DNA from: an uncultured Negativicutes bacterium | Lineage (GTDB): Bacteria > Bacillota > Negativicutes > Acidaminococcales > Acidaminococcaceae | Direction of reading: 5' to 3' | DNA length: 49,390 nucleotides | Assembly (NCBI GenBank): GCA_947074185.1 | Contig: CAMTOO010000005.1 | Location: 1-49,390 of the forward strand | Shown: positions 1 through 49,390 of the stretch, piece by piece | Position numbering within the stretch: position 1 is the first letter of the stretch | Layout of the letters: every line of letters begins with the position of its first letter | Program-made: the position numbers and the translations under genes | Notes under the pieces: model-generated | Database searches by the model: none | What the model saw: only the letters and a program-made list of their open reading frames with translations | What the model was told of the DNA's origin: nothing

Positions 1-70
1 GACTGTCCCGCACATTCATTTGGTTTGTTATTCAGTTTTCAAGGTTCTGCTTGTGCTGTTTTCGACACAG
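1..70 (-). other. Leader of a leftward rRNA operon (partial)
   Basis: On the minus strand this stretch carries the tract AACCTTGAAAACTGAATA, characteristic of Firmicutes rRNA leaders and 16S-23S spacers. It lies directly downstream of a consensus promoter (78-106) and runs off the left edge. No mature rRNA sequence is visible, so this is a transcribed leader by inference; the 16S gene would lie beyond position 1. Short reading frames here on the plus strand are not credible genes. Confidence 0.7.
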
Positions 71-77
71 CTTTTGT

Positions 78-106
78 AGTATACATCACAGTAAATGTTT
101 TGTCAA
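78..106 (-). promoter_or_regulatory. Consensus promoter, rRNA operon
   Basis: Minus strand: -35 TTGACA (101-106), 17-nt spacer, -10 TATACT (78-83). Transcription would start near 71 and read left into the rRNA leader. The near-perfect match fits a strong stable-RNA promoter. Confidence 0.8.
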
Positions 107-363
107 CTACTTTTTTTATTTTTCACATTCTCTTAGAGAGTGTAGTTCTATTTTATATAAAAGTTCAAAAAAAAGCAAGTGTTTTTTTATATTTTTTTTT
201 GACATTTTTTTGCCATTTTTTTATGCAATACTATATAAGGTATATAAAATTTTTTAATGATAAATTATTTAATATATATAGAAGGAAAAATTTTATACTC
301 CCCTAGAATTTTATTCTAGTTATAATAACAAATTATATATATATTATTTTTTCTTGAATATGT
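107..363. other. AT-rich divergent intergenic region with a palindrome
   Basis: No gene is seen between the rRNA promoter and the PBP promoter. It is rich in A and T runs, as expected of UP-element-like DNA upstream of an rRNA promoter. An inverted repeat CTAGAAT-ttt-ATTCTAG lies at 303-319. A further half-site ATTCTAG recurs at 377-383, inside the spacer of the PBP promoter, so it could be an operator. Confidence 0.4.
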
Positions 364-392
364 ATGACAAAATTCAATTCTAGTGTTATAAT
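364..392 (+). promoter_or_regulatory. Promoter of the class A PBP gene
   Basis: -35 ATGACA (364-369), 17-nt spacer, -10 TATAAT (387-392), giving a start near 399 and a leader of about 100 nt. The ATTCTAG half-site at 377-383 lies within the spacer. Confidence 0.6.
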
Positions 393-502
393 ATTCTGTA
401 GCAGTTTTTAAAGTTTGTTAAACAAGCCCAATTTACTGCAGCTTAATATGTAAATAAACTCATATTATATATGTAAATTTTAATTGAAAGCAGAGGTAAT
501 TC

Positions 503-2692
503 ATGAACAAGTTAATCAAATTAGGAACTTTTTTCATTGTAATTATAGGTATTGCTGTTTTAGGCGCCTTTTTTGCAATCTCCTCTATGGTTACTCCTGA
601 TAACCTAGATGAAGGTTTAGTTCCAGATGCAGCATCACAATTTTACGATCTCAACGGTAACGTAATTTATACGACATCTTCAGAAGAAAGACGTCTTCCA
701 ATTGCATTCGAACAAATGCCAAAACATTTACGTGAAGCTTTTATCGCTATTGAAGATAATCGTTTTTACGAACATGCCGGCATTGACTATCGCGGAACTT
801 TCCGTGCATTTGTTTCTAATGTTACAGGCGGCGAAGTTCAAGGTGGTAGTACTATCACCCAACAATTAGCAAAAAATGCTTTTCTAACTCAAGAACGTAC
901 TATAGTGCGTAAAATAAAAGAAGCTTTTATTGCAAAAGAACTCGAATCTAAGTATTCTAAAGACGAAATACTCGCTCTATATCTTAACCAAATATACTTT
1001 GGTCAAGGTGCATACGGCGTAGAAAGTGCAGCCCAATATTACTTTGGCAAATCTGCTAAAAATTTAAATCTCGCTGAAGATGCTGTTCTTGCTGCAATTC
1101 CAAAAAGCCCTAACTACTACAATCCTTTTGAAAATCCAAAAGAAAGTAAAGCTCGTCAAGAAATCGTACTTGATCAAATGGCTAAATACGGTTACATTAC
1201 TGAGGAAGAATGTGTAGCAGCAAAAACTCAAAAACTCACATTCAGAACTTTTACAACCGACAAAGATTCTCGTAATTACTTTTTTGACTATGTAACTCAA
1301 CGTGTTATTGAACAATTTGGTGCAGATGCACTTTATAAAGGTGGCTTGAAAGTATATACTACTTTAGATTCTGCAATGCAAAAAGATGCAGAAAACTCTT
1401 TAGGCTCACTTCCTACTTATTATACTGATGATGAAAAACGTGTACAACCACAAGTTGCGCTTGTTGCAGTAGAACCACAAACTGGTTATATCCGTGCGAT
1501 GATTGGTGGACGTGGTGATGATAAATTTAATCGTGCTGCTTTAGCAGTTCGTCAACCTGGTTCATCTTTCAAAGGCTTTGTTTATTTAACAGGTATGGAT
1601 AACGGACTTACTGCTGGTGATGTTGTTGAAGATAAAAAATACAACTTCGGCGGTGGTTGGAATCCACAAAACTACGATAGAAAATATCACGGTAAAGTTA
1701 CTTTACGTACTGCCTTGAAAAAATCTTATAACATTCCTTCTATTCTAGTTTCTAATCAAGTAACTCACAAGAAAGTAGTTGAAATGGCAAAAGCCCTCGG
1801 TATTTCAACTCTTGTTGAGGACGGGGAATATACTGATGAAAATCCAGCTATGGCATTAGGCGGCTTAACTAATGGTGTTACACCTTTAGAAATGGCATCT
1901 GCTTATGGTGTTATTGCTAACAATGGTGTACGCAATCTTCCAACTGCTATTGTTAAAATAGTAGATAGAGACAATAAAACACTTTACGAATATAAACCTG
2001 ATAATAAATCTGTTGTAAGTGCAAAAGCTGCATATCAAACAACTGACATGCTTAAAGATGTTCTTACCTCAGGTACTGCTGCAGTAACAAATATCGGTCG
2101 CCCAGCAGCTGGTAAAACAGGTACAACTGATACTTATAAAGATGCTTGGTTTGTAGGTTACTCTGCTAACCTTTCTTGCGCAGTTTGGGTTGGTGATGAT
2201 AATGGTGTACCGACACAAGGTATTGCAGGTTCCGGTACCCCACTTACTATTTGGGAAAAATTCATGGTAAATGCAGCACCAAAAATGCCTTACGCTGACT
2301 TTGTCAGACCACCTGATGCAGTAACTCCTCAAGGAGAAATTCTCCCAGATGGTACTCACGATGATCCTGATAAAGAAAAAGATGGTACTGGTGGTGACAA
2401 GCCAGGAGATGCTACAACAGAAACTGGTGCAGGAAATCTAGCTACCCCACCAAAAGTAACTAGACCAAAAGATGTAAAAAAAGGTGATACTAAGTCTACT
2501 CCAACTGAAACTCCTAAACCAGTAACACCTCCTAAAAAAACTACTCCAGCGGTTCCTGCTAAGCCAGCTCAACCAAACACTTCTACTAGTACAAATACTA
2601 CAAATAAAAATACAAATACTTCTACTAGTACAAATAAAAATACAGATACTGGCAATAAACCAGTTATCAGTAATAAACCAGTTAACCCTTAA
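503..2692 (+). CDS. Class A penicillin-binding protein (PBP1A family)
   Basis: Bifunctional peptidoglycan synthase, 729 aa, anchored in the inner membrane and acting on lipid II outside it. Residues ~6-28 form a signal-anchor helix. The GT51 glycosyltransferase follows, with EDNRFYEHAGID and GGSTITQQLAKN motifs. The transpeptidase has the SxxK serine in PGSSFKGF, SYN in KKSYNIPS and KTGTTD. The last ~110 residues are a Pro/Thr/Lys/Asn-rich low-complexity tail ending in Thr/Asn/Lys repeats, probably disordered and wall-associated. AGAGGT precedes the ATG. The gene stands alone between its own promoter and a strong terminator. Family assignment is secure; assignment to mrcA or pbpA by name is not. 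Confidence 0.95.
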   Translation: MNKLIKLGTFFIVIIGIAVLGAFFAISSMVTPDNLDEGLVPDAASQFYDLNGNVIYTTSSEERRLPIAFEQMPKHLREAFIAIEDNRFYEHAGIDYRGTFRAFVSNVTGGEVQGGSTITQQLAKNAFLTQERTIVRKIKEAFIAKELESKYSKDEILALYLNQIYFGQGAYGVESAAQYYFGKSAKNLNLAEDAVLAAIPKSPNYYNPFENPKESKARQEIVLDQMAKYGYITEEECVAAKTQKLTFRTFTTDKDSRNYFFDYVTQRVIEQFGADALYKGGLKVYTTLDSAMQKDAENSLGSLPTYYTDDEKRVQPQVALVAVEPQTGYIRAMIGGRGDDKFNRAALAVRQPGSSFKGFVYLTGMDNGLTAGDVVEDKKYNFGGGWNPQNYDRKYHGKVTLRTALKKSYNIPSILVSNQVTHKKVVEMAKALGISTLVEDGEYTDENPAMALGGLTNGVTPLEMASAYGVIANNGVRNLPTAIVKIVDRDNKTLYEYKPDNKSVVSAKAAYQTTDMLKDVLTSGTAAVTNIGRPAAGKTGTTDTYKDAWFVGYSANLSCAVWVGDDNGVPTQGIAGSGTPLTIWEKFMVNAAPKMPYADFVRPPDAVTPQGEILPDGTHDDPDKEKDGTGGDKPGDATTETGAGNLATPPKVTRPKDVKKGDTKSTPTETPKPVTPPKKTTPAVPAKPAQPNTSTSTNTTNKNTNTSTSTNKNTDTGNKPVISNKPVNP

Positions 2693-2696
2693 ACTA

Positions 2697-2729
2697 AACT
2701 CCCTGAGAACTTCTCAGGGAGTTTTTTTA
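2697..2729 (+). terminator. Intrinsic terminator after the PBP gene
   Basis: Perfect stem AACTCCCTGAGA / TCTCAGGGAGTT followed by a run of T, four bases after the stop codon. Confidence 0.9.
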
Positions 2730-2863
2730 CATCGTAATAAAATTCTCATATCTCTTTGTAAAATCTTCTTAGGTCTTTAATAAAATTCTTTTATATTTTT
2801 AACAAAAGTATTTTTCTTGTTATCATATTTTTCATTTTTTCCAAAAAACGAACTAATTTTGTA

Positions 2864-2910
2864 ATATCTCTTTGTATACAATATACTGTACAGTTTTTTT
2901 ATGTTATAAT
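2864..2910 (+). promoter_or_regulatory. Promoter and possible operator of the carboxyltransferase gene
   Basis: A clear -10 TATAAT lies at 2905-2910, but no good -35 is present at the usual spacing. An inverted repeat GTATA-CAA-TATAC (2874-2886) sits where an activator or repressor could bind. The 13-mer ATATCTCTTTGTA occurs at 2748-2760 and again at 2864-2876. The weak -35 suggests regulated transcription. Confidence 0.45.
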
Positions 2911-2953
2911 AACCATGAAAGATTTATTAATTTTTATACTCTAAGGAGGCATT

Positions 2954-4306
2954 ATGACTAATAATAAACCAGTTAAAATAGTTGAAACCGTTTTACGCGA
3001 TGGTCCACAATCTCTAACTGCTACAAGAATGCGTACATCTGATATGATTCCTGTTTTGGAACAATTAGATAATGTCGGCTACCATGCTCTTGAAGCTTGG
3101 GGTGGCGCTACATTTGATGCTTGTCTTCGTTTTTTAGATGAAGATCCATGGGAAAGACTTCGCACTGTAAAAAGTCATTTAAAAAATACCCCTATACAAA
3201 TGCTTTTAAGGGGTCAAAATATTCTTGGTTATAACCACTATTCAGATGATGTTGTAAGAGAATTCGTTCATCGTTCTGTTGACAATGGTGTTTCTATTAT
3301 CCGTATTTTTGATGCTTTAAATGATACTCGCAACTTAGAAGCATCTATGCGTGCTGCAAAAGAAGCTGGCGCTCATGTACAAGGTGCTATCGTTTATACA
3401 ATCAGCCCTTATCATAAAGCGGAAGATTTCTTACACTTAGGTGAAGAACTTGTTCAAATGGGTGCTGATTCTATCTGTATTAAAGATATGGCAGGTCTTT
3501 TAAGTCCATATGCTGCAGAAGAATTAGTACGCACCTTGAAATCTAAAATTGATTTACCTATCGATTTACATACCCACTTTACAAGTGGTATGGGAGATAT
3601 GACTTACTTGAAAGCTATCGAAGCTGGTGTTGATATTGTTGACACTGCTCTCTCCCCATTCTCTTGCAGTACTTCACAACCATGTACAGAATCTCTAGTT
3701 GCAACTCTTAAAGGTCATGAACGTGATACAGGTATTGATTTTGATGGTTTACATGACTTAGCCGATTATTTCCGCCAAGTTAAAACTAATCTAGCAAATG
3801 AATTCCATCTTAATACTAATATCCCAATCGATCCAAAAGTTCTTACTTTCCAAATTCCTGGTGGTATGCTCTCTAACCTCTTGAATCAAATGAAAGAAAT
3901 GGGAACTGCAGATAAATACGAAGAAATGCTTGCAGAAATGCCAAAAGTTCGTGCAGATCTTGGTTATCCTCCTCTAGTAACTCCAACAAGTCAAATCGTT
4001 GGTTCAATGGCTGTTTTAAATGTTGCTCTTGGTAGATATAAAATGATTCCTAAGGAAGTAAAAGATTTAATTGCTGGTAAATATGGACGTACTCCAGGCC
4101 CTATTGATCCTGAATTACAAAAACTTGCAATCGGCGATGTTCAACCAATCGACCACCGCCCTGCAGATGACATTGCGCCACAATTAGAAGAAATGAAAGA
4201 TCGTTTAGCTAAAGCTGGTTACCCTAATGCTACTATTGAAGATGTATTATCTTATGCACTTTTCCCTGATGTAGCAATTACTTATTTCAATAACCATCGC
4301 AAATAA
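2954..4306 (+). CDS. Carboxyltransferase subunit (oxaloacetate decarboxylase alpha / transcarboxylase 5S type)
   Basis: TIM-barrel carboxyltransferase of the HMGL-like family, 450 aa. It transfers CO2 between biotin and a 2-oxoacid such as oxaloacetate/pyruvate. Visible are the LRD metal-binding strand (VLRDGPQS near residue 15), the lysine that is carbamylated in this family (ICIKDMAGL), the His pair in DLHTHFTSGMG, and STSQPCTESL. Typical members read LRDAHQS; here it is LRDGPQS. The protein ends at the barrel and PYC_OADA-like helical region (ALFPDVAITYF) and has no C-terminal biotinyl domain, so a separate biotin carrier is needed; none is in the window. AAGGAGG precedes the ATG. It could be an oxaloacetate decarboxylase, pyruvate carboxylase B or transcarboxylase subunit. 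Confidence 0.85.
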   Translation: MTNNKPVKIVETVLRDGPQSLTATRMRTSDMIPVLEQLDNVGYHALEAWGGATFDACLRFLDEDPWERLRTVKSHLKNTPIQMLLRGQNILGYNHYSDDVVREFVHRSVDNGVSIIRIFDALNDTRNLEASMRAAKEAGAHVQGAIVYTISPYHKAEDFLHLGEELVQMGADSICIKDMAGLLSPYAAEELVRTLKSKIDLPIDLHTHFTSGMGDMTYLKAIEAGVDIVDTALSPFSCSTSQPCTESLVATLKGHERDTGIDFDGLHDLADYFRQVKTNLANEFHLNTNIPIDPKVLTFQIPGGMLSNLLNQMKEMGTADKYEEMLAEMPKVRADLGYPPLVTPTSQIVGSMAVLNVALGRYKMIPKEVKDLIAGKYGRTPGPIDPELQKLAIGDVQPIDHRPADDIAPQLEEMKDRLAKAGYPNATIEDVLSYALFPDVAITYFNNHRK

Positions 4307-4360
4307 GCTAAATTAATTTGCCCCTCTAAATAATATGTCCCCTCATATTATTTAATAATA

Positions 4361-4392
4361 AAAAAAGCAGATGCATTCGCATCTGCTTTTTT
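4361..4392. terminator. Bidirectional intrinsic terminator
   Basis: Stem GCAGATGC-ATTC-GCATCTGC flanked by A6 and T6, so it can stop transcription from both sides: the carboxyltransferase gene (+) and the ATPase gene (-). A second perfect AT-rich hairpin (AAATAATATG / CATATTATTT, 4328-4353) precedes it without a T tract. Confidence 0.9.
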
Positions 4393-4413
4393 ATTACCTT
4401 TTTACTTTATAAA

Positions 4414-6315
4414 TTAAATCTTTCTATCATAGAGCCTTGCTGCATTTAGTGTTACTAATACGGAACCTATATTATGGAAAATAGCACCAAGCACTGGCCC
4501 AATAAAACCTGTTGTTGCCCCAACAACAGCTATCAAATTAAGGCACATAGACATTGTAATATTAAACTTAATTGTATTAACTGTAGCATTTGAAAGTCTT
4601 TTGAGGTAGCCTATTTTGCTAATATCATCGCCCATAATTGCTATATCTGCTGCATCAATAGCAATATCACTACCCATAGTACCCATTGCTACACCAACAG
4701 AGGCAATTTTTAAGGCAGGCGCATCATTAACACCATCACCTACCATACAAACCTTTTTGTCTCCACTAGATAACTCTTGAATAGCAGCTACCTTATCTTC
4801 TGGTAATAAAGAAGCATATACATTAGTAATACCTACTTGTCCAGCAATATAATTAGCACTCTTTTCATTATCACCGGTTAGTAATACTGTTTTATTTATT
4901 CCAGCCACAGATAAATTTTTAATCGCTTGTACAGAAGTTTCTTTTATCGTATCTTCAAGAGCAATTATACCTAAAATACTATTTGCATCTGCAACAATAA
5001 TGATAGCTTTACCTTCTCCGCGCAATTTTCCAATAAGAGATTCCATCTCACCTGTTAAATCCGCAGTACTATTTTCATTAATTAATTTTTCGTTACCACA
5101 AATAATATCTTTACCATCTACTGTTGCAAGTACGCCTTTTCCAACTATTAATTTAAAATTTTCAATATTACTTACGTCAACACCAGCTTCTTTAGCATGA
5201 GCAACTATTGCTTTTCCTAGCGGATGTTCAGATTTACTTTCAGCTGCAACAACTAATTTCATTAAATCATCTAACTCACAATTGTAATTATAAACATTAG
5301 AAACATGTAGTTTACCAGTTGTAATTGTACCTGTTTTATCAAAAGCAACTGTATCAATAGCACCCATATTTTCTAAAGCTTCACCAGACTTAATAAGCAC
5401 GCCTGTCTTAGTCGCTTGCCCAATTGCTGCAACAATAGAAGTAGGTGTTGCAAGAGCAAGTGCACAAGGACAGAATACGATTAAAATTGTAACAGCGCGA
5501 ATTAATGCAACATCTTCATAACCAGTTAAAATATATCTTAAAAGCACATAGACAAATATTGAAATACTGCAAGCAAGCGGCACTAAATACCCTGCCCATT
5601 TATCAACAATCTTTTGCATTGGTGCTTTCTTATTTTCCGCATCTTGAATAAGACTAATCATCTTTTGAAGAGAAGAATCCGCAAATACTTTTGTTATTTT
5701 AGCGTCAACCGTACCAAAGCAGTTAATAGTACCAGAGAATAATTGATCTCCTTCTACTTTATCTACAGGTAATGATTCACCAGTCATAACAGCTTGATTA
5801 ACAGTAGTTTCACCACTTAAAATTTCGCAATCACCAGGAATACTTTCCCCTGGCAAAATTCTAATCACATCACCCAAATTAAGTTCTTCCGCAGGTACCA
5901 TAACTTCTACTTTTTTCCCAATGGAGTCTACAGTTAGCTTACGGCCTTGACTAGGTACAATTTCCAAAAGTTTTTCGATACCCTTACGAGTTTTTTGAAC
6001 AGTTCTATGTTCGAGCCATTCACCTATTGCCATGATAAACGCAACTTCACCAGCTGCAAATGTTTCACCGATAGAAATTGCTGCAATGATTGCAATAGTA
6101 ATCAAAAGCGCGGATGTTATAATGCGCTCTTTAAATAAATAATAAAAAGCATAATACGCAATCGGAACACCAGAAATAAACACTGTTATAATTGCTGGAT
6201 CATATGCAAAATGTATATCGAAAACACCTATATGCTCAACTAAGCTAACTAAAATAGCAAGAGCAGAAACTATAAATAAGTATTTGTTACCTAAAAAATT
6301 TATAAACTTTTCCAT
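4414..6315 (-). CDS. P1B-type heavy-metal-translocating ATPase
   Basis: Metal-exporting P-type ATPase, 633 aa, inner membrane. Motifs in order: TGES in VMTGESLPVDK, the transmembrane CPC in FCPCALALATPTS, the phosphorylation site DKTGT, the SEHPLGKAI histidine and GDGVNDAPAL. No N-terminal metal-binding HMA domain (CxxC) is present; the protein starts directly with membrane helices. The last helix carries HNIGSVLVTLNAARL rather than the MxxSS of Cu(I) pumps (P1B-1) or the Asp-containing motif of Zn/Cd pumps, so the metal cannot be assigned from the protein. It lies 8 bp downstream of a CsoR gene in one operon, which argues for copper. Confidence 0.9.
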   Translation of the reverse strand: MEKFINFLGNKYLFIVSALAILVSLVEHIGVFDIHFAYDPAIITVFISGVPIAYYAFYYLFKERIITSALLITIAIIAAISIGETFAAGEVAFIMAIGEWLEHRTVQKTRKGIEKLLEIVPSQGRKLTVDSIGKKVEVMVPAEELNLGDVIRILPGESIPGDCEILSGETTVNQAVMTGESLPVDKVEGDQLFSGTINCFGTVDAKITKVFADSSLQKMISLIQDAENKKAPMQKIVDKWAGYLVPLACSISIFVYVLLRYILTGYEDVALIRAVTILIVFCPCALALATPTSIVAAIGQATKTGVLIKSGEALENMGAIDTVAFDKTGTITTGKLHVSNVYNYNCELDDLMKLVVAAESKSEHPLGKAIVAHAKEAGVDVSNIENFKLIVGKGVLATVDGKDIICGNEKLINENSTADLTGEMESLIGKLRGEGKAIIIVADANSILGIIALEDTIKETSVQAIKNLSVAGINKTVLLTGDNEKSANYIAGQVGITNVYASLLPEDKVAAIQELSSGDKKVCMVGDGVNDAPALKIASVGVAMGTMGSDIAIDAADIAIMGDDISKIGYLKRLSNATVNTIKFNITMSMCLNLIAVVGATTGFIGPVLGAIFHNIGSVLVTLNAARLYDRKI

Positions 6316-6323
6316 TTTTTCTC

Positions 6324-6599
6324 CTATATAGTCTTTGAAAATTGATTTATTGCAGACATTAATTTATCCATTGTTTCGTCACCATTACCACTTTTAATAC
6401 CATCAATTACGCAGTGATGTAAATGACCTTCTAAAATAACTTCACCGGTTTTATGTAACGCACCCTTTGCCGCAGATATCTGCATAAGAATATCTTCACA
6501 AGGCTTATCTTCTTCAACCATCTTTAAAATCCCACGAACTTGACCTTCAATTCGTTTAAGACGTTTCTGTATAGCTACATGATCAACACATTTATTCAT
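6324..6599 (-). CDS. csoR: CsoR-type metal-sensing repressor
   Basis: All-helical DUF156 repressor, 91 aa. The Cu(I)-sensing triad is present with canonical spacing: C34, H59 (25 later) and C63 (4 later), which distinguishes it from FrmR/RcnR members. The KRLKRIEGQVRGI signature lies at residues ~12-24. It heads a two-gene operon with the ATPase and presumably represses it through the palindrome at 6618-6644, releasing DNA on binding Cu(I). GGAGG lies upstream of the ATG. Specificity is inferred from the triad. Confidence 0.9.
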   Translation of the reverse strand: MNKCVDHVAIQKRLKRIEGQVRGILKMVEEDKPCEDILMQISAAKGALHKTGEVILEGHLHHCVIDGIKSGNGDETMDKLMSAINQFSKTI

Positions 6600-6617
6600 T
6601 GTTACTACCTCCTTTTC

Positions 6618-6665
6618 GTATACCCTATACCCCTATATGGTATCACTCATTTTTCATCTTGTCAA
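6618..6665 (-). promoter_or_regulatory. csoR promoter with overlapping CsoR operator
   Basis: Minus strand: -35 TTGACA (6660-6665), 17-nt spacer, -10 TACCAT (6637-6642). Covering the -10 and start point is an A/T-flanked, C/G-run pseudo-palindrome (plus strand GTATACCCTATACCCC at 6618-6633, then TATATGGTATC at 6634-6644), of the kind CsoR binds. Binding would block polymerase, consistent with autorepression. Confidence 0.75.
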
Positions 6666-6671
6666 CACCAT

Positions 6672-6712
6672 AAAAAAACACCCTAAATGCTTATACTACA
6701 CATTTAAGGTGT
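6672..6712 (-). terminator. Intrinsic terminator of the polyamine operon
   Basis: On the minus strand, stem ACACCTTAAATG / CATTTAGGGTGT (one G-U pair) followed by seven T, just after the carboxynorspermidine decarboxylase stop codon. Confidence 0.85.
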
Positions 6713-6717
6713 TTATT

Positions 6718-7887
6718 TTATTTTCTACTACCTAACCTATACTTAAAATCGTCATAACCAAATCTTGCTAACAATTCGCATTGATCATCTTCTCTTAATA
6801 CAAAGATATCAGGCAGTGGCATTCCATTAAAAGTATTATTCTTACAAGTTGAATATATTGCCATGTCTTCGAAAATCAACTTACTACCTTCTTCTAACAT
6901 TGTATCAAAGCTATAGTCTCCTGTTATATCCCCTGCTAAGCAAGTTGCTCCACCTAATCTATAGGTATACGCTTTTTCTTGCGGAAGGCCTGAGTTATAC
7001 AAAGGTGGTCGATATGGCATCTCGATGACGTCAGGTGTGTGACAAGCCGCAGAAGTATCTAATATAGCAATATTAGTTTCGCCATTTTTCAGTACATCTA
7101 ATACTGTAGTTACCAAATATCCTGCTTTTAATGCCACTGCCTCACCAGGCTCTAAATAAACTTCAACTCCATATTCCTCTTGTACTTCTTTTATACATTT
7201 TTCCAAAAGATTAATATCATAATCTTCACGTGTAATGTGATGACCACCACCAAAGTTTATCCATTTCAAATTATACAAATACTTACCGAATTTTTCCTTA
7301 ACTACTGTTAAAGTCGTTTCAAGAGCATCAGAATTCTGTTCACATAAAGTATGAAAATGAACTCCATCTAATAATGCTATCGTTTCAGCATCCATTTGCT
7401 CTTCCCATTGCGCAAGTGTAGTACCTAGTCTACTACCAGCTGCACATGGGTCATAAATTGCATGCTCGGTTTCTTGTGTAGAGCACTCTGGATTAATGCG
7501 AATACCAATATGCTTACCAGCAGCTTTTGCCTTTCCAGCGAACTTTTTAAGCTGACTTGGGCTATTAAAAACTATATGTCCAGCATATTTTAAAATTTCA
7601 TCAAATTGATTTTCTTTATACGCTCCGCAAAATACATGACATTCCTTACCAGGCATTTCCTCAGCACCTAGACGCGCTTCATATAAACCGCTAGCTTCTG
7701 TGCCAGCCAAATAAGGCTCAATAGTCTTATATAAATCATAATTTGAAAAAGCTTTTTGTGCTAATAATATTTTACAGCCTGTACGTTCTTGCACGCTCTT
7801 TAATATTTCCCCATTAGCTTTCAACTTAGCTTCATCAAGCACATAGCAAGGTGTTGGTAATTTCTCTAAAATATCTTTTTTAACCAT
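6718..7887 (-). CDS. nspC: Carboxynorspermidine/carboxyspermidine decarboxylase
   Basis: PLP-dependent fold-III decarboxylase, 389 aa, the usual length for NspC. It removes the carboxyl group from carboxy(nor)spermidine to yield (nor)spermidine. The PLP lysine lies in LLAQKAFSNYD near residue 44. Other hallmarks are GIRINPEC, HFHTLCEQ, INFGGGHHIT, EPGEAVALKAGY and the DTSAACHTPDV cysteine region. It begins one base after the stop codon of the dehydrogenase upstream, so the two are translationally coupled and act in sequence. Triamine chain length (norspermidine or spermidine) cannot be read from sequence; the putrescine-forming enzymes in the operon make spermidine more likely. Confidence 0.9.
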   Translation of the reverse strand: MVKKDILEKLPTPCYVLDEAKLKANGEILKSVQERTGCKILLAQKAFSNYDLYKTIEPYLAGTEASGLYEARLGAEEMPGKECHVFCGAYKENQFDEILKYAGHIVFNSPSQLKKFAGKAKAAGKHIGIRINPECSTQETEHAIYDPCAAGSRLGTTLAQWEEQMDAETIALLDGVHFHTLCEQNSDALETTLTVVKEKFGKYLYNLKWINFGGGHHITREDYDINLLEKCIKEVQEEYGVEVYLEPGEAVALKAGYLVTTVLDVLKNGETNIAILDTSAACHTPDVIEMPYRPPLYNSGLPQEKAYTYRLGGATCLAGDITGDYSFDTMLEEGSKLIFEDMAIYSTCKNNTFNGMPLPDIFVLREDDQCELLARFGYDDFKYRLGSRK

Positions 7888-7888
7888 C

Positions 7889-9148
7889 TTAATCTACCAA
7901 TACAGGTTCTGTCGTATCTTTATGTGGCAAACCATGTTTAGCTAATAATTCAATAAATGGATCTGGATCAAATTCTTCTACAGTATGAACACCAGCTTTA
8001 ATCCATTTTCCATTGAGCATGAGCATAGCACCGCAAACAGCAGGTACGCCTGTAGTATAAGAAATAGCTTGTGAACCTACTTCTTTATAACATTCTTCAT
8101 GGTCACAAATATTATAAATATAGTAAGATTTTGGTTTACCATCTTTTGTCCCAGTGAATATACAACCTATATTAGTTTTACCTTTAGTGCGTGGTCCTAA
8201 ACTTGCAGGATCAGGTAATAAAGCTTTCAAAAATTGAATAGGAACAATCTCTTTACCGTCAAAATTAATTGGTGTTGTACTAAGTAGACCTACATTCTCT
8301 AAACAATTCATATGAGTAAGATAGCTTTGTCCAAAAGTCATAAAGAAACGAATTCTTTTTACTCCAGGAATATTTTGTGCTAAAGATTCAATTTCTTCAT
8401 GATGTAAGAGATACATATCTTTATCTCCTACTGCTTCAAAATTATATTCACGTTTGATACTCATTGCAGGAATTTCTACCCATTTACCATTTTCCCAATA
8501 ACTACCAGGAGAAGATACTTCCCTCAAATTAATTTCTGGATTGAAGTTAGTTGCAAATGGATAACCATGGTCTCCACCATTGCAATCTAAGATATCAATG
8601 GTATCAATACTATCAAATTCGTGTTTTAAAGCATATGCGCAATAAGCTTGTGTTACACCAGGATCAAACCCGCAACCCAAAAGCGCTGTAAGTCCAGCTT
8701 GTTCGAATTTTTCTTTGTATGCCCATTGCCATGAATAATCAAAATATGCAGAGAATCCTTTTTCTTTGCAACGTTTTTCATAAATAGCACGCCATTTTTG
8801 ATCTTCAGTATTTTCCGGCTCATAATTTGCAGTATCCATATAATTTACGCCACAAGCAAGGCACGCATCCATAATAGTTAAATCTTGGTATGGAAGTGCA
8901 ATGTTCATAACCAAATCCGGTTGATAACTTTTGATTAAAGCGATTACCTCATCAACATTATCAGCATCCACTTGTGCTGTAGTAATTTTAGTAGAAGTCT
9001 TAGGCGTTAATTCCGCAGCGATTGCATCACATTTAGATTTAGTTCTGCTAGCAACACAAATTTCGCTAAACACCTCGCTATTTTGACAACATTTGTTAAT
9101 AACAACTCCGGCAACGCCACCGCAACCAATAATTAATACTTTACTCAT
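7889..9148 (-). CDS. Carboxynorspermidine/carboxyspermidine dehydrogenase (saccharopine dehydrogenase family)
   Basis: NAD(P)H-dependent enzyme, 419 aa. It condenses a diamine with aspartate semialdehyde and reduces the imine to carboxy(nor)spermidine. Residues 4-14 form the Rossmann loop VLIIGCGGVAG, and the catalytic region includes LLGCGFDPGVTQAYC and NGGDHGYPF. The family also contains saccharopine and lysine-pathway enzymes, but the neighbouring decarboxylase, agmatinase and arginine decarboxylase fix the polyamine role. AAGGAGATG precedes the ATG. Aspartate semialdehyde would derive from the aspartokinase pathway, whose lysC lies a few kilobases upstream on the same strand. Confidence 0.9.
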   Translation of the reverse strand: MSKVLIIGCGGVAGVVINKCCQNSEVFSEICVASRTKSKCDAIAAELTPKTSTKITTAQVDADNVDEVIALIKSYQPDLVMNIALPYQDLTIMDACLACGVNYMDTANYEPENTEDQKWRAIYEKRCKEKGFSAYFDYSWQWAYKEKFEQAGLTALLGCGFDPGVTQAYCAYALKHEFDSIDTIDILDCNGGDHGYPFATNFNPEINLREVSSPGSYWENGKWVEIPAMSIKREYNFEAVGDKDMYLLHHEEIESLAQNIPGVKRIRFFMTFGQSYLTHMNCLENVGLLSTTPINFDGKEIVPIQFLKALLPDPASLGPRTKGKTNIGCIFTGTKDGKPKSYYIYNICDHEECYKEVGSQAISYTTGVPAVCGAMLMLNGKWIKAGVHTVEEFDPDPFIELLAKHGLPHKDTTEPVLVD

Positions 9149-9174
9149 TTTTCATCTCCTTATAATCACATAAC

Positions 9175-10038
9175 TTATTTATTCATATTTTTACTTAAAG
9201 CAAGTAAAAATTCTCTTGTTACTTTACATGCAAGGGCTGTACTAGCACCTGTTTGATCAAGCATTGGATTTAATTCATTAATGTCTGCACCAACAACTTT
9301 TTTAGCAGTTACTTTTTCAATTGCAACTAATAATTCTCCAAAGCTCGTACCACCTGCTTCTGGAGTACCTGTTCCTGGAAAATACGCTGGGTCTAAACAA
9401 TCTAAATCAATTGTAAAATAGATAGGTGCATCTCCAATTTTTGCAAGACTTTCTTCTAAGCCTTCAAAATTGAATTTATGTAAATCCGTATGTGTCTTAG
9501 CAAATTCAAACTCTGCTTTTTCACCACTACGAATACAGAACTGATGGATTTTCCCATCACCCACTAAATCATAACAACGACGAATAACAGTTGCATGACT
9601 TAACTTCGCCCCGAAAAATTCTTCTCTTAAATCTGTATGAGCATCAAAATGTACAACATGCACATCAGGATATTTTTCAAATATAGCCTCAAATGCGCCT
9701 AAAGTCACTAAATGTTCTCCACCAATAAGAAAAGGAAATTTGCCATCAGTCAAAATAATTTCAGCACGATTTCTAATATCTTTTAGTGCAGCTTCAGGAC
9801 TGCCAAAGCAAGGTTCTAATTCCCCACTATCAAATATTTTATAATCAGTTAAATCTTCATCTTGATAAGGACTATATGTTTCTAAGCCGCTACTTTCACG
9901 GCGAATAGCACTAGGGCCAAAGCGAGTACCTGGACGATAACTGGTTGTACTGTCAAAAGGTGCTCCAAAGATTACTATTTTCGCTTCATCATATTCACAA
10001 TCACAACCAATAAATGTTTCTATATTTTTTTCTAACAT
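9175..10038 (-). CDS. speB: Agmatinase (ureohydrolase family)
   Basis: Binuclear manganese ureohydrolase, 287 aa. It hydrolyses agmatine to putrescine and urea. Metal-binding motifs are all present: GGEHLVT, HFDAHTDLR (near residue 130) and DLDCLDPAYFPGTGTPE, then GADINELNP. The start codon overlaps the stop of the upstream aminopropyltransferase (TAATG), so the two are coupled. Its place next to arginine decarboxylase defines the arginine-agmatine-putrescine route. An action on N1-aminopropylagmatine, as in Thermus, is possible because an aminopropyltransferase is fused into the same operon. Confidence 0.9.
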   Translation of the reverse strand: MLEKNIETFIGCDCEYDEAKIVIFGAPFDSTTSYRPGTRFGPSAIRRESSGLETYSPYQDEDLTDYKIFDSGELEPCFGSPEAALKDIRNRAEIILTDGKFPFLIGGEHLVTLGAFEAIFEKYPDVHVVHFDAHTDLREEFFGAKLSHATVIRRCYDLVGDGKIHQFCIRSGEKAEFEFAKTHTDLHKFNFEGLEESLAKIGDAPIYFTIDLDCLDPAYFPGTGTPEAGGTSFGELLVAIEKVTAKKVVGADINELNPMLDQTGASTALACKVTREFLLALSKNMNK

Positions 10039-10889
10039 TATTCTACCTCCTCAAGCATTTGTTCTAAGAAGGCTGGCAAATAAAACGCCCCTACATGAAG
10101 CCTTGTTGTATAATACCTGGTTCTCATTCTAAGTGCATTCCATGCTTTTGCATCTAAATCATCAATCGGATGATATTTTTTACTAGCAAATCCGAAAAGC
10201 CAATAGCCTGCTGCATAAGTTGGGATATGCGCTTGATACACCCTGCTAATTGGGAAGGTGTTGAAAATACGCTTATGACTACGTTGCATAGCATGTGCAT
10301 CTTCTTCATAGAAAGGACTACCTTGCTGATTAACCATGATACCATCTTCTTTTAGAGCTTTATAGCAGTTACCATAAAATTCTCTTGTAAATAAGATTTC
10401 AGACGGTCCATATGGATCATTAGAATCTACAATTATTAAGTCGTAATCATTTTCACATTTACGAATAAATTTCAAAGCATTGCCAAAATAAATATGTACA
10501 CGCTCGTCATCTAAACGTGATGCATTATTAGGTAGATATTGTCTACATGCCTCAACAACTAATGGGTCCATTTCAACCAAATCTATTTGTTCAATGGTTT
10601 CATACCTAGTTAATTCCTTGACTACCCCACCATCGCCAGCACCAATAATTAGTACCTTACGGATATTTGGGTGGACAGCCATTGGTACATGAGCAATCAT
10701 TTCATTATAGATAAATTCATCACGTTCTGTAAGCATGATATTACCATCTAGAGAAAGGACTCTACCAAATTCCGTAGTTTCAAAAACATCGATTTGCTGA
10801 TAGTCGCTTTCCTTCGAATATAGTTGCTTTTCAACGCGAATACTAAGTTTTACATCTTTAGTATGTTTCTCACTAAACCATAAATCCAT
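10038..10889 (-). CDS. speE: Polyamine aminopropyltransferase (spermidine synthase family)
   Basis: Transfers an aminopropyl group from decarboxylated S-adenosylmethionine to an amine acceptor such as putrescine or agmatine. It is ~283 aa and closely resembles Bacillus-type SpeE. Seen are the acceptor-gate region ERDEFIYNEMIAHVP, the nucleotide loop GAGDGGVVKEL, the catalytic VDSNDPYGPSEILFT and IPTYAAGYWLFGFASK. An adenine-site Asn-Ala pair (FGNALKF) replaces the more common Asp-Gly. Two ATGs are possible (10895 and 10889); the second lies about 7 nt from AAGGAGGTG and is preferred. No speD is in the window, so the aminopropyl donor must come from elsewhere. Confidence 0.85.
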   Translation of the reverse strand: MDLWFSEKHTKDVKLSIRVEKQLYSKESDYQQIDVFETTEFGRVLSLDGNIMLTERDEFIYNEMIAHVPMAVHPNIRKVLIIGAGDGGVVKELTRYETIEQIDLVEMDPLVVEACRQYLPNNASRLDDERVHIYFGNALKFIRKCENDYDLIIVDSNDPYGPSEILFTREFYGNCYKALKEDGIMVNQQGSPFYEEDAHAMQRSHKRIFNTFPISRVYQAHIPTYAAGYWLFGFASKKYHPIDDLDAKAWNALRMRTRYYTTRLHVGAFYLPAFLEQMLEEVE

Positions 10890-10913
10890 TTTCATACACC
10901 TCCTTATTTCAAA

Positions 10914-12383
10914 CTATTTCAAAACATTAAGCCATTCAATTTCTGGATCTTCCGGTCCAGTCATATTACAGCCTTTTTCTTTTGCATATTTTATATAAGT
11001 CAAAATTTCTTTAGTGATTCTTTCACCAGGAGCAACAATAGGAATACCTGGTGGATAGCACATAACAAACTCACTACACACTCTACCTTCAGTTTCCATA
11101 ATAGGTAAAGATTCTTCCTTTTCTGCATAAAAAGCATCTTGAGGACTTGCTACAACTTGTGGAACAATATACTCTTGACTAAGCATACCTGTTTTGTCAC
11201 GTTGATAACGACGACGAATTTCTGCTAAAGCACTTACTAAACGTTCAACTTCTTGAATTCTATCTCCAATAGATAAGTACGCTAAAATATTTCCCAAATC
11301 GCCAAACTCAATTTGAATATCATAATCATCTCTCAAAGTATCATACACTTCGATACCAGCAAGACCTATATCAAGAGTATGCACACTAAGTTTTGTGTGA
11401 TCAAAATCAAAAACTGAATCTCCATTGATAAGTTCTTTGCCAAAAGCATAATAACCACCAATTGCATTTATTTCACTACGAGCATATTCAGCAATTTCAC
11501 TTACTTTTTCAAAAATTTTCTTCCCACGCAAAGCAAGATTTCTACGAGAAATATCAAGGCTACTCATTAATAAATAGCTACCAGAAGTTGTTTGAGTAAG
11601 ATTTATAATTTGACGAATATAACCTTCGTGTACATTAGGCCCAGCTAATAAAAAGCTTGATTGTGTTAAACTTCCACCACTTTTATGCATAGATACTGAA
11701 CTCATATCAGCACCAGCAGCCATTGCAGAAATAGGTAAATTTTCGCCGAAATAAAAATGTGTTCCATGAGCTTCATCAGCTAAGCAAAGCATGTTATTTT
11801 CATGCGCCATATCAACTATCGTTTTCAAATCAGAACAAATTCCATAGTATGTAGGATTGTTTACCAAAATTGCAACTGCATCTGGATTTTCAGCAATAGC
11901 TTTAGCAACTTCTTCTTTTTTCATGCCAAGTGAAATACCTAAGTTCGGATCAACTTCAGGATTCACATAAACAGGATGTGCACCACATAATACTAAAGCA
12001 TTAATAACACTACGATGAACATTTCGAGGCAATATTATTTTATCTCCGCGCTTACAAGCAGTAAGCACCATACTTTGTACTGAACTTGTGGTTCCACCTA
12101 CCATCAAAAAAGCATGAGCAGCGCCAAATGCTTCAGCTGCAAGTTTTTCTGCTTCCCTAATGACAGAAACTGGGTGACATAAATTGTCTAAGGGTTTCAT
12201 GCTATTTACATCTACGCCAACGCATTGTTGTCCCAAAAAAGCTGTTAGTTCTGGATTCCCCCTACCACGTTTATGGCCTGGAACATCAAAAGGAACTACT
12301 CGCATTTGTCTAAATTTTTCTAACGCTTCATGAATAGGTGCGCGTTTTTGATCTAATTCAGTTTTTTCTTTTTCCAAACTCAT
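10914..12383 (-). CDS. speA: Arginine (Orn/Lys/Arg-family) decarboxylase
   Basis: PLP-dependent fold-I decarboxylase of the short Bacillus SpeA type, 489 aa. Hallmarks are the N-terminal PLP-subfamily region (DVPGHKRGRG, DNLCHP), the aspartate loop in LADEAHGTHF and the Schiff-base lysine in SVSMHKSGGSL. A small C-terminal domain follows (YPPGIPIVAPGE). Sequence alone does not separate arginine from lysine or ornithine specificity; adjacency to agmatinase favours arginine. The frame extends to a GTG at 12395, but ATG 12383 has GAGGTGTAGG just upstream and is preferred. It is the first gene of the operon behind the structured leader at 12423-12786. Confidence 0.9.
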   Translation of the reverse strand: MSLEKEKTELDQKRAPIHEALEKFRQMRVVPFDVPGHKRGRGNPELTAFLGQQCVGVDVNSMKPLDNLCHPVSVIREAEKLAAEAFGAAHAFLMVGGTTSSVQSMVLTACKRGDKIILPRNVHRSVINALVLCGAHPVYVNPEVDPNLGISLGMKKEEVAKAIAENPDAVAILVNNPTYYGICSDLKTIVDMAHENNMLCLADEAHGTHFYFGENLPISAMAAGADMSSVSMHKSGGSLTQSSFLLAGPNVHEGYIRQIINLTQTTSGSYLLMSSLDISRRNLALRGKKIFEKVSEIAEYARSEINAIGGYYAFGKELINGDSVFDFDHTKLSVHTLDIGLAGIEVYDTLRDDYDIQIEFGDLGNILAYLSIGDRIQEVERLVSALAEIRRRYQRDKTGMLSQEYIVPQVVASPQDAFYAEKEESLPIMETEGRVCSEFVMCYPPGIPIVAPGERITKEILTYIKYAKEKGCNMTGPEDPEIEWLNVLK

Positions 12384-12422
12384 CCTACACCTCACTGATT
12401 ATAAAATTTCTTTTTGCGCAAT

Positions 12423-12457
12423 AAAAAAACGCAAGCAACGGTTACACGTTACTTGCG
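12423..12457 (-). terminator. Intrinsic terminator ending the polyamine leader RNA
   Basis: Minus strand: stem CGCAAGTAACG / CGTTGCTTGCG (one G-U pair) with a 6-nt loop, then seven T. It lies about 40 nt before the decarboxylase start codon. The upstream gene has its own terminator at 12821-12851, so this one belongs to the leader and must be bypassed to express the operon. Confidence 0.85.
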
Positions 12458-12460
12458 CAT
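12449..12460 (-). other. Possible minimal upstream ORF Met-Arg-Lys-stop
   Basis: ATG CGC AAG TAA on the minus strand. The three codons after ATG lie entirely within the 5' arm of the terminator stem. A weak GGA ribosome-binding element sits 7 nt upstream. A ribosome initiating here would prevent the terminator from forming. Chance occurrence is quite possible for so short a frame. Confidence 0.25.
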
Positions 12461-12791
12461 AAATTTATCCAATATAATTAAAAGACACTACACCTAATAC
12501 ACCTAAGTATAGTTCTACCTTTGGAAAATTTGAAATGTCAGAGTCTATATAGCAATTACACTTTTACTACTCTTATTGACCGTTTCACAAGTCTGTGCAC
12601 CAACACAATTTCGGTTATGAAGTAACCAACTTATAAAATTTGAGCTTCTAACTCAATCAATAAGGCAACTTATGTTGCCAGTCGGCAGTGGACCCGGCTG
12701 TCCGGATGGCCTTGACTTCCAAAGGAAGTGGTCCAATATAATTTGCCTGGAAAGACCCTGATCTCACTACTATCTTTCCAAATGCTTTTTT

Positions 12792-12820
12792 ATTCTAACA
12801 TGCAGACAACATACTGTCAA
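12792..12820 (-). promoter_or_regulatory. Consensus promoter of the polyamine leader/operon
   Basis: Minus strand: -35 TTGACA (12815-12820), exactly 17-nt spacer, -10 TAGAAT (12792-12797). Start predicted at about 12786. The -35 abuts the T tract of the upstream terminator. Confidence 0.85.
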
Positions 12821-12851
12821 TAAAAAACTGACTAGCTATTAACTAGTCAGT
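12821..12851 (-). terminator. Intrinsic terminator after the nucleoside kinase gene
   Basis: Minus strand: stem CTGACTAG / CTAGTCAG with a 7-nt loop, then TTTTTTATT, six bases after the stop codon. Its tail merges into the -35 of the polyamine promoter. Confidence 0.9.
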
Positions 12852-12857
12852 TCTAAT

Positions 12858-14519
12858 TTATAATACTGCTTTAAACGCTGAGCCACCTACAAACTCACGT
12901 AAAATTGAGTTATGAGGAATACTATCAATATCTAAAGGTAATACTAATTCTGAAATCGCAAGTAATCTTTGTGCATTAGTATATTCTTTTTCTGTTTCAG
13001 GAACACCCTTTAATAATGGCTCTGCATATTTTTTCAAAACAGCAAATTCATAAATTAAAGTTGTATTGAAAATAATATCAGCACTAGCTTGATAAGGGAA
13101 AATATACTTTTCCTCCCCTGCTCTTACATCAGACCATAACTTCAAAGTCATAAGTGCATCATGAGATCTAAACTGAGAATCTCTAACCATACGTCTTAAA
13201 AGTCTCATATCGGTAGTTTGAATACGATTGAAATCATCAATAGACATTGGTGTAAGCGGACTAATATAAATTTTCATTTTATGTTCATCAGGAATTGAAT
13301 CAGAAAGTTTCTCGTTCAAGCCATGAATACCCTCTACTACTAAAACACTGTTTTCTTCCATGGTTAAAGTAGTTCCTCTATATTCACGCATGCCTGTTCT
13401 AAAATTGTACTTAGGCATCTTAACTGTTTCACCTTCTAAAAGTTGACTAATATGCCTATTAAACAATACTAAATCGATAGCTTCTATACACTCAAAATCA
13501 AAATCTCCATTTTCTTTACGAGGCGTTTCTGTGCGATTAACATAATAATCATCCATAGAAATTGGAATCGGTTTAATCCCGTTAACAGCAAGTTGAATAC
13601 TTAAACGCTGAGCAAAGCTAGTTTTACCAGAGGATGAAGGCCCTGCAATAAGTACTAATTTAAGTTCTTTATTGTTCTCAGCAATCTTATCTGCAATACC
13701 AGCTATTTTCTTTTCATGCAAAGCTTCAGAAACTTTAATAATTCCATCTACGCCGCCATCCTTAATTAAGTCATTAAGTTTAGCAACGGTATTACAACCA
13801 ATCATAGCAGACCATTCTTCAGTTTCAGTATAAATACTGTTTAGACGCGGATCTGGAGTCCAAGGATCTAGTCTAGTATAGTCGCCTGTATCAGGGTAAT
13901 TAATAACAATACCTTCTTCAAATCTAATAAGTTCAAACTTCTTAAGCAAAGAAACATTAGGTAGCATTGGACCATAAAAATATTCATAGATGCCATCAAG
14001 ATAGTTTGCCACAAACTCTGTTTTATCTGGATATACATCAAGCAATTTAATACGATCATGCATTTGAGTTCTTTCGCAAATCTTAACTGCTTCTTCACGA
14101 GAAATCTTCTTACGACAAATAGGTACTGCTTTATCAATTAACTTGTTCATGTAATCTGATATATCTTTTAAATCAAAATCACTTAAAACTACACCATCTT
14201 TAACAATACAATACAACGCGCTTCCAAGGGAATTACGAACTTCTACACTTACACTAGGGCGTTTTGCATTTAAGGCAGCTAAGAATAAAAATAGTAAACT
14301 ACGCACATAAACACGCATACCTTCTTCTGTATCTACATCTATAAAATCTACTCTACTGTCTTCTTCAATAGTTTTAAGCAAGCTAGTCCCTACCCCATTA
14401 TGCACACCTTCTACAATAGGAGATTTGAAAAACTCTTGGCGATCTTTACTAATTTCTAAAAGAGTTGTTCCTTTTTTATATTCTTTAATATACCCATCAG
14501 GAAAAGTAATTTTTATCAT
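12858..14519 (-). CDS. TGS-domain nucleoside (uridine-type) kinase
   Basis: About 553 aa. It has three parts: an N-terminal TGS-like domain (MIKITFPDGYIKEYKKGTTL), a ThrRS second-additional-domain-like region with an HxxxH-type segment, and a C-terminal phosphoribulokinase/uridine kinase domain. The Walker A is GPSSSGKTSFAQRL (near residue 300), followed by SMDDYYVNR and VVEGIHGLN. Such fusions are common in Firmicutes and are annotated as nucleoside kinases; the substrate is not settled from sequence. The frame extends upstream to a GTG at 14531, but that lies in the GGAGGAAATA ribosome site of ATG 14519, which is therefore chosen. The promoter may lie upstream of the hairpin at 14534-14563. 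Confidence 0.85.
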   Translation of the reverse strand: MIKITFPDGYIKEYKKGTTLLEISKDRQEFFKSPIVEGVHNGVGTSLLKTIEEDSRVDFIDVDTEEGMRVYVRSLLFLFLAALNAKRPSVSVEVRNSLGSALYCIVKDGVVLSDFDLKDISDYMNKLIDKAVPICRKKISREEAVKICERTQMHDRIKLLDVYPDKTEFVANYLDGIYEYFYGPMLPNVSLLKKFELIRFEEGIVINYPDTGDYTRLDPWTPDPRLNSIYTETEEWSAMIGCNTVAKLNDLIKDGGVDGIIKVSEALHEKKIAGIADKIAENNKELKLVLIAGPSSSGKTSFAQRLSIQLAVNGIKPIPISMDDYYVNRTETPRKENGDFDFECIEAIDLVLFNRHISQLLEGETVKMPKYNFRTGMREYRGTTLTMEENSVLVVEGIHGLNEKLSDSIPDEHKMKIYISPLTPMSIDDFNRIQTTDMRLLRRMVRDSQFRSHDALMTLKLWSDVRAGEEKYIFPYQASADIIFNTTLIYEFAVLKKYAEPLLKGVPETEKEYTNAQRLLAISELVLPLDIDSIPHNSILREFVGGSAFKAVL

Positions 14520-14533
14520 TATTTCCTCCACAA

Positions 14534-14563
14534 TAAAAAGGCGAAACTACTAAGTTTCGCCTT
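14534..14563 (-). terminator. Intrinsic terminator after the aminotransferase gene / in the kinase leader
   Basis: Minus strand: stem AAGGCGAAACT / AGTTTCGCCTT followed by TTTTTTATT. The T tract runs almost directly into the kinase ribosome binding site. If the kinase promoter is the TATAAT at 14588-14593, this hairpin is also in its 5' leader. Confidence 0.85.
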
Positions 14564-14587
14564 TAGTTTTAGTAGTTATACACTACT

Positions 14588-14593
14588 ATTATA
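14588..14593 (-). promoter_or_regulatory. Candidate -10 element for the kinase gene
   Basis: TATAAT on the minus strand, between the aminotransferase stop codon and the terminator hairpin. No convincing -35 is seen at 16-18 nt, so this is tentative. Confidence 0.35.
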
Positions 14594-14621
14594 CACTATT
14601 TTCTTATAGATATCTATGAAA

Positions 14622-15872
14622 TTATTTGCCTTCAACTGCTTTCATAGCTGCATTAATTTTTGCTGCCATTCCAGGAATTTTACTTAGAGGAATAGAACAT
14701 AAAGCAACACGCACACCAGCTGCAAGAGGAACTACAAAGATATTATCATCGTGTAATTTTTCGCAAATTGCGTCTGGATCTGCAGCAGGAATAGATAAGA
14801 AGAAACCTGCAACATAAGGAATCATTGGAAGACCAACTTCTTTAGCTTCTTTAACAAAAATATCAGCACGTGCTTTAATCATTTTATAATAAAAATCACG
14901 TTCTTCTTCTGTTTTGTGTAAAAGAGTAGCATCTTGATAAATAGTAGCTAAAGTACGCATTGCTGGTCTGTTAATATTTGACCAAGTAGCGCGACTAGTA
15001 TATTGGTTAATTTCTTTGAATTCTTCAATAACTGCTTCAGAAGCAGATACGCCAATCATAGCACCAGTACGTTGACCATACATAGTGAAACCTTTAGACA
15101 TACTGTAAGCAATAATACCTAAAATATTTTCAGGCAAATTAGCTAACCCTTTAAAAATAGTACGCACTTCTTCTTTTTCACCAGCAAAGTCAATATATGC
15201 TACGTCTAAAAGAAGAATAGCTTTTTTAGAAGTACCAGCAGTAACATCATTAAGAATTTTAATAACAGCTGCTAAATCTTCATCAGTTAAGCTATAACCA
15301 GTTGGGTTATGAGCAGGAGTATTGATAATCAAAAGCAAGTTATCTTGCTTTGCAAATACTTCTTTTACTTTAGCTTCTAAAGCAGCAACATTATATTTGC
15401 CATCTTCAGTAAGCATTTTATAAACATCAAGACTACGATTCATATCACGGCATAAAACTTTATATGGTCCCCAATACCAATCAGATGTGATTACTGTATC
15501 ATCTTCTTTAGTATAATTCCAAATAGCATGATGCAATACGCCAGAACCACCAGCAGTTGCAATTGCAGCCATATGAGCTTTTGGTCTAGAGTTTCCAAAA
15601 GTTGCAGTTAATACGCCTTCCAAAAATTCAGGTAACCCTGCGATTGGAGCATATGCAATAAGTTCATTAGTTGGTAAATCACGATATACTTTTTCAACAG
15701 TTGGTAAACATACTAATTTACCTTCGTCATCCATAATAGCACCTATTGTACCATTAGTTACTTTATCAGCACCAAATTTAGCAGCAGCAGCTACAGCAGC
15801 AGCATTTGCTCCAAAAATTTTATCTTGTGCAGCTTTTCCATAAGCATGTGGAGCAGCAAAACTATTAATCAT
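14622..15872 (-). CDS. Class I/II PLP-dependent aminotransferase (aspartate/aromatic type)
   Basis: Fold-I aminotransferase, 416 aa from the preferred start. The PLP lysine lies in AYSMSKGFTMYGQRTG, with INTPAHNPTGY binding the cofactor ring and an LLDVAYIDFAG aspartate. An N-terminal segment rich in Ala precedes the large domain. It lies 13 bp downstream of aspartokinase, suggesting a role in aspartate-family amino acid supply by forming or using aspartate or another 2-oxoacid/amino acid pair. The frame opens upstream at 15929, but ATG 15872 has AAGGAGG at the right spacing and the longer form would overlap lysC. Exact substrate is not determinable. Confidence 0.85.
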   Translation of the reverse strand: MINSFAAPHAYGKAAQDKIFGANAAAVAAAAKFGADKVTNGTIGAIMDDEGKLVCLPTVEKVYRDLPTNELIAYAPIAGLPEFLEGVLTATFGNSRPKAHMAAIATAGGSGVLHHAIWNYTKEDDTVITSDWYWGPYKVLCRDMNRSLDVYKMLTEDGKYNVAALEAKVKEVFAKQDNLLLIINTPAHNPTGYSLTDEDLAAVIKILNDVTAGTSKKAILLLDVAYIDFAGEKEEVRTIFKGLANLPENILGIIAYSMSKGFTMYGQRTGAMIGVSASEAVIEEFKEINQYTSRATWSNINRPAMRTLATIYQDATLLHKTEEERDFYYKMIKARADIFVKEAKEVGLPMIPYVAGFFLSIPAADPDAICEKLHDDNIFVVPLAAGVRVALCSIPLSKIPGMAAKINAAMKAVEGK

Positions 15873-15885
15873 TTGTAAATCCTCC

Positions 15886-17115
15886 TTATTCTTCCTTCCC
15901 ATTTGGGAAATAATAATCATGAATTGCATTTACAGCATTCGTAACATCTTTTTCTGGAATCAAGCAAGAAATACTAATTTCAGAAGTACTGATTACTGCA
16001 ATATTAATATTAGCTTTCGCTAAAGCACCAAACATAGCTGCCGCAATACCTGGGCTACCAAGCATCCCAGCACCGACAACAGAAACTTTAGCAACATTTA
16101 TTTCTACTTCAAATTTATCAAAGTTCATTGATTCTTTAAGGTCTTCAATAACAGCAGTAGCATCTACTAACTCAGTTTTTGTTACTGTGAATAGAATATC
16201 ATTTTTATTATCCTCAACACGAGCGCTTTGAACAATCATGTCAACGTCAATATTAGCTTCTGCCAAAGCAGAGAAAATTGTAAAAGCAACACCAGGATGA
16301 TCCGGCACGCCACGAACTGCTATTTTAGCTACATTAGTATCATGAGCAACCCCACGAATAACAAAATTTTTCTCTTGCACTGTATATTCCCCCCTAATAA
16401 TTGTTCCAGGAACGTCATTAAATGTTGATCTAACATGTATCGCAACATTATTATGTTCACCATATTCTACTGCACGTGGTTGCATTACACCTGCACCCAA
16501 ACGAGCAAGTTCAAGCATTTCACCAAAAGTAATTTCTTGCATCTTTTGTGCATTAGATACAATACGTGGATCAGCGGAATAAACACCGTCTACATCTGTA
16601 TAAATTTCGCACAAATCTGCTTTTAAGCCTGCTGCCACAGCAACAGCAGTAGTATCACTACCACCACGACCAAGGGTTGTAATCGCACCTTCATCTGTAA
16701 CACCTTGGAAACCAGCAACAATTACTATTTTACCTTCATTCAAGGCTTCATCCACTCTGTGTGAAAGAACATCTTGAATAGCAGCTTTTGTATGCTTATC
16801 ATTAGTTCGAATACCAGCTTGAGCACCTGTAAAAGAAATTGCAGGATGTCCCTTCGCTTCAAAAGCACTTGCTAATAATGCAATAGATACTTGTTCACCA
16901 GTAGCCAAAAGCATATCCATCTCTCTTTTAGGCATTTCTGGATTTACCTTTGCAGCTAGCGCAAGCAAATCATCTGTTGAATCTCCCATAGCAGATACAA
17001 CTAATACTATTCTGTCATCAGGCTTTTTCTCACGCAAAATACGATCGACTATGCCATGCATTTTTTCTGGTGTAGCAACAGAGCTACCACCAAATTTCTT
17101 AACTAAAGTAGCCAT
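15886..17115 (-). CDS. lysC: Aspartate kinase
   Basis: Phosphorylates aspartate to aspartyl phosphate, the first step to lysine, threonine, methionine and aspartate semialdehyde. It is 409 aa with the kinase motifs KKFGGSSVA at residues ~4-12 and TTLGRGGSDTTAVA (~150-165). Two C-terminal ACT regions follow (DHPGVAFTIFSAL and SVVGAGMLGSPGIAAAMF) for feedback control. The ATG at 17115 is preceded by GGGAGG; an upstream frame to 17163 lacks support. Aspartate semialdehyde from this pathway is the co-substrate of the carboxyspermidine dehydrogenase in the polyamine operon, a metabolic but not a proven regulatory link. Confidence 0.93.
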   Translation of the reverse strand: MATLVKKFGGSSVATPEKMHGIVDRILREKKPDDRIVLVVSAMGDSTDDLLALAAKVNPEMPKREMDMLLATGEQVSIALLASAFEAKGHPAISFTGAQAGIRTNDKHTKAAIQDVLSHRVDEALNEGKIVIVAGFQGVTDEGAITTLGRGGSDTTAVAVAAGLKADLCEIYTDVDGVYSADPRIVSNAQKMQEITFGEMLELARLGAGVMQPRAVEYGEHNNVAIHVRSTFNDVPGTIIRGEYTVQEKNFVIRGVAHDTNVAKIAVRGVPDHPGVAFTIFSALAEANIDVDMIVQSARVEDNKNDILFTVTKTELVDATAVIEDLKESMNFDKFEVEINVAKVSVVGAGMLGSPGIAAAMFGALAKANINIAVISTSEISISCLIPEKDVTNAVNAIHDYYFPNGKEE

Positions 17116-17168
17116 TTTATCCTCCCAAGTTTTAGTAAGAGAAACCTGAGTATTTATCTCCAAATAAC

Positions 17169-17197
17169 ATTATCCCATTTATTTTATAAACGGTCAA
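17169..17197 (-). promoter_or_regulatory. lysC promoter
   Basis: Minus strand: -35 TTGACC (17192-17197), 17-nt spacer, -10 GATAAT (17169-17174). No leader long enough for a lysine riboswitch separates it from lysC. Confidence 0.65.
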
Positions 17198-17204
17198 TAA
17201 ATAT

Positions 17205-17221
17205 ATCCAAGGACCTTGGAT
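17205..17221 (-). terminator. Weak hairpin after mutS2
   Basis: Palindrome ATCCAAG-GNC-CTTGGAT followed by an interrupted ATATTTATT tract on the minus strand. It may terminate mutS2 transcripts weakly or bind a protein near the lysC promoter. Confidence 0.4.
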
Positions 17222-17245
17222 GTACACTCAAAAGTATTTCAATAG

Positions 17246-19603
17246 TTACAAAGTAGCTATCGTAACACCACTACCACCATCACTAAGCTCAGCCTCTTTA
17301 AGAGTTTTAACGCTGCCATGAGTACGAAGATACGCAGTTAAGCTAGCACGTAATGCACCTGTACCTTTACCATGGATAACCCTTACTTCACCAATGCCAG
17401 CAAGCAGTGCATCATCAATAGCTTTATCAACTTTAGGAATCGCTTCGTCCGTAGTTAACCCACGAACATCAACTTCCCTTTTAGCAGAATTAGTCTTTGC
17501 TACAAACATGTTATGGTTATAGCCTTTACGATAAGTAGATTTTGTAGAAGCAGGAGCAGAAGATTGACTTACCAAAATACAGTTTTTAAGAGGTACATTC
17601 ATTTTCAAGATACCAACACTTACTGTAGCCTCTTTCCCGCTTACTTCTAACACCGTACCATTTTTATGTAACGAGCTAACAAATACTGTTTGCCCTACTT
17701 TCGCAGTCTCAGGTGTCAATACCTGACCTTCAGGAAGCGGTGCTTCGGTACTAAATTGCTTGCTAAGTTTCTTCTTAGCTTTCTCAGCAGCTTCCTCGAG
17801 TTTCTTACTATCGAAATCCGCTTTAAATTTACGCAACTCTTTTAAAATAGCCTCCGACTCACGGCGACTAGAACGATAAATATCATCAGCTTGTTCACGA
17901 GCCTTACGCAACATTTCTGTTTTACGTCGATCAAGCTCTTTCTTTTGATGTTGCAATTCGTTTTTAAGCTTTTCACTTTCATAGCGCAAAGAATCCATTT
18001 CGCGATTGCTACTTTCATACTTACGACGCTCGCCCTCTAACCCTTGCAAAACGTCTTCCATATGAACATGTTCTTGCTCTAAAAGTTGACCTGCTGCTTC
18101 AATAATCTCAGCATCAAGACCAAGCTTTTTACTAATATTAAAAGCATTACTACTACCTGGCACACCCATAAGCAATCTATAAGTTGGCATCAAGGTATCT
18201 GGATTAAACTCCACACTTGCATTTTCCATGCCAGTACGCCCATAAGCGAATGTTTTAAGCTCGCTATAATGAGTAGTTACAATAGTCATAACTTTATTCT
18301 TATGTAAATGTTCTAACATTGCCATAGCAAGTGCTGCGCCTTCATTAGGATCAGTACCTGCACAAATCTCATCTATTAAAACTAAATCACGAGGTTTAAC
18401 TTCTTTTAAAATACGAATTAAATTAGTCATGTGACCAGAAAACGTACTTAAACTTTGCTCAATACTTTGTTCATCGCCAATATCCGCGTAAATAGCTCTA
18501 AATACCGGTAACTTTACATTACGAGCAGGAAGAAATAATCCAATTTGCGTCATCAAAGCAAATGTACCAACTGTCTTTAAAGCAACTGTCTTACCACCAG
18601 TATTAGGACCAGTAACAAGTAGTGTATCAAAATCATCACCTAAAGCAATATCTAAAGGTACAACCTTATCCTTATCGATCAAAGGATGACGACCTTGCTC
18701 AATCTTCACCCCACCATCTAATACAAGCATCGGTCTAACAGCCTCTTGCTCCATAGCTAAAAGCCCACGTGCTGCAACAGCATCTAAACGAGTAGCAATT
18801 TCAAGAGAAGAAGTCAAAGTGTCTGCTTCTTGTCCAATATTAGCGGAAAGTTGTTTTAAGATACGTTCAATCTCTTCTTTTTCTTCTGCTAAATAACGCT
18901 TAATATCATTATTTAGATTAACTATTTCTAAGGGTTCAATAAAAAGTGTCGCACCAGTACCAGATTGATCATGAACAACACCTGGAAAGTTCATCTTATA
19001 TTCCTGCTTAACAGGGATAACATACCTATCACCACGCATAGTTACAATACTTTCTTGAAAATACTTTTGGTTATGCTGGTCATGTAAAATGCTATCTAAT
19101 TTAGACTTCACTTTATTTTTAGCACTAATAATACCAGTTCTAAGACCGCCAAGTTTTGTGGAAGCACTGTCTTTTACTTCGCCTTTTTCAGAAATAGCGT
19201 TATCAATTTGCTTTACTAAGCGAGGAAACGCAGTTAATCCTTCACTAACTTCTGAAAGTACTGGTGCCATCTCATGTTCTTTTTCTAAAAACATTTTTAG
19301 TACACCAAAAGCATCAGCAGAGGAACCTACTTGCATTAAAGTTTCCTCATCCAAAGTTCCACCTATCTTAGCACGCTTAATAGCATCACTAATATTATAT
19401 AAGCCACCTAAAGGAAAACGTTTTCCCTCATCAAAAAGTCGAACTGCCTCAGCTGTTTCCTCTTGAAGCATCTTTACTTCTGCAAAATCAGAAGCAATTT
19501 GCATACCCAAAATATACTCTTTGGCAAGAGATGTTCCAGCTTTAGCAGCAACCATAGCTTTTACTTTATCAAATTCTAATGTTTTAATCGCAAAACGCGC
19601 CAT
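17246..19603 (-). CDS. mutS2: Endonuclease MutS2
   Basis: MutS-family ATPase without mismatch-recognition domain, 785 aa, the normal length. It acts on recombination intermediates and/or collided ribosomes. The core helical domain comes first, then the ATPase with Walker A GPNTGGKTVALKT (around residue 330), DEICAGTDPNEGAAL and TTHYSELK. A long charged coiled coil (~510-620) and a C-terminal Smr nuclease domain with VDVRGL and VIHGKGTGALR complete it. It starts 5 bp after the U32 gene stop codon, so they form one transcription unit. Confidence 0.95.
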   Translation of the reverse strand: MARFAIKTLEFDKVKAMVAAKAGTSLAKEYILGMQIASDFAEVKMLQEETAEAVRLFDEGKRFPLGGLYNISDAIKRAKIGGTLDEETLMQVGSSADAFGVLKMFLEKEHEMAPVLSEVSEGLTAFPRLVKQIDNAISEKGEVKDSASTKLGGLRTGIISAKNKVKSKLDSILHDQHNQKYFQESIVTMRGDRYVIPVKQEYKMNFPGVVHDQSGTGATLFIEPLEIVNLNNDIKRYLAEEKEEIERILKQLSANIGQEADTLTSSLEIATRLDAVAARGLLAMEQEAVRPMLVLDGGVKIEQGRHPLIDKDKVVPLDIALGDDFDTLLVTGPNTGGKTVALKTVGTFALMTQIGLFLPARNVKLPVFRAIYADIGDEQSIEQSLSTFSGHMTNLIRILKEVKPRDLVLIDEICAGTDPNEGAALAMAMLEHLHKNKVMTIVTTHYSELKTFAYGRTGMENASVEFNPDTLMPTYRLLMGVPGSSNAFNISKKLGLDAEIIEAAGQLLEQEHVHMEDVLQGLEGERRKYESSNREMDSLRYESEKLKNELQHQKKELDRRKTEMLRKAREQADDIYRSSRRESEAILKELRKFKADFDSKKLEEAAEKAKKKLSKQFSTEAPLPEGQVLTPETAKVGQTVFVSSLHKNGTVLEVSGKEATVSVGILKMNVPLKNCILVSQSSAPASTKSTYRKGYNHNMFVAKTNSAKREVDVRGLTTDEAIPKVDKAIDDALLAGIGEVRVIHGKGTGALRASLTAYLRTHGSVKTLKEAELSDGGSGVTIATL

Positions 19604-19608
19604 TCAAA

Positions 19609-22086
19609 CTATACCCCACGATAATAATGTCCTCTTGTAGTTTTAGGCAAATTAGTCTCCGCCTTAATATAACCAGCAAGAACTTGTTTATAAGTATTTA
19701 CAATATCACGTACTTTCTCTTCATCATAATCACGAGCATCAATACGCAAACGTTGTACACCTATTTCTTCCAAATGCTTAATTCCTGTTAATACAGATAA
19801 ATCATGAGCATTCAAAACATGCATCTTACAGAACTGATCGCCAACTAATTTAAAATTAGCATCCTTACGATCATTCAAATAAACTTCTTCTTTACATTTG
19901 TGCTTGCAAGCGCCTTTATCTAAGTCACCTAAAAAGCTACCACTTACACAATACTCTGAAACCATCATCTCAATAGGACCTTGCACTAAGCACTCTAAAC
20001 TAATAGGGCTTACCTTTGCCAAATGCTCTATTTGATTCATAGTTAATTCCAAAGACAAAGTAGCACCAGAGGCGCCGTTATTTTGCCAGAATTCAAGAGT
20101 TTGATAGTTGAAAATGTTAAGAGATGAATCAGCCCATAAAGGAACTGTCACGCCTTTTTCTTGCGCCAAATACCATAAACCGTTGTTATTAATGTATAAA
20201 AGGTCTGGTTGTAAGCTTTCAACTAAATCCATAAACTTGCTGAAATATGGTAATTGATTTTCATTAACAATACGAGGTGTATTGAAGGCAATCTTTTTAC
20301 CCGCTCTGCGAACAAGTGCCAAAGCTTTTTCATAATCAGCAGTGGATGTATCTTTAACAGTAAATCTATCGCCACCAAAAATAATCCAGTCAGCGTCGCC
20401 AGCAAGAGCGGCTTCCACTTTAGCAAGAGAATCCACATGCACAGTTAAGACACTGTTTCTACTACGACTACCTTTTTCTTCTGGCACTGTTTTAAAACGT
20501 TCTTTCTTAACTTTAACTCTTGGTAATTCAAAAGCTAAAAGTCTATTTGCATCTAAATCATCACAAGCTTTTCTACGAGCTTCGTTAATTTCACTCATAG
20601 GCACCATAACATTGTCATCACAAGTTAGAACTAATTCTTCAAGTTCATATTCTGTTGTGCCTAAGCGATCAACTTGTTTTCTAACAGTTTCCTCATTAAG
20701 AGCATGTTTACGTGCTTCTTCAACAATAAAGTCTGTAGCGCCATAACCAGTAAAGCCATCTGCATCAGTTAAAACTACTTGCAAAGGTTCACCAAGTTTA
20801 GCAGTAACTTCTGCTGTTATAGGAATACGCTTTTTATTCTTCTCACCAAAGAAGCTTTGAGCATATTCCATAAGTTTATTATCTAAAGTTCTAAACACAC
20901 GGTCATTAAGTTTTATTCCACTAGGAACATTAATAGTAACTTGAGTACCAGCCTTAGCAGTTTCTACAGCATTACCATTAACAGTAAGTTCTGTAACTGT
21001 AGTACCTACGCGTCCACCAACAGTAACCCAAAACTCTAACCCATCACCAACTGCAAGATTTTTATCAAGTTTAATAGTTGCTTTCTTATTGCCATGATCA
21101 AGTTTAACTACGCGGCCAATAAGAACGCCTCTATTATTAGGACGTCTATCGCTCATCATATCTTTACCAGGACGACGTTCTAAATAAGCAGTAGTAAAAT
21201 CTCTATTAAAGATTTGTTCAATGTTCTGCAAATCTTCTTCAGGCACTTCATACTCACCAAGTTTATAAGAGTCAATAGCTCTGCGATAAGCATCTACAAC
21301 GATCGCTACATATTCAGGGCGTTTCATACGTCCCTCGATTTTATAAGACACTACCCCAGCTTCAATTAGTTGCGGCAAAATAGATAAAGTGTTCATATCC
21401 TTAGGACTTAAAAGATATTGACCAACATCCTTACCTTCAAGAAGGTTTTTACCATCACTATTTACAAGTTCATATGGCAATCTACAAGGTTGCGCACATT
21501 TACCACGATTACCACTACGACCGCCAATCAAACTACTCATTAAGCATTGTCCAGAGTAACATACACAAAGAGCACCATGAATAAACACTTCTACCTCAGT
21601 ATCAGTGCCATGGCAAATCTTATCAATATCTTTCAAAGAGAGTTCGCGAGCTAATACTGCACGCTCCATCCCTGCTTTAGCAGCAAATTCCACACCAGCA
21701 GAATTAGTAATAGTCATTTGAGTACTAGCATGCAAAGGTAATTCTGGTACAATTTTACGAGCTAAATTAATAACACCTACATCTTGCACGATAATACCAT
21801 CAATGCCAATGTTACTTAGGAACACTAAATAAGCTGCCAATTCATTTAGTTCTGAATCGTCCACAATAGTGTTTACAGTAATAAAGATGCGAACATGATG
21901 TAAATGCGCAAAGCGTACTGCACGTTTCATCTCTTCGTCATCAAAATTACTAGCATATTGACGGGCGCCAAAAGCCTTGCCACCCATATACACAGCATTA
22001 GCCCCAGCGTTAACGGCAGCTTCTAATGCTTCAAAGCTCCCCGCCGGAGCTAATAGTTCAATTTCTTGGTTCATAATATTCTGCAC
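19609..22086 (-). CDS. U32-family protein with DUF3656 domain (RlhA-like)
   Basis: 825 aa, the long form of the U32 family. The N-terminal U32 domain starts with ELLAPAGSFEALEAAVNAGA and contains the clustered cysteines of SGQCLMSS and GKCAQPCR, which in relatives bind an iron-sulfur cluster. The middle and C-terminal parts correspond to DUF3656 and a second U32-like half ending in a Cys-rich ACKHKCKEE segment. E. coli RlhA and TrhP use related proteins for rRNA/tRNA hydroxylation with prephenate, so an RNA-modifying role is more likely than peptidase activity. The GTG at 22086 has AGGAT upstream; ATG 22074 is an alternative start. Confidence 0.88.
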   Translation of the reverse strand: MQNIMNQEIELLAPAGSFEALEAAVNAGANAVYMGGKAFGARQYASNFDDEEMKRAVRFAHLHHVRIFITVNTIVDDSELNELAAYLVFLSNIGIDGIIVQDVGVINLARKIVPELPLHASTQMTITNSAGVEFAAKAGMERAVLARELSLKDIDKICHGTDTEVEVFIHGALCVCYSGQCLMSSLIGGRSGNRGKCAQPCRLPYELVNSDGKNLLEGKDVGQYLLSPKDMNTLSILPQLIEAGVVSYKIEGRMKRPEYVAIVVDAYRRAIDSYKLGEYEVPEEDLQNIEQIFNRDFTTAYLERRPGKDMMSDRRPNNRGVLIGRVVKLDHGNKKATIKLDKNLAVGDGLEFWVTVGGRVGTTVTELTVNGNAVETAKAGTQVTINVPSGIKLNDRVFRTLDNKLMEYAQSFFGEKNKKRIPITAEVTAKLGEPLQVVLTDADGFTGYGATDFIVEEARKHALNEETVRKQVDRLGTTEYELEELVLTCDDNVMVPMSEINEARRKACDDLDANRLLAFELPRVKVKKERFKTVPEEKGSRSRNSVLTVHVDSLAKVEAALAGDADWIIFGGDRFTVKDTSTADYEKALALVRRAGKKIAFNTPRIVNENQLPYFSKFMDLVESLQPDLLYINNNGLWYLAQEKGVTVPLWADSSLNIFNYQTLEFWQNNGASGATLSLELTMNQIEHLAKVSPISLECLVQGPIEMMVSEYCVSGSFLGDLDKGACKHKCKEEVYLNDRKDANFKLVGDQFCKMHVLNAHDLSVLTGIKHLEEIGVQRLRIDARDYDEEKVRDIVNTYKQVLAGYIKAETNLPKTTRGHYYRGV

Positions 22087-22107
22087 AAAAGTGTATCCTT
22101 TCAGATC

Positions 22108-22992
22108 TTAGTTATTTGTTATATCTACTGTAAAGTTAAGAGAACTTGCTGCTGCATTGCCTTCCCATGGTCTACCATAAACCATTTTCATATCATATGT
22201 TCCAACTTCACGTGCAGCAAAGAACAAAATTTCATAACCACCTACTCCAGTCATTCCTCTAGGAGTATCTTTTGGAATCATAAAAGAACTACCTACTAAT
22301 AGAATTCCTTTTTCTCCTTCTGGAATGTTGTCACCACCAGGAATTTGAGCACTCCAGCGGTAACCAGTAGTCGGATTAGATTTTAATTGAATAGCAAACA
22401 TATCACCTTTTTTAAGGTTAAGTACTTTGCCTTCTACTTTATCAGTAATTCTATGAATAGGAATCAAACGACCTACTTCACCAATACGCATTAACGGAAT
22501 TAATTTTTCATAAGTTGTGAATGTGTTTGGCATGTCATATTTTTTCTTAGCAGTAAATACGCCATCTTCACCAAAAAGAATATCTGTGAAATCATCATCC
22601 ATTACTTCTCTTCTTGCCATACCGTCTTGTAAAAAATCGTTAAGTGAAAATTCTTTACCAGATGTTAAGTCGATGTTCACTGGTTTAAAGAACTTTTCGC
22701 CTTTTGAATTTGCACCACTTAATAATATGCTTACTAAACTTGGGCGATTAAGGGTAACTTTATAATCTACAAGTCCATCTCTACCAACGCGTTTTCTTAA
22801 ATCAGCAGCCACTGCATTTAAAATACTATTAGCATTTGCTTCTAAAGCTTCATTATTTGCTCCATCAATAACTGGTATATGAGTAAATGATGTACCGCTT
22901 TTTTCTATTTTTGTTAAAACAGTTGTTGGTTGCCATGCAAATGCTGACACACAACTTAATATCATCATGAAAGTAATTATTAAAATTTTCAT
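22108..22992 (-). CDS. Secreted chagasin-like (I42) protease inhibitor with N-terminal DUF3298-like domain
   Basis: 294 aa with a Sec signal peptide ending near ALA-like CVSAFAWQ (~residue 19). The C-terminal third shows the three loops of chagasin-family cysteine-protease inhibitors: NPTTGY, GVGGYE and YGRPWE. The N-terminal part (conserved TSGKEFSLNDFLQDG) resembles the DUF4163/DUF3298 module of Firmicutes wall and spore proteins. The location would be periplasm or surface. Fusing these modules suggests control of an exported Cys protease or a recycled inhibitor fold. It is the promoter-proximal gene ahead of the U32 gene and mutS2. The inhibitor assignment is good; the target is unknown. 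Confidence 0.75.
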   Translation of the reverse strand: MKILIITFMMILSCVSAFAWQPTTVLTKIEKSGTSFTHIPVIDGANNEALEANANSILNAVAADLRKRVGRDGLVDYKVTLNRPSLVSILLSGANSKGEKFFKPVNIDLTSGKEFSLNDFLQDGMARREVMDDDFTDILFGEDGVFTAKKKYDMPNTFTTYEKLIPLMRIGEVGRLIPIHRITDKVEGKVLNLKKGDMFAIQLKSNPTTGYRWSAQIPGGDNIPEGEKGILLVGSSFMIPKDTPRGMTGVGGYEILFFAAREVGTYDMKMVYGRPWEGNAAASSLNFTVDITNN

Positions 22993-23030
22993 TTCTAGGC
23001 CTCCTAAAACGTATCTTATCTAACATTACT

Positions 23031-23059
23031 ATTATATTACATCTAGTGGTAAGTAACAA
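23031..23059 (-). promoter_or_regulatory. Promoter of the chagasin-like gene
   Basis: Minus strand: -35 TTGTTA (23054-23059), 17-nt spacer, -10 TATAAT (23031-23036). AGGAGG follows before the ATG. Confidence 0.7.
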
Positions 23060-23072
23060 CATTTATTTAAAT

Positions 23073-23123
23073 AAAAAACCATAGGCACCCATGTTTAAAT
23101 CGAATTTATTCGGGAGCCTATGG
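23073..23123 (-). terminator. Intrinsic terminator after autotransporter 1
   Basis: Minus strand: stem CCATAGGC / GCCTATGG extended by CCC/GGG, large AT-rich loop, then TTTTTTATTT. It differs from the terminator after autotransporter 2. Confidence 0.8.
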
Positions 23124-23146
23124 CTTATTTTTATTTAATTCTTATA

Positions 23147-23854
23147 CTACCAAGTAAATCGCATACCTGCATTTACTTGCCATTTTTTCTTGATGTCTCC
23201 GCCAAATGTTTTAGCGACATCGCCGTAGAGATATGTTTTTTCAGCAAGTTTAACATTGCCGCCTATGCCAAGTTCGAACCAGTTTCCTTTGTTCTCTCTT
23301 ACATAGTTCATTACTTCGCCATTTGCTGCCACTAAGTCCATAGTGTCTTTGCCTGCAAATTCTCTATAGAAATTAGCTTTGAGATAGTAATCGTTTGTAT
23401 CATTCAAGCGTCTACCAAGTGTGAAACCTAGGCGTCCTAATAAGCTGTTTATTGCAGAACGATCTACTTTTACACCACGCTCAGTTGTATAATCCCCACC
23501 GCTTAAACGTCCATATGCAAGTTGAACTTGTGGCTCTACAAACCAACCATTTACTTGCTCAAAAGTTTTACCTAGCTCATAGCTGATGCTATATCCATTA
23601 GTATCGAAGTCGAAGGAATCTGGAAAATCTCCATAACTATCCATATCACTTCTTAAACGACCTGCACGAAGCACTAAGTCTCCATACATACCATCATCTT
23701 GATAATTCGTCATGTAAAGGCTAATACCAGTCATAGATCCTTTGCCATTACCTTCTGCATAGGTGCCTTTAGTATTACTATGGTCTACTGCAAAGCCATA
23801 GGTCCTATTGCCTATAGTTTTATCAATACCTACTTGGAACATTTGACGTTTTGA
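23147..23854 (-). repeat. Autotransporter barrel repeat, copy 1
   Basis: The 3' end of autotransporter 1. Read by eye it is identical at the nucleotide level, third codon positions included, to 26611-27316 from position 23149 up to a G/A mismatch at 23855 (27317 in the other copy). That is about 706 bp. Upstream the sequences diverge. Confidence 0.9.
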
Positions 23855-26461
23855 GTCATAGCCTTGACCTTGAATGCTACTAGCTTTTACTCTCGCCCAT
23901 ACGCCATTTGCTTCCTTATCTAAACGTAAGTCACCAAGACGATTAGTAATGGTATCATCTGTCATAATATTACGCCATAAGCCATAACTTGATTCAATAT
24001 TACCAATAAGTGTTTCCGTAGATGGATTTGGTACGATTTCCAAAGTAGTAAGATACCAATTCCCATCTTCTAACTTCGCTATTCTTGGTGTTGTTTCCCA
24101 CAACCCCCCATTATCCAAGGTCAAGCCTTGGAATGTTACATTATCAGAAGAATCTGCAGCAAACATTAAAGATTTCATTCCTGTTACATGTTGACCATTA
24201 TATAAACTCTCATCAACTACTTGAACATATTGAACTGTTCCAGGATCACTTGCAGCGATTAAAATCATATCGCTATTAGTTTCACTTGCAAGATCGGTAT
24301 TAATTTTAAATTTACCACCACTACCGCGTAAGGTTTCTATGTTAATAGTTTCATAACTTCTCGGAGCATTTCCTAAATAATCTTCAGTCATATCTACAAT
24401 GCCACCATTTAATTCAAAGAAACCTGTGAATTTATAAATTCCTTGATCAGCATTTAAGAACATCATTCCACTATTCATAGTAAAATCTCTGACCTCACCA
24501 CTATCGTTTTCAAACACGAATGTACCATCATTCATTACTGTTTCAAACGATGTTCCACCATTTAACATTACACTGCCACCATTTAGGTTAACTATTCGTC
24601 CCGCACCACTAGACGCAATATACTGAGAACCATTAATCATAGCAGAAACCGTTCCAGTTCCACCTGAAGAAATACTTTGTATTCCATTAACAAGAGTGTC
24701 AATCATACCAACTCCTGCTTTATAAACAATTTGACTGCCCGAATTCATAACAGAAACCGTTCCAGTTCCACCCGAAGAAATAATTTGAGCGCCTGTATTC
24801 ATATTTACAACTGTACCAACGCCACTATAATGATAAGCATTTGCAACACGTTGTGAACCACCATTCATAGTATATACAACACCAGTTCCTAACAAAGCAT
24901 CTTGAAAGCCATTATTCATAGTTCCTATATAACCTTGACCATTTTCCCAAACAGTTTGTCCGCCACCATTCACCGTATCTGCAAACGCTGTTCCTGCAGC
25001 ACCTTGCCATCCATCCATTAGCACAGATATATATCCAGTACCACCAACATACGCGCTTTGAGAACCTCCACTCATTACTTCTATATAACCTACCCCATTT
25101 GCTGACATTTGTTGCCAAGAGCTTTTCTGCATGGTTCCTATAAATCCTGTTCCTCCTGAATAGACATATTGCCGAGCACCAGTTACAGTTCCTACCGTAC
25201 CTACTCCACCACTCCTTATATATTGATAACCACTTGAATTGGCATGAATTATTCCTGTCCCACCAAAATAAACGTTTTGACTAGCCATTTGTAATATAAT
25301 TTTCGAAATTATTCCGGTAGCGCCAGAATATATATCTTGCCCTCCCCAATAAATACTGCCAACCGTACCGATTCCACCATTTGTTACTATTTGTGCACCA
25401 AGACTATTCATAAAATCAACAGATCCTGTACCACCATTTATTACCTGCTTCCCAACAGACACCATTGTTCCAATCGAACCAATTGCTGCAGAATCAACTA
25501 CTTGTGTTCCTCCATACATTTTGTTAATGCTTCCATAACCACCAGAATATATATTTTGGGCCGCACCACTTTGAGTAACAATGTATCCTACTCCATCACT
25601 AGATACATTTTGCGTTCCACCTTTTTGAGCAGTTATATTTCCTGTCCCGCCTATGGCTATATTTTGTGTTCCCCCTTGCATAATACTAATTGCTCCTCGA
25701 GCGCCAGTATCAATCTCTTGTACACCACCAAAATTAGTATAAACTCTACCTATTAGAACATTTGAACCAACTACTTGCGTACCACCAAACATGTGACTAA
25801 TAGTAGCGGATATACCAGAAACTAATTTTTGCTCTCCAGAATATTGTACTCCAATCCAGCAGTTTTCTCCTCCCGTCAATATCTGTGTGCCACCATTCAT
25901 AACATTTATTCGTCCGTATAAACCAGAAACAATTTGATTACCTCCACTCATTGTTCCAATACTACCGATTCCGCCAACTTGAATGTCTTGTATACCATTA
26001 TTCACAACAAATATGTTACCTGTACCTAAACTATGCATCATTTGCATACCATTATTCATCGTTTCAACAATTCCTGTTCCTCCTCCGGATAGATCGAAAC
26101 GTCCTCCATCTATACTGGTGACAGTACCAACTCCGTTAGTCACCTTAAGCCAATCATTTGTAACCATAGAATCTATATTGACACTACTTCCATTTACATT
26201 ACTAGTCCACGCATGTGCTTTATTGAACACTAAATCATCCACATATTCTACAACAGTGGATAAAGTTTCATAACCAGCAGTTATATCAGCTTCGGTCTTA
26301 TCTAAAGCTATTTCCTGCTCTTTCTTAATTTCAACATTTCCCTCAAACTTGCTTAATGTATCAATACCTTGTGCCATTGGCGCAAATATATTGACTGCAT
26401 TAATTCCCATTACAAGTGAGGCTAATACCTTTTTTGATTTTTCTGTAGTGTTATTTTTCAT
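23147..26461 (-). CDS. AIDA-type autotransporter adhesin 1
   Basis: Type Va autotransporter, ~1104 aa. After a signal-peptide region (KKVLASLVMGINAVNIFAP) comes a conserved linker (EQEIALDKTEADITAGYETL). It is followed by roughly two dozen ~19-residue repeats of the form GGTGxIxxMxxGxQxVxS, predicted to fold as a beta-helix. A smoother stalk precedes a C-terminal 12-strand beta-barrel of about 275 residues, ending GMRFTW with the terminal aromatic needed for BAM insertion. ATG 26461 has GAGGAG upstream; a longer frame to 26512 lacks support. Its neighbour at 26609-29155 is a paralogue with an identical barrel. Surface adhesion is inferred. Confidence 0.9.
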   Translation of the reverse strand: MKNNTTEKSKKVLASLVMGINAVNIFAPMAQGIDTLSKFEGNVEIKKEQEIALDKTEADITAGYETLSTVVEYVDDLVFNKAHAWTSNVNGSSVNIDSMVTNDWLKVTNGVGTVTSIDGGRFDLSGGGTGIVETMNNGMQMMHSLGTGNIFVVNNGIQDIQVGGIGSIGTMSGGNQIVSGLYGRINVMNGGTQILTGGENCWIGVQYSGEQKLVSGISATISHMFGGTQVVGSNVLIGRVYTNFGGVQEIDTGARGAISIMQGGTQNIAIGGTGNITAQKGGTQNVSSDGVGYIVTQSGAAQNIYSGGYGSINKMYGGTQVVDSAAIGSIGTMVSVGKQVINGGTGSVDFMNSLGAQIVTNGGIGTVGSIYWGGQDIYSGATGIISKIILQMASQNVYFGGTGIIHANSSGYQYIRSGGVGTVGTVTGARQYVYSGGTGFIGTMQKSSWQQMSANGVGYIEVMSGGSQSAYVGGTGYISVLMDGWQGAAGTAFADTVNGGGQTVWENGQGYIGTMNNGFQDALLGTGVVYTMNGGSQRVANAYHYSGVGTVVNMNTGAQIISSGGTGTVSVMNSGSQIVYKAGVGMIDTLVNGIQSISSGGTGTVSAMINGSQYIASSGAGRIVNLNGGSVMLNGGTSFETVMNDGTFVFENDSGEVRDFTMNSGMMFLNADQGIYKFTGFFELNGGIVDMTEDYLGNAPRSYETINIETLRGSGGKFKINTDLASETNSDMILIAASDPGTVQYVQVVDESLYNGQHVTGMKSLMFAADSSDNVTFQGLTLDNGGLWETTPRIAKLEDGNWYLTTLEIVPNPSTETLIGNIESSYGLWRNIMTDDTITNRLGDLRLDKEANGVWARVKASSIQGQGYDSKRQMFQVGIDKTIGNRTYGFAVDHSNTKGTYAEGNGKGSMTGISLYMTNYQDDGMYGDLVLRAGRLRSDMDSYGDFPDSFDFDTNGYSISYELGKTFEQVNGWFVEPQVQLAYGRLSGGDYTTERGVKVDRSAINSLLGRLGFTLGRRLNDTNDYYLKANFYREFAGKDTMDLVAANGEVMNYVRENKGNWFELGIGGNVKLAEKTYLYGDVAKTFGGDIKKKWQVNAGMRFTW

Positions 26462-26516
26462 GATAGTCTCCTCAATAAATAACATTGATAATTTTTTTAA
26501 GTTTTCTGACACTTTA

Positions 26517-26545
26517 ATTGTATCACCTCTTCACACTTTTTTCAA
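26517..26545 (-). promoter_or_regulatory. Promoter of autotransporter 1
   Basis: Minus strand: -35 TTGAAA (26540-26545), 17-nt spacer, -10 TACAAT (26517-26522). It lies just downstream of the terminator of autotransporter 2, so the two genes are transcribed separately. Confidence 0.6.
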
Positions 26546-26570
26546 ACTTTTTTTCACAATATAGACAAAT

Positions 26571-26600
26571 AAAAAACTCCCATCCGAAGATAGGAGTTTT
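26571..26600 (-). terminator. Intrinsic terminator after autotransporter 2
   Basis: Minus strand: stem AAAACTCCTATC / GATGGGAGTTTT around TTCG, then T-rich. The same hairpin plus about 10 bp of flank (AGACAAATAAAAA) recurs after sepF at 29265-29295. Confidence 0.85.
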
Positions 26601-26608
26601 CATGTTTT

Positions 26609-27316
26609 TTACCAAGTAAATCGCATACCTGCATTTACTTGCCATTTTTTCTTGATGTCTCCGCCAAATGTTTTAGCGACATCGCCGTAGAGATATGTTT
26701 TTTCAGCAAGTTTAACATTGCCGCCTATGCCAAGTTCGAACCAGTTTCCTTTGTTCTCTCTTACATAGTTCATTACTTCGCCATTTGCTGCCACTAAGTC
26801 CATAGTGTCTTTGCCTGCAAATTCTCTATAGAAATTAGCTTTGAGATAGTAATCGTTTGTATCATTCAAGCGTCTACCAAGTGTGAAACCTAGGCGTCCT
26901 AATAAGCTGTTTATTGCAGAACGATCTACTTTTACACCACGCTCAGTTGTATAATCCCCACCGCTTAAACGTCCATATGCAAGTTGAACTTGTGGCTCTA
27001 CAAACCAACCATTTACTTGCTCAAAAGTTTTACCTAGCTCATAGCTGATGCTATATCCATTAGTATCGAAGTCGAAGGAATCTGGAAAATCTCCATAACT
27101 ATCCATATCACTTCTTAAACGACCTGCACGAAGCACTAAGTCTCCATACATACCATCATCTTGATAATTCGTCATGTAAAGGCTAATACCAGTCATAGAT
27201 CCTTTGCCATTACCTTCTGCATAGGTGCCTTTAGTATTACTATGGTCTACTGCAAAGCCATAGGTCCTATTGCCTATAGTTTTATCAATACCTACTTGGA
27301 ACATTTGACGTTTTGA
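26609..27316 (-). repeat. Autotransporter barrel repeat, copy 2
   Basis: Second copy of the identical ~706-bp barrel-coding block (offset +3462 from copy 1). The translated last ~235 residues of both proteins are the same. Confidence 0.9.
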
Positions 27317-29155
27317 ATCATAGCCTTGACCTTCAACATTACCAGCTTTTGCTCTCGCCCATACGCCACCTTCATCCTTGCCTAAACGTAAGTCGCCTAA
27401 ACGATTACGGAGAGTATCATCTGTCATGATGTTACGCCATAAGCCATAACTTGACTCGATATTACCAATAAGTGCTTCCGTAGATGGATTTGGTGCTTTC
27501 TCAATTGTTCTCAAGTACCAGTTACTTCCATCTGGACTATCTACAATAGGAGTTAATTCCCAAAGTCCACCATTATCTAGTGCCAATCCTTGGAATGTTA
27601 CATTACTAGATGCATCCGTTGCAAATAACACCGCTTTTTCACCCATTACTTGTGCACCAATAAATAGACTTTCATCTACTACTTGTACATATTGAACTGT
27701 TCCAGGATCACTTGCAGCAATTAAAATTTTATCACTATTTGTTTCACTTGCAAGATCGGTATTAATTTTGAATTTACCACCAACACCACGCAAGTTTTCA
27801 ATAGTAATTGTTTCGTATGTTCTTGGCTCACTTCCTGCATAGTCGTCTGACATATCTACTACGCCACCATTAAGTTCAGTAAAACCAGTAAATTTATAAG
27901 TATCGCTACCTGCATTTAACAATGTTCTGCCATCATTCATCTTGAAGTTTTTAACTTCACCAGTGCCATCTGTATAAACCAGAACACCACCATTCATAAC
28001 AGTTTCTATAGATGTACCATCAGCAAAAACAATGATTTCGCCATCATTTAAGGATTCAACTGTTCCTGTTCCTCCAGAGTTAATATATTGATGACCACTC
28101 TTCATAGTTTTTATTATACCTGCGGCTCCAAGATATATCTCTTGCGTGCCGCTATTCATAGTTTCAATAGTACCTGTACCACCAGTAGAAACATATTGCC
28201 AGCCACTATTCATAGTAGATACTGTTCCTGCACCGCCACTAATCATTTGTGAACCATTATGCATAGTAGATACTGTGCCTGTACCACTTCCATATACGTA
28301 TTGCTTGCCACCAAACATATTGATTGCCGAACCTATACCATTAGCGGAAACTCTTTGGTCACCATCCACAAAACTGCCTATTACACCAGTACCTTGGTTT
28401 TGGTTCCATTGATAACCGCCAAGCATAGTACCAATAAACGTTTGGCCTCCAGATCTGTTTAAATTAAGTCCTGAAGCTGCAACAACTGCTGTAATAGTAC
28501 CACCATTTGCATCAAGAACCCCTGAAATATTTGTTCCTACATAACCTGTGCCACCTGTTAATACTATTTGTCCACCAGTCACGAAATAATCAATTTTTCC
28601 AATTCCTCCTGAATGAACACTTTGCGCTATAAGAGACATGGACACAGCACTTCCTATTCCACCAGAGCCAACGACTTGGGTACCACCAGAACCAGAACTT
28701 ATTATACCAATACCACCTGAATTAATATATTGATATCCACTTACTAATGCAGTATTTGCAATGCCTGTTCCACCAACAAAAACATTTTGTGTTCCACAAC
28801 TATATAACTGAGTAGCTACACCTGTACCATTTATAATGTTCATCACATCACCTGATATCATTGAGCCCACTTCTAAATTACTGCCATTAACATTACTAAC
28901 CCAAGCATGTGCTTTATTAAATACTAAATCATCCACATATTCTGCAACAGTGGATAAAGTCTCATAGCCTGCAGTTATATCAGCTTCGGTCTTATCTAAG
29001 GCTATTTCTTGCTCTTTCTTAACTTCAACATTCCCCTCAAATCTGCTTAATGTATCAATACCTTGTGCCATTGGCGCAAATATATTGACCGCATTAATCC
29101 CCATAACCAAAGATGCTAATACTTTCTTTGATTTATTCTTTGTAAATTCATGCAT
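26609..29155 (-). CDS. AIDA-type autotransporter adhesin 2
   Basis: 848 aa paralogue of the preceding gene. It shares a near-identical N-terminus (KSKKVLASLVMGINAVNIF and the DKTEADITAGYETLS linker) and an identical C-terminal barrel. The passenger is shorter, with about fifteen GGTG...MxxGxQ repeats of different sequence. Between passenger and barrel, the regions TYKFTGFTELNGGVVDM and FKINTDLASETNSD are clearly homologous to copy 1 but diverged. Start ATG 29155 follows GGGGTGATATT. Pattern: fixed secretion parts, variable exposed part. The pair probably arose by duplication followed by gene conversion of the barrel. Confidence 0.9.
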   Translation of the reverse strand: MHEFTKNKSKKVLASLVMGINAVNIFAPMAQGIDTLSRFEGNVEVKKEQEIALDKTEADITAGYETLSTVAEYVDDLVFNKAHAWVSNVNGSNLEVGSMISGDVMNIINGTGVATQLYSCGTQNVFVGGTGIANTALVSGYQYINSGGIGIISSGSGGTQVVGSGGIGSAVSMSLIAQSVHSGGIGKIDYFVTGGQIVLTGGTGYVGTNISGVLDANGGTITAVVAASGLNLNRSGGQTFIGTMLGGYQWNQNQGTGVIGSFVDGDQRVSANGIGSAINMFGGKQYVYGSGTGTVSTMHNGSQMISGGAGTVSTMNSGWQYVSTGGTGTIETMNSGTQEIYLGAAGIIKTMKSGHQYINSGGTGTVESLNDGEIIVFADGTSIETVMNGGVLVYTDGTGEVKNFKMNDGRTLLNAGSDTYKFTGFTELNGGVVDMSDDYAGSEPRTYETITIENLRGVGGKFKINTDLASETNSDKILIAASDPGTVQYVQVVDESLFIGAQVMGEKAVLFATDASSNVTFQGLALDNGGLWELTPIVDSPDGSNWYLRTIEKAPNPSTEALIGNIESSYGLWRNIMTDDTLRNRLGDLRLGKDEGGVWARAKAGNVEGQGYDSKRQMFQVGIDKTIGNRTYGFAVDHSNTKGTYAEGNGKGSMTGISLYMTNYQDDGMYGDLVLRAGRLRSDMDSYGDFPDSFDFDTNGYSISYELGKTFEQVNGWFVEPQVQLAYGRLSGGDYTTERGVKVDRSAINSLLGRLGFTLGRRLNDTNDYYLKANFYREFAGKDTMDLVAANGEVMNYVRENKGNWFELGIGGNVKLAEKTYLYGDVAKTFGGDIKKKWQVNAGMRFTW

Positions 29156-29210
29156 AATATCACCCCTTCTTTAATTCTCATAAAATTCATATTCTTTATT
29201 TTCCATTTCT

Positions 29211-29240
29211 ATTATACATCTATTTCACATTTTCCTTCAA
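29211..29240 (-). promoter_or_regulatory. Promoter of autotransporter 2
   Basis: Minus strand: -35 TTGAAG (29235-29240), 18-nt spacer, -10 TATAAT (29211-29216). Confidence 0.65.
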
Positions 29241-29264
29241 GCTTTTGTCGCGTTTTAGACAAAT

Positions 29265-29295
29265 AAAAAAACTCCCATCCGAAGATAGGAGTTTT
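29265..29295 (-). terminator. Intrinsic terminator after sepF (duplicate of 26571-26600)
   Basis: Same stem-loop (CTCCTATC / GATGGGAG around TTCG) with a T7 tail on the minus strand. The sequence and left flank match the terminator of autotransporter 2, indicating a duplicated segment. Confidence 0.85.
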
Positions 29296-29304
29296 AAAAA
29301 CTGT

Positions 29305-29658
29305 TTATCGATTTAACCAAGACGCTTTGCGAACAGCTTGTTTATCAACATCAACTTGTTCAGGTGCGTAAAGTAATATAGAATCACTTACTTTAGAAAC
29401 GGTAGCATTAATAATATAACTTACACCGTTTAAGTAATCAAAAATACGATTACGGGTATCAGGATCAACATGTGCAAAAGAAACCATAAGTGCTGAACCA
29501 CTCATAAGACTATCTGCGTAATCACGCACTTCATCAAAAACAACTGGTGTTCTAACCATAATTTCTAGTTTGCCAGATTGAACCAAATATGGTCCATTGT
29601 AGTCATCGTTTTCCGCATCTGAAGCGAAAAGACGAAGAGCTGTATTTTTTAAGTCCAT
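29305..29658 (-). CDS. sepF: Cell division protein SepF (short form)
   Basis: 117 aa. SepF polymerises on the membrane and tethers FtsZ at midcell in Firmicutes and related phyla. The conserved C-terminal core is present: LEIMVRTPVVFDEVRDYADSL, MVSFAHVDPDTRNRIFDYLNG and an INATVSKVSDSILLYAP ending. The acidic linker between the N-terminal membrane helix and the core is very short compared with Bacillus SepF (~150 aa). MDLKNTALRLFA may be the amphipathic helix. ATG 29658 is preferred because GGAGG lies 7 nt upstream; a GTG at 29664 is too close. It stands alone rather than in a ylm division cluster. Confidence 0.85.
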   Translation of the reverse strand: MDLKNTALRLFASDAENDDYNGPYLVQSGKLEIMVRTPVVFDEVRDYADSLMSGSALMVSFAHVDPDTRNRIFDYLNGVSYIINATVSKVSDSILLYAPEQVDVDKQAVRKASWLNR

Positions 29659-29771
29659 AACCACGCCTCCAAATCAAATTTAATAATCCACATTACTGTT
29701 GCTTTCGACATTTCTCACGAAATACCTTTTTTTATTTTAAAATTTTTTAATTTTTTTTGGAATTTTAAAAA

Positions 29772-31592
29772 TTATTTGTTTTTCGCTCTGCTGCGCTCTC
29801 TACTGCGTTGAGTTTTATCAAGAGTCTTTTTACGCATACGAATGCTTTGTGGAGTTACCTCTACAAGCTCATCTTCGTTAATATATTCAAGCGCTTGTTC
29901 AAGAGAAAAAGTCTTTGGTGGTACTAAGCGAACGCTATCATCTGTACCACTTGCACGCATATTAGTTACGTGTTTCTTTTTACATGGATTTACATCCATA
30001 TCATCTTCTCTTGAATTTTCACCAATGATTTGTCCTTCATATACACTTTCAGCAGGAGTTACAAACATAATTCCGCGTTCTTGGCAGTTACCAATACCAT
30101 AAGTACTAGTTTCACCATTTTCAAAAGCACATAAGCTACCACGAGTTCTACCTGGAATATCACCTTTGAATTCGTCATAACCAGCAAATACATGGTTCAT
30201 AATACCATTACCTTTAGTATCAGTTAAGAACTGATTTCTAAAGCCGATAAGTCCACGTGCAGGAACTTTAAATTCCATACGTAAATAACCAGCAATTTCA
30301 GTCATGTTAACAAGTTCAGCTCTACGAGTACCAAGACCTTCCATAACCGCACCCATGAAATCTTGTGGTACGTCAATAGTAAGTGCTTCCATTGGTTCCA
30401 TAAGCTTACCAGCTTCATCTCTATGCATAATTACTTTTGGTTTACCAACTTGTAATTCGTAGCCTTCACGACGCATAGTTTCGATTAAGATGGATAAATG
30501 TAATTCACCACGACCAGATACTTCATAAGCATCAGGACTTTCAGTTTCTTTAACACGCATAGATACATTTGTTTCAACTTCTTTAAACAAACGATCACGT
30601 AAATGTCTGCTTGTTACATAATCACCTTCGCGACCTGCAAAAGGACTGTTATTTACAGAGAAAATCATAGATAAAGTAGGTTCATCAATTTTGAGACCTT
30701 CTAAAGCTTCTGGGTTTTCTTGATCTGCAATGGTATCACCGATATTAGCATCGCTAAGACCGATAAGAGCAATGATATCACCAGCAGCAGCTTCTTGAGT
30801 TTCTACACGTTTAAGACCTTCATAAGTATAAAGTCTGCCGATTTTTGCATTACGAGCACCTTCTTCGTTTACTAACGCAATGTTTTCGCCATTGTGAATA
30901 GTACCACGAACAATACGACCTACAACAATACGACCTACATAAGAATCATAATCCAAAGTATTAACAAGCATTTGAAGTGGCGCATCAACGTCAACATCAG
31001 GTGCTGGAATGTTTTCCATAATAACTTTGAAAAGCGGAGCTAAATCTTCGCTTTCGTCTTCCATTTTTAGTTTAGCCATACCATTACGAGCAGAAGCTAA
31101 AACTACAGGGAATTCTAATTGGTCATCATCAGCATTTAATTCGATAAACAAATCTAATACTTCATCGATAACTTCACTAACACGCTCATCAGGGCGATCA
31201 ATTTTATTAATAACTACGATAGGTTTAAGATGTTGTTCTAATGCCTTACGTAAAACGTATTTTGTTTGAGGCATTGGACCTTCATAAGCATCAACAAGTA
31301 ATAATACCCCATCAACCATTGTTAATACGCGTTCTACTTCGCCACCAAAATCCGCATGCCCTGGGGTATCCAAAATATTAATTTTAGTACCATTATGCAT
31401 AACAGCAGTATTTTTGGACAAAATAGTAATACCGCGTTCTTTTTCTAAATCGTTAGAATCCATAACGCGTTCTTCTACATGTTCGTTTGCACGGAAAATA
31501 CCACTTTGTTTAAGCATCGCATCAACCAATGTTGTTTTACCATGGTCAACGTGAGCTATAATGGCAATATTACGTAAATCTTCTCTAATCAT
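29772..31592 (-). CDS. typA: Translational GTPase TypA/BipA
   Basis: Ribosome-associated GTPase, 606 aa, normal length, needed for ribosome assembly and growth under stress or cold. G motifs: [10 protein letters not shown] (residues ~14-23), [15 protein letters not shown] and [10 protein letters not shown]. These are followed by domain II, an EF-G-like domain III ([21 protein letters not shown]) and the TypA-specific C-terminal domain. The last residues are Lys/Arg-rich ([17 protein letters not shown]). It is transcribed from the promoter at 31668-31696 through a hairpin in its leader. Confidence 0.96.
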
Positions 31593-31627
31593 CTTTACCT
31601 ATCTTCCTTCCTGTTTTTACAAATAAT

Positions 31628-31654
31628 AAAGGATGCTGTTCATAAGCATCCTTT
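31628..31654 (-). terminator. Hairpin after the TRAP operon, inside the typA leader
   Basis: Minus strand: stem AAAGGATGC / GCATCCTTT followed by an interrupted TTTATTATTT. It lies downstream of dctM, but also downstream of the typA promoter, so typA transcripts must read through it. Confidence 0.7.
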
Positions 31655-31667
31655 ACTATGACAATTT

Positions 31668-31696
31668 ATTATATGCTTTTTGCACGGCAGTGTCAA
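31668..31696 (-). promoter_or_regulatory. typA promoter
   Basis: Minus strand: -35 TTGACA (31691-31696), 17-nt spacer, -10 TATAAT (31668-31673), a perfect consensus immediately after the dctM stop codon. Start near 31661. Confidence 0.85.
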
Positions 31697-31706
31697 CATA
31701 AACCGC

Positions 31707-32984
31707 TTATTTTGTAACACTTGGAAGCCATGTTGCGATTTCTGGGAAGAAACACAAGAGGACAATTGTTAAAGCCATTATGATAGCAAAAGGAACAATC
31801 CCTCGAACAATCTCAGTCATTTTACTTTCAGGACTGATACCTTGCAATACAAAGAGGTTCATACCTACAGGAGGTGTAATAAGAGCAAGTTCTAAGTTAA
31901 CAAGCATTACTACGTTAAACCAAATCGGATCAAATCCTAAACTCATAATGATAGGGAATAAAATCGGTAATGTAATAGAAATGATAGAAATCGTTTCTAA
32001 GATACAACCTAAGAACAATAACAATAAGTTGATTGCTACAAATATTACCCAAGGGCTAGTGTTCATTCCAGCAACCAAATTAGTCATCGCTTGAGGTGCT
32101 TGCAAGATTGTAAGTACGAAACCAAAGAATTTCGCACCAATCATAATAGCAAAAATCATACAAGTTGTTTTAACAGTATCACGCATGATAACTGGCATAT
32201 CAGAAATTTTTAAAGTTTTGTACATACAGAAAGTTATAAACAAGCTGTATACAGTACCAACAGCAGCTGCTTCAGTTGGAGTAAAGGCACCAGTATAAAT
32301 ACCACCTACTACAACTATTGGTAAAAGAAGACCCCAGAAGGATTTCTTTAAGGCTGCCATTCTTTCTTCCCAAGATGCTTTTGGTTCAAGTTCTAAATGA
32401 CGAGATTTAAATACAATCATAGCAATAAAGAACACTGTTAAAAGAGCTCCAGGAACAACACCAGACATGAACAATTTACCGATAGATTGATCAGTAATTG
32501 CACCATATAAAATCATTGGAATTGATGGCGGAATCAAGATACCAAGAGTACCACCCGCTGCAACAACACCAAGTACAATACTTCTTTCGTAACCACGTTT
32601 AAGCATTTCTGGAATAGCAATAGCACCAATTGTTACTACACAAGCAACAGAGGAACCTGTAATAGCTGCAAATATTGTACAAGCAATTACAGTCGCTACA
32701 CCAAGACCACCAGGTAAATGACGAAGCCATTTGTTACCAAGTTCAAATAAATCAACGCCAACTTTACCAGTTAAAAGAATTTGACTCATGAGGATATATA
32801 AAGGAACAGCAGTTAAAACAAAATCATCTAAAGCTTTATAAGCTAAGATTGGAATTTGCGTAAGAGCATCCCCACCACCCATGAAAACGAACATACCCAT
32901 AAGACCTGCTGTAGAAAGAGAGAATGCTACTGGAAGTCCTAAAACAAGCAATGTCAAAAGAAGAGCAACAAATAAAAATATCAT
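31707..32984 (-). CDS. dctM: TRAP transporter large membrane subunit DctM
   Basis: 425 aa, about twelve transmembrane helices. It forms the ion-driven transport domain of a tripartite ATP-independent periplasmic transporter. Family signatures are FTPTEAAAVGTVYSL and the TPPVGMNLFVLQGIS region. It overlaps dctQ by one base (TAATG), so subunits are made in a coupled way. With the binding protein and lyase upstream it should import a carboxylate by sodium gradient; the substrate cannot be read from this subunit. Confidence 0.93.
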   Translation of the reverse strand: MIFLFVALLLTLLVLGLPVAFSLSTAGLMGMFVFMGGGDALTQIPILAYKALDDFVLTAVPLYILMSQILLTGKVGVDLFELGNKWLRHLPGGLGVATVIACTIFAAITGSSVACVVTIGAIAIPEMLKRGYERSIVLGVVAAGGTLGILIPPSIPMILYGAITDQSIGKLFMSGVVPGALLTVFFIAMIVFKSRHLELEPKASWEERMAALKKSFWGLLLPIVVVGGIYTGAFTPTEAAAVGTVYSLFITFCMYKTLKISDMPVIMRDTVKTTCMIFAIMIGAKFFGFVLTILQAPQAMTNLVAGMNTSPWVIFVAINLLLLFLGCILETISIISITLPILFPIIMSLGFDPIWFNVVMLVNLELALITPPVGMNLFVLQGISPESKMTEIVRGIVPFAIIMALTIVLLCFFPEIATWLPSVTK

Positions 32985-33511
32985 TATTTATTTTCCTCCT
33001 TTGCAAAATCATCCTCAGCAATCTTAAGAATATCTTCTAAGATTGTTTTAACAAAATGGAGGAACAATAGTCCCATACCAATAGGTAAAGCACTTTGCGG
33101 AATCCATAAAGGCACTTTAAAAGTACTTGGAGCAGTTCTATTTATCTCTAGAGATAAAAGAGTCATGTCAAGCGCTTCCATAAAGAACACCGCACAAAAG
33201 AATGCACCTACAATAGATGTACCAATTTCAATGTAACATCTTGTTTTAGGTGACAAATTCATAATCAGAATATCTACTCGAATATGTTTACCAGCACCAT
33301 AAGCAACAGCCATTCCTAAGAAACCCGCTACAAGAACACAGTAAATGGAAAGTTCGATAGACCACTCAGTAGGAGAATTAAAAAGCCCCCTCATAACAAC
33401 CTCGTAAAACACGACTATTGCAGGGATAAATAATAATATCCCTGCAATAACGCCTACGAAATCTGTTATTTTATTTAAAATTGAACTATATAATGCAACA
33501 AAAGATTTCAC
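32984..33511 (-). CDS. dctQ: TRAP transporter small membrane subunit DctQ
   Basis: About 175 aa with four transmembrane helices, for example VIAGILLFIPAIVVFYEVV and IVGAFFCAVFFMEAL, plus the typical VVMRGLFNSPTEWSIE segment. It scaffolds DctM for interaction with the periplasmic binding protein. Start: the frame extends to a GTG at 33526, but AAGGAA there abuts the codon. GTG 33511 has GTGAGGT at better spacing and is preferred, with moderate certainty. Confidence 0.88.
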   Translation of the reverse strand: MKSFVALYSSILNKITDFVGVIAGILLFIPAIVVFYEVVMRGLFNSPTEWSIELSIYCVLVAGFLGMAVAYGAGKHIRVDILIMNLSPKTRCYIEIGTSIVGAFFCAVFFMEALDMTLLSLEINRTAPSTFKVPLWIPQSALPIGMGLLFLHFVKTILEDILKIAEDDFAKEENK

Positions 33512-33540
33512 TTTTACCTCACGCACTTCCTTCTAGAAGA

Positions 33541-34584
33541 CTAAATTTTATTACAGATATCGATAAGTTCTTGACCTAATTTACCTGCATTTTTAACGAA
33601 AATATCTAAGCATGGTTTTGTAGCAGCTTGCCATTCTTTAAGATCAGATTCAGGCACTACATAAACTTCCATACCAGCTGCTTTTAATTTTTCAAGAGCA
33701 GCAGCATCTTCTGCTTTAGCATTTTTACGTAAATCATCGCGAACTTCATTAGCAGCTTCCATGAATGCTTTTTGTTGAGCAGCAGACATTTTAGCGAAAG
33801 ATTTATCATTCATTGCTAAGATAAATTCAGGATAAGCATGATTAGTAATAGTTAAATATTTAGTTACTTCAAACATTTTACGATCATACATTGCAGTAGT
33901 ACCAGAAGTTTGTCCATCAATAACACCACGTTGTAATGCCATGTAAACTTCACCACTACCCATTGTTACAGGAGAAGCGCCAAGAGCTTTGATTGTTTCA
34001 GAAGGCATTTCACCATAACCACGAATTTTTAAACCTGCAAAATCAGCTGGTTTTTTAATTTCTTTTTTATTATTAGCAAATTGTACGAAACCATAGTCAG
34101 CCCAGATAATAGGACGAACATTTTTTTGTGCCATTTCAGCAGCAAGTTTTTCACCTAAACCACCATCAATAGCTTTATCAACTTTTTCATAAGTTGGGAA
34201 TAAGAAAGGTACATCAAATACTTCCATCGCAGGAATTACAGAAGACCAACGACTTACACTGTTAAGACCCATATCAATACCACCGGACATAATAGCATCG
34301 TTCATGCTCTTATCATTGTAAAGTTGACCAGCTGGATAAACATCAATTTTAATGTTACCTTTAGTTTTTTCTTCAACTTTCTTAACAAAACTATCCACAC
34401 CTTTACCCAAAGGATGGGAAGAAGGAAGATGATAAGCAAGTTTATAAGTTAATTTTGCATCTTCTGCTGCAGCTGGTGTTGCAGCTTTCTTAGCACCGCC
34501 GCCACCGCAGCCTGCCATTGCAACCATACCACAAGCTAAAGCTGCAGCGATTGCTCTTTTGAATAATTTAGACCCCATTGTCAT
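33541..34584 (-). CDS. dctP: TRAP transporter solute-binding lipoprotein DctP
   Basis: About 347 aa. A lipoprotein signal peptide has its lipobox at MAGCGGGG, followed by an Ala/Pro linker and a DctP-family domain (LAYHLPSSHPLG, IKIDVYPAGQLYND, LKIRGYGEMP). The conserved arginine that usually binds the substrate carboxylate is in LKIRG. Anchoring by lipid in the periplasm suits a diderm Firmicute. ATG 34584 is best placed relative to GAGGTG; ATG 34590 is too close. Confidence 0.92.
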   Translation of the reverse strand: MTMGSKLFKRAIAAALACGMVAMAGCGGGGAKKAATPAAAEDAKLTYKLAYHLPSSHPLGKGVDSFVKKVEEKTKGNIKIDVYPAGQLYNDKSMNDAIMSGGIDMGLNSVSRWSSVIPAMEVFDVPFLFPTYEKVDKAIDGGLGEKLAAEMAQKNVRPIIWADYGFVQFANNKKEIKKPADFAGLKIRGYGEMPSETIKALGASPVTMGSGEVYMALQRGVIDGQTSGTTAMYDRKMFEVTKYLTITNHAYPEFILAMNDKSFAKMSAAQQKAFMEAANEVRDDLRKNAKAEDAAALEKLKAAGMEVYVVPESDLKEWQAATKPCLDIFVKNAGKLGQELIDICNKI

Positions 34585-34620
34585 GTTCATTCACCTCATA
34601 AAATTATTTTTGTTAATTAT

Positions 34621-35484
34621 TTATTTGTACGCCTTTTCAAGTTCAGCGTATTCATCAAGACCAATGTATTTATTGAAATCGCTAAAATGCATCATGCGAT
34701 CTTCATAACCTTTAGTAGTACCAGTTTCTTTAAGGATTGTCATAGCATCAGTAAATGCTTGCGTAACGATATAAAGAGAACTACAAGGCCAAAATACAAT
34801 TTTAAAGCCCATATCTTGCAAATCTTTAGATGTAAGGTTAGGAGTTTTACCACCTTCAATCATATTTGCAATCAAGATAGTATTAGGAAAAGACTTGGCA
34901 ATAATTTCAAGCTCATCCACATTTTGTGGAGCTTCAATAAATAATGCTTCTGCCCCACTTTGTAAATATTTTTTACCACGCTCAATAGCATCATCAAGGC
35001 CATTTACAGCTCTTGCATCAGTACGAGCAATTAAAAGTATATCTTTATCAACTATTGCATCAGAAGCTGCACGAAGTTTTTTGCAATGTTCATCCATTTC
35101 AATAACTTGTTTACCAGCCATGTGTCCGCAACGTTTAGGCCATACTTGATCTTCAAATAAAACCCCAGCAGCGCCAACTTTTTCATACTCTTGCATAGTG
35201 CGGCGTACGCTTAAAGCGTTACCATAACCAGTATCGCCATCTGCAATAACAGGAATATCAACTGCATCTACAATACCTTTTAAAGCTTGAGTCATTTCTG
35301 TCATGGATAAATACCCAACATCAGGTTGACCTAAGCGAGAGGCAGCAACACCATACCCACCCATTACCAGTGTTTTAAAACCAACACGTTCAGCAATCTT
35401 AGCTGTCAGTGCATCATAAACCCCAGGCAAAACTAGGATTTCATCTTTGCTTAATAGATCTCTTAAAAGCTTTCTCTGTTTCAT
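34621..35484 (-). CDS. Isocitrate lyase/PEP mutase-family C-C lyase
   Basis: 287 aa TIM-barrel enzyme. Hallmarks are LVLPGVYDALTA, MGGYGVAASRLG, the Mg-binding DGDTGYGN and the catalytic-loop cysteine in EDQVWPKRCGHMAG, which is typical of lyases rather than phosphonate mutases. Length and motifs fit methylisocitrate lyase, 2,3-dimethylmalate lyase or oxaloacetate/citramalate-type lyases. It is the first gene of an operon with a TRAP transporter and sits behind a leader with its own terminator. Likely role: cleavage of the carboxylic acid imported by the transporter. No methylcitrate synthase or dehydratase is nearby, so a propionate pathway is not supported. Confidence 0.8.
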   Translation of the reverse strand: MKQRKLLRDLLSKDEILVLPGVYDALTAKIAERVGFKTLVMGGYGVAASRLGQPDVGYLSMTEMTQALKGIVDAVDIPVIADGDTGYGNALSVRRTMQEYEKVGAAGVLFEDQVWPKRCGHMAGKQVIEMDEHCKKLRAASDAIVDKDILLIARTDARAVNGLDDAIERGKKYLQSGAEALFIEAPQNVDELEIIAKSFPNTILIANMIEGGKTPNLTSKDLQDMGFKIVFWPCSSLYIVTQAFTDAMTILKETGTTKGYEDRMMHFSDFNKYIGLDEYAELEKAYK

Positions 35485-35530
35485 GAATTTCCCCTCAAAT
35501 CTTTTTTCTTCCTGTAATAAGATTCACAAA

Positions 35531-35567
35531 ATAAAAACACCCTGCCGAATAAAGCATTCGACAGGGT
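35531..35567 (-). terminator. Intrinsic terminator in the lyase/TRAP operon leader
   Basis: Minus strand: strong stem ACCCTGTCGAAT / ATTCGGCAGGGT (one G-U pair) with a 5-nt loop and GTTTTTATTTT tail. It lies between the promoter at 35631-35659 and the lyase start codon. No gene upstream could own it, because the nearest gene upstream on this strand ends at 35769, before that promoter. It therefore acts as an attenuator. Confidence 0.85.
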
Positions 35568-35624
35568 ATATTAGCTACCAAATATATCCTACTAGCTCCA
35601 TTGCTGTAAAATCTTTTAACAGTT
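35568..35624 (-). promoter_or_regulatory. Leader segment with possible antiterminator and short ORF
   Basis: Between the predicted start (~35624) and the terminator, the RNA contains GGATATATTTGGTAGCTAATATACC. Its arms can pair with each other (GGATATATT / AATATACC), and the right arm overlaps the terminator base. GAGCTA and TAGCTA offer another pairing. A possible eight-codon frame (ATGGAGCTAGTAGG..., ending TAG) is present but lacks a good ribosome site. Confidence 0.4.
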
Positions 35625-35630
35625 GAAGAT

Positions 35631-35659
35631 AGTATATCAAAAACATTGCATAAAGTCAA
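35631..35659 (-). promoter_or_regulatory. Promoter of the lyase/TRAP operon
   Basis: Minus strand: -35 TTGACT (35654-35659), 17-nt spacer, -10 TATACT (35631-35636). Confidence 0.75.
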
Positions 35660-35768
35660 CGATTTGCGATAATTTTTTGGTGTTTTTTAGCATGCATGTA
35701 AGATTTAAAAAACTTTTGTCCACTACGCACAAACTTCATATATTTTATATAAAATTTCTAAGACAAAA

Positions 35769-37376
35769 TTATAATGAACTCATTACATCGTCTACATATT
35801 TCTTAATTTTTTCCATTTTCTTACGAATATCACCCGCTTTGTCCTTATCTTTAAGAACAACTTGTTCGATGCGAGTTCTGTAACGCATGTAATCTGCTTC
35901 AAAGGATTTAAGGTATTCACGAAGCAAGAGAACTTCTGGAACTTCTGAAACAATAGCAGATTCAGTGATTTTGTAATCATTACCACTTATTTCTGCTACA
36001 TCACCAAATTGAGGCACATAAGTCGCACAACCTAAGTTACGGTGCAAGATTTGGGAAAATTCTGTAGCTGCATCTAATTCACCATGAGTTACAAAAAAAG
36101 CTTTTGGTTTTACTGACATTTTCTCATACCAAGCAAGTAATTGATCTTTATCAGCATGAGCAGAGAAGCCTCTCATATTGTAAATAGTTGCTGCTACACT
36201 AATGGTCTCACCAAGAATTTTAATCTTCTTCACACCATCTAAAAGACGTCTACCTGTAGTTCCATCTGCTTGAAAACCTGCGAAAAGCACGCCGCATTCT
36301 GGGCGCCACAAGTTATGTTTCAAGTGATGTAAAATACGACCAGCATTTGCCATGCCACTTGCAGAAAGAATTATTTTAGGACCATCTATAGAGTTGATCA
36401 TTCTTGATTCTTCAGCAGTTGCAGTAAAGCGAACGTTCTTCATCGCATATAAGTTATTACCTTGAAGTTCAGTAATCGCTTTTGTTTCTTCATCGTATTC
36501 ATCTTTACTTTGTAAAGTAATACCTGTAACTTTAGTCGCCATAGGACTATCAATGTAAATAGGAATTTCAGGGATTAGTCCATGTTGTTGCATCTTTTGG
36601 AAATAGTAAAGAAGTACTTGAGTACGACCAACTGCGAAAGCTGGGATAATTAAATTACCGCCTCTTTCATACACTTCATTAACAATCTTCGCAAGATCTG
36701 CTTCTTTATCATAAACTTCGTGAACTCTATTACCGTAAGTAGATTCTGTAATAACAAAGTCTGCACCACTAATATTTTCCGGATCTTCAATAATAGGTTG
36801 ATTTGGTTGACCAACGTCACCAGTAAAGATTAACTTAGTATCTTTTCCATCTTCATGAACTTTTAATTCGATAACACTACTACCCAATATATGTCCTGCA
36901 ACTTTAAAGTTAACATTGATACCAGGATATACTTCAAATGGTTCATGAAACTCATGTACCATAAAATGATTTAGTGTTTCATAAGCATCATCAATAGAAT
37001 AAATAGGCGTTACAATATCCGCACCAGAACGTTGACCTTTACGATTAGCAGTTTCTGCATCCGATTCTTGGATATGCGCACTATCTGGTAAAAGAATAGT
37101 ACATAACTGTTGCGTAGATTTTGTGCAATGGATATTTCCACTAAACCCTTGCTTTACAAGTTTAGGTAAAAGTCCGCTATGATCTATATGAGCATGAGTC
37201 AAAATAACAGCATCAATTTCACCAGGATTAAAAAGAAATTCACGTTTGTTAAAATCTTCTACTACTTTGGAACCTTGGAACATACCACAGTCAACAAGCA
37301 ACTTTTTGCCATTAGCTTCCAGTAAATAACAAGAGCCCGTTACAATTCTAGTTGCACCTAAAAATGTCAGTTTCAT
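35769..37376 (-). CDS. Metallo-beta-lactamase fold beta-CASP ribonuclease-like protein
   Basis: About 535 aa. The MBL core shows HAHIDHSG (motif 2), GHILGSS, TGDVGQPNQP and ESTYGNR. The beta-CASP insertion and C-terminal RMBL part carry SASGMANAGRILHHL, GFSAHADKDQLLAWY and the final FFVTHGE. This arrangement is that of CPSF73-like RNA exo/endonucleases. There is no KH domain at the N-terminus, unlike archaeal CPSF1 proteins. ATG 37376 lies 6 nt from AGGAGG; ATG 37382 is too close. It follows recQ by 38 bp and is probably cotranscribed with it. Confidence 0.9.
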   Translation of the reverse strand: MKLTFLGATRIVTGSCYLLEANGKKLLVDCGMFQGSKVVEDFNKREFLFNPGEIDAVILTHAHIDHSGLLPKLVKQGFSGNIHCTKSTQQLCTILLPDSAHIQESDAETANRKGQRSGADIVTPIYSIDDAYETLNHFMVHEFHEPFEVYPGINVNFKVAGHILGSSVIELKVHEDGKDTKLIFTGDVGQPNQPIIEDPENISGADFVITESTYGNRVHEVYDKEADLAKIVNEVYERGGNLIIPAFAVGRTQVLLYYFQKMQQHGLIPEIPIYIDSPMATKVTGITLQSKDEYDEETKAITELQGNNLYAMKNVRFTATAEESRMINSIDGPKIILSASGMANAGRILHHLKHNLWRPECGVLFAGFQADGTTGRRLLDGVKKIKILGETISVAATIYNMRGFSAHADKDQLLAWYEKMSVKPKAFFVTHGELDAATEFSQILHRNLGCATYVPQFGDVAEISGNDYKITESAIVSEVPEVLLLREYLKSFEADYMRYRTRIEQVVLKDKDKAGDIRKKMEKIKKYVDDVMSSL

Positions 37377-37414
37377 AAGCATCCTCCTAAAAAGTCATAT
37401 ACTATTTATATTCG

Positions 37415-38647
37415 TTAAATATTCTTGATTCCCTGCATATAAAACATTTCTTTAAATAGTTGCCAATGACTTTTTTCTAAACAATTACTACAGTTTTCGC
37501 AATTAACATGAGGCTGATTTTCGCCGAAATAATTTAAGATATACTCTCTTAAACATTGATGAGTATTGCAATAATCCCACATAGCCTCTAATAATCTAAG
37601 CTTAGGCAAATTATCTTTCAACAATAACTGATGAATGTTTTTATCCGCATGGGAATACAAGATTAAGCAATAAGCTTTTTCTCCATCACGCCCTGCCCTG
37701 CCTGCTTCTTGGTAATACCCTTCCAACGACGAAGGCATATTATAGTGAATAACAAAAGCTACATCACTTTTATCAATACCCATACCAAAAGCATTAGTCG
37801 CAACTACAACCTTCACCTCTCCAGCAAGAAAAGCCTCTTGATTAGCCTTTCTTTCCGCAGGCGAAAGACCTGCATGGTATCTTAACGCCCTGTAACCATG
37901 CTCTTTCAAAAACCTCGTCACATCTTCTACGAGTTTTCTTGTGGCGCAATAAATAACACCACTTTGGCCAACATGACTTTCTAACGCACTAATCAGAGCC
38001 CTATTTTTCCTCTTCGAATATCTAACTCCAAGATTCAAATTCGGTCTATCAAAACTGCGCACAATAAATCGCGGGTTCTCCATGTGTAAGGAATTCACCA
38101 TATCCTGCCTCACAAAAGGAGTGGCCGTTGCAGTAAAAGCTGCATATAAAGGTTTCCTAGGCAACTGTTCCAGAAACTTAGGAATATTACCATAATGAGG
38201 TCTAAAATCGTGTCCCCACTGAGACACGCAATGAGCTTCATCTACAATTAACATACTAATGTTATTCTTCTTCGCAAATTTTACAAAGAGCCTATTAGAC
38301 AATCTCTCTGGTGAAGTATAGAGAATCTTATACTTACCATTTATAGTATCGTAAAGACTTTTACCATAGGTATTGTTACCCATACTGCTATCAACGCAAA
38401 CAGCTGGTATCCCCTTTTCCTGCAAATGCGCCACTTGATCATGCATAAGAGAAATAAGTGGCGAAACAACTATCGTTAAGCCTTCTTGCATTAATGCAGG
38501 CACTTGAAAACAAATACTTTTACCTGCACCAGTTGGTAAAATAGCAACGGTATCTTTACCACTTAAAATACTTTCTATCACATCACCTTGCCCTTCTCTA
38601 AATTCATCATACCCAAAATACTTTTTCAGAATTTCTTCCTTATTCAT
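37415..38647 (-). CDS. recQ: RecQ-family ATP-dependent DNA helicase, short form
   Basis: 3'-5' DNA helicase, 410 aa, compared with about 600 in full-length RecQ. Visible are the RecQ motif 0 (GYDEFREGQGDVIESIL), Walker A LPTGAGKSICFQ, DEAHCVSQWGHDFRP, TATATP and the motif VI QEAGRAGRDG. A zinc-binding segment follows with Cys residues in CNTHQCLREYIL and NCENCSNC. The protein stops right after it, lacking the winged-helix and HRDC domains. Short RecQs of this kind are known in Firmicutes. The ATG is preceded by GGGG. Confidence 0.93.
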   Translation of the reverse strand: MNKEEILKKYFGYDEFREGQGDVIESILSGKDTVAILPTGAGKSICFQVPALMQEGLTIVVSPLISLMHDQVAHLQEKGIPAVCVDSSMGNNTYGKSLYDTINGKYKILYTSPERLSNRLFVKFAKKNNISMLIVDEAHCVSQWGHDFRPHYGNIPKFLEQLPRKPLYAAFTATATPFVRQDMVNSLHMENPRFIVRSFDRPNLNLGVRYSKRKNRALISALESHVGQSGVIYCATRKLVEDVTRFLKEHGYRALRYHAGLSPAERKANQEAFLAGEVKVVVATNAFGMGIDKSDVAFVIHYNMPSSLEGYYQEAGRAGRDGEKAYCLILYSHADKNIHQLLLKDNLPKLRLLEAMWDYCNTHQCLREYILNYFGENQPHVNCENCSNCLEKSHWQLFKEMFYMQGIKNI

Positions 38648-38663
38648 TTTCCCCTTTTCACCT

Positions 38664-38708
38664 CAAAAAAAACAAGCCTAGCGTGCAAGTCGTTGCAGAT
38701 AGGCTTGT
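38664..38708 (-). terminator. Intrinsic terminator after nth
   Basis: Minus strand: stem ACAAGCCTA / TAGGCTTGT with inner TGCAA/TTGCA pairing, then eight T. It separates nth from recQ, so recQ either has a promoter of its own that I cannot see or depends on read-through. Confidence 0.85.
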
Positions 38709-38722
38709 AGTTAGTGTTTTCT

Positions 38723-39358
38723 TTATTCGAAATTTTTATCTTTATAAGGGCATTTTTCTAGTAGGACACATCCCTTACATATTGGTTTACGAGCTTTACA
38801 TACTAAGCGTCCGTGCCAGATAAGCCAGTGATGAGCATCGCTCCATTTGGCTTTTGGTATTGCCTTTTGCAAATCCTTCTCCGTTGCAAGAGGATCAGCA
38901 CCTTTAGACAATCCCAAACGATGAGACACTCTAAATACATGAGTATCTACCGCAATAGCAGGAATATTGAAGATAATACTAGCAATAACATTAGCAGTCT
39001 TTTTCCCTACACCAGGAAGTTTCATTAGAGTTTCTACATTATCAGGAATCTTACCATTAAACTCGTTGATTAGCATATGGCACATTCCCAAAAGGTTCTT
39101 CGCTTTAGCTCGGAACAAACCGCAATCTCTAATTTCTTTTTCCATCTGAGCTTGAGTTAGCTTACCCATCTTTTCCGGTGTATTTAACCTAGGAAAAATA
39201 CGGGCAGTGATTTTATTAACACGCTCATCAGTACATTGAGCAGACATAATTACAGCTACTAGTAGTTCAAAAGGCGTATTGTAATTAAGCGCCGTCTTAG
39301 TATTTTTGTACTCATTTTCCAAACAGGCTAGTATAGCCTCTCGTGTAACCTTGTTCAT
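38723..39358 (-). CDS. nth: Endonuclease III
   Basis: Base-excision repair DNA glycosylase/AP lyase for oxidised pyrimidines, 211 aa. The helix-hairpin-helix LMKLPGVGKKTANVIAS contains the catalytic lysine, with the catalytic Asp in AIAVDTHVFRV. The C-terminal [4Fe-4S] cluster ligands show the standard C-x6-C-x2-C-x5-C spacing (CKARKPICKGCVLLEKC). It begins 15 bp after the DUF711 gene. Confidence 0.96.
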   Translation of the reverse strand: MNKVTREAILACLENEYKNTKTALNYNTPFELLVAVIMSAQCTDERVNKITARIFPRLNTPEKMGKLTQAQMEKEIRDCGLFRAKAKNLLGMCHMLINEFNGKIPDNVETLMKLPGVGKKTANVIASIIFNIPAIAVDTHVFRVSHRLGLSKGADPLATEKDLQKAIPKAKWSDAHHWLIWHGRLVCKARKPICKGCVLLEKCPYKDKNFE

Positions 39359-39373
39359 TCTAAACCTTTATGA

Positions 39374-40738
39374 CTAATTAGTCAAGCTACGAACAGGTGC
39401 AGGAATGCGACCTCCACGAGCAATGAATTCATCAGCTTTAAATTTACTTACAGCGATAATAGGCGCATAGCCTAGCAAACCGCCAAATTCAACAGTTTCG
39501 CCAATACCTTTACCAGGAACAGGAATCAAACGAACTGCTGTAGTTTTATTATTAATCATACCAATAGCCGCTTCATCTGCAATAATAGCAGAAATAGTTG
39601 CAGCAGAAGTATCACCAGGAATAGCAATCATATCTAGACCTACAGAACATACGCAAGTCATCGCTTCAAGTTTATCTAAAGATAAGCTACCACATTCTAC
39701 CGCAGCAATCATACCAGCATCTTCACTTACTGGAATAAACGCGCCAGAAAGACCACCTACATAACTAGATGCCATAAGTCCGCCCTTTTTAACAGCGTCA
39801 TTAAGCATAGCAAGTGTAGCAGTAGTACCAGGGCAACCACAACTTTCAAGACCAATTTCCTCTAATATATGAGCAACACTATCACCCACTGCAGGCGTAG
39901 GAGCAAGAGAAAGATCGATTATACCAAATTGAGTATCAAGTCTTTTTGCAGCTTCTTGAGCCACAAGTTGACCAACACGAGTAATTTTAAAAGCAGTCTT
40001 TTTAATAGTTTCAGCAACTGCACCCATATCTTGGCCACGTACATTTTCAAGAGCTTTTTTAACAACACCAGGACCACTTACACCAACATTAATTACAGTT
40101 TCAGGTTCAGTGACACCATGGAAAGCACCAGCCATAAAAGGATTATCTGGGACTGCATTACAGAATACAACTAGTTTAGCGCAACCAATCGCATCATTAG
40201 CAGCAGTTAAATCAGCTGTTTGTTTAATAATACGCCCCATTTCAGCAACAGCATCCATGTTGATACCGCTTTTTGTAGAACCAACGCTTACAGAAGAGCA
40301 CACAACATTAGTAGTCGCAAGAGCTTCAGGAATAGAAGCAATTAAATTACGATCGCCTTTAGTATAACCCTTATCTACAAGAGCACTAAATCCGCCAATG
40401 AAGTTAACACCAACTTCTGCAGCAGCTCTATCAAGAGCCTTTGCAAGAGGAACATAACTAGACGCATCGCAACTTTCCCCTACCATAGAAATAGGAGTAA
40501 CAGAGATACGTTTATTAATAATAGGAACACCAAGTTCTGCTTCAAGCTCCTCGCCAACTTTCACAAGGTTCGCAGCTTTCTTAGTGATTTTGTCATAAAT
40601 TTTATCGGCAGTCACATTGATGTCAGAATGACCGCAGTCTCTCAAACTGATGCCCATAGTGATGGTTCGCACATCAAGTTTGTTTTTTGTAATCATCTTT
40701 GTGGTCTCTAAAACATCTTTAATTGTGAAAAAAGACAT
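39374..40738 (-). CDS. PFL family protein (DUF711/UPF0210)
   Basis: 454 aa, the usual length for this family, which has a known fold but no settled function. Recognisable segments are [40 protein letters not shown] and the C-terminal [17 protein letters not shown]. It is almost always adjacent to a small ACT-domain protein, as here (12 bp apart), suggesting amino-acid-responsive partners. GGGGGATA upstream of the ATG. Confidence 0.9.
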
Positions 40739-40750
40739 TACATTATCCCC

Positions 40751-41020
40751 CTATACACGGTGCATAGTAGCAAAGATTTCTTCACTTTGCACACGAATTT
40801 CTACACCAATTTCTTCAGACATTTCATTAAAAATTTTCTTCAAAGCAAGAAGATCAACTTTTGATTCAGACATGTCTGCAATAAGCACCATGTTAAAGAA
40901 ACCTTCCATGATATTTTGGTTAATGTTAAGAATGTTAACACCAGCATTAGCAAGAGCATTACTTACCTTTGCAATAATACCTACTTTGTCTTTTCCGACG
41001 ATAGTTAAAACAATACGCAT
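40751..41020 (-). CDS. ACT domain protein (UPF0237)
   Basis: 89 aa. A single ACT-like domain starting IVLTIVGKDKVGIIAKVSNAL, with NILNINQNIMEG, resembling the GcvR-type regulatory modules. It is presumed to bind an amino acid and regulate its DUF711 partner; direct function unknown. The preferred ATG 41020 is preceded by GGGAGG; the frame is open for 21 codons upstream but without a ribosome site, and that part lies over the promoter. Confidence 0.9.
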   Translation of the reverse strand: MRIVLTIVGKDKVGIIAKVSNALANAGVNILNINQNIMEGFFNMVLIADMSESKVDLLALKKIFNEMSEEIGVEIRVQSEEIFATMHRV

Positions 41021-41059
41021 AATTATGCCTCCCTCTTTAGTCAACATTGACACCTTATT

Positions 41060-41068
41060 ATTGTACCA
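41060..41068 (-). promoter_or_regulatory. Extended -10 promoter of the ACT/DUF711 operon
   Basis: Minus strand TGGTACAAT: an extended -10 (TGn) with -10 TACAAT at 41060-41065. No strong -35 is seen, as often with extended -10 promoters. Confidence 0.5.
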
Positions 41069-41111
41069 TAAAAATTTTACCAATGCAGAATATTTTTTGT
41101 ATCGAATGAAA

Positions 41112-41142
41112 CAAAAAAGAGAGATACCGTAATATCTCTCTT
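41112..41142 (-). terminator. Intrinsic terminator after the BamE-like trio
   Basis: Minus strand: stem AAGAGAGATA / TATCTCTCTT with a 6-nt loop, then TTTTTTG. Confidence 0.85.
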
Positions 41143-41153
41143 AAGATTTAATA

Positions 41154-41663
41154 TCAACCCATACCACTGTACAAACTAATGCTTTGAATAATACCTTTAG
41201 CATTTATTTCAAAAAGCAATGTTCCCGCCATGCTGTTAGCTTCATAAATGTAGTTTTCATGACCTATAAAGCGAGTTTTATCAATTGTAACTCTGTCAGG
41301 CTCACCCATAGCTTTTATTATAGCAGCTTTCTTCTGTCCAACAGCAAGACCTTTAGCTGTTTTGTACTCCGGAGAAACGCTTTTTATATAAAGTACCACG
41401 CCATCATCGCCTGTACATTCTACACACATTTCTTCAAGATCAACATTAAGCCCGCTATACATCATAGTTTTCCATCCAGGATTATCAATACTATATTGCG
41501 TTATTTTTCCAGGCTCTCCTAGCTGTTTAATTACTTGCTTGGTTTTCATTAACAATTTTACACCACCAAGACTCTCATCTTTAAGCCAAAAGTCAGCAGC
41601 ACTAGCAACACTCATTTGCATTACCATAAATAACATTGAAACTAATAGTACTATCCTCTTCAT
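41154..41663 (-). CDS. Secreted protein with two BamE/SmpA-like repeats (paralogue C)
   Basis: 169 aa with a Sec signal peptide cleaved near ASAA-DFW (~residue 23). The mature part has two similar halves: SLGGVKLLMKTKQVIKQLGEPGKI and KGLAVGQKKAAIIKAMGEPDRVT. This G-x-x-(h)G-x6-(h)hhxxhGxPD pattern is that of small outer-membrane lipoprotein-like folds (BamE/SmpA-like), but without a lipobox. A short CVEC pair may form a disulfide or bind metal. It is the third of three paralogues on one strand. Role unknown, probably periplasmic. Confidence 0.75.
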   Translation of the reverse strand: MKRIVLLVSMLFMVMQMSVASAADFWLKDESLGGVKLLMKTKQVIKQLGEPGKITQYSIDNPGWKTMMYSGLNVDLEEMCVECTGDDGVVLYIKSVSPEYKTAKGLAVGQKKAAIIKAMGEPDRVTIDKTRFIGHENYIYEANSMAGTLLFEINAKGIIQSISLYSGMG

Positions 41664-41693
41664 ATAATCACTCCTTTATATCAAGAACTTCAA

Positions 41694-42203
41694 TTAACCA
41701 TTTTCACCCCATTGACCTTTACCAATTGCAACCTCAACTACTTTGCCATTAGGGCCAACCTCAAAATACATATATTTATCACCACTTGCATTTTGATAAA
41801 CATGTTGCACAAGATCGGTATCCCTTCCTGGCACAGATATTTTTTCACTAGGTTCACCCATTAGCTTCAATGCATCTGCAGCCTTCATGCCAGCATATAA
41901 GCCTTGTGAAGTTTTGTGACTTGGGTCATTACTAGTAAAAGAATCAGTTAAATATTCGTGCCCTTTTTTAACAAAAGTAAAATAACAATTTTCGTATTGA
42001 ACCATTTTGAAATCAGTTCCCTCAATTTTATAATCTATTACTTTTTGAGGATTGCCATAACGACTTTGAATTATTTTATAAGTATCGCCAAGTTTTATAT
42101 TATCAATAGATATATTATCTACATCAATTACATTAGCAGCACTAGCAACATTTAGTTGAAAAGCCATAAGCATCGTCAAAACTAATAGTAATATCCTCTT
42201 CAT
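41694..42203 (-). CDS. Secreted protein with two BamE/SmpA-like repeats (paralogue B)
   Basis: 169 aa. The signal peptide (MKRILLLVLTMLMAFQLNVA) is nearly the same as in paralogue C. Repeats: DNIKLGDTYKIIQSRYGNPQKV and QGLYAGMKAADALKLMGEPSEKI. The sequence between repeats (YLTDSFTSNDPSHKT) differs from its neighbours. The end is Gly/Lys-rich. It lies 15 bp downstream of paralogue A and 30 bp upstream of C, so one transcript likely carries all three. No homologous function recognised. Confidence 0.75.
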   Translation of the reverse strand: MKRILLLVLTMLMAFQLNVASAANVIDVDNISIDNIKLGDTYKIIQSRYGNPQKVIDYKIEGTDFKMVQYENCYFTFVKKGHEYLTDSFTSNDPSHKTSQGLYAGMKAADALKLMGEPSEKISVPGRDTDLVQHVYQNASGDKYMYFEVGPNGKVVEVAIGKGQWGENG

Positions 42204-42218
42204 ATTCTCAATCCCTTT

Positions 42219-42695
42219 CTAATATTTCTCAAGGGTTATCTCTGTAATAATGTTATCTATCATATCAAAAGTCATTTTTGTTTTTCCCTTATTGTAACAC
42301 CAACCAATAGTTCTATCCTCTTTATTGCTAAGATCCACGACTTCATCTGGCTGACCAAATCTCTCTACAACTTTAGAAATATGCATACCTACATAAACTC
42401 CTGTATTAGTAGCATATTCGAGACTCCTAGAAACTATTTGGCAAGCAGAGGTTTTATTTCCTTTAATAGTAAATGTAACCGAGAAATCATCTCCAACCCA
42501 ACTGACTATCTTAGAATTCGGTGGATTAGGATATGGACTCCTATCTCTTCCAAATCTCTCCACAACAGATTCATATGAATCACCTAACTTAACTCCAGCA
42601 ATACTAGTATCTTTGCCAAATAATGATTCCGCACTAGCAACACTTAGTTGCAGGGACATAAGTAAAGTTAAAACTAAAAATAATAATTTCCTCAT
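42219..42695 (-). CDS. Secreted protein with two BamE/SmpA-like repeats (paralogue A)
   Basis: 158 aa, first of the trio. The signal peptide ends near SVASA-ES. Repeats: AGVKLGDSYESVVERFGRD and TGVYVGMHISKVVERFGQPDEVV, the second being closest to the SmpA/BamE consensus. The promoter, ribosome site and first codons lie in a ~72-bp block duplicated upstream of the IseA-like gene at 46503-47117. The three proteins probably arose by tandem duplication in an exported family. Confidence 0.75.
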   Translation of the reverse strand: MRKLLFLVLTLLMSLQLSVASAESLFGKDTSIAGVKLGDSYESVVERFGRDRSPYPNPPNSKIVSWVGDDFSVTFTIKGNKTSACQIVSRSLEYATNTGVYVGMHISKVVERFGQPDEVVDLSNKEDRTIGWCYNKGKTKMTFDMIDNIITEITLEKY

Positions 42696-42762
42696 CTAAA
42701 CACCTCCATCACAAATATTCTCCTACTTATATTTTACCTTTTATGAGAAGTTTTTACAAATA
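42691..42762 (-). repeat. Duplicated promoter/RBS block, copy 1
   Basis: About 72 bp almost identical to 47113-47184 (one difference by eye, at the position after CTCATC). It contains the -35 TTGTAA (42754-42759), 17-nt spacer, -10 TAAAAT (42731-42736), GGAGGTG and the start codon. Confidence 0.85.
42731..42759 (-). promoter_or_regulatory. Promoter of the BamE-like trio
   Basis: Minus strand: -35 TTGTAA (42754-42759), 17-nt spacer, -10 TAAAAT (42731-42736). Same element as at 47153-47181. Confidence 0.65.
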
Positions 42763-42792
42763 AAAAAGCAAGGCGCTTAGCTAGCACCTTGC
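42762..42792 (-). terminator. Intrinsic terminator after the RpiR gene
   Basis: Minus strand: stem GCAAGGTGC / GCGCCTTGC (one G-U pair), 7-nt loop, then TTTTTTATTT. Confidence 0.85.
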
Positions 42793-42847
42793 ATATGTTT
42801 CAATAGTTACAACCCTTTAAAACCCGCCTTGTTTTAGGCAATTTTAT

Positions 42848-43696
42848 TTAATTAACATGAAAATCTAATTCATTAAAAAATCCTTCTAACTTTTCGAGTT
42901 TCTGTTTCGTTTTAGTCTTACGCGCAATAGCTACAGCAGTTATTATATACTCCGCCACAAATAAAGGTGCACTCATAGAATTAAAGAAAGCCATACTTTC
43001 GTAATGACAAGGCACTACTATATCTGCATATTCACTAATTGGAGATTTATAAGAATCGGTTATTGCGATAACTTTACTTTTGCATTTTGTTTTAGTCGCC
43101 TTAACTAACGCCAAAGTTTCCTTTGCATAACGCGGCAAACTAACAACAATAAGCACGGTGTCCTTATCAGCATCAGAAAGCTGATCAATAATCGTTGTTG
43201 ATTTAATCAAACGGCAATCATCCATAATTTGAGATAACCCTTGAAACAAGAAATATGCAACTGTATGAGATGTCCTAATACCAAAAACAAAAACTTTTTT
43301 AGCTTTTAAAACTGCCTGAACAATTTCTTTATAAGTTTCCGCAGGAATTAATTCTTCTGTAGCAGTGATATTTTGAATCGCTTTTTGCGCACATTTAAAG
43401 AAAAGACTATCTTCATGTAAATTATCTGCATTAACCTCTAGCCTACCATGAGGAGCAATATGCTCTTTCACCATAGCCTGCAAATCTTCTTGCAAATCAC
43501 TAAAGCCTTGATAACCTAACTTCGCACAAAAACGCATTACAGTCGTTGTACTCGTCCCTATTTTATTAGCTAAACCTTCAATAGTAATAAAAGAAGCTTC
43601 CAAAGGATATTTAATTACGTAATCACAAATTTCCTTTTGTGCTTTAGAAAGCTTTATTTCATTACCTGTAAGTAGTTCCCATAGATTTTGTTTCAT
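42848..43696 (-). CDS. MurR/RpiR-family transcriptional regulator
   Basis: 282 aa. The N-terminal RpiR helix-turn-helix contains LANKIGTSTTTVMRFCAKLGYQGFSD (~residues 43-68). A C-terminal SIS domain follows (KKVFVFGIRTSHTVAYFL, VLIVVSLPRYAKETL, VIAITDSYKSPIS), which in relatives binds phosphosugars but in some members senses other metabolites. It is divergent from the transporter/PLP-enzyme operon and should control it through the repeats at 43794-43876. GAGGTGG precedes the ATG; a possible extended -10 (TGTTAGAAT) lies at 43729-43737. Confidence 0.9.
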   Translation of the reverse strand: MKQNLWELLTGNEIKLSKAQKEICDYVIKYPLEASFITIEGLANKIGTSTTTVMRFCAKLGYQGFSDLQEDLQAMVKEHIAPHGRLEVNADNLHEDSLFFKCAQKAIQNITATEELIPAETYKEIVQAVLKAKKVFVFGIRTSHTVAYFLFQGLSQIMDDCRLIKSTTIIDQLSDADKDTVLIVVSLPRYAKETLALVKATKTKCKSKVIAITDSYKSPISEYADIVVPCHYESMAFFNSMSAPLFVAEYIITAVAIARKTKTKQKLEKLEGFFNELDFHVN

Positions 43697-43793
43697 ATTA
43701 TTCCACCTCAGAATATATTGTTATAAATATTCTAACACATTTCTTTTTGGAAAAACAGTATCTTTTTTTACACTTTTAATAAAAACGGAATTT

Positions 43794-43876
43794 TTTTTAC
43801 TATTTTTCTTGCACCAGTAAAAATTATAAGTTATAATTGAGTAAAATTTATTACTATTTATTTTAGTCAGTAATAA
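43794..43876 (+). promoter_or_regulatory. Transporter promoter flanked by two inverted repeats (candidate RpiR operators)
   Basis: -35 TTGCAC (43809-43814), 17-nt spacer, -10 TATAAT (43832-43837). One inverted repeat, TTTTTACT (43794-43801) with AGTAAAAA (43816-43823), overlaps the -35. A second, TTATTACT (43848-43855) with AGTAATAA (43869-43876), lies over the start region. Left arms share TTWTTACTATTTWT, so these look like two copies of one operator. Confidence 0.65.
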
Positions 43877-43909
43877 ATCACACGAATTTTATTTTAGGAG
43901 GGTATATTT

Positions 43910-45151
43910 ATGTTAGAAGATGGAATCATGGGTAAAAAAGCTTTACCAATACGAATTCTTATAGGTTTCGTACTTGGTATCATTCTCGGTTTTGCTGTAC
44001 CAAGCTTTGCAGTATCTTTAAAACCAATCGGGGATGTTTTCATTAATGCAATTAAAATGTTAATCGTACCAATCGTATTTTTCACGGTAGCTCTCGGTAT
44101 TGCCAACATGGGCGATATGAACAAATTAAAACGTGTAGGTAGTAAAGTATTTATCGTATATGTGGTTATGACCGTAGTAGCTTGCGTAGTTGCTCTTGCA
44201 GTAGCATGGATGGTAATTCCAAGTGACGTAGGCGCATCTTTAAACTTAGAAAAATTCACTCGCGAAGTTAAAACTCCAACAGCTGCTAACTTCTTCATGA
44301 GCTTAATACCAGATAATCCAATCGGAGCAATGGCAAAAGGTAATGTAATGCAAACCCTCACCTTCTCCATTTTTGTCGGTATAGCAATGGTTAGCTTAGG
44401 CGGAGAAAAAGTAGATGCAGTAAAAAAAGTATTCACTCAAGCAGCAGATATCTGCTTCAAAATTTTAAATATGATTATGGAATTTTCACCAATTGGTGTT
44501 TGCGCACTAATGGCATACTCAGTAGGTTTCTTTGGAGCAAAAGTGTTCGGCGCACTATTCTCCTTTATCCTAGCGGATTATCTAGCTTGCTTTGCTATGT
44601 TCTTCTTATTCATGCTTTTACCAGTTGTACTTTATACAGGAGCAAATCCATTTAAAGTAATTAAAGGTATGACAGAAATTTGGATGGTAGCAATCTCTAC
44701 AACAAGTAGTGCCGCAACAATGCCTATTACTATCCGTGTAACAACAGATACTTTCAAAGTACCAGAATGGCTTGCATCTTTTTCAATTCCACTTGGTACA
44801 ACAATCAACTTAGCAGGTGCTGCTGTTTGGAAAGCAGTACTTATTATCCTTGTAGGACAATTCTACGGCATTGACCTTTCTATCGAGCAAATGGTCATGA
44901 CCGTTTTATTCTCCTCTTTACTTTCAATCGCAGCTCCTGGTATTCCTGGTGGCGGTATCGTAATGGGTGTTATTATGCTCACACTTATGGGTCTTCCACA
45001 TGACATTATGGGACCTATCGCAGGTATTTATAGAATCATCGATATGATCCACACACCACTTAATATTACTGGCGACGTAATGGGAACACTCCTTGTTGCT
45101 AAAAACGAAGGTGTTTGGACAGGCTCAGATTTAAATAATAGTATGGAATAA
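43910..45151 (+). CDS. DAACS-family cation:amino acid symporter, noncanonical binding site
   Basis: 413 aa, eight-helix plus two-hairpin fold of the GltP/GltPh/SstT family. The Ser-rich hairpin is TTSSAATMPITIRV and the HP2 loop is APGIPGGGIVMG. The NMDGT motif is replaced by NLAGA. In the last helix IYRIIDMIHTPLNITGD aligns with archaeal GltPh IDAILDMGRTMVNVTGD, giving D390 to Tyr and the substrate-carboxylate-binding R397 to His; D394, N401 and D405 are kept. An acidic amino acid or dicarboxylate is therefore unlikely; the NLAGA change resembles Ser/Thr transporter SstT. AGGAGGG precedes ATG 43910. It is cotranscribed with the PLP enzyme 12 bp downstream. Confidence 0.88.
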   Translation: MLEDGIMGKKALPIRILIGFVLGIILGFAVPSFAVSLKPIGDVFINAIKMLIVPIVFFTVALGIANMGDMNKLKRVGSKVFIVYVVMTVVACVVALAVAWMVIPSDVGASLNLEKFTREVKTPTAANFFMSLIPDNPIGAMAKGNVMQTLTFSIFVGIAMVSLGGEKVDAVKKVFTQAADICFKILNMIMEFSPIGVCALMAYSVGFFGAKVFGALFSFILADYLACFAMFFLFMLLPVVLYTGANPFKVIKGMTEIWMVAISTTSSAATMPITIRVTTDTFKVPEWLASFSIPLGTTINLAGAAVWKAVLIILVGQFYGIDLSIEQMVMTVLFSSLLSIAAPGIPGGGIVMGVIMLTLMGLPHDIMGPIAGIYRIIDMIHTPLNITGDVMGTLLVAKNEGVWTGSDLNNSME

Positions 45152-45163
45152 AGGAGCATAAAC

Positions 45164-46459
45164 ATGGAAAACTATAACCAAGGTAAATTATTTCCTGAAA
45201 CACTCTCTGCAGAAATTAGAGACAAATTTTATTATATGGATGAAGACTATACAGGCTACAAAAGAATATTCTTTGAAAATGCCGGTGGCTCTTTAAGACT
45301 TAAAAAATGTTTAGAACGTTATGCAGAAATTGAAGCTATTGGCGATTGCCCAAGCAGAATTCACCAAGTTTCAATGAACTTAAAAGAAATCATGGCACAA
45401 GGTCAACAAGATTTAAGACGTATCTTTGGTGTTAGTGATAAAGGTAGCCTTGTTACTTGCTTTACTGCATCACAAGTTATGTTCGAAATGACTCGTGCAA
45501 TTGCAGAATCAGTACCAGGCACAAATATTGTAACTACTCAACTAGAACATCCTTCTGCTTTTGACTCAGCAAGTCAAGCAGCAAGAAAACTTGGCAAAGA
45601 ACTTCGCGTAGTAGAACCAAATCAAGAAACTGGTGCAGCAGATGCAGATGCTATTGCAGCGTTGATTGACGAAAACACCTCTTTCTTAAGTGTTATTTAC
45701 GCATCTAACATCTCTGGATCTATCCTAGATATGAAAGAAGTCGTAGCAAAAGCACGTGCTAAAAAACCAGACCTCTTCATTATTTGCGACGCAGTACAAC
45801 ACGCACCACACGGACTCATTAATGCAGAAGAACTTGGACTAGATGCAGTAAACTTTGCACCTTATAAATTCTTTGGTACACGCGGCTTCAGTGTAGGTTG
45901 GGTATCTGACAGAGTAAGCGAGCTAGATAGATTCCAACGCATTATCTTCAAACCAAATAACGACTGGTCTATGGGAAGTACTTGCCCTGCTCAATATGGC
46001 TCAGTTACAGAACTTGTAAACTATGTAGCATGGCTTGGTAGTCACTTCACAGAAAGCAAAGATAGAACAGATTTATTCCGTGCTGGTATGGAAAATATCA
46101 AACTCCACGAAAGAGCTTTATTGCACCATATCCTAGAAGGCACAGCAGAAATCCCAGGCTTACGTCATATAGACGGTATTACAGTACATCTAGATTATAA
46201 AGATTTAACTACAAGAGATCTAATCCTTGCAATTGAAATAGAAGGATTAGAATTCAAAGAAGCAGTTAAAGAATTTGAAAAAAATGGCGTAATCGTATTT
46301 GAACGCGTAGCAACAAGCTACTTCTCCAAACGAGTTGTAGAAGCGTTCCACTTAAAAGGCGCAGTACGTGTTTCACCTCTTCATTGCCACAATATTAGTG
46401 ATGTAGACGCATTCCTCAAAATAGCAACAAAAGTTGCAGCAGAAGCAAAAAATAAATAA
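45164..46459 (+). CDS. Class V aminotransferase-fold PLP enzyme (cysteine desulfurase-like)
   Basis: 431 aa. Fold-I PLP enzyme with FFENAGGSLRL at the N-terminus, TTQLEHPSAFDS, ICDAVQHAPHG (PLP Asp) and the Schiff-base lysine in FAPYKFFGTRGFSVGW. The YKFFG context resembles the VC1184-type cysteine desulfurase-like subfamily more than NifS/IscS, and no desulfurase Cys-loop or SufU/IscU partner is seen. Paired with an amino acid symporter under an RpiR regulator, it may lyse, racemise or transaminate the imported amino acid. Substrate unknown. Confidence 0.85.
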   Translation: MENYNQGKLFPETLSAEIRDKFYYMDEDYTGYKRIFFENAGGSLRLKKCLERYAEIEAIGDCPSRIHQVSMNLKEIMAQGQQDLRRIFGVSDKGSLVTCFTASQVMFEMTRAIAESVPGTNIVTTQLEHPSAFDSASQAARKLGKELRVVEPNQETGAADADAIAALIDENTSFLSVIYASNISGSILDMKEVVAKARAKKPDLFIICDAVQHAPHGLINAEELGLDAVNFAPYKFFGTRGFSVGWVSDRVSELDRFQRIIFKPNNDWSMGSTCPAQYGSVTELVNYVAWLGSHFTESKDRTDLFRAGMENIKLHERALLHHILEGTAEIPGLRHIDGITVHLDYKDLTTRDLILAIEIEGLEFKEAVKEFEKNGVIVFERVATSYFSKRVVEAFHLKGAVRVSPLHCHNISDVDAFLKIATKVAAEAKNK

Positions 46460-46468
46460 TTGCAATAT

Positions 46469-46501
46469 AAAAGACCAGTTCACACTTGAACTGGTCTTTT
46501 T
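46469..46501. terminator. Bidirectional intrinsic terminator
   Basis: Stem AAAAGACCAGTTCA / TGAACTGGTCTTTTT with a short loop. It serves the PLP enzyme gene (+) and the IseA-like gene (-), whose stop codon is 2 bp away. Confidence 0.9.
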
Positions 46502-46502
46502 G

Positions 46503-47117
46503 TTATCTAATTTGCGGAAAAGTAGTAAATACCCAATTACCTTTTTGGTTCTTCATAACAAAATCATAAGTAGTATGACCTATAACTTTGTAATCATTAT
46601 TAGGATCTAAATCATCCACCTGAATTTGAACAATCTTAGTATTTTTATCTTTATTAATAATTTTCATAAGGTCACTATCACCCTTGGTGATGTCTGCACC
46701 CCTACCAAAAGAAGGAGCACATAACACACCATCTATTTCGCGATAAGGACTACCCTTTAAATACTTATCAACTAATTTCTTATCAAATAAGCGTTCCATA
46801 TAGCGTCTCAATTCAGCCATATTGTTAAAATATCTTGTAGGATGAAACGGAATACGAACATTATTAGAAATCTCTACGTCCCTATATTCCACATTAAGAG
46901 GCATATTACCCATTTCAAACCAACCGTTAACCTTCGTAGCTATAAAGTACTTATCCTTTATAGAAAGTTCTGGTATATGTTGAGGAACAGGAATAGCATC
47001 TGGCGGTACTACAACACTTCGTTCCCCTAATAGTTTTTGATCTAATAGTTCCCAATTTGCATTCGCCACAGACATAAAGCTAAAAACAACCATTAGCACA
47101 ACTAATAAACGTCTCAT
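46503..47117 (-). CDS. Secreted protein, possibly IseA-like (DL-endopeptidase inhibitor family)
   Basis: 204 aa with a signal peptide ending near VANA-NWE (~residue 20). The central part (RYFNNMAELRRYMERLFDKK, YREIDGVLCAPSFGRGAD) resembles the conserved pattern of IseA/YoeB, a Bacillus inhibitor of cell-wall DL-endopeptidases. The C-terminus (TYDFVMKNQKGNWVFTTFP) fits an NTF2/cystatin-like sheet. The match is by eye and moderate. It is transcribed alone from a promoter block duplicated from that of the BamE-like trio, implying co-regulation of exported proteins. Confidence 0.6.
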   Translation of the reverse strand: MRRLLVVLMVVFSFMSVANANWELLDQKLLGERSVVVPPDAIPVPQHIPELSIKDKYFIATKVNGWFEMGNMPLNVEYRDVEISNNVRIPFHPTRYFNNMAELRRYMERLFDKKLVDKYLKGSPYREIDGVLCAPSFGRGADITKGDSDLMKIINKDKNTKIVQIQVDDLDPNNDYKVIGHTTYDFVMKNQKGNWVFTTFPQIR

Positions 47118-47184
47118 CCAAACACCTCCATCACAAATATTCTCCTACTTATATTTTACCTTTTATGAGAAGTTTTTACAAATT
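47113..47184 (-). repeat. Duplicated promoter/RBS block, copy 2
   Basis: Counterpart of 42691-42762 (offset 4422). Identity starts within the second codon and extends through RBS, -10 and -35; sequence beyond about 47185 is unrelated. Confidence 0.85.
47153..47181 (-). promoter_or_regulatory. Promoter of the IseA-like gene
   Basis: Minus strand: -35 TTGTAA (47176-47181), 17-nt spacer, -10 TAAAAT (47153-47158). Confidence 0.65.
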
Positions 47185-47216
47185 AAAAAGAAATGCCAAA
47201 ACATGTCCAAGGTAAA

Positions 47217-47333
47217 TGTTATAATAAAAGTGTAAATTTCATAGTTTACCTCTTTCATTTTTATTAGTTATTTGCAGCTAGTCGAACCTGCAGATAACAC
47301 AAAACGAGATGCATATGCATCTCGTTTTTGTTT
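47217..47333 (+). ncRNA. Candidate small RNA of about 100 nt
   Basis: An extended -10 (TGTTATAAT, 47217-47225) is followed by no open frame. Then comes an 11-bp hairpin GTTATTTGCAG / CTGCAGATAAC (47267-47277, 47288-47298; one G-U pair) and a strong terminator (ACGAGATGCAT / ATGCATCTCGT, 47304-47325, T-rich tail). GGTAAA (47211-47216) and TTTACC (47245-47250) flank the -10 as an inverted repeat. No -35 is seen, so existence is tentative. The terminator itself is clear. Confidence 0.45.
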
Positions 47334-47336
47334 TTA
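47304..47336 (+). terminator. Intrinsic terminator upstream of the restriction-modification gene
   Basis: Perfect palindromic stem ACGAGATGCAT / ATGCATCTCGT followed by TTTTGTTTTT; a preceding A4 makes it partly active in both directions. Confidence 0.8.
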
Positions 47337-47347
47337 ATTATAAATCA

Positions 47348-47376
47348 TTTACGATGTCTATGATTTACTATATAAT
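47348..47376 (+). promoter_or_regulatory. Promoter of the restriction-modification gene
   Basis: -35 TTTACG (47348-47353), 17-nt spacer, -10 TATAAT (47371-47376); start near 47384, leader of about 35 nt. Confidence 0.65.
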
Positions 47377-47417
47377 ATACATTGTATAGACTTTTATTTT
47401 ATAAGGGGTGTAATAAA

Positions 47418-49390
47418 ATGATAAAATCAATCGAACCTAATATTGCCAATCTTGCTAATGGATGGTTAAAAAAATATAACTTAGACTATAAGCTAGAGCA
47501 AGAAGAATTGAATTCAGAAATTGATAAAGCACTTCAAGACTATTTCACTAAAAATGGCGGTACTGGTGCTAATCGGCCAGACGCTAAATTATTACTTAAA
47601 GATAAATATTTAAATCATTACCCTATTCTTATAGAATATAAAGGTTATAAAGATAAACTTGTTAAACTTGATGAAAACGGACAAGTTGAGAATAGAACTT
47701 CTAAAAACACTCCTAATTTTAAAAACATAAATTCATTTGCAGTAAATGGTGCTGTTCACTATGCAAATGCGTTATTGCATCACACTAGTTACAGTGATAT
47801 TATCGCTATTGGAATGACTGGTTTTAAAAATAATTTTGGTGAAATTGAGCATTCTATAGGTGTTTATTATGTCTCCAAAAGCAACTTTGGCATAGGTCAA
47901 AAAATTGGCGAATATTCTGACTTATCTTTTCTCAAAAATTCTAATTTCGATGCATTCATAGAGAAAACAAAAAATTTAATTTTACCTCAAGAAGAACTTG
48001 ATAGATTAAAAGAAAAACGCGAACAAGAAATAAATGCTAGTTTAGTAAAACTCAATAACGACATATACCAAGAAGAAAAAGGCTTAGCTGAAAACGAACG
48101 TGTTTATCTTGTTGCTGCTGCCATAATAGCTACTCTTGGAATCCCTGAAAAAGTTGCTCCTCTTGAAAAAGATGATTTGAAATCATCTTCTGAAATCGGA
48201 GCAAGAGACGGTGATATACTACTTAGAAAAATAAAAGCATTTTTAAATGAAAAAACTCTACCTACCGATAAGAAAAATTTCATTATTAGAACTTTAGAAA
48301 ACACTCTTACTACAGACAATATAAATAAAGTAGTCAATGGTGAAAGTCAACTTAAACGCGTTTTCGTAAAAATTGTTGATGATTTAGGCATATACTACAA
48401 AATCGGTCTAACAACTGATTTCACTGGAAAACTTTTTAACGAAATGTATAGTTGGCTTGGATTCTCTCAAGATAAATTAAATGATGTAGTTCTTACTCCA
48501 TCATATATTGCTACTTTACTTGCTAAATTGGCAAGAATTAACAAAGATTCTTATGTATGGGATTTTGCAACAGGATCTGCAGGTTTATTAGTTGCAGCGA
48601 TGAATGAAATGTTGATTGATGCCAAAGCTACAATCAACTCTCCTGACGAATTTTTACAAAAAGAAACAAATATTAAAGCCAATCAATTACTTGGGTTAGA
48701 ATTATTGCCTAGTGTATATATGTTAGCAGTTCTTAATATGATTTTGATGGGTGATGGCAGTTCCAATATATTAAATAAAGATTCTTTAACAGATTTTAAC
48801 GGAAAATACACCGTAGGTAAAACAGAAGAAAAATTTCCTGCAGATGCTTTCATTCTAAACCCTCCCTACTCCGCTCCAGGAAAAGGTATGATTTTTGTTG
48901 AAAAAGCATTATCCATGATGAATAAAGGCTATGCTGCTATTATCATTCAAAGTTCAGCTGGTGAAGGAAAAGCAATTGAATTTAACAAACGTATTTTAAA
49001 CAAAAACACTCTTTTAGCTAGTATCAAAATGCCTATCGATTTATTTATAGGTAAATCAAGTGTCCAAACAAACATTTATGTATTTAGAATCAACGAAGCA
49101 CATAAGAAAGATGACATCGTTAAATTTATTGATTTCTCTAACGATGGCTACACCCGCACCAACAGAAAAAAAGCTAGTATTAACTTAAAAGACACTAATA
49201 GAGCAAAAGAGCGTTATCAAGAGCTTGTAGATTTAGTCCGTTTTGGAAAAAGCAAACTCAATATTTTTACGGAAAAAGAATATTACGAAGGGCATATTGA
49301 CCCTAAAACTGGTATTGAATGGAACCAAACCGCACCAATTGATACAAAACCAACTCTAGAAGATTTCAAAAAAACGGTCAGTGATTATCT
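47418..49390 (+). CDS. Nuclease-N6-adenine methyltransferase fusion (type IIG/BcgI-like), 3' end outside window
   Basis: 657 codons are visible with no stop, so the gene continues past the right edge. The N-terminus carries a PD-(D/E)xK-like site: D55 in RPDAKLLL and E73-x-K75 in ILIEYKGYK. A helical linker (~190-370) leads to a gamma-class adenine methyltransferase with motif I DFATGSAGLLVAA (D382) and motif IV NPPY at N481. Restriction and modification in one chain fits type IIG or type IIB (BcgI-like A subunit) enzymes; a plain HsdM would lack the nuclease. The target-recognition part or specificity gene would be downstream. AAGGGGTG precedes the ATG. Confidence 0.8.
   Translation, partial: MIKSIEPNIANLANGWLKKYNLDYKLEQEELNSEIDKALQDYFTKNGGTGANRPDAKLLLKDKYLNHYPILIEYKGYKDKLVKLDENGQVENRTSKNTPNFKNINSFAVNGAVHYANALLHHTSYSDIIAIGMTGFKNNFGEIEHSIGVYYVSKSNFGIGQKIGEYSDLSFLKNSNFDAFIEKTKNLILPQEELDRLKEKREQEINASLVKLNNDIYQEEKGLAENERVYLVAAAIIATLGIPEKVAPLEKDDLKSSSEIGARDGDILLRKIKAFLNEKTLPTDKKNFIIRTLENTLTTDNINKVVNGESQLKRVFVKIVDDLGIYYKIGLTTDFTGKLFNEMYSWLGFSQDKLNDVVLTPSYIATLLAKLARINKDSYVWDFATGSAGLLVAAMNEMLIDAKATINSPDEFLQKETNIKANQLLGLELLPSVYMLAVLNMILMGDGSSNILNKDSLTDFNGKYTVGKTEEKFPADAFILNPPYSAPGKGMIFVEKALSMMNKGYAAIIIQSSAGEGKAIEFNKRILNKNTLLASIKMPIDLFIGKSSVQTNIYVFRINEAHKKDDIVKFIDFSNDGYTRTNRKKASINLKDTNRAKERYQELVDLVRFGKSKLNIFTEKEYYEGHIDPKTGIEWNQTAPIDTKPTLEDFKKTVSDY

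Follow-up and report, generated by a model that had tools for sequence, protein, structure and literature searches.

A conserved pseudoknotted leader RNA ahead of polyamine operons is a candidate spermidine riboswitch

A structured leader RNA of about 365 nt was identified ahead of a polyamine operon in a 49,390-nt stretch of DNA from an uncultured Negativicutes bacterium (contig CAMTOO010000005.1 of assembly GCA_947074185.1), hereafter the window. We propose that this RNA is a cis-acting polyamine riboswitch, with spermidine as the most likely ligand, that turns the operon OFF by premature transcription termination; we give this reading a probability of about 0.7. The computational analysis yielded a conserved structure, an association with polyamine genes, a terminator and a co-evolving antiterminator that is mutually exclusive with the conserved fold. 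From these we infer that the ligand is bound directly and that it is most likely spermidine.

Leader region and operon

The leader is encoded on the minus strand, flanked by a nucleoside-kinase-like gene (12858-14531) and the gene for a speA-like Orn/Lys/Arg decarboxylase (10914..12383, minus strand). Its promoter (12792..12820, minus strand) consists of the -35 element TTGACA (12820-12815), a 17-nt spacer and the -10 element TAGAAT (12797-12792) with TG ahead of it, and transcription is expected to start at about 12785. The first-pass annotation of this DNA had called the promoter perfect; both hexamers and their spacing are present, but the -10 element has one mismatch, giving 11 of 12 consensus letters. 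A single promoter-like site carries little weight in the window, where 5 were found compared to 5.4 expected. Among the homologues described below, a promoter with at least 10 of 12 consensus letters was found upstream of the RNA at 89 of 164 loci compared to 3.2 in shuffled sequences, and promoters at a similar distance from the RNA were kept across homologues.

As had been claimed, a separate terminator-like palindrome (12852-12826) belongs to the upstream gene. The leader ends in an intrinsic terminator (12423..12458, minus strand) composed of a 12-bp stem followed by a T run (12458-12429; -17.5 kcal/mol), and the ATG of speA (12383) is situated 40 nt past the T run. The predicted folding energy of the leader was -114.7 kcal/mol (z = -5.6), with none of 100 shuffled sequences being equally stable. 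The arrangement described earlier, in which a promoter and a structured RNA are followed by a terminator 40 nt ahead of speA, was confirmed.

The decarboxylase gene is the first of an operon whose remaining genes (6718..10895, minus strand) were assigned from open reading frames and NCBIfam matches. These are speE (10038-10895), the agmatinase gene speB (9175-10038), a carboxy(nor)spermidine synthase/dehydrogenase gene (CASDH; 7889-9148) and the nspC decarboxylase gene (CASDC; 6718-7887). A search for speD in the window's genome found none, an empty result that is weak evidence by itself; its absence is consistent with the carboxyspermidine route for which the operon has genes.

Rfam family and homologues

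The leader had been described as unrecognised, with no known RNA family fitting it, and a search of all Rfam models had been proposed as a check. This search gave a confident match to a known family, RF02440 (SpF59_sRNA), at 12682..12734 on the minus strand (67 bits compared to a gathering threshold of 37.2; model positions 1-54). RF02440, which has the alias "ldcC RNA", models a pneumococcal transcript over 54 nt; it is typed as an sRNA with its function unassigned and spans about one-quarter of the conserved region. Even at E <= 1, no other Rfam family came near threshold for the leader and no SAM-family match was obtained.

RF02440 together with a 26-base pattern identified 146 loci, and 22 more were found in further genomes, giving a first set of about 170 homologues. 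They occur in Negativicutes, Clostridia and Bacilli, as well as in one Spirochaete MAG and one Synergistaceae MAG; named hosts include Acidaminococcus, Phascolarctobacterium, Faecalibacterium, Gemmiger, Blautia, Paenibacillus, Bacillus, Neobacillus and Kurthia. The conserved part is much larger than the Rfam model: it extends over about 200 nt, beginning with P2 and ending with ACTCTG, and is flanked by the strands of P1 and of the pseudoknot. Searching with a model of the 200-nt domain (R1) identified seven more divergent copies ahead of speA or speD, and a separate model of the 3' module (R2) had hits in 25 of 398 Firmicutes genomes, which were also the ones identified by R1. In Blautia wexlerae, the opposite strand carries a ZMP/ZTP riboswitch at a distance of about 330 nt (L096:7483-7568).

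Gene context and probable identity of the ligand

Downstream sequence was sufficient for 159 loci of the first set, and in every one of them the RNA precedes a polyamine gene. This gene was speA at 58 loci, CASDH at 43, speD at 42, potA of the potABCD importer at 15 and speE at one. NCBIfam matches to spermidine synthase, agmatinase, nspC, adenosylmethionine decarboxylase and potA were above the cut-off, whereas those to carboxynorspermidine synthase, PotD and the decarboxylase were below it. The polyamine gene was the first after the RNA except at one locus of an Oscillospiraceae MAG (L098:1557-1952), where it was the second; here the RNA is followed by a gene for a P-II (GlnB-like) regulator and then by potABC, which suggests that this P-II protein belongs to polyamine import. 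The tree of the RNA contained 12 changes of context, each to another polyamine gene, with potABCD gained at least twice. Two genomes contain two copies each, one copy being ahead of speA and the other ahead of potABCD (G774) or speE (G776).

Within the window's own family, 12 genomes contained both the RNA and speA, 2 contained speA alone, none contained the RNA alone and 23 contained neither (p = 5e-8). We conclude that the RNA and speA were gained and lost jointly in this family. The stretch examined upstream of speA held no recognisable copy of the RNA in three genomes (G006, G020 and G051).

Arginine had been suggested as a ligand. As arginine or agmatine would not explain the leaders preceding speD, the carboxyspermidine dehydrogenase gene CASDH or the spermidine/putrescine importer genes potABCD, arginine is disfavoured and spermidine, the product common to all of the routes and a cargo of the importer, is favoured. 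The same cis-acting switch could respond instead to putrescine, to agmatine or to a different precursor or polyamine: agmatine and putrescine are the products of speA and speB, and the potABCD proteins match putrescine carriers too. We consider a ligand other than spermidine unlikely, however, since 85 of the 159 loci start with speD or CASDH, which act only toward spermidine or its analogues, and since the complete Bacilli CASDH-CASDC loci show no speA in the stretch examined.

Conserved structure

The conserved domain of about 200 nt (P2-P10) occupies 12539..12736 on the minus strand, where the whole R1 model matched with 217 bits (E = 1.9e-55), a score to be expected because the window was among the 42 sequences from which R1 was built. 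The segment matching RF02440 contains P2 (12734-12730/12694-12690), P2b (12729-12724/12720-12715), P3 (12711-12709/12698-12696), the conserved loop CATNCGGACA and GCCG. The remainder of the domain, also on the minus strand, consists of the P4 hairpin GGCAAC/GTTGCC (12664..12679), P5 (TTATTGA/TCAATAA; 12663-12657/12579-12573), and P10 (GAGT/ACTC and AGTAA/TTGCT) with the conserved 3' module (12540..12573). Within 12573..12663, P5 encloses P6 (12656-12640), P7 (12638-12628/12593-12583), P8 (12627-12613) and the variable P9 (12612-12594).

Six base pairs in P2, P2b and P4, two of which are in P4, covaried at E <= 0.01 among 142 sequences when compared to a phylogenetic null of alignments simulated along the tree, a home-made, R-scape-like procedure whose null is approximate. 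P3 exhibited GC-to-CG swaps in the same sequences, and a scan for all helices recovered P2, P2b, P3, P4, P5, P6, P7, P8 and P10. When 42 sequences were aligned independently with MAFFT, 92% of the cells were paired and two-sided changes were found in 26 of 52 pairs compared to 12.1 in shuffled alignments, none of 500 shuffles being as high; shifting the 3' partner by one column reduced pairing to 47%. Thus, collection of homologous leaders followed by covariation analysis, a further check that had been proposed, revealed a conserved leader with a significantly covarying structure. The window's unconstrained minimum-energy fold departs in part from the conserved fold.

For the assessment of long-range contacts, the pairing of each strand with the partner at its own locus was compared to that with partners from other loci. 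P1, the helix that closes the domain, is formed by TTTGGAAA (12775..12782, minus strand) and TTTCCAAA (12520..12527, minus strand); own pairs were better than swapped pairs at 110 of 142 loci (p = 7e-11), and the helix is present in the minimum-energy fold of the window. As a local alternative to P1, GGAAAGA (12779-12773) can pair with TCTTTCC (12755-12749). A pseudoknot is formed between GCAAATT (12740..12746, minus strand; consensus GCAAATA) and TAATTGC in the loop of P10 (12552..12558, minus strand; consensus TATTTGC). For this contact own pairs gave -7.5 kcal/mol compared to -5.1 kcal/mol for swapped pairs and were better at 120 of 141 loci (p = 1e-20), while control segments gave no comparable effect.

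The self-complementary TCCGGA loop singled out by the first-pass annotation is present in the window; it is not conserved, the consensus being TACGGA, and a role as a dimerisation loop was rejected for this reason. Two subtypes of the RNA differ jointly at alignment columns 38, 45/89, 169-170, 183-185 and 224, possibly reflecting a tertiary contact or just shared ancestry.

Either P2/P3 or P6-P9 is missing from five truncated relatives. Those without P2/P3 are L189:1501-1710 and L192:1501-1681, both ahead of speD and both retaining the pseudoknot strand, and L193:1501-1642, which is ahead of speA; these reduced forms retain P10 with the 3' module and are perhaps a minimal version of the switch. 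The two without P6-P9 (L243:1501-1630 and L245:1501-1657) are copies from one Lachnospiraceae genome, located ahead of speA and speE, and apparently use a different terminator/antiterminator pair, GGTAACATC with GATGTTATC. Such truncations are unusual for one compact aptamer and need explaining.

Other polyamine genes are under arrest-peptide control in Gammaproteobacteria, a precedent for a leader-peptide attenuator resembling the speFL/ornithine arrest peptides. We regard this mechanism as extremely improbable for the present RNA. No conserved translated uORF was found in the RNA domain of 165 loci; 127 of them have no SD-preceded ORF of at least 8 codons in the domain, the ORFs found at the other loci sit at differing places, and the conserved domain has many indels.

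Terminator and antiterminator

Using a strict single-hairpin criterion, a terminator of -12 kcal/mol or lower was found between the RNA and the gene in 79 of 153 leaders compared to 4 shuffled regions. This criterion detected no terminator at roughly half of the loci; some of the searched regions were short and some stems were imperfect. An unbiased scan was carried out in which 14-column stretches, taken at every third column, were paired with their own downstream region and compared to shuffled sequences. Columns 178-191 (GCACATCAACTTGT) stood out, with a mean Z of -1.84 and 60% of loci below -1.5; nearly all other stretches were close to zero, with weaker signals from the P1 strand and adjoining columns. 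The outlying columns correspond to the 3' strands of P9 and P7. The corresponding strand in the window, TGGTGCACAGACTTGT (12587..12602, minus strand), is the sole conserved segment of the domain that is strongly complementary to the downstream region.

This antiterminator strand co-evolves with the 5' arm of the terminator, as own pairs were better than swapped pairs (p = 7e-12); an example is the pairing of CATCACTTGT with ACAGGTGATG of the terminator 5' arm. A T run follows closely behind 101 of 123 strong antiterminator duplexes. In the window, TGGTGCACAGACTTGT pairs with GCGCAAGTAACGTGTAACC, and the duplex between the antiterminator strand and the terminator 5' arm GCGCAAGTAACG has an energy of -13.7 kcal/mol. 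Since the antiterminator strand is part of P7 and P9, the conserved fold and the antiterminator are mutually exclusive, a relationship predicted in silico from thermodynamic bookkeeping. Two other candidate antiterminators were rejected: P4 (GGCAAC) was suggested by the window alone and unsupported by the scan, and the pseudoknot strand TATTTGC gave only a weak signal (Z of about -0.4) as a main antiterminator.

The same terminator and antiterminator could be run by an RNA-binding protein or a tRNA, which the identical anatomy would serve. The very high sequence conservation of the loops fits a protein site, and the truncated forms retain the 3' module. Against this, the leader did not match a T-box covariance model or a protein-leader family at threshold, and the presence of the RNA in at least three Firmicutes classes plus single Spirochaete and Synergistes MAGs would demand an equally widespread protein, so that we judge such an attenuator to be quite unlikely.

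The first-pass annotation had also raised the possibility of a standalone ncRNA. On this reading a trans-acting or independent RNA would sit ahead of polyamine genes by chance. The pneumococcal homologue is catalogued as an sRNA (srn235/F59) of 327 nt, the size expected of a terminated leader (PMC12323649, PMC3395615), and a lung phenotype has been tabulated for it (PMC4387999). However, all classifiable homologues are linked in cis to a polyamine operon, co-evolution joins the antiterminator strand to the terminator at its own locus, and no genome of the window's family that lacks speA has the RNA. We conclude that a standalone ncRNA is very unlikely, and less likely than a cis-acting switch; the terminated leader of such a switch may accumulate.

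Discussion

The conservation, the covariation, the exclusive polyamine-gene context and the conserved antiterminator and terminator of the structured leader strongly support the view that it acts as a riboswitch or attenuator linked to polyamines. Three of the features by which a riboswitch would be recognised were found, namely a leader domain with covariation, association with genes of one metabolite across distant taxa and, in silico, a mutually exclusive expression platform. This mutual exclusion, together with negative-feedback logic, argues for the OFF direction. In the mechanism that we propose, the pseudoknotted domain (P1-P10) would fold first once transcription starts at about 12785. 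When enough polyamine is bound, P7 and P9 would stay formed, their 3' strands would be unavailable to the terminator 5' arm, the terminator (12458-12429) would form, and the speA-speE-speB-CASDH-CASDC operon would not be transcribed. With no ligand, GCAC..ACTTG of P9/P7 would pair with CAAG..GTGT of the terminator 5' arm, thereby blocking the terminator and allowing the operon to be read. Ligand-dependent changes would be expected at the P3 loop, CTTGTGAAA and the P10 loop.

We see roughly even odds that this RNA constitutes a widespread, previously undescribed class of spermidine riboswitch, filed in Rfam as an sRNA, whose aptamer is large, pseudoknotted and not related to SAM-I and which coordinates polyamine synthesis and import in Firmicutes, including gut commensals and, via RF02440, streptococci. 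Polyamine riboswitches have long been sought, and a 2023 report considered earlier claims unconvincing, described one rare class and expected more (PMC10853860). The candidate presented here links several spermidine routes with uptake. If the assignment is correct, it would provide a function for an RNA already catalogued in pneumococcus, for which a lung phenotype has been reported, and the selective recognition of a trivalent, flexible cation by a 200-nt RNA would pose a structural question of general interest.

The RNA is homologous to pneumococcal F59/srn235/SN20/Spd_sr49 and RF02440, the window scoring 67 bits on the 54-nt model. F59 lies between SP0915 and SP0916 (PMC3395615), so that it too precedes an Orn/Lys/Arg decarboxylase gene (SP0916). 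A 2025 study places the RNA (M7/srn235/F59/Spd_sr49) at TIGR4 869478-869804 (PMC12323649), and its 327 nt are similar to the full length of the window's leader (about 365 nt). A review tabulates its lung phenotype (PMC4387999), and none of these three papers gives it a molecular function. RF02440 models only P2/P2b/P3, as a Streptococcus sRNA, and its entry is without the 200-nt domain, the pseudoknot, the antiterminator, the distribution and the polyamine gene context, and our evidence suggests enlarging the family model and reclassifying it as a cis-regulatory element. The alias "ldcC RNA" indicates that somebody linked the RNA to ldcC, and others may have noticed it. A search of the accessible literature, which included few subscription journals, on SpF59, ldcC RNA and polyamine riboswitches returned no paper assigning a riboswitch role.

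The speF leader, the odc1 uORF motif and the potE motif are also RNA elements ahead of polyamine genes (PMC8632094, PMC11477304). They differ from the present RNA in occurring in other taxa (alpha-proteobacteria, or Veillonella only), odc1 acts via a uORF, and families of this type gave no Rfam match to the RNA described here. Only one spermidine riboswitch has been validated; this SAM-I variant, whose alignment contains 13 representatives, acts by spermidine-responsive transcription termination (Salvail et al. 2023, PMC10853860). It controls polyamine genes (speE, speB and ldcC), and, as proposed here, the representative studied is an OFF switch that uses a terminator and an antiterminator. 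Unlike this variant, the RNA described here has no SAM-family match, has another architecture, is much more widespread with far more representatives, and would also control potABCD.
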